Assembly (NCBI GenBank): GCA_017409345.1
Contig: JAFQSX010000016.1
Coordinates: 1-39,543, forward strand
Length of the DNA: 39,543 bases
From: Muribaculaceae bacterium
GTDB lineage: Bacteria > Bacteroidota > Bacteroidia > Bacteroidales > Muribaculaceae
Direction: 5' to 3'
The position numbers and the translations under genes were made by a program. Of this stretch, positions 1 to 39,543 are shown piece after piece (the stretch's first letter is position 1; the number at the start of each line of letters is the position of its first letter). The notes under the pieces are model-generated. The model did no database searches, was not told the origin of the DNA, and saw nothing but the letters and a program-made list of their open reading frames with translations.

Positions 1-1
1 C

Positions 2-250
2 GGAGTAGAAGGTATTATCACCAATGCTTGTGGTGGATGGCAACTTTATCCTAACCCTGTGGGCAGTGCATTTACATTGCATGCACCTATGATTATTGGT
101 GATGTGCAAATCTTCTCAATGGATGGTCAATTGGTTAAGGTAGTGAAAGATGTAAAAGACACTACTGTCAAAATCAATGTTGACGAATTGCCTCAAGGTG
201 TTTATATCGTAAACACTCTTGGTGTAGCAAAAATGATGATTAAACAATAA
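2..250 (+). CDS. 3' end of a T9SS-secreted protein (type A sorting domain)
   Basis: The reading frame is open from the window edge to the TAA ending at 250, so only the last 82 residues are visible. They contain the hallmarks of a type IX secretion C-terminal sorting domain: a YPNPV motif near the start, then a VQIFSMDGQLV strand, then LPQGVYIV, ending in a short basic tail (MMIKQ). Such domains direct export across the outer membrane and are cleaved on attachment. The cargo domain lies upstream of the window, so its function cannot be stated. An in-frame GTG at 59 is an internal codon, not the start. A hairpin terminator follows at 296. Confidence 0.85.
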   Translation, partial: GVEGIITNACGGWQLYPNPVGSAFTLHAPMIIGDVQIFSMDGQLVKVVKDVKDTTVKINVDELPQGVYIVNTLGVAKMMIKQ

Positions 251-295
251 ATTTTGGATATACCTTAATTTTAATAATAGTAGTTGTAATTGAAG

Positions 296-326
296 AATGC
301 TCGCAGAGATGCGGGCATTTTTTCAT
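296..326 (+). terminator. Rho-independent terminator after the T9SS gene
   Basis: Arms 296-304 and 311-319 pair over nine positions (one G-T pair) around a 6-nt loop and run into a T-rich tract (TTTTTTCATT). It lies about 45 bp after the stop codon of the partial T9SS gene. Confidence 0.8.
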
Positions 327-437
327 TAAAGATAAAGCAAATAAATTATATTTCATTTTGTTTCGTTCTATCAGCCGATTCCTATATTTATATACGCATT
401 TATGATATTTGAGTGAGGATAATTCAATTCTTTATAC

Positions 438-445
438 TATCTTTG
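438..445 (+). promoter_or_regulatory. -7 box upstream of rsmA
   Basis: TATCTTTG matches the Bacteroidota TAnnTTTG -7 element. The best TTTG upstream is at 408-411, which is too far (26 bp) for a textbook -33, so only the -7 box is convincing. It predicts a 5' leader of about 70 nt before the rsmA ATG at 522. The 251-437 stretch otherwise holds only the terminator and AT-rich sequence. Confidence 0.5.
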
Positions 446-521
446 TAAATTGATAAATGGTCATTAGTGTAAATTTTGATATGAAAAAGTGATCATAAAC
501 AATCATTAAGACAAAAGTTAT

Positions 522-1304
522 ATGCAACAAGTAAAACCCAAAAAGGCTCTTGGTCAACACTTTTTGACCGATTTGAGTGTAGCGGCACGCATTGCGGCTA
601 CACTTGATGATTATAAGGGGATGCCGGTGCTCGAAGTGGGACCCGGAATGGGGGTGCTTACTCGCTTTTTACTTGATAACGGCCATGATGTAAAAGTGGC
701 TGAAATTGACGCCGAGAGTGTTGATTATCTTAATGAAAATTTCCCCGATTTGGAAGGACGTATCATTGAAGGCGACTTCCTTCAGATGCGTCTTGATGAA
801 ATGTATGAAGGGAAAGATTTTTGTGTGATAGGAAATTATCCATATAATATTTCTTCACAGATATTCTTCAAAGTCCTTGACTATAAGGATAAAGTAACCT
901 GCTGTTCAGGGATGTTACAGAAGGAAGTGGCAGAGCGATTGGCTGCCGGTCCCGGCACAAAGACTCGCGGCATCTTGAGCGTGTTGTTGCAAGCATGGTA
1001 TGATGTGGAATATTTGTTTACTGTTAATGAAAATGTGTTTAATCCCCCTCCAAAGGTAAAATCGGGGGTGGTGAGATTGCATCGTAATGCCGTTACCGAC
1101 CTGGGTTGTGATGAGCGACTGTTTAAGACGGTGGTTAAGACTTCGTTTGGTCAGCGACGCAAGACGTTGCGCAACTCCCTGCGAGGGTTGTTGCCGCCCG
1201 AATCGACGGTGCCCGATGACCCTATTTTTACCCGACGACCCGAACAACTGAGTGTTGAGGAATTTATCTACCTCACAAATCTCATAGCCGGAATACGAGG
1301 ATAA
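522..1304 (+). CDS. rsmA: 16S rRNA (adenine(1518)-N6/adenine(1519)-N6)-dimethyltransferase
   Basis: RsmA (KsgA) dimethylates two adjacent adenines in the 3' terminal hairpin of 16S rRNA, using S-adenosylmethionine, during late 30S assembly. The 260-aa product has the usual family length. It shows GQHFLTD (11-17), the SAM-binding EVGPGMGVLT (38-47) and the catalytic motif IV as NYPYNIS (105-111; family consensus NxPY). The C-terminal small helical domain is present with FGQRRKTLRN. The ATG at 522 gives the expected MQQVKPKKALGQHF start. mgtE follows 47 bp downstream on the same strand, an arrangement that may reflect co-transcription. Loss of this enzyme is the classic route to kasugamycin resistance. 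Confidence 0.97.
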   Translation: MQQVKPKKALGQHFLTDLSVAARIAATLDDYKGMPVLEVGPGMGVLTRFLLDNGHDVKVAEIDAESVDYLNENFPDLEGRIIEGDFLQMRLDEMYEGKDFCVIGNYPYNISSQIFFKVLDYKDKVTCCSGMLQKEVAERLAAGPGTKTRGILSVLLQAWYDVEYLFTVNENVFNPPPKVKSGVVRLHRNAVTDLGCDERLFKTVVKTSFGQRRKTLRNSLRGLLPPESTVPDDPIFTRRPEQLSVEEFIYLTNLIAGIRG

Positions 1305-1351
1305 AGAGAACAAGTAACATTTATCATTAACCCATTTCACACTATTTACCC

Positions 1352-2710
1352 ATGAAAGAATATACTCCCGAATATCTCGAACACATTCGCGAGGTAATTC
1401 ATACTCAAAACATAGAAGTTGCTCGTCAAGAACTTGAAGGGCTACACCCTGCCGACATAGCCGAATTATACCAAAACCTTAATCTTAAGGAGGCTGAATT
1501 CTTATATGACCTTCTTGATGAAGATACGGCTGCCGGTGTGTTGATGGAACTAGATGAGGATGATCGTCGCAAACTTTTGCGCGATATGCCCGCCGAAGAA
1601 ATTGCAAGCCACATTGACCACCTTGACTCTGACGATGCTGTTGACATCATCCAGGAACTCGACGAAGAAGATCGCGAAGAGATTTTGTCACACATCGATG
1701 ACGTGGAGCAAGCCGGTGACATCATTGACCTTTTGAAATATGATGAAGACACCGCCGGTGGTATCATGGGTAAGGAAATGATCGTGGTAAACCAAGAGTG
1801 GAGTATGCCTGAATGTATTAAGCAGATGCGCATGCAAGCCGAGGAAATCGACGAACTTTATAATATATATGTTGTCGATAACGATAATCGTCTTAAAGGC
1901 ATCTTCCCGCTTAAAACGATGATTACCCACCCATCGGTGTCGAAAATCAAGCATGTGATGGAAACCGACCCGGTGTCGGTGAAAGATGATACTCCTATCG
2001 AAGATGTGGCTCACGACTTCGAAAAATATGACCTTGTGGCTATGCCCGTAGTCGATTCTATTGGCCGACTTGTGGGACGCATCACCGTCGATGACGTAAT
2101 GGACCAAGTGCGTGAATCGAGCGAGCGTGACTATCAATTGGCATCAGGTCTTTCAACCGATGTGGAAACCGACGACTCTATGTTTACCCAAATAAAGGCT
2201 CGTATGCCTTGGTTGTTGATAGGGGTTGTGGGTGGATTGATCGCATCATGGTTGCTTGGACTATTTGGTAATTTTGACCCTGTTTTGGCTTTGTTTATTC
2301 CACTTATTTGTGGAACAGGAGGGAATGTGGGTATTCAATCATCGGCTATCATTGTGCAAGGTCTTGCCAATGGCTCTCTTGAATTGAAAGATTCGGGCAA
2401 ACAGATATTTAAGGAATTAGGAGTCGGGTTGTTTAATGCTCTTATAATATCGGTTGTCGTGTTTGCTTATGCTGCAATCTTTCATAGTAATGCTATTTCT
2501 GTCCCCATTTCAGTGTCGTTATCGGTATTTGCTGTAGTGATATTTGCCTCGATTTTCGGTACGTTTGTTCCATTGACGCTTGAACGCATCAAAATCGACC
2601 CTGCTCTTGCAACCGGTCCCTTTATCACTATCACCAACGACATCGTGGGGGTTGTGATTTACATGGCAATCAGCTCGGCATTGATTAGTGCATTAGGCAC
2701 TGCATTGTAA
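1352..2710 (+). CDS. mgtE: Magnesium transporter MgtE
   Basis: MgtE is a homodimeric, Mg2+-gated channel in the inner membrane. The 452-aa protein has the standard order: an acidic superhelical N domain (about 1-130, rich in LHPADIAEL- and MPAEEIASHIDHLD-like helical repeats), two CBS domains (about 131-265, with DPVSVKDDTPIEDVAHDFEKYDLVAMPVVD-type sequence in the second), a plug helix, and five membrane segments starting near residue 285 (PWLLIGVVGGLIASWLLG). The conserved GTGGNVGIQSS in the membrane region is diagnostic, and the C-terminal ITNDIVGVVIYM holds the pore-lining Asp. The N domain carries many Asp/Glu clusters expected to bind Mg2+ and close the pore. A small membrane protein gene starts 9 bp downstream. 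Confidence 0.96.
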   Translation: MKEYTPEYLEHIREVIHTQNIEVARQELEGLHPADIAELYQNLNLKEAEFLYDLLDEDTAAGVLMELDEDDRRKLLRDMPAEEIASHIDHLDSDDAVDIIQELDEEDREEILSHIDDVEQAGDIIDLLKYDEDTAGGIMGKEMIVVNQEWSMPECIKQMRMQAEEIDELYNIYVVDNDNRLKGIFPLKTMITHPSVSKIKHVMETDPVSVKDDTPIEDVAHDFEKYDLVAMPVVDSIGRLVGRITVDDVMDQVRESSERDYQLASGLSTDVETDDSMFTQIKARMPWLLIGVVGGLIASWLLGLFGNFDPVLALFIPLICGTGGNVGIQSSAIIVQGLANGSLELKDSGKQIFKELGVGLFNALIISVVVFAYAAIFHSNAISVPISVSLSVFAVVIFASIFGTFVPLTLERIKIDPALATGPFITITNDIVGVVIYMAISSALISALGTAL

Positions 2711-2719
2711 CCCTTTTTT

Positions 2720-3202
2720 ATGACTGACTTCCTTGGCTCGGTAGAATTTTATGTTTACGCTACATTGGTGGCTGCTGCTATTGTGGCTTTTCTTGCGCGG
2801 CCGTCATCGCGAGGAGAAGCTCGTCAGCACTTGCTTTCCGGAGAATTGTCAAATGCTACGGGTAGAACATGGAGTGATACCACCACAACGCAATCGTCAA
2901 TATCTATATGTGTGCGCGATGATGGCGCAGTCATGCTCTTTCGTCATGGAATAGAGGGGGTGTCTTCGTCGGGGGCTGTATCGTTGGCCGTTACTGTCAT
3001 AGGCTTTGATATCACAATCGAGGAACGCATTGTGCCGGGGAATAATCTTGATGACCCTATTGATACAGCCGTTTTTGTTCTTGATTTTCTTGCGCCCGAT
3101 CGTTATCATCTCAAATACAATTCATCGGCTACTTCAAGTTTTGTCGCAACGACTCTCCTTGTGCGACCTGACTATGAAAAACATCTTCCTCTAAACCGAT
3201 AG
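2720..3202 (+). CDS. Hypothetical membrane-anchored protein
   Basis: The product is 160 aa and I do not recognise a named family. Residues about 9-26 (VEFYVYATLVAAAIVAFLA) form one membrane segment, followed by a basic stretch and then a soluble, beta-rich region with alternating hydrophobic residues (SISICVRDDGAVMLFRHGI, VSLAVTVIGFDITIEERIV). The rest, around residues 117-150, has the pattern of a small beta-sandwich. The ATG at 2720 is only 9 bp after the mgtE stop, so the two genes are probably translated from one mRNA. No catalytic motif is visible. It could be a lineage-restricted envelope protein, but no role follows from the sequence. Confidence 0.75.
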   Translation: MTDFLGSVEFYVYATLVAAAIVAFLARPSSRGEARQHLLSGELSNATGRTWSDTTTTQSSISICVRDDGAVMLFRHGIEGVSSSGAVSLAVTVIGFDITIEERIVPGNNLDDPIDTAVFVLDFLAPDRYHLKYNSSATSSFVATTLLVRPDYEKHLPLNR

Positions 3203-3240
3203 GAAGTAACAACAAGTAGTGATTTTATTAGAATATTTGA

Positions 3241-4665
3241 TTAAAGAGTCTTGGTGTGTGTAACACATTCTGGCACTTCGGGTAGATAGTGAGTCACATA
3301 TATTAATGTGATTTTATCGCGAGCCACAAGATGATTGATTATGCCACGAATACTACGTTTGCGAGCAGTATCAAGACCATGTAGAGGTTCATCAAGAATG
3401 AGCAACTGAGGATGTTTGATGAACGTGCGAGCAAGTAGCACTAATCGTTGTTCCCCGGCTGACAAAGAATTAAAACGACGATCGGCAAGATGTTCTATAT
3501 GTAGTAGTTGCAGCCAATGCATGGCACGCTCCATTTGTTGAGGCTTTACTTGGCAGAATAATCCGACAGTGTCGTTTAATCCTTGTGCCACAATAGTTTT
3601 GATGTCTCCACTACCATTGAAATAGAGGTGCATCTCGGGCGAGATATAACCGATGCGACGTTTAATTTCCCAAATGCTTTCGCCACTGCCACGACGGCGG
3701 TCAAAGAGGGTGATGTCATTGGAATATCCTTGAGGATTGTCGGCATGAACAAGACTTAATAGTGTGGATTTACCCGACCCATTAGGCCCGAATAGAGCCC
3801 AACATTCGCCATTGCGTATTGTCCACGACACATCTTCGATAATAGTGCGTGCTCCATATTTCACCTTGCAATGGTTGAGAGCGAGCACCACATCGGTTTC
3901 CTCGGCATTGTATTCTCGATCGGGTCGAGAGGGGAGATTGTCAAGGTCAATGGCATAGTCAAAAAGATAGTAGAACGACTGTTGAAATTGTTTTATTTCT
4001 CGTCCTTGTCGCATCACAGCCTCTTTTATCTCCATATTGAGCATTGGAATAACGCAATCAATGCATGGGGGCAAGTCAACAGGATTGCAAAGTAATAAAA
4101 TGACCGATACTCCTTGATTGGCGATTTGTAATATTGTGTCGTTGAGAATCTCGCGCGATGCTGCATCAAGACCGATATATGGATTGTCGAGAATCAACAC
4201 ATCGGGCAAGTCAAACAATAGGTTTACGATAAGCAACTTGCGTGTTTCACCACTTGAGAGGAAATTGATATGTTTAGTTGCGATGTCGTTGAGGCGTAGT
4301 TGTGTAGCCAACTCATTCCAACGATTAGAACCTATGCGATCGTGAAAGATTTCGGCAACCGTAGGCACCTCGTCATTCATCATCGATTCAAAGCGTTGTT
4401 GATAATACTCCACCTTAAATCCGGCAAGAGAATGAATGTCGGCAAACTCGATTTTCTTGATATTCAATCGTTCGCGATAGCCCTCAATGCGGTTAGTGCA
4501 GAAGTTCCAACCCTTTTCAATGATATTGCCAAGCATTGTCTTGCCCGCACCATTAGGCCCCATAATAGCAGTAACACCACGAGGAATTGTCACATGATTA
4601 GGGTTAAGAATCTTCGCTTCACGATAACGGAGAAAATCACTTTTGAGTTTTATCAAGAAATCCAT
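3241..4665 (-). CDS. Double ABC ATPase, ModF-like
   Basis: The 474-aa protein has two ABC ATPase domains in one chain and no membrane segment, like ModF/PhrA-type proteins. Domain 1: Walker A GPNGAGKT (36-43), signature LSSGE (136-140), Walker B VLILDN (156-161). Domain 2: GPNGSGKS (293-300), LSAGEQR (401-407), LLILDEP (421-427), H-switch YVTHYL (457-462). In domain 1 the catalytic Glu after Walker B is Asn161, and the H-loop position reads LLCNP without His. This suggests an asymmetric pair in which composite sites differ in hydrolysis. No permease or molybdate-binding gene is adjacent, so a transport role is not supported here; some soluble double ABC proteins act on ribosomes or in stress responses instead. 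A TAACTTTG box lies only 4 nt before the ATG, implying a nearly leaderless mRNA. Confidence 0.88.
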   Translation of the reverse strand: MDFLIKLKSDFLRYREAKILNPNHVTIPRGVTAIMGPNGAGKTMLGNIIEKGWNFCTNRIEGYRERLNIKKIEFADIHSLAGFKVEYYQQRFESMMNDEVPTVAEIFHDRIGSNRWNELATQLRLNDIATKHINFLSSGETRKLLIVNLLFDLPDVLILDNPYIGLDAASREILNDTILQIANQGVSVILLLCNPVDLPPCIDCVIPMLNMEIKEAVMRQGREIKQFQQSFYYLFDYAIDLDNLPSRPDREYNAEETDVVLALNHCKVKYGARTIIEDVSWTIRNGECWALFGPNGSGKSTLLSLVHADNPQGYSNDITLFDRRRGSGESIWEIKRRIGYISPEMHLYFNGSGDIKTIVAQGLNDTVGLFCQVKPQQMERAMHWLQLLHIEHLADRRFNSLSAGEQRLVLLARTFIKHPQLLILDEPLHGLDTARKRSIRGIINHLVARDKITLIYVTHYLPEVPECVTHTKTL

Positions 4666-4669
4666 ATTG

Positions 4670-4677
4670 CAAAGTTA
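4670..4677 (-). promoter_or_regulatory. -7 box of the double ABC ATPase gene
   Basis: On the minus strand this reads TAACTTTG, matching TAnnTTTG. It ends 4 nt before the ATG at 4665, so transcription should start at or within a few bases of the start codon. No clear TTTG/TTG -33 element is seen at 19-20 bp. Confidence 0.6.
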
Positions 4678-4782
4678 CACAAAACTCTTAAAAAATAATG
4701 ACTTTGGAATGTGAAATGAAAAATTGTTCTCGCATCGTCATGTCATATTCGAGTCTTTTGATGCTATATATTGGAAATAATA

Positions 4783-4842
4783 TTCCTTTGAAGTGTAAAA
4801 TTGCATTAATCTCGTCATATTTTGACGAGATTAGCTTGTTTT
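4783..4842. repeat. Fic-flanking repeat, left copy, with perfect 11-bp inverted repeat
   Basis: The copy starts with TTCCTTTGAAGT (4783-4794) and contains the perfect inverted repeat TAATCTCGTCA (4807-4817) / TGACGAGATTA (4823-4833) with a 5-bp spacer, then a T-rich tail. A related copy lies after the fic gene at 6006-6064. Here the palindrome lies between two divergent genes and abuts the -33 region of the fic promoter, so it is well placed to be an operator. Confidence 0.8.
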
Positions 4843-4865
4843 TTCGCGTCATTGTGTTATCTTTG
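4836..4865 (+). promoter_or_regulatory. Promoter of the fic gene
   Basis: TTG (4836-4838), a 19-bp spacer, then TATCTTTG (4858-4865) matches the Bacteroidota -33/-7 pattern. The predicted start of transcription is about 10-15 nt before the ATG at 4882. The right arm of the 11-bp inverted repeat ends 2 bp upstream of the -33 element. Confidence 0.75.
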
Positions 4866-4881
4866 TGGCAAAATTTGTGTT

Positions 4882-5991
4882 ATGAGAGCAATATATATAT
4901 GGCAACAGGCATCATGGCCTAAGTTTACTTGGGATAACTCTCGGTTGATAACCTTGCTTTCGGAAGTGCGAAATCTTGAAGGTAGGGTGTATGGGTTGAT
5001 GAGTGGATTGGGATTGGAACTTCAAAATCGCACTTCACTTGATGTGATGACGCAAGATGTGTTGCGTTCGTGTGAGATTGAGGGGGAATTACTCAATCCC
5101 GACCGTGTGCGTTCATCTATTGCTCGTCACCTTGGTATAGAGGTGGAGGGATTGCCCGAGCCTGACCATTATACAGAAGGGCTGGTGCAAGTAATGCTTG
5201 ATGCAGTGAGAAATAAAGATGTGCCATTGACACACGACAGATTATTTAATTGGCATGCAGCATTGTTCCCAACCGGACGTAGTGGGATCTATCCTATAAC
5301 AGTAGCCTCTTATCGAGTAGGCAAAGAGCCGATGCAAGTAGTATCGGGAGCAATGGGCAAAGAACGAGTGCATTATGAGGCTCCTTCTTCAGAGTTGGTG
5401 CAAGATATGATGAATGAATTGTTGCAGTGGATTAATAATTGTAATGATGTAGATCCGGTCATAAAGGCGGCAATCGCTCATTTATGGTTTGTTGCCATAC
5501 ACCCATTTGATGACGGAAACGGTCGATTGACTCGAACAATAACCGATATGTTATTAGCTCGAGCCGATGGCATGTCGCATAGATATTATAGCATGTCGGC
5601 TGAGATTATGCGAGAACGAAAAGCTTATTATGAGGTGCTTGAAAAGACAACAACCGGAGGTGTGGATATAACGCTATGGCTTGAATGGTTTTTGCTGACT
5701 CTTCGCAGTGCAATATTGCGTTCTGAAACAATGATAAAACGAGTTGTTAAGAAGTCGATGTTTTGGCAAGAAAATAGAGATGTCGCGATGAATGAGCGTC
5801 AAGTAAAGGTGGTTAATAAGTTGTGGGATGGATTTGAGGGCAAACTCACAACCTCAAAATGGGCTAAAATTACTAAGACATCTCAGGCCACGGCATTGAG
5901 AGATATTAATGATCTGATTGAAAAGGGAATATTAATCGCTTCTGATGAAGGCGGGCGTAGCATGCACTATCTTTTAAAAGAGGAATGTTAA
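4882..5991 (+). CDS. Fic family protein (DUF4172 N-terminus, C-terminal winged helix)
   Basis: Fic enzymes usually transfer AMP from ATP to a hydroxyl side chain of a target protein. From the ATG at 4882 the product is 369 aa (MRAIYIWQQ...), the usual start for DUF4172-Fic proteins. A TTG-initiated form beginning at 4822 would lie upstream of the promoter and is unlikely. Residues 63-68, SCEIEG, match the inhibitory motif [S/T]xxxE[G/N] that blocks the ATP site in class II Fic proteins. The catalytic loop is a canonical HPFDDGNGRLTR starting at His207. Residues about 300-369 (KLTTSKWAKI...SQATALRDINDLIEKGIL) form a winged helix, suggesting DNA binding or autoregulation. No antitoxin gene is adjacent, consistent with inhibition in cis. 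The gene is bracketed by related palindromic repeats (4783-4842 and 6006-6064). Confidence 0.92.
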   Translation: MRAIYIWQQASWPKFTWDNSRLITLLSEVRNLEGRVYGLMSGLGLELQNRTSLDVMTQDVLRSCEIEGELLNPDRVRSSIARHLGIEVEGLPEPDHYTEGLVQVMLDAVRNKDVPLTHDRLFNWHAALFPTGRSGIYPITVASYRVGKEPMQVVSGAMGKERVHYEAPSSELVQDMMNELLQWINNCNDVDPVIKAAIAHLWFVAIHPFDDGNGRLTRTITDMLLARADGMSHRYYSMSAEIMRERKAYYEVLEKTTTGGVDITLWLEWFLLTLRSAILRSETMIKRVVKKSMFWQENRDVAMNERQVKVVNKLWDGFEGKLTTSKWAKITKTSQATALRDINDLIEKGILIASDEGGRSMHYLLKEEC

Positions 5992-6005
5992 AATCCCCAT
6001 TTCCC

Positions 6006-6064
6006 TTCCTTTGAAGTAAAAACTACGCTAATCTCGTCAAAATATGACGATATTAGTCGTTTTA
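6006..6064. repeat. Fic-flanking repeat, right copy
   Basis: It begins with the same TTCCTTTGAAGT (6006-6017) and carries TAATCTCGTCA (6029-6039) / TGACGATATTA (6045-6055), one mismatch from the perfect palindrome left of fic, again with a 5-bp spacer and a GTTTT tail. The overall match to 4783-4842 is interrupted by single-base gaps. The site is just after the fic stop, between convergent genes, so it cannot be a promoter operator for fic. It could act as a terminator or be a duplicated boundary sequence. Confidence 0.8.
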
Positions 6065-6086
6065 TAGAGTTATTAGAGGCTCTATA
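6063..6086. terminator. Hairpin between convergent fic and menA genes
   Basis: TATAGAG (6063-6069) and CTCTATA (6080-6086) are perfect 7-bp arms with a 10-nt loop. The following tract is not a strong T run, so this is a weak terminator candidate. It may act together with the palindrome just upstream. Confidence 0.4.
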
Positions 6087-6149
6087 ATCGTTAAAGTCGC
6101 TAATGACCTTAATGACTCTATCGCTGTTATCTCCCTTTAATCCACTATT

Positions 6150-7016
6150 TTATACTGCTGCGATGATGGCGAAGGAGAGGCTATAGGCGGCCATTGCCAT
6201 GGCGGTCATGCCGAGGAGTGGGTTGAGGCGAGCACCGGTGCGAATGCCGAGTTGCCACCATATTGCAGTGTGGGCTATAAGATATAAAATGGGAATTGCC
6301 CATGCCCATATAGGCATGCTCATCCATGTAACACCCATCAATGCAACTGCAATATAGCCATTAAAAAGATATAAGTTTGATACAGCACTACGACCAAAGA
6401 TTACAGCAAGTGTGCGTTTGCCCACCTCTTTATCGTCATCATGATCTCGGTAATTGTTTACTATCAACACGTTGGTCCCCATCAATCCTATGGATATAGA
6501 TGCGAGTAACACGTCGAGGCTCCATTGGAGCGACTGCACGTAGTAGGTGAGTGTAACCGGTATGATACCGAAGAAAAACAGCACAGCCACTTCGCCCAAT
6601 CCGTGATGAGATAGGGGGTAAGGCCCGGTACTATATGCCATCACGCCGAGAGCGATAAAGATGCCAATGGGTAATAACCACCACCCACCATAATAGATGA
6701 GAGAACAGCCTATCACACAAGCCAATGCCAATGTGCCGAAAGTCGCAAATTTCATGGCTTGTGGGGTAATGTCCCCCTCGGTTACACCACGACGAGGGCC
6801 CTCACGACCTTTACGGTCGAGCCCCGATTTAAAATCGTAATATTCGTTGGCAAAGTTTGACGCAATCTGAGCCAATAGCGCAAATAGCAGACATAAAATA
6901 GCCGGTATGAGATTAAATTTATCATAAAGAAAGCAAAATCCCCATGCCATAATCACTCCGGCGAGCGACACAGGCAGGGTGCGTAGGCGCATTGCTTCAA
7001 TCCAACATTTTATCAT
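6150..7016 (-). CDS. menA: 1,4-dihydroxy-2-naphthoate polyprenyltransferase
   Basis: MenA attaches a polyprenyl chain to 1,4-dihydroxy-2-naphthoate at the inner membrane, the penultimate step of menaquinone synthesis. The 288-aa product is a UbiA-superfamily membrane protein with about eight to nine transmembrane helices. The first Mg-diphosphate motif reads NFANEYYDFKSGLD (54-67), followed by the MenA-typical basic loop RKGREGPRRGV. The second reads NNYRDHDDDKEVGKRTLAV (about residues 187-205). The ATG overlaps the stop of the upstream ATPase-DUF4435 gene by 4 bp (ATGA), so the genes are translationally coupled. No other men genes are in the window. Confidence 0.95.
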   Translation of the reverse strand: MIKCWIEAMRLRTLPVSLAGVIMAWGFCFLYDKFNLIPAILCLLFALLAQIASNFANEYYDFKSGLDRKGREGPRRGVTEGDITPQAMKFATFGTLALACVIGCSLIYYGGWWLLPIGIFIALGVMAYSTGPYPLSHHGLGEVAVLFFFGIIPVTLTYYVQSLQWSLDVLLASISIGLMGTNVLIVNNYRDHDDDKEVGKRTLAVIFGRSAVSNLYLFNGYIAVALMGVTWMSMPIWAWAIPILYLIAHTAIWWQLGIRTGARLNPLLGMTAMAMAAYSLSFAIIAAV

Positions 7017-8647
7017 TTTTGGGTGTCGGTTTTAGTGGCTTGTTGAGCCTCAATTTTTAATGAATTAAGATTGTTGTCGTCAAGTCCAAAACATTTTATT
7101 ACAGCATTACGAATGCGTTGAGCATCTTTCCCGTTTTGCTTTAGTATTTTTATGATTGTGTGGATATAAGCATCTTTGTTGGCGAGCCCACAAAGTCCAC
7201 TCACATTGCTTGATGGAATCATTGACTTGCGATTAAACACGCGCAACACATTTTGGTAGTCGCCGATTGCTACATAGCCATGGAATTCACGGCAAAAAGC
7301 CTCATACATGCCACGAGGATTAATCTCTTTTACCAAGTCATTGATGTGGTCTTCAAGCGAATTTATGTTGTTAAATCGACCATCAACACGATATTCAAGA
7401 GTGCGTTTCACTCGGTGGCGAGTGTGCATCAATGCTTGTTGGCGCACCTCTTGTTTGAATAGATCGAGAATCGTGGCTTTCACTTTTGCAAAAACCTTGT
7501 TTTCATCTTTGCGATGTCGCGAAGCAACAGTGCGTATAACCTCTTCGAGCATCAAGATATTTTCAATCTCGGCAACGTTGGGTACGAGAATTTTCTTGGT
7601 GCGCAGATATTTCACCTCTCCATCATCGCGGCGATCGCGATCTACGATACCGTAACTGTCCATGTGATGAAAAGTGGTGAGGTCATTAAATGCGCGAGTG
7701 GCTTCAATTACTTTGTTGCAACTTCCAAGAGGTTTTACAGTATATTGAGGGAATATTAGAGGATAAAGTTTGGAATCAATTGAATGTACACCATCCCCCT
7801 CGATAAAAAGCACCGGCTTGCGAGCGCCGATGATAGTGAGGTATATGTCGTCAGATAGTTCGGCATGGTCGGGGAGTATATCATAATCCCATGTATTGGC
7901 CACGGCATCATATTCTCGCACCCATATAACAGTGTTGTCAGTGCGTGATGAAGCAAAGTCTATGTCGTGAGTAGTGTATATAAACGTACAATCGGGACGT
8001 AATTGCTCAATGCGATCCCATAGCGATTTTGTGATAGACTGATGTAAGAAGATGCCGGGATTGTCAATAAATATAACAGCATCTTTCATAGCCATTAATG
8101 CTGCTCCTACATAATACATTACAGCACGCTCGCCGGTCGATAACTTCATGGAAGAATAACTTTGTTTATCTCCTTCGCGTGAAATTAGCATTTTCCCCCC
8201 TTCAATGAGAATCTTGCTTCCGGGAAAAACTTCTTGCCACACATCAATAACTTTATCGAGTTTAGTAGAAGGCAGTTTGGCATTGGGATTATCCGAGAGC
8301 ATCATCTTGTAAGCGATAAGATTAACAATCTCTTCTTGAAAAAGGATTGACATCAAACGCTCCGCTTGAGAAACATTCTCATTTCTTAATATGCTTGTGC
8401 GTTCCGAAGTCTCCTTGTATAACATATCGATAGATCCTGGCAATGAATCTATTTCGCGTGATTCATATAAAGCAGAAATAATTGACATGCGGAAGGCTCT
8501 TCCTTGCATATTATTTATGAGCCAATCGGTAAAGCGAGTTTTCCCGGCTCCGTTGGCACCAATGATAGTGATCTGTCTATTGCCTGACGATATTTCTTGA
8601 CTGGTGTTGTCTTTCTTGGGAGGGAGCAATATATTCATATATTCCAC
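7013..8647 (-). CDS. ABC-type ATPase fused to DUF4435 (Toprim-like); PARIS AriAB-like
   Basis: This 544-aa protein joins an SMC/OLD-type ATPase to a DUF4435 domain. ATPase: Walker A GANGAGKT (30-37), signature KLSTGERA (168-175), Walker B VIFIDNP (191-197, with Asn in place of the usual Glu), H-switch TTHD (225-228). The second half shows Toprim-like acidic positions: Glu283 in VLFIEGD (279-285), DRD (336-338) and EIEN (360-363), then a helical tail. AAA_15 ATPase plus DUF4435 nuclease is the composition of the PARIS anti-phage system (AriA and AriB), which also occurs as single-chain fusions. That known composition supports a defence hypothesis. The 4-bp overlap with menA and the lack of mobile-element signs argue instead for a lineage-conserved gene. 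Confidence in the domains is high; function is open. Confidence 0.85.
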   Translation of the reverse strand: MEYMNILLPPKKDNTSQEISSGNRQITIIGANGAGKTRFTDWLINNMQGRAFRMSIISALYESREIDSLPGSIDMLYKETSERTSILRNENVSQAERLMSILFQEEIVNLIAYKMMLSDNPNAKLPSTKLDKVIDVWQEVFPGSKILIEGGKMLISREGDKQSYSSMKLSTGERAVMYYVGAALMAMKDAVIFIDNPGIFLHQSITKSLWDRIEQLRPDCTFIYTTHDIDFASSRTDNTVIWVREYDAVANTWDYDILPDHAELSDDIYLTIIGARKPVLFIEGDGVHSIDSKLYPLIFPQYTVKPLGSCNKVIEATRAFNDLTTFHHMDSYGIVDRDRRDDGEVKYLRTKKILVPNVAEIENILMLEEVIRTVASRHRKDENKVFAKVKATILDLFKQEVRQQALMHTRHRVKRTLEYRVDGRFNNINSLEDHINDLVKEINPRGMYEAFCREFHGYVAIGDYQNVLRVFNRKSMIPSSNVSGLCGLANKDAYIHTIIKILKQNGKDAQRIRNAVIKCFGLDDNNLNSLKIEAQQATKTDTQK

Positions 8648-8666
8648 ATATTAGAGGTTACATTCT

Positions 8667-8674
8667 CAAAATTA
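8667..8674 (-). promoter_or_regulatory. -7 box for the ATPase-DUF4435/menA operon
   Basis: The minus strand reads TAATTTTG, matching TAnnTTTG, about 20 nt before the ATG at 8647. No good -33 element is seen at the expected distance. The 8648-8851 gap separates two divergent transcription units. Confidence 0.5.
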
Positions 8675-8732
8675 CAAATTCTTTTTTGATTTTGCGATAT
8701 AAAAAAGTCATTGAATGAAAAAACTCGAAAAA

Positions 8733-8762
8733 TTAGTCCATTTTAGTCCATTTTAGTCCTTT
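8733..8762. repeat. Three 10-bp direct repeats (TTAGTCCATT)
   Basis: TTAGTCCATT occurs at 8733-8742 and 8743-8752 and a variant, TTAGTCCTTT, at 8753-8762. The 10-bp period places the units on the same face of the helix, a pattern used by regulators that bind as head-to-tail oligomers. The array ends 32 bp before the -33 element of the downstream lipoprotein gene, so it could be its activator site. It could also serve the divergent menA operon. Confidence 0.65.
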
Positions 8763-8794
8763 TTGATTTTTGGTTGGATAAATTTTATTCAAGG

Positions 8795-8826
8795 TTTGTA
8801 GTAGATAAGTTTTTACCATAAATTTG
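8795..8826 (+). promoter_or_regulatory. Promoter of the 8852 lipoprotein gene
   Basis: TTTG (8795-8798), 20-bp spacer, TAAATTTG (8819-8826): a textbook Bacteroidota promoter with both elements perfect. The ATG at 8852 is 25 bp downstream of the -7 box. Confidence 0.85.
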
Positions 8827-8851
8827 CAAAAAAAACATAATCAATTTTATC

Positions 8852-9976
8852 ATGAAAAAAATAATTTATGCGTCGGCACTATTAGTGTCGTTGACAATTG
8901 TTTCTTGTGGGAGTGATGTGGAAAAAGTGAAAACTTTTTCTATTGATGTGGCAAATAAAGTGAGTAAAAATCTCAAAGATTCGGTAGAAATGCTTTATCC
9001 CGATGCTGTGAAGGCCGATTCGTTGGCATTGTCGTTTATTGCCGATAGCGTAGTGGTTGCGCCAACCGATTCAGTCGATATGTATGTCGTTGACTTTGGT
9101 GGAGGGAAAGAGATGACCGTTGAGGTAAAAGATGATTCAATGGTAGTTGTTGGCTCTAAAGGATTGTTTGCTTATGCTCCCAACGACTTTGAATTTGCAA
9201 AGAAAACGGGTATGTGGGTCGATTCACTTTCTGATGTCGAAAATGCCGACCGGATGTCACAAAAAGAGCCGTTCCGTAAATATCTCATAACTAATTTTAA
9301 AGCGCCCAAAGTACTCGTTGTTACTCAAGGACGAGGATCTGATAATGGTGGGCAATTTGCTTATAATTACCATGCAACTTTAAGATATATTGTAACAAAT
9401 AAGTCTGATAAACCTATTAAGGGAAAAGATTATAGATTTACTTATCGTAGAGAGGATAGAGGTTTCCCCTCTCGTCCATCAATGGCGGGTCGCGATTTAG
9501 CTCCAGGAGCATCAACAACTTATTCAATTGGTTGTGGAATGTGGACAATAGTAAGTGGAGGAACAATTGTTTATACTGCGACTAAAGAACAACAATTTGA
9601 TAAATATTTTGTGCCTCAAGGTGGTGAATTTGACCAATATCTAGAAACCATAACTCCTACCGACGGCAAAACACCCTCGGTTATTACCGATAAAGATGGC
9701 AAAATCAAGATGTCGGGAAAATTGAACGGCAAATATGGAGTCAAATTTGAACTTGATAAAAATTTTAACGGCTTTATGTATTACACAAGCCAAGGTTATA
9801 ATACAAAGATAAAAATATTGGGAAGTCGCATGGGCGATAAATTGATTCTTGAAGAATCGACCAATGGTAATCACACAGGTACATACTCGGGCTCTTTTGA
9901 TGGAAAGGTATATCAAGGTACATTCACTCGCAATAGAGATGGAAAAGACTTCTCATTCTATCTTTCAGTGATATAA
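8852..9976 (+). CDS. Hypothetical lipoprotein
   Basis: The 374-aa product begins with a lipoprotein signal (MKKIIYASALLVSLTIVSC, lipid-modified Cys at 19) and is therefore exported and membrane-anchored. I do not recognise the family. Residues about 20-140 are acidic and rich in DSV/ADS segments. The middle (about 145-255) has a beta-rich pattern (KVLVVTQGRGSDNGG, LRYIVTNKSDKPIKGKDYRFTY). The last 100 residues read like an antiparallel barrel of short strands (GKIKMSGKLNGKYGVKFELD, GTYSGSFDGKVYQGTF), resembling small lipocalin-like or DUF-type sheets. It has its own strong promoter preceded by three 10-bp repeats, and its own terminator, so it is a single-gene unit that may be specifically regulated. 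Confidence 0.85.
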   Translation: MKKIIYASALLVSLTIVSCGSDVEKVKTFSIDVANKVSKNLKDSVEMLYPDAVKADSLALSFIADSVVVAPTDSVDMYVVDFGGGKEMTVEVKDDSMVVVGSKGLFAYAPNDFEFAKKTGMWVDSLSDVENADRMSQKEPFRKYLITNFKAPKVLVVTQGRGSDNGGQFAYNYHATLRYIVTNKSDKPIKGKDYRFTYRREDRGFPSRPSMAGRDLAPGASTTYSIGCGMWTIVSGGTIVYTATKEQQFDKYFVPQGGEFDQYLETITPTDGKTPSVITDKDGKIKMSGKLNGKYGVKFELDKNFNGFMYYTSQGYNTKIKILGSRMGDKLILEESTNGNHTGTYSGSFDGKVYQGTFTRNRDGKDFSFYLSVI

Positions 9977-10002
9977 TAGTTTGAGCGATTGATAAATCAT
10001 AG

Positions 10003-10038
10003 GTGGTGGATGAGTTGAGGCTCATTCACCACTTTTTA
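10003..10038 (+). terminator. Rho-independent terminator after the lipoprotein gene
   Basis: Arms 10003-10014 and 10021-10032 pair over 12 positions (one G-T) with a 6-nt loop, followed by TTTTTATG. Confidence 0.85.
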
Positions 10039-10088
10039 TGAGGAAAAGCGTCTCGAGATTGAAAAAAAGTTGAATATGGGGGCTAAAA

Positions 10089-10119
10089 TTGGAGTATCCC
10101 ATAGTTTTTTGTATCTTTG
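10089..10119 (+). promoter_or_regulatory. Promoter of the glutaminyl cyclase-sufE unit
   Basis: TTG (10089-10091), 20-bp spacer, TATCTTTG (10112-10119). The ATG follows at 10141. Confidence 0.75.
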
Positions 10120-10140
10120 AGGGTTAAAAGATTTAGATAA

Positions 10141-11124
10141 ATGAAATTCGTAAATATAATAACCCTTTCATTGTGTTGGCTCATGATTGCTTGTTCGGCT
10201 AAAACTGAATCAAAACCGGTCGCCGATAACGCTCCAACGACAATTACACCTCGCATGGAGTTTAATGCCGATAGTGCCTATCGCAATGTGCAAGCGCAAG
10301 TTGATTTTGGCCCACGAGTACCCGGTATGGATAGCCATGCCAAGTGTGCGAGATATCTCGTCAATGAATTGAAACGCTTTGGTGCTGACTCTATTATTGA
10401 GCAAAAAACGACAGTAACAGCATTTAATGGTGACAAGTTGCCCATCAATAACATAATGGGACAGTTTAATAAGGATGCTGTTAAGCGTGTGCTATTGCTC
10501 GCTCATTGGGACACTCGTCCTTGGGCTGATGCCGAGGCTGACGCCTCAAAACATTCGACTCCAATTGATGGTGCCAACGATGGCGGTAGTGGAGTAGGGG
10601 TGTTGCTTGAGATTGCAAGATGCTTGGGAGTTGAGAAACCAACGATTGGAGTTGATATCCTATTTGTAGATGCTGAAGATTATGGCCAATCCCAGGGCGA
10701 TGATGAAAATACTTGGTGCTTGGGAACTCAAAATTGGATTAAAAACTTGCCTTATACACCCGGAAGTATTCCCGAATATGGTATTCTTCTTGACATGGTT
10801 GGTGGGAAAGATGCCAAGTTTCATCGTGAATATGCATCGCAATATTTGGCCGGACATATCGTAGATAAAGTATGGACAATGGCTGTTGCATCGGGATATG
10901 GCAATGTGTTTGTCAATGAAGTAGGAGGAAGTGTAATGGATGATCATGTATATGTCAATCAAGCAAATATTCCTTGTATTGATATCATAGAAAATAATAA
11001 TCCATCAACCTCCTCATTTAATCCCACTTGGCATACTCTCAACGATAATATGTCCAATATTGACCGTCAATCATTGAAGGCAGTTGGTCAAACAGTGCTT
11101 AATCTCATTTATCAAGAAAATTAA
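10141..11124 (+). CDS. M28-family glutaminyl-peptide cyclotransferase-like lipoprotein
   Basis: The 327-aa product has a lipoprotein signal (lipobox MIAC, Cys18) and a zinc-dependent M28 fold. The pattern is that of type II glutaminyl cyclases, known from mammals and from Porphyromonas and Prevotella. It has AHWDTRPWAD, then IDGANDGGSGVGVLLEIARCL (metal Asp), FVDAEDYGQSQGDD (acidic pair where peptidases have a metal Glu), LLDMVGGKDAKF, MDDHVYVNQANIPCIDII, and a late TWHT (metal His). Such enzymes convert N-terminal Gln of exported proteins to pyroglutamate after signal peptide cleavage. In Bacteroidales this suits the many periplasmic proteins with Gln at the mature N-terminus. A true aminopeptidase is the alternative, but the DDH and WHT context favours cyclase. 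sufE starts 10 bp downstream. Confidence 0.85.
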   Translation: MKFVNIITLSLCWLMIACSAKTESKPVADNAPTTITPRMEFNADSAYRNVQAQVDFGPRVPGMDSHAKCARYLVNELKRFGADSIIEQKTTVTAFNGDKLPINNIMGQFNKDAVKRVLLLAHWDTRPWADAEADASKHSTPIDGANDGGSGVGVLLEIARCLGVEKPTIGVDILFVDAEDYGQSQGDDENTWCLGTQNWIKNLPYTPGSIPEYGILLDMVGGKDAKFHREYASQYLAGHIVDKVWTMAVASGYGNVFVNEVGGSVMDDHVYVNQANIPCIDIIENNNPSTSSFNPTWHTLNDNMSNIDRQSLKAVGQTVLNLIYQEN

Positions 11125-11134
11125 ATATAGATAT

Positions 11135-11569
11135 ATGACAATAAATCAATTACAGGATGAAATAATCGACGAGTTTGTCGATATTGAAGATTGGATGGAC
11201 CGCTATGCCTATATAATCGACTTGGGCAATGCGCTACCGGCCATTGATGAAAAATATAAAACACCTCAATATATCATCGAAGGGTGTCAAAGTCGCGTGT
11301 GGCTCAATGCCGAACTTAATGATGAGGGAAAAATTATCTACACAGCCGATAGTGATGCGATTATCGTGAAAGGGATTATCTCATTACTCATCAAAGTTCT
11401 TTCTAATCACACTCCACAAGAAATCCTCGATGCCGACTTGTATTTCATTGACAAGATAGGCCTATCTGAACATCTTTCCCCCACTCGCAGCAACGGACTT
11501 GTAGCAATGGTGAAGCAAATGAAAGTATATGCATTCGCTTTCAATGCAAAGATGCAAGCCGAAGAATAA
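11135..11569 (+). CDS. sufE: SufE-family sulfur acceptor
   Basis: SufE accepts persulfide sulfur from the cysteine desulfurase SufS and passes it to the Fe-S scaffold. The 144-aa protein has the family length and the conserved active-site segment GCQSRVWL, with acceptor Cys51. The N-terminal IIDEFVDIEDWMDRYAYIIDLG and the mid-protein SDAIIVKGIISLLIKVLS are also typical. The ATG at 11135 gives the usual short N-terminus; an upstream alternative at 11084 would overlap the preceding gene by 41 bp and add non-conserved sequence. The gene is likely co-transcribed with the cyclase gene. SufS, SufB, SufC and SufD are not in this window. Confidence 0.92.
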   Translation: MTINQLQDEIIDEFVDIEDWMDRYAYIIDLGNALPAIDEKYKTPQYIIEGCQSRVWLNAELNDEGKIIYTADSDAIIVKGIISLLIKVLSNHTPQEILDADLYFIDKIGLSEHLSPTRSNGLVAMVKQMKVYAFAFNAKMQAEE

Positions 11570-11614
11570 TAAATTGAAATCAAATTAATTATTAACTAAA
11601 TAAAATTCAGATTT

Positions 11615-13174
11615 ATGTTTAAAAACCACCCTAAAGGATTAATCCCGGCCGCTCTTGCCAATATGGGCGAGCGTTTCGGCTATTACATCATGAATGCGGT
11701 TTTGGTGCTATTCCTTTGCTCTAAATTTGGGCTAAGCGAAGAAACATCAGGAACAATCTATTCGTGTTTCTATGCGGGAATTTATATTCTTGCTTTGCTT
11801 GGCGGTTTTATTGCCGACAAATCGCAAAATTATAAAGGAACGATTAAAACAGGTCTTCTCATTATGGCAATTGGTTATGTTGTGTTGTCAATTCCCATTT
11901 TGGCTACAAGCGAAAACACTACATGGCTATTAGTTCTTACTTGCGCGGCATTGTTTATGATTGCGTTTGGTAATGGTTTGTTTAAAGGCAACTTGCAAGC
12001 AGTGGTAGGTCAAATGTATGATGACCTTGAAGCAGAGGCTGCAAAGAAAGGTCCCGAAGCTCTTGCTCAAGCAAAAGATAAACGCGACTCAGGTTTCCAA
12101 ATCTTCTATGTGTTTATTAATGTAGGTGGTCTTATTGCTCCATTTGTGGCTCCAATTCTTCGCGAATGGTGGCTCGAAGCTAATAACTTCATCTATAATG
12201 CAAAACTTCCCGAACTTTGTCACCAATTCATTGCCAATTCATCGGCAATGGAAGCTTCGGCACTAGCCAACCTTAACGATATGATGGCTCAAGCAGGTGG
12301 TTCGATTACCGACCTTGCAAGCTCTTGTCAAAGCTATCTCCAAGTGTTTAATGAAGGTATTCACTACTCATTTATCGCTTCGGTTGTAGCAATGCTTATT
12401 TCGTTGGTAGTATTTATGGTTTATCAAAGAATATTCCCTACTCCTGCTAAGAAAAAAGCTGTTGAATCAGTGAAATATACTGCCGAAGAAAAAGCTGCAA
12501 TGGCTAAAGAAATCAAGCAACGCATGTATGCTCTTTTCGCTGTGCTTGGTGTAGTAATTTTCTTCTGGTTCTCATTCCACCAAAATGGTATGTCACTATC
12601 ATTCTTTGCTCGCGACTTTGTTGACTCAACAGCAGTCGCTCCCGAGATTTGGCAAGCAATCAACCCATTCTTCGTGATCGTGTTGACTCCAATTATCATG
12701 GCTTTGTTTGCAAGTTTGGCTCGTAAAGGCAAAGAAATTTCAACACCTCGTAAAATTGCCATTGGTATGTTTATCGCAGGTTTGGCATTCTTGTTCCTCG
12801 CCGTGTTCTCATTTATCAAAGGTTATCCTTCGGCCGATGCATATAAAGCGCTTCCTATTGCCGAACAAACAGCACAACAAGCTCATTGGTGGGTATTAAT
12901 TGCAGTTTACTTCTTCTTGACTGTAGCTGAGTTGTTTATTTCGCCTCTTGGATTGTCATTTGTGTCAAAAGTAGCTCCAAAACATCTTCTCGGTCTTTGT
13001 CAAGGTCTATGGCTTGGTGCCACTGCAGTAGGTAACTTGTTGCTTTGGATCGGTCCATTGATGTATAACCAATGGCCTCTCTGGTTGTGTTGGACTGTAT
13101 TCCTTGTAGTGTGTCTCATCTCAATGGGTGTGATGCTCGGCATGGTTAAATGGCTCGAACGCGTTACTAAATAA
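11615..13174 (+). CDS. POT family proton-coupled di/tripeptide transporter
   Basis: The 519-aa protein is a major facilitator of the proton-dependent oligopeptide transporter (PTR2/POT) family, with about 12-14 membrane helices. The family start is clear: GLIPAALANMGERFGYYIMNAVLVLFL, then GGFIADKSQNYKGTIKTG. The proton-coupling motif ExxERFxYY reads NMGERFGYY here, so the first Glu is replaced by Asn while the second Glu and Arg remain. A large insertion (about residues 185-260) between helices 6 and 7 is mainly polar. Late ELFISPLGLSFVSKVAPKHLLGLCQGLWLG matches the family's PTR2 C-terminal signature. It stands alone between sufE and a clear terminator; no promoter box is obvious in the 45-bp gap. 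Confidence 0.9.
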   Translation: MFKNHPKGLIPAALANMGERFGYYIMNAVLVLFLCSKFGLSEETSGTIYSCFYAGIYILALLGGFIADKSQNYKGTIKTGLLIMAIGYVVLSIPILATSENTTWLLVLTCAALFMIAFGNGLFKGNLQAVVGQMYDDLEAEAAKKGPEALAQAKDKRDSGFQIFYVFINVGGLIAPFVAPILREWWLEANNFIYNAKLPELCHQFIANSSAMEASALANLNDMMAQAGGSITDLASSCQSYLQVFNEGIHYSFIASVVAMLISLVVFMVYQRIFPTPAKKKAVESVKYTAEEKAAMAKEIKQRMYALFAVLGVVIFFWFSFHQNGMSLSFFARDFVDSTAVAPEIWQAINPFFVIVLTPIIMALFASLARKGKEISTPRKIAIGMFIAGLAFLFLAVFSFIKGYPSADAYKALPIAEQTAQQAHWWVLIAVYFFLTVAELFISPLGLSFVSKVAPKHLLGLCQGLWLGATAVGNLLLWIGPLMYNQWPLWLCWTVFLVVCLISMGVMLGMVKWLERVTK

Positions 13175-13200
13175 GCAAAATATCATTCTTTAAATAAATG

Positions 13201-13240
13201 CATCGCCACTGGGGTAGCCCGGTGGCGATGTTTTATTTTA
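13201..13240 (+). terminator. Rho-independent terminator after the POT transporter
   Basis: CATCGCCAC (13201-13209) and GTGGCGATG (13222-13230) are perfect 9-bp arms, with a further GGG/CCC pairing in the loop, followed by TTTTATTTTA. Confidence 0.9.
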
Positions 13241-13267
13241 ATCGTTTTTTATTTCAATATGAAATCT

Positions 13268-13275
13268 TAAATTTG
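13268..13275 (+). promoter_or_regulatory. -7 box of the collapsed glutaminase gene
   Basis: TAAATTTG matches the -7 consensus perfectly and lies 37 bp before the remnant start codon. The signal appears to have survived although the gene body is lost. No firm -33 is seen. Confidence 0.5.
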
Positions 13276-13312
13276 TGGTAATATTTCGACAATAAAATTA
13301 TAAAGTAGCATT

Positions 13313-13467
13313 ATGGATTATCAGCAAATACTTGAAAGAATATATCAATCAATTTTGCCCTATGCTAAAGAGGGCAAGCAGGCCGATTAAATTCCAAAGG
13401 CAACTCCATAATGGGAATTAAAGCCCTCGAACTGCTCACTACCGAAACAAAAGAGTCGATATTCTAA
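13313..13467 (+). pseudogene. glsA: Remnant of a glutaminase gene (N- and C-termini joined by a large deletion)
   Basis: The ATG at 13313 opens MDYQQILERIYQSILPYAKEGKQAD and stops at TAA 13388-13390. This matches the N-terminus of serine-dependent glutaminases (…GKVADYIP in E. coli). Immediately downstream, in another frame, 13393-13467 encodes SKGNSIMGIKALELLTTETKESIF followed by a stop, which matches their C-terminus (NSVAGMKLLENLT…SIF in Bacillus). The roughly 250-270 residues between them, including the catalytic SxxK region, are gone. Both ends are collinear and adjacent, so one internal deletion explains the structure. The remnant cannot hydrolyse glutamine. It lies in a 314-bp stretch without intact genes, bounded by the POT terminator and the Cu/Zn permease stop. 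Confidence 0.8.
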
Positions 13468-13488
13468 ACCATTAATTAAGAATTACCG

Positions 13489-14724
13489 TTATGATCTGGT
13501 TGTCGCCTTAAAGCCTATAGCGTCAATGGCGTTGACGACTTGGTTGAGGTCAAAGGAGCCTTTGATTGTGGCTGTTGCAGTGGGAAGGTCGACAGTAGCC
13601 TCTTCAACTCCTTCAACGGCGCGGATTGCTTTTTCGGCGCTTGCACGGCAATGGTTGCAGTGCATTCCTTCGATAGTGATTGTAGCCTCATTTGATGTGG
13701 TGCAGTCGCACGCATCGCAACCGCAATCATCTTTTTTCTTTTTGAAAAATCGTAGTATCATAGCGTTTATTAGTAATATTATAAGCAGTATAGAGCAACC
13801 TATGTTGAAATAGGGTGTTGCGGTGTTACAACAATCTTTTATCACGGTGATTGACGAGGTGAACCATTCGCGAGGCAATAGATAGTCGATTGCCAGCCCA
13901 AATGCCATGGAGCCGATAATTATCGACAAAAGATAGAGCGATAGCGTTTTGCGACCCATTACTTTGCCTATCACAAGCATCGACGCCACATTTACTGCCG
14001 GACCAGCCATAAGCAATACCAACGCTGTGCCGGGCGACAAGCCTTTCATCATCAATGCCACTGCAATGGGTATTGATCCGGTGGCACATAGATACATGGG
14101 GACGGCGCAAACGAGTACTATGAACATACTCAATAGTGAGTTATGAGCAAAGAGAGCGAAGAAACTTTCGGGAACAAACACCGTTATCAATCCTGCCACA
14201 ACAAGTCCTAATATGAGCCAACGGCCTATATCTTGCATCATCTCCACAAAGGCATATCGTAGAGTGTCGACCACTTTTGCCCCAAATCCTTTAGATTGTG
14301 ATTTTGCCGCAGGTGTGTTGATAACCGATGAGTCTTTTTCTATCACATTCACCATCTGCCCGCCAAATATTGCCGTCACAAATGCTGCAATGGGACGAAC
14401 AATGGCAAATGCCCAACCCATCAATGAGTAGGTGGCGATGATGGAATCGACCCCGGTTTGAGGGGTGGCGATAAGAAACGATACAGTGGCACCTTTCGAC
14501 GCACCTTGCTTGCGAAGCGACATGGCCGTGGGTATCACGCCACAAGAGCATAACGGCAACGGCACTCCGAGCATGGCGGCATAAAACACCGACCGAAATG
14601 ATGAGCCACTCAAAAAACGTTGGTATAACCCCTCGGGCACAAACGCACGCATCACCCCGGCAAGGAGAAATCCCAACAACAAGTAAGGCGACATGCTATT
14701 TATGAGATTGATGATTTCAGCCAT
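13489..14724 (-). CDS. SO_0444-type Cu/Zn efflux permease with C-terminal HMA domain
   Basis: The 411-aa protein has a DUF318/ArsP-type permease region of about eight to ten helices (residues about 1-325). It carries the family motif PLPLCSCGVIPTAMSLRKQGASKGATVSFLIATPQTGVDS and a second, related half with MYLCATGSIPIAVALMMKGLSPG. A cysteine cluster (DDCGCDACDC, about 330-341) follows the last helix. The final 64 residues form a heavy-metal-associated domain with GMHCNHC (353-359). The combination is that of permeases annotated as SO_0444 family Cu/Zn efflux transporters, which would export metal across the inner membrane. The metal is not defined by sequence. The gene is divergent from the cytidylate kinase-like gene, and a TACTTTTG box lies upstream. 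Confidence 0.87.
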   Translation of the reverse strand: MAEIINLINSMSPYLLLGFLLAGVMRAFVPEGLYQRFLSGSSFRSVFYAAMLGVPLPLCSCGVIPTAMSLRKQGASKGATVSFLIATPQTGVDSIIATYSLMGWAFAIVRPIAAFVTAIFGGQMVNVIEKDSSVINTPAAKSQSKGFGAKVVDTLRYAFVEMMQDIGRWLILGLVVAGLITVFVPESFFALFAHNSLLSMFIVLVCAVPMYLCATGSIPIAVALMMKGLSPGTALVLLMAGPAVNVASMLVIGKVMGRKTLSLYLLSIIIGSMAFGLAIDYLLPREWFTSSITVIKDCCNTATPYFNIGCSILLIILLINAMILRFFKKKKDDCGCDACDCTTSNEATITIEGMHCNHCRASAEKAIRAVEGVEEATVDLPTATATIKGSFDLNQVVNAIDAIGFKATTRS

Positions 14725-14745
14725 TTTTATCTACAAATTGTTATA

Positions 14746-14753
14746 CAAAAGTA
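14746..14753 (-). promoter_or_regulatory. -7 box of the Cu/Zn permease gene
   Basis: The minus strand reads TACTTTTG, matching TAnnTTTG, 21 nt before the ATG at 14724. The -33 element is not obvious. Confidence 0.5.
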
Positions 14754-14763
14754 GTGATAAAAA

Positions 14764-14794
14764 TTTGATTATAGATTGAAAAATATTAACTTTG
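14764..14794 (+). promoter_or_regulatory. Promoter of the cytidylate kinase-like gene
   Basis: TTTG (14764-14767), 19-bp spacer, TAACTTTG (14787-14794). The ATG follows at 14826. Confidence 0.8.
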
Positions 14795-14825
14795 ACATAT
14801 CTTAAAACCCTTAAATGTTATAATC

Positions 14826-15476
14826 ATGAACAAGGATAATAACTTTGTAATTACCATTGGACGCCAGTTTGGGAGTGGTGGTCGTGAATTGGGTAAATTA
14901 TTGGCTTCCTCATTTGGAATAGAGTATTATGACAAAGAATTGTTGCAAGAGGCAGCCAAACAAGCCGGTATGTGTACCGAATTTTTTGAGCGTAGCGACG
15001 AGCGTGCGCCATCATTTTTGAGTGGAATGTTTTCTATTGGCTCAGGTTATAATCCGGCCTCATGTTATTTTTGTTCTTCAACTTTGCCTAGTGATGGAGT
15101 ATATAATGCACAAAGCGAATTTATTCGTAGTATCGCTAATGAGAAATCGTGTGTAATAGTGGGTCGCAGTGCCGATTATGTATTGCGTGAGCACCCTCGT
15201 TGTGTAAATGTTTTTGTTCATTCTTCGATAGAGGATTGTATAGAACGCATAATGCGTCGTGGAGATAAACCCACTCCCGAACAGGCGCGCACCATTGCAC
15301 ATAAAACAAATAAGTTGCGTGCCAACTATTATAATTTCTACACCGATAAGCGATGGGGTGATGCTGCAAGTTATGATATTACACTAAATACATCTTTAAT
15401 AAAAATGGAAGATGCTGTGGCAGTTATTGCCGAATATATTCGTCGGCGTTTTGGGGTAGATCCATATAAATTTTAA
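14826..15476 (+). CDS. Cytidylate kinase-like family protein
   Basis: The 216-aa protein has a P-loop kinase fold. The N-terminal VITIGRQFGSGGRELGKLLA carries the phosphate-binding loop in the form typical of the cytidylate kinase-like family (Pfam cytidylate kinase 2), distinct from housekeeping Cmk. The middle has ANEKSCVIVGRSADYVLREHP, and the late region IMRRGDKPTPEQARTIAHKTNKLRANYYNFYTDKRWGDAASYDITLNTS, which includes the lid and base-binding segments and the family's YDITLNTS motif. Members are common as extra nucleoside monophosphate kinases in Bacteroidales, but their substrate is rarely tested, so CMP/dCMP is only likely. It is a single-gene unit with its own promoter and a strong hairpin 14 bp after the stop. 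Confidence 0.9.
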   Translation: MNKDNNFVITIGRQFGSGGRELGKLLASSFGIEYYDKELLQEAAKQAGMCTEFFERSDERAPSFLSGMFSIGSGYNPASCYFCSSTLPSDGVYNAQSEFIRSIANEKSCVIVGRSADYVLREHPRCVNVFVHSSIEDCIERIMRRGDKPTPEQARTIAHKTNKLRANYYNFYTDKRWGDAASYDITLNTSLIKMEDAVAVIAEYIRRRFGVDPYKF

Positions 15477-15490
15477 AAAGAATAACGCAA

Positions 15491-15530
15491 CGAATAGCGG
15501 TGATTCATCAAAATGAATCACCGCTATTCG
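15491..15530. terminator. Perfect 18-bp hairpin between convergent genes
   Basis: Arms 15491-15508 and 15513-15530 are exact reverse complements with a CAAA loop. The plus-strand tail is TTTGGAG and the minus-strand tail is TTGCGTTATTCTTTTT, so it probably stops transcription from both the kinase-like gene and the DUF308 gene. Confidence 0.85.
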
Positions 15531-15565
15531 TTTGGAGTAATTGTAATATTGGTTATCTTTGAGTA

Positions 15566-16177
15566 TTATTCTACAGCCTCTACATCAATGACATCAGGGT
15601 CGTTGGTGCTTTTTACAGGAGTGTTAAATTTACGAGTAAACCACAGTTCGATAAATGCATTTATTGCAAAAATTACAAGACCTATTCCTGTCATCAATAC
15701 TATGTGACAAGGGAGCAATATCGCTTTATCTACAAATATTATTGACAGACCTAAGGCAACTAAAAGGATAGGGAAGATGTATAACCACAATGGGAGACGA
15801 ATGGGGCGGAACGCCATACCCATAGCGCAAGCATGAAAACATCCTCCAAGTATCAAGATTGTGCCGAAAATCATAGGGAGAAACTTGAGGAAAAGTTCAC
15901 TCCAACCAATCATTGAGATACCCATAATCACACTTCCTACTCCCGAAATCAATCCACAAATGGTTTGAAATCGAGATCCTATTGTTACTTTCTCTTTATT
16001 GCGATTCTCTTGTCGCGTGGTTGAAAGTGAGGCAATGTTTATTATTCCCGGAACAATAAACACAATGCCCATCGCTATTATTAAACTTGTAAATACATCA
16101 AATGAATGTATTATCATTAACACTATGCCTGCTACAAATATAAGAAGCGAAACCAATAATGCTGTTTTGACTTTCAT
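15566..16177 (-). CDS. DUF308 (HdeD-like) membrane protein
   Basis: The 203-aa protein has six predicted membrane helices in three pairs (about 7-48, 78-120, 127-168), the layout of the DUF308/HdeD family; E. coli HdeD is linked to acid resistance. The helix pairs carry the family's Gly-rich pattern (FIVPGIINIASL; LISGVGSVIMGISMIG; LLVALGLSIIF). The C-terminal tail is acidic and soluble (STNDPDVIDVEAVE). No enzymatic motif is present and its biochemical role is unknown in the family. It starts 12 bp after the stop of the macro-like gene, so the two form one minus-strand operon. Confidence 0.8.
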   Translation of the reverse strand: MKVKTALLVSLLIFVAGIVLMIIHSFDVFTSLIIAMGIVFIVPGIINIASLSTTRQENRNKEKVTIGSRFQTICGLISGVGSVIMGISMIGWSELFLKFLPMIFGTILILGGCFHACAMGMAFRPIRLPLWLYIFPILLVALGLSIIFVDKAILLPCHIVLMTGIGLVIFAINAFIELWFTRKFNTPVKSTNDPDVIDVEAVE

Positions 16178-16189
16178 AATAAGTAATGT

Positions 16190-16588
16190 TTATTTGTTGG
16201 TTAATATATTATAAAACGATTGAGGGAGGATTATGTTTTCCTCTTCAAGGGCATTTTTGAATAATGGCGCAATATCTTTGTCGCGAAATCCGGCAATGCC
16301 ACAACCGATGCGGGTAACATAGAACTTCAATTCGCGATGATTGTGAGCATATTCAATAAATTCATCAACATAGGGCGCGATTGTTTCTACTCCACCTTGC
16401 ATTGTGGGAATGGCATAAGTTTGTCCGGTCAATCCCACGCCAACACCCCATTCGGCTCCAAAATTGCGATGGGCTATGCGAGCAGCACCTCCTCCATGCA
16501 TCCCCGCCAAGTTGCTACCAAACACAAAAATTTCGCCATCATTAAGATGAGAAATACATTCAGGAGTAAATTCAATATGTGAGTTCAT
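16190..16588 (-). CDS. Small macro-domain-like protein (A1S_2505-type)
   Basis: The 132-aa protein shows IFVFGSNLAGMHGGGAARIAHRNFGAEWGVGVGLTGQTYAIPT, the pattern of a compact family annotated in databases as A1S_2505 phage-type non-structural proteins. The GSNxxGxHGGGAA segment resembles the ligand loop of macro domains that bind ADP-ribose. The later FYVTRIGCGIAGFRDKDIAPLF also fits a macro fold, where GCGxAGF is the second ligand loop. An ADP-ribose-related role is therefore plausible but not shown. It is followed after 12 bp by the DUF308 gene. Its promoter region has a -7 box overlapped by an inverted repeat (16620-16648). Confidence 0.75.
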   Translation of the reverse strand: MNSHIEFTPECISHLNDGEIFVFGSNLAGMHGGGAARIAHRNFGAEWGVGVGLTGQTYAIPTMQGGVETIAPYVDEFIEYAHNHRELKFYVTRIGCGIAGFRDKDIAPLFKNALEEENIILPQSFYNILTNK

Positions 16589-16619
16589 ATCAAGTTGGTT
16601 TTATTATGATAATAATATC

Positions 16620-16648
16620 AATCACAAATTTAATGAAATATTGTGATT
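16620..16648. promoter_or_regulatory. Inverted repeat overlapping the -7 box of the macro-like gene
   Basis: AATCACAA (16620-16627) and TTGTGATT (16641-16648) are perfect 8-bp arms separated by 13 bp. Between and overlapping them, the minus strand reads TAAATTTG at 16625-16632, a consensus -7 box 36 nt before the ATG at 16588. A protein bound to the arms would cover the promoter. Confidence 0.55.
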
Positions 16649-16726
16649 TAAGAAATTATTAACTCGTGTTTAGCCGATTTTGCACAAATTCACCCATTTC
16701 AATATGGCATTTTCCGTAATATCTTG

Positions 16727-16734
16727 TAAATTTG
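16727..16734 (+). promoter_or_regulatory. -7 box of the SGNH hydrolase gene
   Basis: TAAATTTG, a perfect -7 match, lies 62 bp before the ATG at 16797. The -33 element is weak. Confidence 0.55.
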
Positions 16735-16796
16735 CATTGATATAAGACTTATTGAAGCCTATAAATAGATAAAAACAATAAAACCCGAATAAACCA

Positions 16797-17912
16797 ATGA
16801 AAACAATCAATCGACTCTTACTATTGCTTGTGGTGGCAATGTTGTGTGGCTCGGTGGCAAAGGCTACCGATGAAAAGCCTGTGAAGTATATCAATGCTAA
16901 AGACCTTCGCATCATCAATCGTGGGTGGACCAATACTATTCGCGATTATGACCGTTTGCCGGCTTTCCTTAAAGACAGTGTGCGTAGCGTGTTGTGGGAA
17001 CGTAGCCAATGCAGTTCCGGTATAGCAGTGCGTTTTGCCACCAACTCTACATCAGTGGGCGTTAAATATCGTCTTTTGTGGGACACTCACATGAAACACA
17101 TGGCCGACACCGGTTTGAAAGGTACTGACCTTTATATCTTCGAAGGCGACTCGGTGTGGCGTCATGTTAATACCAATCGTCCTTATACCGACTCGCTCAA
17201 ATGGTGTAAAAGCACTTATGTGTCAAACGTAGAGCCTCGCATGCAAGAGTATATGGTATATCTCCCTCTATATGATGGCATTGAAGAACTTTATATCGCT
17301 GTAGATAGCACTGCAACAATCACTTGTGGCAATCCCGAATTGATTAGCGACAAAAAGAAAATCATCGCCTACGGCACAAGTATCCTTCAAGGAGGTTGCG
17401 CCTCTCGCACAGGTATGGCGGCAACAAACATATTGAGCCGAGAACTCAACTGCGAGATTGTAAATATAGGTATCAGTGGCGAAGGAAAGATGGACTATTG
17501 CATGGCTCGTGCCATGGCTGACATTGCCGATGCCGACCTTTTCCTCCTCGACCCAATACCCAACTGCACCGAAATGATGTGCGACACTCTCACTTATGAT
17601 TTTGTGAATATTATACGCAAAGCACGCCCTGATATCCCCATTGTCATGGTTGAAGGACCTATCTATCCTTATGCACGCTACGACAAGACTATGGGCAACT
17701 ATCTCCCTCGCAAAAACGCAGCCTTCCGTCGCAACTATGAAAAATTGATGGCCGAAAACCCCAACAACCTCTACTACGTTGACTGCGTGAACCTTGACGG
17801 AGTAGAAGACGATGGCACAGTTGACGGCATCCACCTCACCGACCTTGGTTTCAAATACTACGCCGCCAAACTCTTCCCCGTCCTCCTCCCCTTAGTAGAA
17901 AAAATGAAATAA
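16797..17912 (+). CDS. Secreted SGNH/GDSL-type esterase
   Basis: The 371-aa product has a signal peptide (MKTINRLLLLLVVAMLCGSVAKA). Residues about 30-180 form a beta-rich N-terminal domain of the SGNH_hydro_N type (SSGIAVRFATNSTSVGVKYRL). The hydrolase domain follows: block I GTSILQGG with nucleophile Ser195 (193-200), block II around GISGEGKM (oxyanion Gly, 226-232), block III DPIPN (Asn256), and block V DGIHLTDLG with catalytic Asp343 and His346. Related two-domain proteins are periplasmic or surface acetylesterases acting on glycans. The substrate cannot be read from sequence and no polysaccharide-utilisation genes are adjacent. It is a single-gene unit; a hairpin at 17953-17990 may terminate it. 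Confidence 0.88.
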   Translation: MKTINRLLLLLVVAMLCGSVAKATDEKPVKYINAKDLRIINRGWTNTIRDYDRLPAFLKDSVRSVLWERSQCSSGIAVRFATNSTSVGVKYRLLWDTHMKHMADTGLKGTDLYIFEGDSVWRHVNTNRPYTDSLKWCKSTYVSNVEPRMQEYMVYLPLYDGIEELYIAVDSTATITCGNPELISDKKKIIAYGTSILQGGCASRTGMAATNILSRELNCEIVNIGISGEGKMDYCMARAMADIADADLFLLDPIPNCTEMMCDTLTYDFVNIIRKARPDIPIVMVEGPIYPYARYDKTMGNYLPRKNAAFRRNYEKLMAENPNNLYYVDCVNLDGVEDDGTVDGIHLTDLGFKYYAAKLFPVLLPLVEKMK

Positions 17913-17944
17913 CGAGTTCTCTTACTTAGAGAATAAACGGATAA

Positions 17945-18081
17945 AAACATTTCGCCCACACTCGGTTTTCGCAAACGTGTAGTGTGGGCGATGTCTATTT
18001 ATAAGGGTGGGAATATGTTGATTCGTTCCCTTAAATAGTCAATAGATTACTTCTTGTGGTAAAGAACATTCGTATAATTAT
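17945..18081 (-). ncRNA. Predicted small RNA (orphan promoter to terminator)
   Basis: This is inferred from a consensus promoter on the minus strand (18088-18118) and a hairpin terminator (arms 17953-17962 and 17981-17990) about 100-130 nt downstream, with no protein gene between them. The transcript would be about 135 nt. It contains a second possible stem (TAAGGG/CCCTTA) and one 12-codon ORF (18031-18069, MFFTTRSNLLTI), which may or may not be translated. Position, ends and existence are predictions. The 17913-18235 gap (323 bp) holds this unit plus the 29-bp repeats. Confidence 0.45.
17953..17990. terminator. Hairpin terminator, usable on both strands
   Basis: CGCCCACACT (17953-17962) and AGTGTGGGCG (17981-17990) are perfect 10-bp arms, and the loop holds a further GTTT/AAAC pairing. 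On the minus strand it is followed by AAATGTTTTTA, giving a reasonable U tract. On the plus strand the tail is ATGTCTATTT, which is weaker. It therefore best fits as the end of a minus-strand transcript from the promoter at 18088-18118. Confidence 0.7.
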
Positions 18082-18087
18082 CTGCCA

Positions 18088-18118
18088 CAAAGATAGATGC
18101 TGGGTGTTAGCTTTGCAA
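18088..18118 (-). promoter_or_regulatory. Orphan minus-strand promoter
   Basis: On the minus strand: TTG (18116-18118), 20-bp spacer, TATCTTTG (18088-18095). This is as good as the promoters of real genes in the window. It points away from the AlbA_2 gene into the gap after the SGNH hydrolase, where no protein gene lies in that direction. Confidence 0.65.
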
Positions 18119-18156
18119 TACCTAAAAATCGGTATTTTATAGGATTTGCATTCTGT

Positions 18157-18220
18157 CCCATTCGCAAATCGGATTTACTTTTTTCCCCATTTGCTAATCA
18201 GATTAACTTTTTGTCCTATT
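18157..18220. repeat. 29-bp tandem repeat with dyad-symmetric cores
   Basis: Two full units (18157-18185 and 18186-18214, 23 of 29 identical) and the start of a third (18215-18220, CCTATT). The cores are AAATCGGATTT (18166-18176) and TAATCAGATTA (18195-18205). Each is a perfect dyad around one base, and the outer bases changed on both arms together. The array sits upstream of the orphan promoter at 18088-18118. Confidence 0.75.
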
Positions 18221-18235
18221 TGAGTGGGGGAGTGT

Positions 18236-18889
18236 TTATTGTTGGGTGATTTTGAATGTGGTGCCGGTGTAGGTGAAGTCGATTATGCCTACGGCATATA
18301 GTTTTATGATGATTTCTTCGGCTGTGTGGCGTGATATGCGTGCTATTTTCATGAATTCCTCAATGGTGGTCATTTCATTCTCTTCAAGATGACCGATGAG
18401 TGTGCTTTCGGGTTCGGAGAAGGAGAGCAATGCTCCTTTTTGTGACTCTTTTTTGCGCCATGCACGCACCATCAGTTCGGGTGCAACGATGTTTTCATCT
18501 TTCACACGATAATAGGTGCGCCATGAGCCGTCGGGCTCTTGTGCTTGCACCGGTCGGTGAGAGGATTTGGCAATCTCGGCACGTATTACAATAGCGCCAC
18601 CTTCGGTTTTGAATGCAGTAAATTCCACTTTTTGAGCCGGACGGCAATACATTTGTGCGGCTTGTTCGATTACATATATATCTTCTTCATTGCGCACTCC
18701 GGCGATATTCCCATTGTCTTTTACTCCTACAAGAAGCCGTCCGCCGTCATTGTTGGCAAATGCCGATAGACTACGAGCAATCTTGCGAGCATCGGAGATT
18801 GAGAATTTAAAGTCTTGGTGTTCATGTTCCCCCTCCTCGATGAGCCCTTGGATATAAAACTTGCCTTTTATGGCTTTTATATCTTTCAC
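18236..18889 (-). CDS. AlbA_2 (Schlafen-like) domain protein with winged helix
   Basis: The 217-aa protein has an AlbA_2 domain (about residues 15-140): GEHEHQDFKFSISDARKIARSLSAFANNDGGRLLVGVKDNGNIAGV carries the acidic-plus-FK start and the ANNDGGxLLVGVKDNG core of the family. A later HRPVQ...YYRVKDENIVAP matches the end of the domain. The last 60 residues (LIGHLEENEMTTIEEFMKIARISRHTAEEIIIKLYAVGIID) form a winged helix-turn-helix. AlbA_2 domains are shared by bacterial putative regulators and by Schlafen nucleases; which activity applies here is unknown. It starts 13 bp after the luxS stop and so is probably the third gene of the pfs-luxS operon. Confidence 0.85.
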   Translation of the reverse strand: MKDIKAIKGKFYIQGLIEEGEHEHQDFKFSISDARKIARSLSAFANNDGGRLLVGVKDNGNIAGVRNEEDIYVIEQAAQMYCRPAQKVEFTAFKTEGGAIVIRAEIAKSSHRPVQAQEPDGSWRTYYRVKDENIVAPELMVRAWRKKESQKGALLSFSEPESTLIGHLEENEMTTIEEFMKIARISRHTAEEIIIKLYAVGIIDFTYTGTTFKITQQ

Positions 18890-18902
18890 GATTAATGGGA
18901 TT

Positions 18903-19385
18903 TTATTGTGGATAGTTGAGGTTTTCTTCTTTGAGATTTATCAGCACCTCTTCAAGGTATTTATTAGCCTCTTTACGAGCAAGGTCAAGGTCGTTGTAAG
19001 TATAATTGCCACAATCGCGAGCGGTAGCACCGGGTATTTCTCCTTCAAAGGATGCTATAAACTCAAAGGTTTCGCGCATTAACGGAGCGATGTCGGTTGA
19101 GGAGTAGTTGCCGTTGATAAGTAGGTAGTTGCCTGTGCGACAACCCATCGGACCCCAATAGATAATGCGTTCTTTCCATTGTGCATGATTGCGAAGGAAT
19201 GTAGCAGCAAGATGCTCAATAGTGTGTAACGCTGCTCCATCAACAGCCTCTTCGCGATTGGGTTCCTTCATGCGAATGTCGAAAGTGGTGATTACATCGC
19301 CCGATGTAGTAGTATCTTTGCGTGACACGAAAATGCCACGTTTTAATTCCAAATGATTGATTGTGAAACTTGCTATCTTTTCCAT
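18903..19385 (-). CDS. luxS: S-ribosylhomocysteine lyase
   Basis: LuxS cleaves S-ribosylhomocysteine to homocysteine and DPD, the precursor of autoinducer-2. The 160-aa protein has the family length. The metal-binding motif is HTIEH (His54, Glu57, His58), the catalytic Cys is in GPMGCRTGNYLL (Cys82), and the third metal ligand is Cys125 in RDCGNYTYNDLD. All key residues are intact, so the enzyme should be active. It lies 13 bp after pfs and 13 bp before the AlbA_2 gene on the minus strand. Pfs makes its substrate, so the pair completes the activated methyl cycle by the two-enzyme route. Confidence 0.97.
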   Translation of the reverse strand: MEKIASFTINHLELKRGIFVSRKDTTTSGDVITTFDIRMKEPNREEAVDGAALHTIEHLAATFLRNHAQWKERIIYWGPMGCRTGNYLLINGNYSSTDIAPLMRETFEFIASFEGEIPGATARDCGNYTYNDLDLARKEANKYLEEVLINLKEENLNYPQ

Positions 19386-19398
19386 GAGGTGAGTTAGA

Positions 19399-20079
19399 TT
19401 AGAAACAAGATAATACTTGTGTTAATTTTTCAAAGGTGTGTTGTGGTGCATCTTCCCAGAAGTTTTCATATTGTGAGATATTGTCGTCGCCTCCCGGGGT
19501 ATCGCTGATAACGCGCATGCAGAAGAACATCACATTTTTGAGGTGACACACTTGTGCTATTGATGCCGATTCCATATCCACAGCCATCACATCGGGGAAT
19601 AGACTCTTAATGCGTTCTACCTCTTCAACTTTAGAAATGAAGATATCGCCCGAACAGATGAGCCCACGTTTCACTTTGGGGTCATCGGCAAGGCAGGGAA
19701 GAGCCACTAATTCGGGAACACTAGTGAAATAACGTGGACAACCGGCTGCATCGCCCCATTCGGTGCCGGGACCGCACCACACATCATGGTATGCGATTCT
19801 TTCAGCCACTACAACATCAAGAATTCCTGCTCCACCACCTGCACCACCTGCTACTCCGGTATTTATCACCAAGTCGGGGTGGAAGTTCTCGATAAGCGTG
19901 AGAGTTCCTATTGCCGCATTCACCTTTCCTATGCCACATTGCATGGCTGTAATTTCGTGATTGTGGATTTTTCCGGTATGGAATGCAATATCATTGATTG
20001 TTATGATAGAGTGGTTTTCAATTAATGGTAATAAGAGTTTCAATTCCTTTCCCATTGCCACGATAATTCCTATTTTCAT
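19399..20079 (-). CDS. mtnN: 5'-methylthioadenosine/S-adenosylhomocysteine nucleosidase
   Basis: MTAN (Pfs) removes adenine from S-adenosylhomocysteine and methylthioadenosine, which otherwise inhibit methyltransferases. The 226-aa protein begins MKIGIIVAMGKELKLL with the catalytic Glu12. It has NTGVAGGAGGGAGILDVVVAERIAYHDV in the nucleoside phosphorylase core, AVDMES (166-171) for ribose binding, and VISDTPGGDDN with catalytic Asp193. The GAGGGAGI stretch is slightly more Gly-rich than typical, which looks like normal variation. It is the first gene of the minus-strand group pfs-luxS-AlbA_2. Confidence 0.95.
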   Translation of the reverse strand: MKIGIIVAMGKELKLLLPLIENHSIITINDIAFHTGKIHNHEITAMQCGIGKVNAAIGTLTLIENFHPDLVINTGVAGGAGGGAGILDVVVAERIAYHDVWCGPGTEWGDAAGCPRYFTSVPELVALPCLADDPKVKRGLICSGDIFISKVEEVERIKSLFPDVMAVDMESASIAQVCHLKNVMFFCMRVISDTPGGDDNISQYENFWEDAPQHTFEKLTQVLSCF

Positions 20080-20109
20080 ATCGATTATTTTTTAATTACG
20101 CATTGTGAA

Positions 20110-21534
20110 TTATTTATTTTCCTCCTCAGCAGGAACATATACATACGCACCCATGTCGGGTTGACTGCCGCGAGGCAATCCGTAGCGATCGTATTTCGCT
20201 TCGGGGAGAGTGTAATCGGGGTATGCAGCGCCTATTGCCGGCGATTCGTTTTTGAGACGATAGTCAAAGATATATTCGTTGCGCACGGTATAATAAAGAG
20301 GATCTTCGCCCCAAATGCAACAAATGAAATTGTCATCATCGCTACCTTCCGACTTTAATAGACAATAACGCAAGGTAATGGCTGTGCCGGTAAGGTCGCC
20401 ATGAGATAACTCTGTGCCATTGCCGTAGATTATCGAATTGGTGAAATCTGCTACCATATATGGGAGTCCCGAATTGTCATCGGTTTCGGCATTAATGTGG
20501 TCAAACTGTATTGCCGGACCTCCAAGAGCAGAGAATAGATAATAGTTCGCAAAAGTGCAGTGGTTGAAAATGTGATTTCCCCCACGCAAGAAAACCAATC
20601 CTGCTGCCGCTTCGGCAATTTCGCACCCTACGGCTTTTATGTCGCTATAAATTGAAGCGAGAGAGTATTCTTGAGAGTTACGAAGTTGACAGTTGATAAA
20701 TGTTACAGCCGGATTTTCTTGAACACCGATTGAGTCAACGAATACGCCCCATACGGTGTTGCGTATTGAGGTGTGAGTGAGATAATTGTTGCGACTTGTT
20801 GAGGTAAATTCAAGTCCTGCCCATTGTCCTGCCATGAGGTCAAACGATAGGTCATTAACCACATTGTCAATGCGGTCGCCTGTCATGTTTATGGGTTGTT
20901 CGACAGTCCCATTGCTCACAAGTGTGCCTTCAATCTTCATTGTGGCATTATTGTGGAAATAAAGCGTTACTCCGGCATCGAGAGTGAGCGTTGCACCCTC
21001 TTTCACTACTATTGAATCATAAATCTGATAAGGCTTATTGGCAGTGAATCGTGTATCATTATCAATAATAAGCCCTTTACGGCGTTCAACATCTTGCCCT
21101 TGAGCACTGATTACCACTGTAGATGTGATGCTTTGAGTCACAAAATCAAGATGACGTTCCTCTACTACCGGAGCATCGCTACCATTGGCTTTGAGCGTGG
21201 CTTCAACAAATACATAGATAGAATCATTTGGACGTATTTCCACATTTTGAAACTCCTTGCCGCTCACACCATCAACATTGAGTCGGAACATACCATCGGC
21301 ATCATCACGCATCTTAATGCTGCTGATGTTGATTATTTTATCATGTCGGTTATACACGGTAAACGAGTGGGTAGGAGTTCCAGCTTCGGTAAATATCGGC
21401 CCCATATCAAGGGTATCGGTTGAGAATGTGGGTTGGTCATTGCTATTAGAGGATATTCCATCCTCAATACACGATGAAAGCCCCACGATTAGTAGCAATC
21501 CACATATCCCAATAACTGTTTTTATTTTATTCAT
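20110..21534 (-). CDS. Lipoprotein with right-handed beta-helix region
   Basis: From the ATG at 21534 the product is 474 aa with a good lipoprotein signal (MNKIKTVIGICGLLLIVGLSSC, Cys22). A start 24 bp upstream at 21558 would add MDKKRKTT and is possible. Residues about 35-140 look like one Ig-like domain (THSFTVYNRHDKIINISSIKM; VDGVSGKEFQNVEIRPNDSIYVFVEA). Residues about 165-440 have short repeated turns, such as GTLVSNGTVEQPINMTGDR, FTSTSRNNYLTHTSIRNTVWGV, VTFINCQLRNS and GGNHIFNHCTFANY, typical of a parallel beta-helix. The C-terminus is YDRYGLPRGSQPDMGAY, a common end for such proteins. It is probably surface-exposed and may bind or process a polysaccharide, but no active site is visible. 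Confidence 0.85.
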   Translation of the reverse strand: MNKIKTVIGICGLLLIVGLSSCIEDGISSNSNDQPTFSTDTLDMGPIFTEAGTPTHSFTVYNRHDKIINISSIKMRDDADGMFRLNVDGVSGKEFQNVEIRPNDSIYVFVEATLKANGSDAPVVEERHLDFVTQSITSTVVISAQGQDVERRKGLIIDNDTRFTANKPYQIYDSIVVKEGATLTLDAGVTLYFHNNATMKIEGTLVSNGTVEQPINMTGDRIDNVVNDLSFDLMAGQWAGLEFTSTSRNNYLTHTSIRNTVWGVFVDSIGVQENPAVTFINCQLRNSQEYSLASIYSDIKAVGCEIAEAAAGLVFLRGGNHIFNHCTFANYYLFSALGGPAIQFDHINAETDDNSGLPYMVADFTNSIIYGNGTELSHGDLTGTAITLRYCLLKSEGSDDDNFICCIWGEDPLYYTVRNEYIFDYRLKNESPAIGAAYPDYTLPEAKYDRYGLPRGSQPDMGAYVYVPAEEENK

Positions 21535-21618
21535 TGTAGTTTTTCGCTTTTTATCCATAATATAAACGATTTTCGACGTGTTATATTGTGAAAATTAGGG
21601 TCAATGTCACACATAATA

Positions 21619-21637
21619 ATAAAGGTTTAACCTTTAT
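21619..21637. promoter_or_regulatory. Palindrome upstream of the beta-helix lipoprotein gene
   Basis: ATAAAGGTT (21619-21627), T, AACCTTTAT (21629-21637): perfect 9-bp arms with a 1-bp centre. It lies about 60-85 bp before the lipoprotein start and right after the tRNA terminator. An operator is possible; extra terminator structure is the alternative. Confidence 0.45.
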
Positions 21638-21649
21638 GTTATAAAACAA

Positions 21650-21676
21650 AAAGCCTCGAAATTGTTTCGAGGCTTT
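21650..21676 (-). terminator. Terminator after the tRNA pair
   Basis: AAAGCCTCGAAA (21650-21661) and TTTCGAGGCTTT (21665-21676) are perfect 12-bp arms with a TTG loop. On the minus strand the stem is followed by TTGTTTTATAAC. It is 7 bp after the tRNA-Gly gene. Confidence 0.9.
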
Positions 21677-21683
21677 CTTGTTG

Positions 21684-21756
21684 AGCGGAAGACGGGGCTC
21701 AAACCCGCGACCCTCAGCTTGGAAGGCTGATGCTCTATCGACTGAGCTACTTCCGC
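21684..21756 (-). tRNA. tRNA-Gly (anticodon TCC)
   Basis: The 73-nt sequence folds as a cloverleaf. The acceptor stem GCGGAAG/CTTCCGC is perfect, the D arm contains AGCTCAGTCGATAGAGC, and the anticodon stem TCAGC/GCTGA encloses the loop CTTCCAA with anticodon TCC. The T arm contains GGGTTTGAGCCC, where the usual TTCGA is TTTGA. The discriminator base is T and the CCA end is not encoded. It lies 20 bp after tRNA-Tyr and both are transcribed together. Confidence 0.93.
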
Positions 21757-21776
21757 AACATTATGAAAAGATTTTG

Positions 21777-21859
21777 TGGGCGAAGATGGATTCGAACCAC
21801 CGAAGGTATAAACCAGCAGATTTACAGTCTGCCCCATTTGGCCACTCTGGTATTCGCCC
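21777..21859 (-). tRNA. tRNA-Tyr (anticodon GTA)
   Basis: An 83-nt class II tRNA with a long variable arm. The acceptor stem GGGCGAA/TTCGCCC is perfect, the anticodon loop CTGTAAA carries GTA, and the T arm contains GGTTCGAATCC. The discriminator is A. It is the first gene of the tRNA pair and its predicted promoter starts only a few bases upstream. Confidence 0.95.
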
Positions 21860-21870
21860 TAAATCGGGTG

Positions 21871-21901
21871 CAAAGATAATCAAAGTTCTTTAACTTTGCA
21901 A
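21871..21901 (-). promoter_or_regulatory. tRNA promoter overlapping the end of ribH
   Basis: On the minus strand: TTG (21899-21901), 20-bp spacer, TATCTTTG (21871-21878). The -33 and most of the spacer lie in the last seven codons of ribH (stop 21880-21882). The start of transcription would be a few nt before the tRNA-Tyr 5' end at 21859. Confidence 0.8.
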
Positions 21902-22371
21902 GCGAAATCGTGCATTTTAATTGCAGCAACAGCCGCTTCTTCACCTTTATTACCAAGTTTGCCTCCACATCGATCAAGTGCATCTTGCTCACAATCAACT
22001 GTTAATACTCCAAAAATCACAGGAGTGTCGCAATCGGCATTTAGGGCGGTGATGCCTTGAGTTACACTTTGACATACGTAATCGAAGTGAGGAGTGCCAC
22101 CACGAATTACGCATCCAAATACTATGATAGCGTCATACATTGATGCTTCGATTAATTGTGATGCAGCAAAGGTTAATTCAACTGCTCCGGGTACATGATA
22201 CACATCAACATCCTCTTCGGCAAAACCTTGTGACGCAAATACTTTTAATGCGCCATCGGTGAGAGCGCCTGTGATGTGAGCATTCCATTCGGCGGCTACG
22301 ATAGCCACTCTCATGTTTTCAACCTTGGGGATGGCACCTTGAGGTGCGCTGTGTGATAGATTTGTTGCCAT
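21880..22371 (-). CDS. ribH: 6,7-dimethyl-8-ribityllumazine synthase
   Basis: RibH condenses 5-amino-6-ribitylaminouracil with 3,4-dihydroxybutanone phosphate, the penultimate step of riboflavin synthesis, in a large capsid-like oligomer. The 163-aa protein has the family motifs AAEWNAHITGALTDGAL, HVPGAVELTFAASQL, FGCVIRGGTPHFDYVCQ with the catalytic His, and PVIFGVLTVDCEQDALDRCGGKLGNKGEEAA. The family usually has NxExQAxxR near that last site; the DCEQDALDR version keeps the essential Arg. The first 20 residues are a short non-conserved extension. It lies 29 bp downstream of a TPR gene on the same strand. No other rib genes are in the window. Confidence 0.96.
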   Translation of the reverse strand: MATNLSHSAPQGAIPKVENMRVAIVAAEWNAHITGALTDGALKVFASQGFAEEDVDVYHVPGAVELTFAASQLIEASMYDAIIVFGCVIRGGTPHFDYVCQSVTQGITALNADCDTPVIFGVLTVDCEQDALDRCGGKLGNKGEEAAVAAIKMHDFACKVKEL

Positions 22372-22400
22372 GAAAAATTTATTGAGAAGATTGTTATTTG

Positions 22401-23411
22401 TTATTTTGGGAACATTTTATGCCAAAAGCCTAATATGTCAAGTCGATTGTTGCGAGCATTGAGCAGAATATTTACAATTTGCTTATGTTCGGCAGTGGCA
22501 TTTAGTTTTGTTGCTTTGTGGAGCATGGTGTTGAGTAGATGCACACCTTTGTCACGTGTAGTCTTGGCTTGTATTAATGCTTCACCAAGCGATATTGAGA
22601 GTTGTAGTTGTTGTAAAGAGAAATCACTTTCTATGCGAGTGAGATACTTCAATGCACGAGTGTAAAAGTGGATAGCCTCACGATAGCGATTCATTTGTGA
22701 AAGTGTATTACCTTCGTTTTGAAGTGATGTTATAAGTCGGGAAGTGGCATCTATAATTCCTGAATTAACCTCTTCAAGGTAGGTAGAAGTCGCTACTTGG
22801 TATTGGGCCAATAGATTTGCTTGATCTACTCGTGAACGATATATCGAAGTAGAGGCATTGAGCGCTAATAATTGAGCCGAACTATAACGTTGAGGCTTGA
22901 TTTTAGATAATTTTTCAAGTAGTTTTAGAGACTTTAAAATGTCGCGTTCGGCTTGTTTATATTCTTTTTTTATGCAATGTACTTGAGCCAAGTCATAGAG
23001 GAGCATAGCAAGCAGACTCATAAACCCTTCATCTTTGCGACGAGAGTTCTGAACCAATAGATTAAGTGCCTCGGCAATAACAGCCATTGCTGGTTCTATT
23101 TTCTCATCTTCAATGAGCAATGCAGCCAATGCTTGTTTGATTGCAATATGCACATCAACTACAGTCTCGGCTCCACGACGAGCAAACATTGTATCAAGCC
23201 ATAGCAAATAAGAGATGGCCTTACTGATATTGTTATCATTGACCATGTATTGAGCCACAACTCTTATTGTGTCAATAACGATAGGGAGAGGGGCATTGGC
23301 TAGACTATGGCGAAGGGCAAATATTGACGACCCGGCTTTGAAGGCTTCAAGTCGGTTGAGCGATTGTGAATTGCTCACAGTAATAAATAGACTGTCAAGA
23401 GATGTCGTCAT
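22401..23411 (-). CDS. TPR-like helical repeat protein
   Basis: The 336-aa protein has no signal peptide or membrane segment. It is almost entirely helical, with degenerate tetratricopeptide repeats such as LLYDLAQVHCIKKEYKQAERDILKSLKLLEKL (about residues 137-168) and LITSLQNEGNTLSQMNRYREAIHFYTRALKYL (about 225-256). The N-terminal half has pairs of similar helices (AISYLLWLDTMFARRG; AALLIEDEKIEPAMAVIAEALNLL). Proteins of this kind are scaffolds and their partners cannot be read from the sequence. It is followed by ribH after 29 bp, so the two may share a transcript. A CAAAGTTA (minus TAACTTTG) box lies about 30 nt upstream of the start. Confidence 0.75.
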   Translation of the reverse strand: MTTSLDSLFITVSNSQSLNRLEAFKAGSSIFALRHSLANAPLPIVIDTIRVVAQYMVNDNNISKAISYLLWLDTMFARRGAETVVDVHIAIKQALAALLIEDEKIEPAMAVIAEALNLLVQNSRRKDEGFMSLLAMLLYDLAQVHCIKKEYKQAERDILKSLKLLEKLSKIKPQRYSSAQLLALNASTSIYRSRVDQANLLAQYQVATSTYLEEVNSGIIDATSRLITSLQNEGNTLSQMNRYREAIHFYTRALKYLTRIESDFSLQQLQLSISLGEALIQAKTTRDKGVHLLNTMLHKATKLNATAEHKQIVNILLNARNNRLDILGFWHKMFPK

Positions 23412-23517
23412 TTGCTTATGGTCAAGTGCTATTTTAACAATGCAAAGTTACTATATTCTTTTTAAATAACCATTGTCAAAGGTGATAAAGCATTTGACTA
23501 ATGGATAAATATAGTGG

Positions 23518-24006
23518 TCAACTATGAGAGGGGACAAACATGTCGCGCTCTTCATAGGTGCAGATTGCCTTAACCCATTCCGAGTCAATTTCCGCGCCTT
23601 GTGCTGTCGTTGGGTCAAATCCGGCCATTACGGTGTGTCCCACGCATTTCACATCGCCTGTTTCAACATTGATGATGCGTTGTTCAAGTTTTAGACTACG
23701 TTGTGAGATAGAAGTAATGGTAGTGAGTACGGCTATAGGCTCTTTAATATATCCCGGAGAATAAAAATCACAATTAATATTTACAATAACGACATTAATG
23801 TGCTTCCAATTTACTAATTCGGGTTTAATTGCATTGAAGTATGCAGTTTTGCCCAAGTCCATATATTCAAGATAGGCATTATTGTTGATATGTCCTATCA
23901 TATCAATATCGTTAAAACGAATCTGTATAGGTGTGATGTGGCGAAATGGTTGAGTCACTTCGGGGACACGAGGATTTGTTGAAGAGGGGTAGGATATAGG
24001 TTTCAT
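23518..24006 (-). CDS. Hotdog-fold acyl-CoA/ACP thioesterase, YbgC-like
   Basis: The 162-aa product carries the 4HBT hotdog signature PIQIRFNDIDMIGHINNNAYLEYMDLGKTAYF (about residues 26-57). The catalytic-type Asp and the DxxGHxNN loop (Asp35, His39, Asn41) are in place. Later strands NVVIVNINCDFYSPGYIKEPIAVLTTI and RSLKLEQRIINVETGDVKCVGHTVMAGFD complete the fold. Such enzymes hydrolyse acyl-CoA or acyl-ACP thioesters; chain specificity is not predictable here. It starts 3 bp after the DUF721 gene stop and is the last gene of the recF-DUF721-thioesterase group. The first 20 residues before the domain are Pro-rich and non-conserved. Confidence 0.85.
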   Translation of the reverse strand: MKPISYPSSTNPRVPEVTQPFRHITPIQIRFNDIDMIGHINNNAYLEYMDLGKTAYFNAIKPELVNWKHINVVIVNINCDFYSPGYIKEPIAVLTTITSISQRSLKLEQRIINVETGDVKCVGHTVMAGFDPTTAQGAEIDSEWVKAICTYEERDMFVPSHS

Positions 24007-24009
24007 TAT

Positions 24010-24300
24010 TTAATGAATTATTATATTTGTTATAACATTTTGGCCGGCGGCTTTGTTCAATTCTTCAACTAATCGCGAGCGATGAAATTGTAACTCATTC
24101 TTGAGTGCTGCCGAAGTCAAGTACACGTGAAATACTCCATTTTCGACATATCGGCGAGTTGTATATCGATTTATGCCGGGACCCACAACCTCTGGCCAAA
24201 GATAACAGAGTTTTTGCTCGTCAAATGTAGATGCCATGCCACTTTCATTGAGAGCAGCATCAATAATATCTTTTATGCTTTTTGCCTCGCTGCGTTTCAT
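24010..24300 (-). CDS. DUF721 (DciA-like) protein
   Basis: The 96-aa protein has the DUF721 core: SIKDIIDAALNESGMASTFDEQKLCYLWPEVVGPGINRYTTRRYVENGVFHVYLTSAALKNELQFHRSRLVEELNKAAG. This family includes DciA, which helps load the replicative helicase in bacteria lacking DnaC or DnaI. The start codon overlaps the recF stop by 4 bp, which fits a replication/repair context. DciA proteins often have a C-terminal extension that is absent here, so this is the minimal version typical of Bacteroidota. Function in this organism is inference from family and neighbourhood. Confidence 0.88.
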   Translation of the reverse strand: MKRSEAKSIKDIIDAALNESGMASTFDEQKLCYLWPEVVGPGINRYTTRRYVENGVFHVYLTSAALKNELQFHRSRLVEELNKAAGQNVITNIIIH

Positions 24301-25409
24301 AGCGAAGTGGTTGTGATGGGATTAAAATTGCCATCAGTAACTTCCCAAATGCGATAGTCTCCCGATGTGCGTGCTATGATGTTGTCAAGGTGAGTGCGAT
24401 TGGTGTCGGTAATAAATATTTGGCCAAATGTGTCATGCATCACAATTTCCATAATGCGTTCCACTCGCGTTGCATCGAGTTTGTCAAAGATATCATCTAA
24501 GAGCAATAATGGCTTTAAATTAGTAGATTCGCTCAACAATTCATATTGAGCAAGACGCAATGCAATAGTATAAGTTTTACATTGCCCTTGTGAACCGATA
24601 CGTTTAATTGGCATTCCCGATATGGTCATTTCTATATCATCACGATGAATACCCACCGATGTGTGTCGCACTATTTCATCATGGCGACGAGCGTTATTGA
24701 TAAGAGATTCAAATGTGACTCCGGGCTCATTGAGTTGGCTTTGATATCTCAGTTCAACTTGTTCTCCATCGCCGGCGATGGCATTGTAGTATTTGTTGAA
24801 AATTAAAGAGAGTCGGTTGAGCCAAACTTCGCGTTGACGATTGATATATACGGCAGCCATTTCCATTGTCATTTCGATGGCAATATAAAGATTGTGGTCA
24901 ACACATCCATCGCGAAGCAACTTGTTGCGTTGTTCAAGGGCTTTGTTATATCTAATGAGTTGGTCTAGGTAGTCATGGTCGCTTTGTGAGATAATCATAT
25001 CGATAAGTCGGCGACGTTCATCACTATTTCCTCTTATGAGATCAATATCATTAGGTGCAATTATTACCGAGGGAAACAGCCCAATGTGTTGGCTTAATCG
25101 TTGATACTCTTTCCCTTTGCGCTTTAGCGTTTTGCGTTTACCTTGAGCCATGCCCAAGGAAAGGGTTTCTTCTATGTTGCGACGTAGATAAGAAGCATTA
25201 ACGATGCAAAAATCTTCACCTCGTTTTATGAGCATAGAGTCGGTCACACCATTGAAACTTTTGCAGAAACTCAAGTAATAGATTGCATCAAGTAGGTTGC
25301 TTTTGCCCATTCCATTATTCCCCAATAGGCAATTAGCCTTGGGTGAAAACTCTAATCGGGCTTGAGCGATATTCTTGAAATTATCTATTGATAGTTGTTG
25401 CAAAATCAT
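24297..25409 (-). CDS. recF: DNA replication and repair protein RecF
   Basis: RecF is an SMC-like ATPase that, with RecO and RecR, loads RecA at gapped DNA. The 370-aa protein has the family length and begins with LSIDNFKNIAQARLEF. It carries Walker A GNNGMGKSN (30-38), the RecF motif YLSFCKSFNG, APNDIDLIRGNSDERRRLIDMIISQ, the signature RIGSQGQCKTYTIALRLAQYEL, and Walker B LLLLDDIFDKLD (about 308-319). All ATPase elements are intact. The stop overlaps the DUF721 start by 4 bp. On the minus strand a TAACTTTG box (25414-25421) ends 4 nt before the ATG, so the mRNA should be nearly leaderless. Confidence 0.96.
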   Translation of the reverse strand: MILQQLSIDNFKNIAQARLEFSPKANCLLGNNGMGKSNLLDAIYYLSFCKSFNGVTDSMLIKRGEDFCIVNASYLRRNIEETLSLGMAQGKRKTLKRKGKEYQRLSQHIGLFPSVIIAPNDIDLIRGNSDERRRLIDMIISQSDHDYLDQLIRYNKALEQRNKLLRDGCVDHNLYIAIEMTMEMAAVYINRQREVWLNRLSLIFNKYYNAIAGDGEQVELRYQSQLNEPGVTFESLINNARRHDEIVRHTSVGIHRDDIEMTISGMPIKRIGSQGQCKTYTIALRLAQYELLSESTNLKPLLLLDDIFDKLDATRVERIMEIVMHDTFGQIFITDTNRTHLDNIIARTSGDYRIWEVTDGNFNPITTTSL

Positions 25410-25413
25410 ATCA

Positions 25414-25421
25414 CAAAGTTA
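25414..25421 (-). promoter_or_regulatory. -7 box of recF
   Basis: The minus strand reads TAACTTTG, 4 nt before the recF ATG. The same spacing and sequence occur at the double ABC ATPase gene (4670-4677). No clear -33 element. Confidence 0.55.
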
Positions 25422-25434
25422 CAAAATTATTCAC

Positions 25435-25473
25435 ACAAAAAAGAGTGAATTCACACTAAATGAATCCACTCTT
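25435..25473 (-). terminator. Terminator after the LpxA-type gene
   Basis: Arms 25441-25453 and 25461-25473 pair over 13 positions with one mismatch and a 7-nt loop. On the minus strand the stem is followed by TTTTTTGTGTG. It sits between the lpxA-type stop and recF, ending the efflux-lpxA transcript before the recF promoter. Confidence 0.85.
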
Positions 25474-25492
25474 GTTAATATTGCGTAATCGA

Positions 25493-26281
25493 TTAATCAA
25501 CAGTATTCACAGTCAATGCAACAATTTTCATATCGTTGGCGCGAATAAAATCAACAACTTCTTGGCGCACTTCGCTTTCGGGAACATCAGCCTCAATGCG
25601 ACGCACAGCATTGAATACCGATGTGCCACTTTGATATACATGACGATAACATTTTGCTACATCATCGACCTGTTCTTCTGTATAGCCATGTTTACGCATT
25701 ATCACGGCATTGATGCCAAAGTAACTCACTGGGTTGTGAGCAAAAATTGTGAATGGAGGCACATTGCCACTGATGCGACAACCTCCTTTAATCAACACCC
25801 AGCGTCCCACCTTGCTCTTTTCGTGAAGAACTGCACCGCTTGAGAGGATTGTACATTCACCCACCACGACATCGCCGGCAATCATCACGCTATTGCCAAC
25901 CACATTTTTGCCGGTTATGACAGTGTCGTGACCTATATGTGATTCGGCCATAACAAAACAGTCATTTCCTATGCGAGTGCCTCCGCTTGAGTAGATACCT
26001 CGATTTATGATTACATGTTCGCGTATCACATTATTGTCTCCAATGTAGCAATAGGTCTCTTCCCCTTTCCAGCGGAAATCTTGAGGGTCGGCCCCGATTA
26101 TTGTTCCTTGATAGACTTTGTTGTTTCGTCCCATGCGAGTGCCACGAATAATACTTGTATAGGGCATAATTTCGCAACCATCACCTATTTCTACATTTTG
26201 ATCGATATAGGCAAAGGGGTGTATAATTACGTTTTCACCGAGTTTGGCCGATGGGTCAACGTGTGCTAATGGGCTTATCAT
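25493..26281 (-). CDS. lpxA: Acyl-ACP-UDP-N-acetylglucosamine O-acyltransferase, LpxA family
   Basis: LpxA transfers a 3-hydroxyacyl chain to UDP-GlcNAc, the first step of lipid A synthesis. The 262-aa protein is a left-handed beta-helix of hexapeptide repeats (DPSAKLGENVIIHPFAYIDQNVEIGDG...) followed by a helical C-terminus. His115 and His118 in AESHIGHDTVI correspond to E. coli His122 and His125, the latter catalytic. The stretch ILSSGAVLHEKSKVGRWVLIKGGCRISGNVPPF differs from the usual HQFCxIGxxxMIxGGSxxxxDIPP of Bacteroides LpxA. It may therefore be a divergent second copy rather than the housekeeping enzyme, which in this order usually follows lpxC-fabZ; neither gene is here. It starts 34 bp after the efflux channel gene and ends at a terminator. 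Confidence 0.88.
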   Translation of the reverse strand: MISPLAHVDPSAKLGENVIIHPFAYIDQNVEIGDGCEIMPYTSIIRGTRMGRNNKVYQGTIIGADPQDFRWKGEETYCYIGDNNVIREHVIINRGIYSSGGTRIGNDCFVMAESHIGHDTVITGKNVVGNSVMIAGDVVVGECTILSSGAVLHEKSKVGRWVLIKGGCRISGNVPPFTIFAHNPVSYFGINAVIMRKHGYTEEQVDDVAKCYRHVYQSGTSVFNAVRRIEADVPESEVRQEVVDFIRANDMKIVALTVNTVD

Positions 26282-26315
26282 ATTTTTATAAATTTAAGGT
26301 GTTATACATTTTTTA

Positions 26316-27695
26316 TTATCGTCCGCCACCAAGTGATTGGTAGAGGTTGATTACTGCTTGAGTCTTGGTGTGTTCACATGCCAATTGTGACATTTGTGCT
26401 GCCAAGAGGTTTTGTTGTGCAGTGAGTACTTCGAGATAGGTCGATGTTCCCAACTTTAATAACTCTTGGGTATATTCCACCGACTTTTCGAGATTTTCAA
26501 TCTGTTTATCCAACAACTGCACTTTTTCATCGCTTTTTTGACACACAGTCATTGCATCGCTCACTTCGGCACTTGCGCTCAACAAGGTGTATTCAAAGTT
26601 GTTCATTGCTTGTTTTTGTGCTGCTTTTGCAGCTTCAAGATTTGCGATATTTTTGCCTCGTGAGAAGATGGGGGCAGTCAATGAACCGGCAAGTTGGATA
26701 AACCATTCGCCGGGGTTGACAATTGCCGACCCGACACTATTGGTAAATCCTCCATTGGCCGAGATTGTCAAGCCGGGATAGAATGCTGCGCGAGCAAGAT
26801 TTGTTGCATAGTAGGCTTTTGCTACATCAAGTTCGGCTGCACGCACATCGGGACGAGCGGCAAGTTCAACCATCGGAACGCCTGCTCTCACAACATTAGG
26901 CATCGCTAACTTGGCTTGTGGAGACACACTCCATTTTTGTGGCAACACATTGAGCAATAACGACATTGTGTTGTTAGTCTCGTCAAGAGCCACTTCAAGA
27001 TCAGTGATTGAGGCCAATAGATTATAGTAACTTGCTGTGCTTTGAACGATTGCTGCTTCATTTAGACGACCATCGAGTTTGAGATTCTTCATCACCTCGA
27101 TACTTTCGCTCCACAATTTGGCAGTTTCTTTATTTAATTCAATTTGGCGTTCAATAGTAGCGATAGCATAGTAGCAATTGGCTACTCCACCAATGATTTG
27201 TGAGCGCACGGCTTGGTTATAGGCCTTGGTTTGTTCCAATGATGCTTCAGCACTTCGTTTGTTATTGAGCAATTTGCCAAAAATATCTACTTCCCAACTT
27301 ACAGCCAATGGTATTTGATAAGTGCCAATAAAGTCACTTCCTGCAAAGGATGCAAAACCTCCATTGGGAGCCAATGCTACCGATGGGAGATAATTTAATT
27401 TTGCGCCTTTAAGTTGTGCTTGAGCAATGTCAATATTAAGTTTTGCATTTTGCATATTCACATTGTTGGCAAGCGCTTGATTAATCAGGTCAACAAGCAC
27501 AGGGTCGGTAAACACCTCTTGCCAGCGCAGATTGCCAAATGTAGTGGTGTCAATTTCGGCCTCTTGGGCTTTTACATATTCGGCAGCGAGAGCACTCTCA
27601 TCTTGAGGCATCTCATATTTCTTATACAATCCACAACTGCTCAGCATCGAAATGCCGAGAGTTATGGTTGCAATATATTTCATTTTATTTGTCAT
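26316..27695 (-). CDS. Outer-membrane efflux channel lipoprotein, TolC/NodT family
   Basis: The 459-aa protein begins with a lipoprotein signal (TLGISMLSSC, Cys21) and has two tandem outer-membrane efflux (OEP) repeats. The first is LVDLINQALANNVNMQNAKLNIDIAQAQLKGAKLNYLPSVAL (about residues 69-110). The second half contains ARPDVRAAELDVAKAYYATNLARAAFYPGLTISANGGF (about 283-320) and TLLSASAEVSDAMTVCQKSDEKVQLLDKQIENLEKSVEYTQELLKLGTSTYLEVLTAQQNLLAAQ. This is the usual NodT/OprM pattern. It forms the outer-membrane exit for the RND pump encoded 10 bp upstream. A slightly shorter start at the second Met (27683) is possible. Confidence 0.95.
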   Translation of the reverse strand: MTNKMKYIATITLGISMLSSCGLYKKYEMPQDESALAAEYVKAQEAEIDTTTFGNLRWQEVFTDPVLVDLINQALANNVNMQNAKLNIDIAQAQLKGAKLNYLPSVALAPNGGFASFAGSDFIGTYQIPLAVSWEVDIFGKLLNNKRSAEASLEQTKAYNQAVRSQIIGGVANCYYAIATIERQIELNKETAKLWSESIEVMKNLKLDGRLNEAAIVQSTASYYNLLASITDLEVALDETNNTMSLLLNVLPQKWSVSPQAKLAMPNVVRAGVPMVELAARPDVRAAELDVAKAYYATNLARAAFYPGLTISANGGFTNSVGSAIVNPGEWFIQLAGSLTAPIFSRGKNIANLEAAKAAQKQAMNNFEYTLLSASAEVSDAMTVCQKSDEKVQLLDKQIENLEKSVEYTQELLKLGTSTYLEVLTAQQNLLAAQMSQLACEHTKTQAVINLYQSLGGGR

Positions 27696-27705
27696 AGTTA
27701 TAAGT

Positions 27706-30700
27706 TTAGTTGCGTGAATATTGTTCCAACTCTGATTCGATTCCGGAATTGTCGGTGTCTTTCCACTTGATAGGAGTGAACTTTTCTTGGATTGATTGGA
27801 AGATTACAAACAACGCGGGGACGATTAATACCTGTAATATCATACCAATCAACATACCTCCAATCGAACCGGCACCAAGGGCATTGTTACCATTTGCGCC
27901 GACACCTGTTGCAAGCATCATCGGCAACAAACCGATAATCAAGGCCAATGAAGTCATCAAGATAGGACGCAAACGAGCAGCGGCACCTGCTACGGCTGCA
28001 TTAACGATGCTCATACCGGTGCGACGACGCTCAACGGCAAACTCTACAATCAAGATGGCGTTCTTGGCCAATAGTCCGATAAGCATAATCAATGCAATCT
28101 GTAGATACACATTGTTTGTGATGCCACCTATTTTTGCAAAGATAAATGTACCCATCAACCCGAATGGAACTGAAAGAATTACAGCCAATGGTAGAATGTA
28201 ACTTTCATATTGTGCACTCAACAATAAGTAAACAAACAAGATACACAATCCGAAGATTACAGCCGTTGCGCTACCCGAAGATGATCCTGCTTCTTCGCGA
28301 GTCATACCGGCAAATTCATAGCCATATCCTTGTGGAAGGTATTGATCGGCTGTGCGTTGGATTGCCGCGATTGCTTCACCCGAAGAGTAGCCGGGGTTGG
28401 GCGAACCCGAAACGGCAATTGATGTAAACATGTTGAAACGATTCAACAAGTCAGGGCCATATACTCGTTTTAGGGTAATGAAATTGGTGATAGGTGCCAT
28501 TTCATTGCCATTGCGCACCTTGATGCTGTTGAGCGTTTCGGGAGATACGCGAGAATCGGGAGTCGCTTGCATCATCACACGATATAGTTTACCGAAACGG
28601 TTGAAGTTTGACACATACATACCTCCATAATATCCCTGCAATGTAGATAGAATTGTTTGTGGGCTTAATCCTGCTTGTTTAGCCTTTGCCACATCGATAT
28701 CAACCATATATTGAGGGAATGATGGGTTGAATGTTGTATATGCCATTTGAATTTCGGGGCATTTATTCAATTCGCTAATGAAATTCATCGCAATCTCGTG
28801 GAATTTGCCAATGTCGCCACCGGTTTTGTCTTGAAGTTGTAATTCAAAACCATTGGTTACCGAATAGCCGGCAATCATAGGAGGAGCAAAGAACATCACA
28901 CGTCCATCTTTAATCTTTTGTGATGTCATGGCATATAATTGTTGAATGATATTGGTGCTGCTTTCCTCCTTGGTGCGTTCTTCCCAGTTTTTCAACTTGA
29001 TAATGAATGTTCCATAGGTTGAGCCTTGACCGGCGATGAAACTATAACCGTTGATCATCACACGAGTTTCAACAGCAGGGATTGATGCGATAATGTCGCC
29101 CACCTCGTTAAGAAGTTCCCCGGTGCGTTCTTGTGATGTAGCAGGAGGCATATCCACCACAGCAAAGATAGTTCCGGTATCTTCGTCGGGAACGAGTGCT
29201 GTAGGAGTAGAGCCCATCAACCACACCAATGCTCCGATTGCAATTGCTACAATCAATAGCGATACGGTTTTTGCCTTGATGAATAGTCTGATGACACGTT
29301 TGTATTTTTCAAGCATGCCATCATAGGCCGCGTTAAATGCAGTGTGGAATCGTTTGACAATACTTTGTTTCTTCCCTTCATGGTCTTCATGAGGCTTGAG
29401 GAAAATAGCACAAAGAGCAGGGGAGAGCGTCAACGCATTGATTGCAGAGAAGGCGATAGAAATAGCCATTGTGATACCAAATTGTTGGTAGAATACCCCG
29501 CTTGTGCCAGGCATGAATGACACAGGGATAAACACAAGCATCATTACAAGGGTAATAGAAATCAAGGCTCCTGCAATTTCACCCATTGCATCGATAGAGG
29601 CGCGGCGTGCCGATTTGTAACCCACATCAAGTTTGGCATGCACGGCCTCGACCACCACAATTGCGTCATCGACCACAATCGCAATAGCCAGAACAAGAGC
29701 CGAGAGGGTAATCAAGTTGATTGAGAACCCAATCAGGTTCATTACAAAGAATGTACCGATGAGGGCTACAGGAATTGCTATCGCCGGAATGATTGTTGAA
29801 CGAATATCTTGAAGGAAGATATACACTACGAGAAACACAAGTACAAAGGCCTCAAGCAATGTTTTGAGCACTTCGTGGATAGATGCTTCGAGGAAGTCGT
29901 TGGTGTTCATCGGAACAGCAATAGCCAACCCTTTGGGCAAATCTTTCTTGGCATTCTCAAGTAGAGCGAGAATATTTTTGATAATCTCGGTCGCATTAGA
30001 GCCGGGAGTTTGGTAAATCATTGCAGTTGCAGCAGTTTTACCATTTAACTCACTTTGGAATCCGTATGTTTCACGACCCAATTCTACTTCGGCAATATCC
30101 TTCAAATATAGAGTCTCGCCATCGGGCGATGCTTTCACTACAATATTTTCAAACTCTTCGGGTGTAACCAGACGTCCCTTATATTTCATGATATATTGGA
30201 AACTTTGATTACCCCATTCACCAAATTGACCGGGAGCCGCTTCAATGTTTTGTTCGGCAAGTAGTGCTGAAATGTCCGAAGGCATCAGCCCATATTGAGC
30301 CATGACATCGGGTTTGAGCCATATACGCATTGAGTAGTTGGCACCGAGCACCATTGCGTCACCTACACCCGAGATACGTTGGATTTGTGGAATGATGTTG
30401 ATTTTTAGGTAGTTTTCCACAAATTCGGTAGAGTAGGTGCTATCTTCGGCATATACACTGACTGCCAATAGTGTTGAAGTTTGGCGTTTTTGAGTAATCA
30501 CCCCCACCTTTGTAACTTCGGCAGGAAGCATCCCTTGAGCCTTTGCTACACGGTTTTGCACATCGACAGCAGCCATATCGGGGTCATACCCTTGTGTAAA
30601 GTACACGGTAATGGTTGCTGCACCGGTATTGGTGGCCGAAGATGTCATATAAGTCATGTTTTGAGCACCATTGATTTGCTCTTCAAGAGGTGCTATGACC

Positions 30701-30882
30701 GAGTTAAGTACAGTTTGGGCATTGGCACCGGTATAGGATGTTTGAACCGAGATTGTGGGCGGCGCAATGTCGGGGTATTGTGTTACGGGAAGTGCAAAGA
30801 GGCCGATAATCCCAAGCAACACAATGAATATTGATATAACCGTCGATAGTACCGGGCGGTTAATGAAATTATCAAGTTTCAT
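27706..30882 (-). CDS. RND efflux pump, HAE1 (AcrB-type)
   Basis: The 1058-aa protein is an inner-membrane RND transporter of the hydrophobe/amphiphile family with 12 helices and two large periplasmic loops. It opens with the family start NFINRPVLSTVISIFIVLLGIIGL. The proton relay is intact: VVDDAIVVVEAV (paired Asp in TM4) and LIGLLAKNAILIVEFA (Lys in TM10). Periplasmic motifs include TNTGAATITVYFTQGYDPDMAAVDVQNRV and AMRIW-type LxxYxLxxxDI helices (YGLMPSDISALLAEQNIEAAPGQFG). It should pump diverse hydrophobic compounds, perhaps bile salts in a gut host (inference), with the adaptor upstream (36-bp gap) and the channel downstream (10-bp gap). Confidence 0.97.
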   Translation of the reverse strand: MKLDNFINRPVLSTVISIFIVLLGIIGLFALPVTQYPDIAPPTISVQTSYTGANAQTVLNSVIAPLEEQINGAQNMTYMTSSATNTGAATITVYFTQGYDPDMAAVDVQNRVAKAQGMLPAEVTKVGVITQKRQTSTLLAVSVYAEDSTYSTEFVENYLKINIIPQIQRISGVGDAMVLGANYSMRIWLKPDVMAQYGLMPSDISALLAEQNIEAAPGQFGEWGNQSFQYIMKYKGRLVTPEEFENIVVKASPDGETLYLKDIAEVELGRETYGFQSELNGKTAATAMIYQTPGSNATEIIKNILALLENAKKDLPKGLAIAVPMNTNDFLEASIHEVLKTLLEAFVLVFLVVYIFLQDIRSTIIPAIAIPVALIGTFFVMNLIGFSINLITLSALVLAIAIVVDDAIVVVEAVHAKLDVGYKSARRASIDAMGEIAGALISITLVMMLVFIPVSFMPGTSGVFYQQFGITMAISIAFSAINALTLSPALCAIFLKPHEDHEGKKQSIVKRFHTAFNAAYDGMLEKYKRVIRLFIKAKTVSLLIVAIAIGALVWLMGSTPTALVPDEDTGTIFAVVDMPPATSQERTGELLNEVGDIIASIPAVETRVMINGYSFIAGQGSTYGTFIIKLKNWEERTKEESSTNIIQQLYAMTSQKIKDGRVMFFAPPMIAGYSVTNGFELQLQDKTGGDIGKFHEIAMNFISELNKCPEIQMAYTTFNPSFPQYMVDIDVAKAKQAGLSPQTILSTLQGYYGGMYVSNFNRFGKLYRVMMQATPDSRVSPETLNSIKVRNGNEMAPITNFITLKRVYGPDLLNRFNMFTSIAVSGSPNPGYSSGEAIAAIQRTADQYLPQGYGYEFAGMTREEAGSSSGSATAVIFGLCILFVYLLLSAQYESYILPLAVILSVPFGLMGTFIFAKIGGITNNVYLQIALIMLIGLLAKNAILIVEFAVERRRTGMSIVNAAVAGAAARLRPILMTSLALIIGLLPMMLATGVGANGNNALGAGSIGGMLIGMILQVLIVPALFVIFQSIQEKFTPIKWKDTDNSGIESELEQYSRN

Positions 30883-30918
30883 AAGTGATTAATTATTGAT
30901 AAATGTTTAAGTGTTTAA

Positions 30919-32109
30919 TCATTTAGTTGTTACGGTGTCTTTTTTAGCCGATTGAGGAGCAAGTGAATTGGTCTTGTCGATAGGCTTGATAGTAATACCA
31001 TCTTTAACAGTAGTTCCTACACCTTCAATAACGATTTTATCGCCTACTTTGAGGCCGCTTGTTACGATATATTCTTGTCCGTCATTGATTTCAAACACTT
31101 CAATTGGAGTAGTTACTGTTTTATTTGAATCATTTACGGTATATGTATATTTGCGATCTTGAATTTCAAATGTAGCCTTTTGTGGAATGATGATAGCATT
31201 GCTTTCTACATAAGGGATGAGGATTGTTCCTGTGCTACCACTGCGAAGCATGCCTGCGGGGTTGTCAAATAACGCGCGTACCGATGCTGCACCGGTTGAT
31301 TGGTCGATAACACCCGATACTGTTGCTACTTTACCCGATAATCCATAAATGTTTCCATCGGCAAGGCGAAGGTTTACGGCAGGAATAGCGGCAATTGCTT
31401 GGTCAAGAGATATTGCGCCATTGTTGGTCATGTTGAGAATATCCTTTTCAGTAAGAGAAAAATAGGCATATATCTGATTGTTATCGCTCACGGTAGTCAA
31501 TGGTTGTGCCATTGATGGAGATGCAAGCGCTCCTACACGATTGGGGATAGACCCGACAACACCATTGCTAGGGGCTGTCACGACGGTGTAGGATAAATTC
31601 TTTTGAGCATTAGTGAGATTTGCTTTGGCTTGAGCAAGTTGAGCCTCTGCTTGAGCAAGTGAGTTTTCGGCAAGTTTTGCTTCATATTCACTAATGATAT
31701 TTTTCTCAAATAGAGTTTTTTTATTATTTGCAGTAAGTTGGGCTGTTGCTACTGCAGTTTCTGCTACTTTTACTGCCGCCTTTGCTTGATCTACTGCCGC
31801 ACGATATTGCACTTGATCGAGAGTGAAAAGCGCTTGACCTCTTCTCACTTTTTGACCTTCATCAACATGAACTTTTGTGATGAAGCCTGTTACTTGTGGA
31901 CGAATGTCTATATCGGCTTTCCCCTTGATTGTAGCAGGATAGGTGCGTTGTAATTCTGAATTACTTGTTCCTATTGTTATTGTTGCAATTTCAGGGGTAG
32001 GTGCTTGTTGTTGCTTTTGCTCACCTCCACATGAAGTCATAGCCGATAGCGCGAATGCGATAATCGACAATGTAGCTAATCTAATCTTCGTTACTTTCAT
32101 TTTCATCAT
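30919..32109 (-). CDS. RND efflux periplasmic adaptor, AcrA-type
   Basis: The 396-aa lipoprotein (signal ending LSAMTSC, Cys27) is the membrane fusion protein of the pump. It contains the barrel-sandwich hybrid (ADIDIRPQVTGFITKVHVDEGQKVRRGQALFTLDQVQYRAAVDQAKAAV), a coiled-coil hairpin of about 70 residues (AETAVATAQLTANNKKTLFEKNIISEYEAKLAENSLAQAEAQLAQAKANLTNAQKNL), the matching lipoyl half (SYTVVTAPSNGVVGSIPNRVGALASP) and the beta-barrel and membrane-proximal domains. It is the first gene of the operon adaptor-pump-channel-lpxA. The Gln-rich linker after Cys27 (GGEQKQQQAP) is typical. An inverted repeat in the leader (32137-32158) may regulate it. Confidence 0.95.
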   Translation of the reverse strand: MMKMKVTKIRLATLSIIAFALSAMTSCGGEQKQQQAPTPEIATITIGTSNSELQRTYPATIKGKADIDIRPQVTGFITKVHVDEGQKVRRGQALFTLDQVQYRAAVDQAKAAVKVAETAVATAQLTANNKKTLFEKNIISEYEAKLAENSLAQAEAQLAQAKANLTNAQKNLSYTVVTAPSNGVVGSIPNRVGALASPSMAQPLTTVSDNNQIYAYFSLTEKDILNMTNNGAISLDQAIAAIPAVNLRLADGNIYGLSGKVATVSGVIDQSTGAASVRALFDNPAGMLRSGSTGTILIPYVESNAIIIPQKATFEIQDRKYTYTVNDSNKTVTTPIEVFEINDGQEYIVTSGLKVGDKIVIEGVGTTVKDGITIKPIDKTNSLAPQSAKKDTVTTK

Positions 32110-32136
32110 ATTTATTTGTTATTATAATCAATTTAC

Positions 32137-32158
32137 GGCTCAAGATACGATTTGAGCC
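32137..32158. promoter_or_regulatory. Inverted repeat in the efflux operon leader
   Basis: GGCTCAA (32137-32143) and TTGAGCC (32152-32158) are perfect 7-bp arms with an 8-bp spacer. It lies between a -7 box (minus TAGTTTTG, 32181-32188) and the adaptor ATG at 32109. It could be an operator or an RNA stem in the leader. No regulator gene is adjacent. Confidence 0.5.
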
Positions 32159-32180
32159 TAATATTCAATATGCGAAGATA

Positions 32181-32188
32181 CAAAACTA
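32181..32188 (-). promoter_or_regulatory. -7 box of the efflux operon
   Basis: The minus strand reads TAGTTTTG, matching TAnnTTTG, about 70 nt before the adaptor start. No good -33 element is seen. The rest of the 32110-32456 gap holds the inverted repeat, the T9SS-gene terminator and otherwise unremarkable T-rich sequence. Confidence 0.5.
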
Positions 32189-32389
32189 TTTTATGCGACA
32201 AAAATATTTTATACATTATATCTACTATGTGCAACATTTTTGCCAACGAAGAAGTTTGTGCTTTGCACTGTTTGTAATGTGCGATGTGTGCTCTTGTGTG
32301 AGGTATGTCTTGGACTTTTTTTGTCTCCCTTGCTCGTTTTTTTTGTCCAGGTAATCCGTTTTTTTAGGTTTGAGAGATATATGTGGGAA

Positions 32390-32421
32390 TAAAAAACGAG
32401 CAACCCAACATGGGTTGCTCG
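32390..32421 (-). terminator. Terminator after the 476-aa T9SS protein gene
   Basis: CGAGCAACCCA (32397-32407) and TGGGTTGCTCG (32411-32421) are perfect 11-bp arms with an ACA loop. On the minus strand the stem is followed by TTTTTTATTCC. Confidence 0.9.
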
Positions 32422-32456
32422 CCGTTACTTGCCCGAAGGCAATTATGAATTATGCA

Positions 32457-33887
32457 TTATTTTACAAGAACTTTAGTTGCTTTGTTGCCTGCTTTCTTAA
32501 TGTAAAGACCGTTTTCAGGGTTAGCAACTTTTACACCTTGAAGGTTGAAGTATTCAACTTCACCGTCAATAACTTCGTCCATTTCGATACCTTCTACGCC
32601 AACACCGTCTTTCCAAGTGTCAATGTAGCCATCTTCAGCGATGCAATAAAGTCCCATGCCGTTAGCACATTTGAAAGAGAAGACATATGCAGCTTGTTTC
32701 TTGTTTTCGTCTTCTTGTTTTGCGATAGCAATGTTGTGAACGCGAGTACCACCATCAGAGAATTCTCCAAGACCACCTTCAGGAACGCTCCAAAGTTTGC
32801 GCATACCTTCGAATGCCATACCTTCACCAAGTTGGCAGATGTTTACACGGCAACCTGGTGATACGTTATATTGAGCTTCAACGTAAGCGATGTAAGGTTT
32901 TTCAGTTCCGTCACCGTTAAGTACGAATTCGTTAACACCGTTACAACCTGTAGCAGGAGCAAGGTCGGGAGCAGAAGCGAAACTTTCTACCATTGAGAGA
33001 GAAGTTTGGTAAAGTGAAGGACAAGTTGTGAAACCGTCAACATAGAACATAGAACCTACGTGACCTTCTTCAGCAACGATTTTTACAGTTGCTGCTGATG
33101 TTCCCCAAGTAACTTGTCCATCAGGATAAGTTTCAGCGAGGTCAGTGTTTGATACATAACCGGCGAAGTCATCTTCGTTAGCTACCCATTCAGTAGAACC
33201 TTGAGCAAGTTCCCAACGATAGAGACAAAGTTTTTCACCGGCAGCAGTAGTACCTACAGCACCCATACATACAGCATTTGCGTCAACACCTGTGATGTCA
33301 CCTACAACATCCCAATAGTCGATACGACCTGCAGCGTCAGTTTCTTCATCAGGAAGTTTCCATTCGCCAACGAGTTTACAAGCACCTGTTTCGAAGTCTT
33401 CTACAACGTAGATTTGAGCAGGTTTTGCGTTAACGTCAGAGTACATACCGCAAACCCATAAGTGACCGTAGTCATCCATACCTACTTGGTTCGCACAAAG
33501 AAGACCATTGATAGCAGTGCCATTGTAAGTCAAAGGAAGTTCTTTGATGTATTCACCTGTTTCAAGGTTGAAAATTACAAGGTGAGCGTAGTCGTTTGAA
33601 GTAGAGTCAACTACAGCAGTTTTTGAGTAGCCGATATAAGCTCGTCTTTTTTCTACGTCAATAGCTGCAGTACGTGCTTTAGTAGCATAATCTTTCACAA
33701 ATTGAAGATCCATGAATTGTTCTGGAGTGTGAATGCGGTCGATGACCCATTTGTTTTTACAAGTTACGCCGGTTTCAGCGTCAGTTTCGTAAGTGTGACC
33801 GTCGTTATACACTATTTGTGCATCTTGAGCAGATGCCATAGAAGAAAGACCGATAACGGCAGCGCCGAGGAGTAAAAATTTCTTCAT
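32457..33887 (-). CDS. Secreted protein with T9SS-type C-terminal tag
   Basis: The 476-aa product has a signal peptide (MKKFLLLGAAVIGLSSMASAQ, mature start probably QDAQ or DAQ). It has no recognised catalytic domain. Blocks such as LVIFNLETGEYIKELPLTYNGTAINGLLCANQVGMDDYGHLWVCGMYSD, QIYVVEDFETGACKLVGEWKLPDE and KPYIAYVEAQYNVSPGCRVNICQLGEG read like blades of a beta-propeller. The last 32 residues, EYFNLQGVKVANPENGLYIKKAGNKATKVLVK, match the tag of the neighbouring 1498-aa protein and fit a type IX sorting signal. The first 110 codons I read use mainly ACT, GCT, GAA, GAC, CTT and TAC and no TCG, unlike neighbours, suggesting high expression. A good promoter lies at 33950-33980. Confidence 0.85.
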   Translation of the reverse strand: MKKFLLLGAAVIGLSSMASAQDAQIVYNDGHTYETDAETGVTCKNKWVIDRIHTPEQFMDLQFVKDYATKARTAAIDVEKRRAYIGYSKTAVVDSTSNDYAHLVIFNLETGEYIKELPLTYNGTAINGLLCANQVGMDDYGHLWVCGMYSDVNAKPAQIYVVEDFETGACKLVGEWKLPDEETDAAGRIDYWDVVGDITGVDANAVCMGAVGTTAAGEKLCLYRWELAQGSTEWVANEDDFAGYVSNTDLAETYPDGQVTWGTSAATVKIVAEEGHVGSMFYVDGFTTCPSLYQTSLSMVESFASAPDLAPATGCNGVNEFVLNGDGTEKPYIAYVEAQYNVSPGCRVNICQLGEGMAFEGMRKLWSVPEGGLGEFSDGGTRVHNIAIAKQEDENKKQAAYVFSFKCANGMGLYCIAEDGYIDTWKDGVGVEGIEMDEVIDGEVEYFNLQGVKVANPENGLYIKKAGNKATKVLVK

Positions 33888-33949
33888 AAATTTAAAATTT
33901 AAAGTTAGTAAATAAATTATTATTTGATTTGATAATATATTTCACGGTG

Positions 33950-33980
33950 CTAATTTACGGAGTTTTTTTTATACCACAAA
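33950..33980 (-). promoter_or_regulatory. Promoter of the 476-aa T9SS protein gene
   Basis: On the minus strand: TTTG (33977-33980), 19-bp spacer, TAAATTAG (33950-33957), one or two bases from TAnnTTTG. The leader to the ATG at 33887 would be about 60 nt. Confidence 0.65.
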
Positions 33981-34041
33981 CTTTTTTTGTCAAAAATCTA
34001 ATTTTTAACACTAAAAAATAGGTTAGGGCAGAGTTTCGTTT

Positions 34042-34073
34042 AATTCATAATGCATAATGCACAATTCATAATT
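34042..34073. repeat. AT-rich palindromic repeat (TAATTCATAATGCATAATGCA type)
   Basis: A run of overlapping CATAAT/ATTATG words with dyad symmetry. Similar runs occur at 34231-34265, 39246-39279 and 39299-39333, and in short form near 32443-32458. These words recur between modules of the composite repeat and in other gene gaps, so they look like a dispersed intergenic family. Confidence 0.7.
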
Positions 34074-34085
34074 GCCCACGCGCAT

Positions 34086-34305
34086 GCCTCAACTCTCCTC
34101 TTGAAATTTCATGGAAATTTTAGGAGGAACAATGGTGCCAATGAGAGCAATATATCAAGTTTACTTGATTATTGCCGAGTGCAGCCCATTGAAGACATAG
34201 TCAGTACCCCGAAGGGGGGAGGTGGTCAGAATAATTTATAATGCACAATTCATAATTCATAATTGCCATGCGGCAGCCCTTATGCTCTTCTGTTCTTTTG
34301 TCTAA
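34086..34305 (+). repeat. Composite intergenic repeat, left copy
   Basis: Modules in order: GCCTCAACTCTCC plus hairpin TTGAAATTTCATGGAAATTT...AGGAGGA (34086-34128); a 75-bp linker; GTACCCCGAAGGGGGGAGGTGG (34204-34225); an AT-rich palindromic stretch (34231-34265); and TGCGGCAGCCCTTATGCTCT...TCTAA (34269-34305). The same modules appear in the same order, in reverse orientation, at 39204-39403. The 33888-34425 gap (538 bp) holds this repeat, the promoter of the 476-aa gene and the terminator of the 1498-aa gene; no protein gene is credible. Confidence 0.75.
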
Positions 34306-34340
34306 AATATTCCTCTCTCAACTCTCCATGCTCCCCTTAA

Positions 34341-34377
34341 TAAAAAATGGTGTGCCATAATCAATGACACACCATTT
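34341..34377 (-). terminator. Terminator after the 1498-aa T9SS protein gene
   Basis: AAATGGTGTG (34345-34354) and CACACCATTT (34368-34377) are perfect 10-bp arms, with CAT/ATG pairing in the loop. The minus-strand tail is TTTATTAAGG. Confidence 0.85.
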
Positions 34378-34425
34378 CAAGTTATAGAGGGATTGTAGAT
34401 AAGAGAGACTAACTCTCGGTTTTTA

Positions 34426-37400
34426 TTACTTTATAAATACTTTTGTTGCTTTTTGGCCTTTAACCATGATATAGACACCATTTGAAGGTTTTTCGACCTC
34501 TACACCTTGTAAATTGTAGTAGCGAGCATCAGAGTCGGTATCAATCATGATATCTTCAACACCTGTTAGTGTAAATACATTGGCACTAGTTAGAGTTACT
34601 GTAGTAGTGGTAGGTATTGCAACAACTTTTAGTGATGGAGTTTCGTTAGATGCTATTTGGGCATTGCCAATAGTCATTGAAGGCTGATTCATTACCAATA
34701 CAGGATAGTTGGTTGTGGTAGTGATGTCAATCTTCGCATCGCTATTGATAGTTGTGTTGCCCGACCACACATTGTGCACCTTGATAGGCATTTTATCTTT
34801 TTCGGCAGCCAAAAGTGCCCAGTTGTTTGCTTCATCATATTGAGCGCTATATGAATTGTATCCGATTTTAGCCAATACTTCAACATTTTTACTGTATTCT
34901 GTTACATAGGCATCACTTAAAACGGTTGATGGGATGTGCATGTGCCAATATCCATCGTTTGGTGAGATATAGTGTCCGGCGCAATTCATTCCTTGGGCAG
35001 CAGCATAAACACCGATATATTTATGTAGGTCGTTTTCAAGTGTCCATGATACTTGCATGATTGCATCGTAAGAGTGAGCGTGATATATATCTACGTTATT
35101 TGAGGTTGAGTGATAGTGGCTACCGGCATCATAAAGACGGGCAGTGTTTTGAGTTGCACCATTATCGATTACCATTCCTTCAAATGCCGGAGTGTAACTA
35201 AATGCGCTACCATTTCCATTGGAAGAGGTTGAAATGTTGCTACGAGAGTAGTTGGCAGTGATACCTGCGAGATAGTCTTCTTTAGCATTATTATATGTGG
35301 TATATGCGCGACCATCTTTGGCGTTTTCTGCAGCCACGTCTTCTGTAGCAAAGTCAATAGGGAAATATTCGAGCGTTGCGACAGTGTTATTGATGTGATT
35401 GTTGGCATCTTTTAGGCTGTTTACTTCATCGCTATAGGTATAAGTGTCGTTGATGTTGATGTCATATTTGATTGTCCAGTTATTTACAACTTCATCAGTC
35501 ACATTTAGAGCCCCGATAGCACCGGTAGTTGTAGCGTAGTTCACACCACGATAGTGGATAGGATCGGTAAGCCCGATTTCGGGATTTTGCCAAGTGCCTA
35601 AGTAACGGTGTGAGCCAAGAGGCATAAGCGAAGGATCGGTTTCTCCGTCAAGGTCGGTGCCATGAACTTTGAGTGTTACGTCCTCAAATGCAATAGCAGG
35701 AGCGGGGATAACCAATGTAGCAGTTGTTTTTGCTACATCGAAGTTGAGTTGAGCAAAATCGTCGATATCGCCATCTTCCGATGTCAAATATACATCAAAT
35801 GGATAAGTTTCTGATGGGTCGATGTTGTGGAACACAACTGTAGGCATATCTTTTGAGTCACCGGTGGGAACGTTAAATTGCATGTAGTTTACATTTGAGA
35901 GAGTCTTTACTTCTCCAGCGTCGGCAACTTTAACGTTTCCTTTAGCAAATGATTTAGCCGCGCCATCTGCTTCGATAGAAGTGCCGGCGTTGAGCAATGC
36001 CAATGTTTCGTCGGTTACAACTACTGTATAGTATTTTGCGAGGTCTTTCACTGCTTTACCATTTGTGGTTGTCTTGTCGAGTGCCGAAGATTTGATGTTG
36101 GCATTAAGTTCGATATTGAATGAGTAACGGCCTTCGCTGTCGCGTTGTTGAACGGCTGTCGCTGTTACAGGAACCGAAGCCTCATAGATTGAGATTTCGT
36201 TTGAGTAGGCGATGCGGGTAGTGTTATCTTCAATTGCTGCAGCGTCATTGCCATGATATACAACCGCGATTTCATATTTATATGTTCCGGCGCTCACTTC
36301 GTTAGCATCAATAACTGCATTTCCTGCCACATATTCGGGATCTACGGTTAATCCGGTTTCCGACTTAACGAGAATGCGAGTGCCTTCAATTTCGTTACCT
36401 GCTTCGTCAACCATAAAGCGATAGATGTAATACTCTTTCACTTTCACGTTGGCAAGTTCGTCGTTTTCTTCGGGGATAGAGTAGGTGTAGTGTAAGTGAT
36501 TTTTGTCTTCACGACCTATATAGATGTTTGGTCCACCTAACTCAGTGATAAGTTGAATAGCAGAGTGTTCGAATGTGCCGGTTTTTGCATCATACCACAC
36601 AATCACACGCTTGAAATATACACGGTCAGTGCCATTCCCGATTTGGAAGTCGGCTCCATTACGGTCTCGCCAAGTTGCATAGAATCGGTCATTTTTGTTT
36701 GACGCTTTGATGGGATAATCTTTCCCTTCAGCGTAGTGACCACCATTTTCGTAATACCAACGAGCATCTGCGGTGTTTGTTCCTGATTCATCTTGAGTTT
36801 TGTTTGCACCACCCCAACCGGTCCATACTTTGAACTGTTTTGACATCCACATATCTTTTACCACGAAACATTGCCAATCGGCAGTGCGGTCAGTCTCATC
36901 TTTATCTGCCATATTATTTTCGTTGGTAGGAGAATATAAACCTTCGTTATCTCCAAGAATTCTATCGCTACCGGTATTTGCTATTTTATTGCCATTGTCG
37001 TCATATAATACGGCATATCGAGCATAAAGATCACGATATGGGTCGGCATTTAATTCTGCGTCGGTATATGAGTTGACATTGGTAAATGTAATTGAACGAG
37101 AGGTGTATTCAAATGGTTTTTCGCCCGATGCATCAAGGAATTTAGTAGGGTGATTTACCAACCAACTTTTTTGGAAACATGTTTGATAAATAGCATCACC
37201 ATTAGCATCGATATATGGTTCTCCGCTTTCTGGGTCATATTGAATCCATGCTTCTTGCCAGTTCTTAACATTGAATCCACTTTGTGCATCAAGAGGGGTC
37301 TTGAATGCATCTTGGTCGGTATAGCCATCATAACCGATATTTGAACCAACCAATGAGAAGGTATATTCATTAGTAAGGTTGAGGTCGGCTTGATTGCAAG

Positions 37401-38922
37401 TAGGATTATTGAATGATAATTTAGAAGGAACACCATTAGAGAGTGTTACTACAACTTGTTTTACATAAGTTGGATGGCTTGTCAATATCGAGTTGTCAGA
37501 AGGTCCACTATTGTTTTCATAAGTAAACCAAAGACCTAATGTTTTATCAACTTGGTCGCTATTGCTATTTGAATAACGGATACAAGATTTAGTGCCTTTG
37601 TCAGAAAGAGAGATATCGGAATGATTAGAGGTGTTTACATAATACCCCGGGTTACTATATAGTTTATAACGATGATTGATATAATCAGTGTAGTTATCAA
37701 CTTTAGCAATAGCCATACGACCGGCATAGAAAAGACGATCATCGATAGTGGCAGTAGTGCCATCTTCGCTAACTGTTAATTCCCATTCGGGTTGAAGACG
37801 CCATTCTGCCATACGAGTACCTACAATAAAGTAGTGAGCCTTGCCATTAGCAAAGTCGGCAGGTTTCAATGGCATATTTACACCTGTAGGGATAACGATC
37901 TCTTCGATGTCTTCATTCTTGAAAGAAAGGGTATTAGTACTTGTATTCCAAGTAATAGTCCAAGAATTAGTTGAACTTGAGAAGTTGTAACCGGCATTGC
38001 CTCCCGATGTACTAAGGGTTGAAGATAAGTTTGATGGTGAGAATGTTGTGCTTACACCATACCAAGTATTAGAAGCATTGTTCTTTATTTTTAATCCATC
38101 ATTACTTCCAACTGAGCCTGATTTGCCATTTAAAGCAGTAAATCCGGTAATCTTATATGTGTTGTCTGAAACTTTTGTGAAACGATAGGTGTCGTTAGTA
38201 CTCCAATCATTAAACCCACCAACGATATACCAATCAGAAAGGGTTACATTATCATCGTCATTAATGCTGCCATTATAAACAGCCGAGAGTTCTTTAGAAA
38301 TAGGGTTGAATGTGAATGTATAATTACCGGCGGTCAATGAGTGTGAAGAAGTTCCTTGAGCTTCTGCAATGCTACTGTGATTTGAAGCAGTGAGCCCATT
38401 GGCTTTCATCTTGAAATTTAGGGCTTTGCCATCATTGTTGATGTAGAAATTGAGGTAGAGTGTTCCACTGCCTGACACATCAGTGGTAACTGTGTAAACA
38501 TCTCCACTGCGAGTCATATCATGGCTTGTGCCATTAATATTTAGTTGCCACTTGTTGTAGTGAGAAGTACATGAGAGACTCCACGGAGTTCCGCTGAAAA
38601 TGTAGTTAATGCCTCCATCGCTAACAGTCCCTTCTACTGTTTTGTTAAGATCCCCCCAAGAGTTTCCATTATTATCTCTATAGATAACTTTGTTGAAACT
38701 TGCGTCGGCTTGATAAACATGAACATATGTATTTGCTCCATCTGTGGAAAGGTAGGTTACTGGAATTGCAGTGCCATTTACGTTTTCTTTCCAAGACCAA
38801 GCATATTTGATATCAAACCCATTAGCGGAGGACTCTTTTACCGAATAGAAAAGAGCGGCATTTGCGGGCAATGCGCTAAAAAGGGCATAAAATCCCACTA
38901 AAAACAATAAAAGTTTTTTCAT
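34426..38922 (-). CDS. Large secreted T9SS protein (1498 aa)
   Basis: The product has a signal peptide (MKKLLLFLVGFYALFSALPANA) and a C-terminal tag (YYNLQGVEVEKPSNGVYIMVKGQKATKVFIK), the same type as the 476-aa neighbour. Near residues 228-240 the sequence SDWYIVGGFNDWSTND resembles the start of carbohydrate-binding modules of the CBM48/SusE type; KAHYFIVGTRMAEWRLQPEWEL (about 361-382) looks like a second related strand pair. The middle has Ser/Asn-rich beta-sandwich segments and several fibronectin-like stretches (LANVKVKEYYIYRFMVDEAGNEIEGTRI; TYKYEIAVVYHGNDAAAIEDNT). No catalytic domain is recognised. It is likely a surface-exposed, multi-module protein that may bind a glycan (inference). 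It is a single-gene unit enclosed by inverted composite repeats. Confidence 0.85.
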   Translation of the reverse strand: MKKLLLFLVGFYALFSALPANAALFYSVKESSANGFDIKYAWSWKENVNGTAIPVTYLSTDGANTYVHVYQADASFNKVIYRDNNGNSWGDLNKTVEGTVSDGGINYIFSGTPWSLSCTSHYNKWQLNINGTSHDMTRSGDVYTVTTDVSGSGTLYLNFYINNDGKALNFKMKANGLTASNHSSIAEAQGTSSHSLTAGNYTFTFNPISKELSAVYNGSINDDDNVTLSDWYIVGGFNDWSTNDTYRFTKVSDNTYKITGFTALNGKSGSVGSNDGLKIKNNASNTWYGVSTTFSPSNLSSTLSTSGGNAGYNFSSSTNSWTITWNTSTNTLSFKNEDIEEIVIPTGVNMPLKPADFANGKAHYFIVGTRMAEWRLQPEWELTVSEDGTTATIDDRLFYAGRMAIAKVDNYTDYINHRYKLYSNPGYYVNTSNHSDISLSDKGTKSCIRYSNSNSDQVDKTLGLWFTYENNSGPSDNSILTSHPTYVKQVVVTLSNGVPSKLSFNNPTCNQADLNLTNEYTFSLVGSNIGYDGYTDQDAFKTPLDAQSGFNVKNWQEAWIQYDPESGEPYIDANGDAIYQTCFQKSWLVNHPTKFLDASGEKPFEYTSRSITFTNVNSYTDAELNADPYRDLYARYAVLYDDNGNKIANTGSDRILGDNEGLYSPTNENNMADKDETDRTADWQCFVVKDMWMSKQFKVWTGWGGANKTQDESGTNTADARWYYENGGHYAEGKDYPIKASNKNDRFYATWRDRNGADFQIGNGTDRVYFKRVIVWYDAKTGTFEHSAIQLITELGGPNIYIGREDKNHLHYTYSIPEENDELANVKVKEYYIYRFMVDEAGNEIEGTRILVKSETGLTVDPEYVAGNAVIDANEVSAGTYKYEIAVVYHGNDAAAIEDNTTRIAYSNEISIYEASVPVTATAVQQRDSEGRYSFNIELNANIKSSALDKTTTNGKAVKDLAKYYTVVVTDETLALLNAGTSIEADGAAKSFAKGNVKVADAGEVKTLSNVNYMQFNVPTGDSKDMPTVVFHNIDPSETYPFDVYLTSEDGDIDDFAQLNFDVAKTTATLVIPAPAIAFEDVTLKVHGTDLDGETDPSLMPLGSHRYLGTWQNPEIGLTDPIHYRGVNYATTTGAIGALNVTDEVVNNWTIKYDININDTYTYSDEVNSLKDANNHINNTVATLEYFPIDFATEDVAAENAKDGRAYTTYNNAKEDYLAGITANYSRSNISTSSNGNGSAFSYTPAFEGMVIDNGATQNTARLYDAGSHYHSTSNNVDIYHAHSYDAIMQVSWTLENDLHKYIGVYAAAQGMNCAGHYISPNDGYWHMHIPSTVLSDAYVTEYSKNVEVLAKIGYNSYSAQYDEANNWALLAAEKDKMPIKVHNVWSGNTTINSDAKIDITTTTNYPVLVMNQPSMTIGNAQIASNETPSLKVVAIPTTTTVTLTSANVFTLTGVEDIMIDTDSDARYYNLQGVEVEKPSNGVYIMVKGQKATKVFIK

Positions 38923-39014
38923 AAAAGTAATAAATATAAGTATAAATAAAGTATGATATAAAAATTCTATAAGTATGATATGTAGGCGTCTAAATGCGCC
39001 TTTGCAATATTTTG

Positions 39015-39022
39015 CAAAATTA
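39015..39022 (-). promoter_or_regulatory. -7 box of the 1498-aa T9SS protein gene
   Basis: The minus strand reads TAATTTTG, about 92 nt before the ATG at 38922. The -33 is weak. The leader includes a small stem (AGGCG 38984-38988, CGCCT 38997-39001), and an imperfect TTTGC/GCAAA dyad overlaps the -7 box. Confidence 0.5.
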
Positions 39023-39175
39023 TAATAATATGCGTATATAGAGAAAGTAAAGAGGGTTTGGTTTAACTAATTTTAGTAGCAACATGTTTAATTTATAATT
39101 TATTAACACATGTGAGTATGGGAGGTTGAGAGTTGTTTAGTGTGGAACCTATATAATGCGGAATGTTTTTTGTAG

Positions 39176-39195
39176 GGACACGGCGTGCCGTGTCC
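39176..39195. repeat. GC-rich palindrome GGACACGGC-GT-GCCGTGTCC
   Basis: Perfect 9-bp arms with a 2-bp centre, preceded by TGTAG, embedded in AT-rich sequence. Its form recalls the widespread GTAGGGrC... short interspersed palindromes of several phyla. It adjoins the composite repeat at 39204. The 38923-39203 stretch otherwise holds the promoter region of the 1498-aa gene. Confidence 0.65.
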
Positions 39196-39203
39196 GAAAT
39201 AAA

Positions 39204-39403
39204 TTAGACAGAAAGACATAAGAACATAAAGGCTGCCGCCTCCATTAATGCATAATGCATAGTCCATAATTCATAATTAAAAATTTCGCACTCCGCATTA
39301 ATTATGAATTATACATTATGAATTATGAATTAATTTAACCACCTCCCGGCTTCGCCGTACTCCTCCTAAAATTTCCATGAAATTTCAAGAGGAGAGTTGA
39401 GGC
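39204..39403 (-). repeat. Composite intergenic repeat, right copy (inverted)
   Basis: Read on the plus strand the modules are: TTAGACAGAAAGACATAAGA...GGCTGCCGCC (39204-39240); AT-rich palindromic stretches (39246-39333); CCACCTCCCGGCTTCGCCGTAC (39339-39360); and the hairpin unit TCCTCCTAAAATTTCC...GAGTTGAGGC (39361-39403). This is the reverse complement order of 34086-34305, without the 75-bp linker. It lies upstream of the 1498-aa gene. Confidence 0.75.
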
Positions 39404-39480
39404 TATCTTGACACTACTGTTTCTCCTAAAATTTCCATGAAATTTCAAGAGGAGAGTTATTGCTCTCATTGATACTATTG
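39361..39480. repeat. Two tandem 60-bp hairpin units
   Basis: Units 39361-39420 and 39421-39480 are the same length. The first 38 bases (CTCCTAAAATTTCCATGAAA..., forming a stem with AAATTTC/GAAATTT and CTCCT/AGGAG arms) are almost identical, and the remaining 22 are diverged but alignable (ATCTTGACACTACTGT against CATTGATACTATTGT). A third copy, inverted, is at 34092-34128. Confidence 0.8.
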
Positions 39481-39543
39481 TTCCTGCTATCCACGGCGTG
39501 GCAATAGGGGAGTTAGGGCTGACGCATGGGGAAAGAAAAGAGA

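Follow-up and report, generated by a model that had tools for sequence, protein, structure and literature searches.

A vertically inherited AriAB-like ATPase-Toprim gene with a degenerate Walker B motif in the Muribaculaceae and related families

Results and Discussion

The gene and its product

The DNA that we analysed, called the window here, is a stretch of 39,543 nucleotides from a Muribaculaceae bacterium (assembly GCA_017409345.1, contig JAFQSX010000016.1). An initial annotation had described in it a 544-amino acid chain resembling a fused PARIS defence protein, with the motifs GANGAGKT, LSTGERA, IFIDNP, TTHD, FIEGD, DRD and EIEN. We found that chain as an open reading frame with a GTG start at 7013..8647, with all seven motifs in its translation, on the minus strand. 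Most orthologues align from codon 4, which is an ATG (8638), and for this reason we consider 8638 the likelier start. We call this gene and its close orthologues the core gene, as distinct from the sporadic fusions of the same kind found elsewhere. The features are as follows, where core rows are those of the core gene in the active-site alignment described below.

7013..8638, minus strand: core AriAB-like gene, 541 amino acids (544 with the upstream GTG at 8647 as start)
7904..8638, minus strand: AriA-type ABC ATPase domain, residues 1-245
8537..8560, minus strand: Walker A GANGAGKT at residues 27-34, with Lys33 the same in 94/94 core rows
8057..8074, minus strand: degenerate Walker B, IFIDNP, residues 189-194; Asn193 in place of the catalytic Glu
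7553..7822, minus strand: Toprim part of DUF4435, residues 273-362; E280, D333, D335, E357 and E359 invariant in 94/94 core rows
7016..7552, minus strand: C-terminal helical part; core-specific residues H405, H431 and F452 in 94/94 core rows, R407 and H408 in 92/94
6150..7016, minus strand: menA, the downstream gene, which shares the four bases ATGA with the core gene

Judged by its sequence, the core protein is an AriA-type ABC ATPase fused to a predicted AriB/DUF4435 Toprim nuclease, so that an ABC ATPase and a Toprim domain stand in one chain, a feature of the OLD family. It matches the PADLOC AriAB model at 2.6e-106 and DUF4435 (PF14491) at 1.3e-26, and its nuclease domain also matches PDLC02983 (4.2e-22). 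In a fold comparison of the ATPase half with VIA-align, the top rows, which span residues 1-273, are AriA. When the C-terminal half was run as a profile query against the PDB, AriB was not among the results. The suggested resemblance to a PARIS fusion is borne out by the PADLOC and DUF4435 matches, which place AriA and AriB homology in the one chain. The downstream gene is identified as menA by TIGR00751 (156.8 bits, cut-off 102.15), and the 4-bp overlap noted earlier is exact. Near full-length orthologues at 39-87% identity occur in the own family and seven other families, and together with a dN/dS of about 0.035 they confirm that the core gene is real and no chance ORF.

Upstream of the core gene, at positions 8733-8764, a 10-bp unit (TTAGTCCATT) occurs as three copies in tandem, and TAATTTTG is found at 8667-8674 on the minus strand; either could be there by chance. 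We take the latter to fit the Bacteroidetes -7 consensus.

Distribution and descent

In a search of 61 genomes near that of the window, 34 of the 37 own-family genomes had a near full-length copy, two had none and one had a fragment. A larger set of 226 family genomes (completeness filter 90, with the own genome, 75% complete, included) gave matches in 204 and matches at E<=1e-100 in 200; the four sub-threshold matches, three weak and one at 1.9e-55, are weak or non-core, and 26/226 genomes are without a strong core match. Order-wide, copies better than 1e-100 were found in 22/295 genomes, belonging to f1, f3, f22, f28, f60, f88, f105 and f109 (f-numbers denote the bacterial families in the sample, and f1 is the own family, Muribaculaceae). 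Presence was 4/4 genomes in f28, 4/4 in f60 and 1/3 in f3. In f105, which is probably the Tannerellaceae, judging from a GT39-like neighbour common with Parabacteroides distasonis, 31/58 genomes have a copy (30 near full length, one partial) and 27/58 have no match at 1e-40, with 19 of these 27 falling in two genera. Because a strong match is missing from those 26 family genomes, and any match from those 27 f105 genomes, the core gene is dispensable. The P. distasonis orthologue is WP_005857298.1 (41.7%). A draw from the phylum gave AriAB-model matches at 1e-15 or better in 11/395 genomes, the own genome included (10 besides), and the model had no match at 1e-50 in 14 named control genomes, which included Bacteroides ihuae. 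In 46/46 core members the AriAB profile was matched over its full length. Two genomes, G006 and G140, have both a sporadic fusion and the core gene.

In a tree of 60 rows (51 core, 9 sporadic; here and in the counts the split pair L051 and weak ABC matches are excluded), the core clade has support of 100/100 and each family with at least 2 core rows forms one group, with support of 100/100 except for f60, where it is weak (89/75). The family labels require 16 changes on this tree, which is the minimum possible. The sporadic fusions cluster across lineages, with those of another order (L065), f105 (L109), the own genus (L130) and f97 (L050) grouped together.

We compared the core gene with rpoB using quick trees of 28 genomes (30 were chosen; G123, with no rpoB match, and G003, with a partial rpoB, were excluded). 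The two genes have 11/25 splits in common, against a mean of 0.23 and a maximum of 3 after shuffling, and their distances correlate with a Mantel r of 0.84. The other 14/25 core-gene splits differ from rpoB, and among 13 well-supported core-gene splits, one, inside the own genus, conflicts with a supported rpoB split. Its rate of evolution is about 7 times that of rpoB. The tree of the core gene broadly tracks that of rpoB, and its inheritance is vertical. On the family-wise tree, the presence in 200/226 genomes and the agreement with rpoB, we rejected a mobile defence gene for the window copy. Of the readings in the initial annotation, a mobile toxin-sensor gene finds no support, and the other one, a domesticated defence gene or a housekeeping branch, is favoured by the vertical inheritance and by how nearly universal the gene is in its family.

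Matches in viral and plasmid collections

Two IMG/VR contigs, L208 and L209, gave 52% matches. We considered them as phage carriers of the gene. L209 we take as host DNA because it has biotin-synthesis-like and TrmE/MnmE-like ORFs, by eye; judging from its ORF table, L208 appears to be that stretch again. They suggest that the viral collection includes host DNA. A third viral match (L210, 31%) was counted as sporadic. In the phage collection the sole match was Oenococcus phi9805, at 25%, in two records.

One P. distasonis copy is on a record labelled as a plasmid (L211, NZ_OY725834.1), which we take as chromosomal because uvrA and nhaA adjoin the gene and the 219-kb record is typed non-mobilizable. 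This "plasmid 89", which also has tldD-like genes, looks like a mislabelled piece of chromosome. The other 51 plasmid records match the C-terminal half at 24-38% identity and are scattered over phyla.

Genomic neighbourhoods

The recurrent neighbours in 33 core regions, window included, comprise among others menA and, by eye, riboflavin synthase, nitroreductase, PurM-like, CPBP-like, agmatine deiminase-like and GT39-like genes; many further neighbours do not recur. The core neighbours that can be recognised by eye or annotation are mostly metabolic. Among the products encoded around the core gene in the window are a ksgA-type methylase, MgtE, an M28 peptidase and a POT transporter. Core neighbourhoods outside the window were judged by eye, and defence models were applied to ten window genes, which gave one match, a SoFic-like Fic gene beyond menA.

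The sporadic relatives have restriction, transposase or integrase genes in 4 of the 8 neighbourhoods listed; the genes of five of these were scanned, with L106, L108 and L130 outside the scan. The sporadic fusion of L110 (931-10420) and a YhcG-type nuclease gene both lie between the HsdS and HsdR genes of a type I restriction operon, a setting that fits PARIS as a guard of restriction systems. Two others (L104 and L107) adjoin transposases, one (L105) is three ORFs from an integrase, and one (L109) overlaps an AlbA_2 gene. A mobile or defence-island setting and a patchy distribution are typical of PARIS, if not strictly defining, and neither was found for the core gene in the neighbourhoods and genomes examined.

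Active sites and selection

We aligned the active sites of 106 rows, 94 core and 12 sporadic (the duplicates L144 and L146 are excluded from the Walker B table). Lys33 of Walker A, Ser167, Glu170, Lys471, E280, D333, D335 and E359 are invariant across all 106 rows, and His224 is present in 91/94 core rows. ABC ATPases use the Walker B Glu as their general base. The initial annotation read the ATPase as complete, but in the window this Glu is Asn (IDNP), which aligns opposite the glutamate of D-E-P in ABCA3.

The catalytic Glu is missing from 87/94 core rows. It is found in 12/12 sporadic rows and in 7/7 rows of f28, f105 and f3, the earlier-branching core families, and in none of the 75 own-family-like rows or the 12 rows of f22, f60, f88 and f109. 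All 12 sporadic rows have DE as the Walker B pair, as do f28 and f3; the pair is EE in f105, and ED or QD in f22, f60, f88 and f109. In the 75 f1-like rows it mostly starts with D and ends in S, N or D, rarely in A, H or T, and a few rows have ED, ES, EN or NS. An Asp at the catalytic place, present in 14/74 own-family rows and 12/12 rows of f22, f60, f88 and f109, may leave some ATPase activity. Along the core lineage the pair appears to have changed from DE to ED to D[S/N/D], an order that comes from the tree; a single loss of the Glu is not rejected (p-AU 0.19), and the best tree has two changes. From this one residue we infer a probable loss of ATP hydrolysis in the core lineage, and if the protein acts as one chain or as a homo-oligomer, no intact hydrolysis site would remain. 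We take E393 of AriA to be the Walker B catalytic Glu position. A PDB entry exists whose title names an AriA E393Q mutant. Since it stands on a single vertical lineage, the series DE, ED and D[S/N/D] offers a ready set for probing what ATP hydrolysis does in PARIS.

The dN/dS value for the whole core gene is a rough one, since it comes from five close relatives (9/10 pairs usable) with dS near saturation. By part, and equally rough, it is 0.017 for the Toprim part, 0.028 for the C-terminal part and 0.052 for the ATPase in the same number of relatives (5, 7 and 8 of 10 pairs usable, respectively, with undefined-dS pairs excluded from the medians). In 9 of the same 10 pairs the dN of menA is higher than that of the core gene, and in one it is lower. 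The majority fraction is 0.56 in the ATPase part versus 0.80 in the Toprim part. R336, P353, H405, H431 and F452 are fixed in 94/94 core rows and common to at most 2/12 sporadic rows. As far as the alignment goes, the nuclease site and a clade-specific residue set are frozen, and the putative nucleotide-binding residues are kept.

Interpretation

We lean towards the view that a PARIS-derived AriA-AriB fusion became a vertically inherited core gene encoding a regulated host RNase with an ATP-binding switch. The fusion would have been fixed in the ancestry of several Bacteroidales families. Its ABC domain would bind ATP and serve as a slow or binding-only switch, not as a hydrolysing trigger; it would restrain the fused Toprim nuclease and permit its action on a fixed substrate of the cell, most probably RNA. 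We name RNA as the likeliest substrate class because AriB is a tRNase. The output would be a regulated host RNase and not an abortive-infection toxin. Vertical descent, genomic setting and the freezing of the sites favour host RNA control over immunity, although the homology and the dispensability of the gene (26/226 family genomes, 27/58 f105 genomes) also fit a defence gene. That a relative of an anti-phage suicide system appears to have become an inherited part of the genome, with a changed ATPase site beside an unchanged nuclease site, suggests a settled duty inside the gut-bacterial cell.

A rather less probable reading, though one to be taken seriously, is vertically inherited innate immunity, with a chromosomally fixed PARIS-type phage sensor and abortive tRNase in which the altered ATPase reflects a different trigger mode. 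The full-length AriAB match in every core member examined, the AriA rows at the top of the fold comparison, the intact nuclease site and a gene that is dispensable and missing from some genera, with no convincing remnant beside menA, are all as this reading would have them. It sits poorly with the mostly metabolic neighbours, a tree close to that of rpoB, a dN/dS that is low in the sensor part too (0.052) and the loss of a Glu that 12/12 sampled sporadic fusions keep.

The initial annotation also raised a link to quinone synthesis. A same-strand menA lies directly downstream in 45/92 core loci, including 12/12 loci of f28, f60, f88 and f109, 33/74 of f1 and 0/6 of f22, f105 and f3; in f1 it is unlinked in 41/74 loci, two of which have one gene between. 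In 24 of the 26 family genomes without a strong core match we checked for menA, and 23 retain it; beside menA in family genomes that lack the core gene, we found no convincing core-gene remnant. Because the linkage is partial and menA is retained without the core gene, we regard menA as a long-standing operon neighbour to which the gene has no obligate functional tie. The initial annotation had named universal conservation with menA across the Bacteroidales, under vertical inheritance, as grounds against its defence reading; of this, the vertical inheritance held and the universal link did not. A component of a menaquinone operon would be expected to show constant linkage and co-occurrence with menA, which is not what these loci show. 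It is therefore improbable that the gene serves menaquinone synthesis or respiration as a regulator or accessory factor, translationally coupled to menA, as the 4-bp overlap in the window and the linkage in four families might suggest; the 41 unlinked own-family loci, the six loci without a link in f22, f105 and f3, and menA kept in 23/24 genomes all argue against it.

Still more improbable is a decaying relic with a dead ATPase, since purifying selection (dN/dS ~0.035) already largely refutes drift, the frames are open in the sampled rows and the Walker A Lys and every one of the Toprim acids are unchanged in 94/94 core rows, against which stand the Walker B degeneration, the lower conservation of the ATPase part (0.56 vs 0.80) and the 26/226 family genomes without a strong match.

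Relation to known systems

The core protein resembles PARIS in having an AriA-like ABC ATPase followed by a DUF4435/AriB Toprim nuclease with acidic residues (E...DxD...E), and in its PADLOC AriAB match. It differs in being vertically inherited and near-universal in its family, with mostly metabolic neighbours, and in combining the lack of the catalytic Walker B Glu with clade-specific frozen nuclease residues; all sampled sporadic fusions have the canonical DE, where the window has IDNP. PARIS itself responds to phage anti-restriction proteins such as Ocr, cuts host tRNA and arrests growth. Because neither the canonical Walker B (DE) nor the setting of PARIS was found, we would not class the core gene as a PARIS defence system, though by homology it belongs to the AriAB family.

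RNase M5, a Toprim rRNA maturase, illustrates that Toprim RNases can be housekeeping enzymes. To our knowledge RNase M5 is without an ABC ATPase domain. In a study of PARIS, AriB cleaves tRNAs while its E26A mutant does not, and the AriB active site is reported to resemble that of RNase M5 (Belukhina 2025, PMC12409363).

In the work of Rousset (2022, PMC9122126), PARIS fusions were detected with profile score cut-offs of 80 (AAA_15+DUF4435) and 20 (AAA_21+DUF4435), and core genes may have been counted as PARIS under those cut-offs. As a warning, a PADLOC-type AriAB model also matches the core gene across a large gut family.

The nearest precedent that we found for a vertically inherited non-defence OLD-type protein is Cran1, an archaeal OLD-family ATPase/nickase of the Sulfolobales. 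It follows the species tree, is reported as non-antiviral with a role in the cell cycle, and is reported to be undeletable and active as an ATPase and DNA nickase (PMC12796447). The likeness lies in the OLD-type ATPase-Toprim architecture and the vertical inheritance, and Cran1 is to that extent a precedent for domestication; the core gene differs in being bacterial, dispensable and AriAB-like, with a degenerate Walker B.

More tentatively than the regulated host RNase itself, we propose that a phage-defence toxin system was domesticated in bacteria into a housekeeping enzyme of RNA processing or translation control, in which stepwise loss of hydrolysis would have turned the fused sensor of the core lineage into a gate, worked by ATP binding, for a Toprim RNase whose cellular substrate is fixed. 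It would be a bacterial counterpart of Cran1 that arose along another path, and it would probably give rise to false PARIS calls in Bacteroidales. The presence of a sporadic PARIS fusion and a core relative in one genome (G006, G140) makes the domestication of a toxin-sensor directly testable. In searches of the open literature, with subscription papers outside their scope and absence therefore unproven, we recognised no paper that describes the core gene.

Other genes in the window

The Fic-family gene (4822-5991, plus strand; DUF4172 and Fic, PADLOC SoFic 1.3e-44) is convergent with menA. It is a candidate defence or AMPylation gene and is missing from some of the relatives compared for synteny. 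At 3241-4665 on the minus strand there is a double ABC ATPase gene similar to ModF, which scores 351 bits where the family cut-off is 459, and its cluster recurs in the regions of a few relatives.
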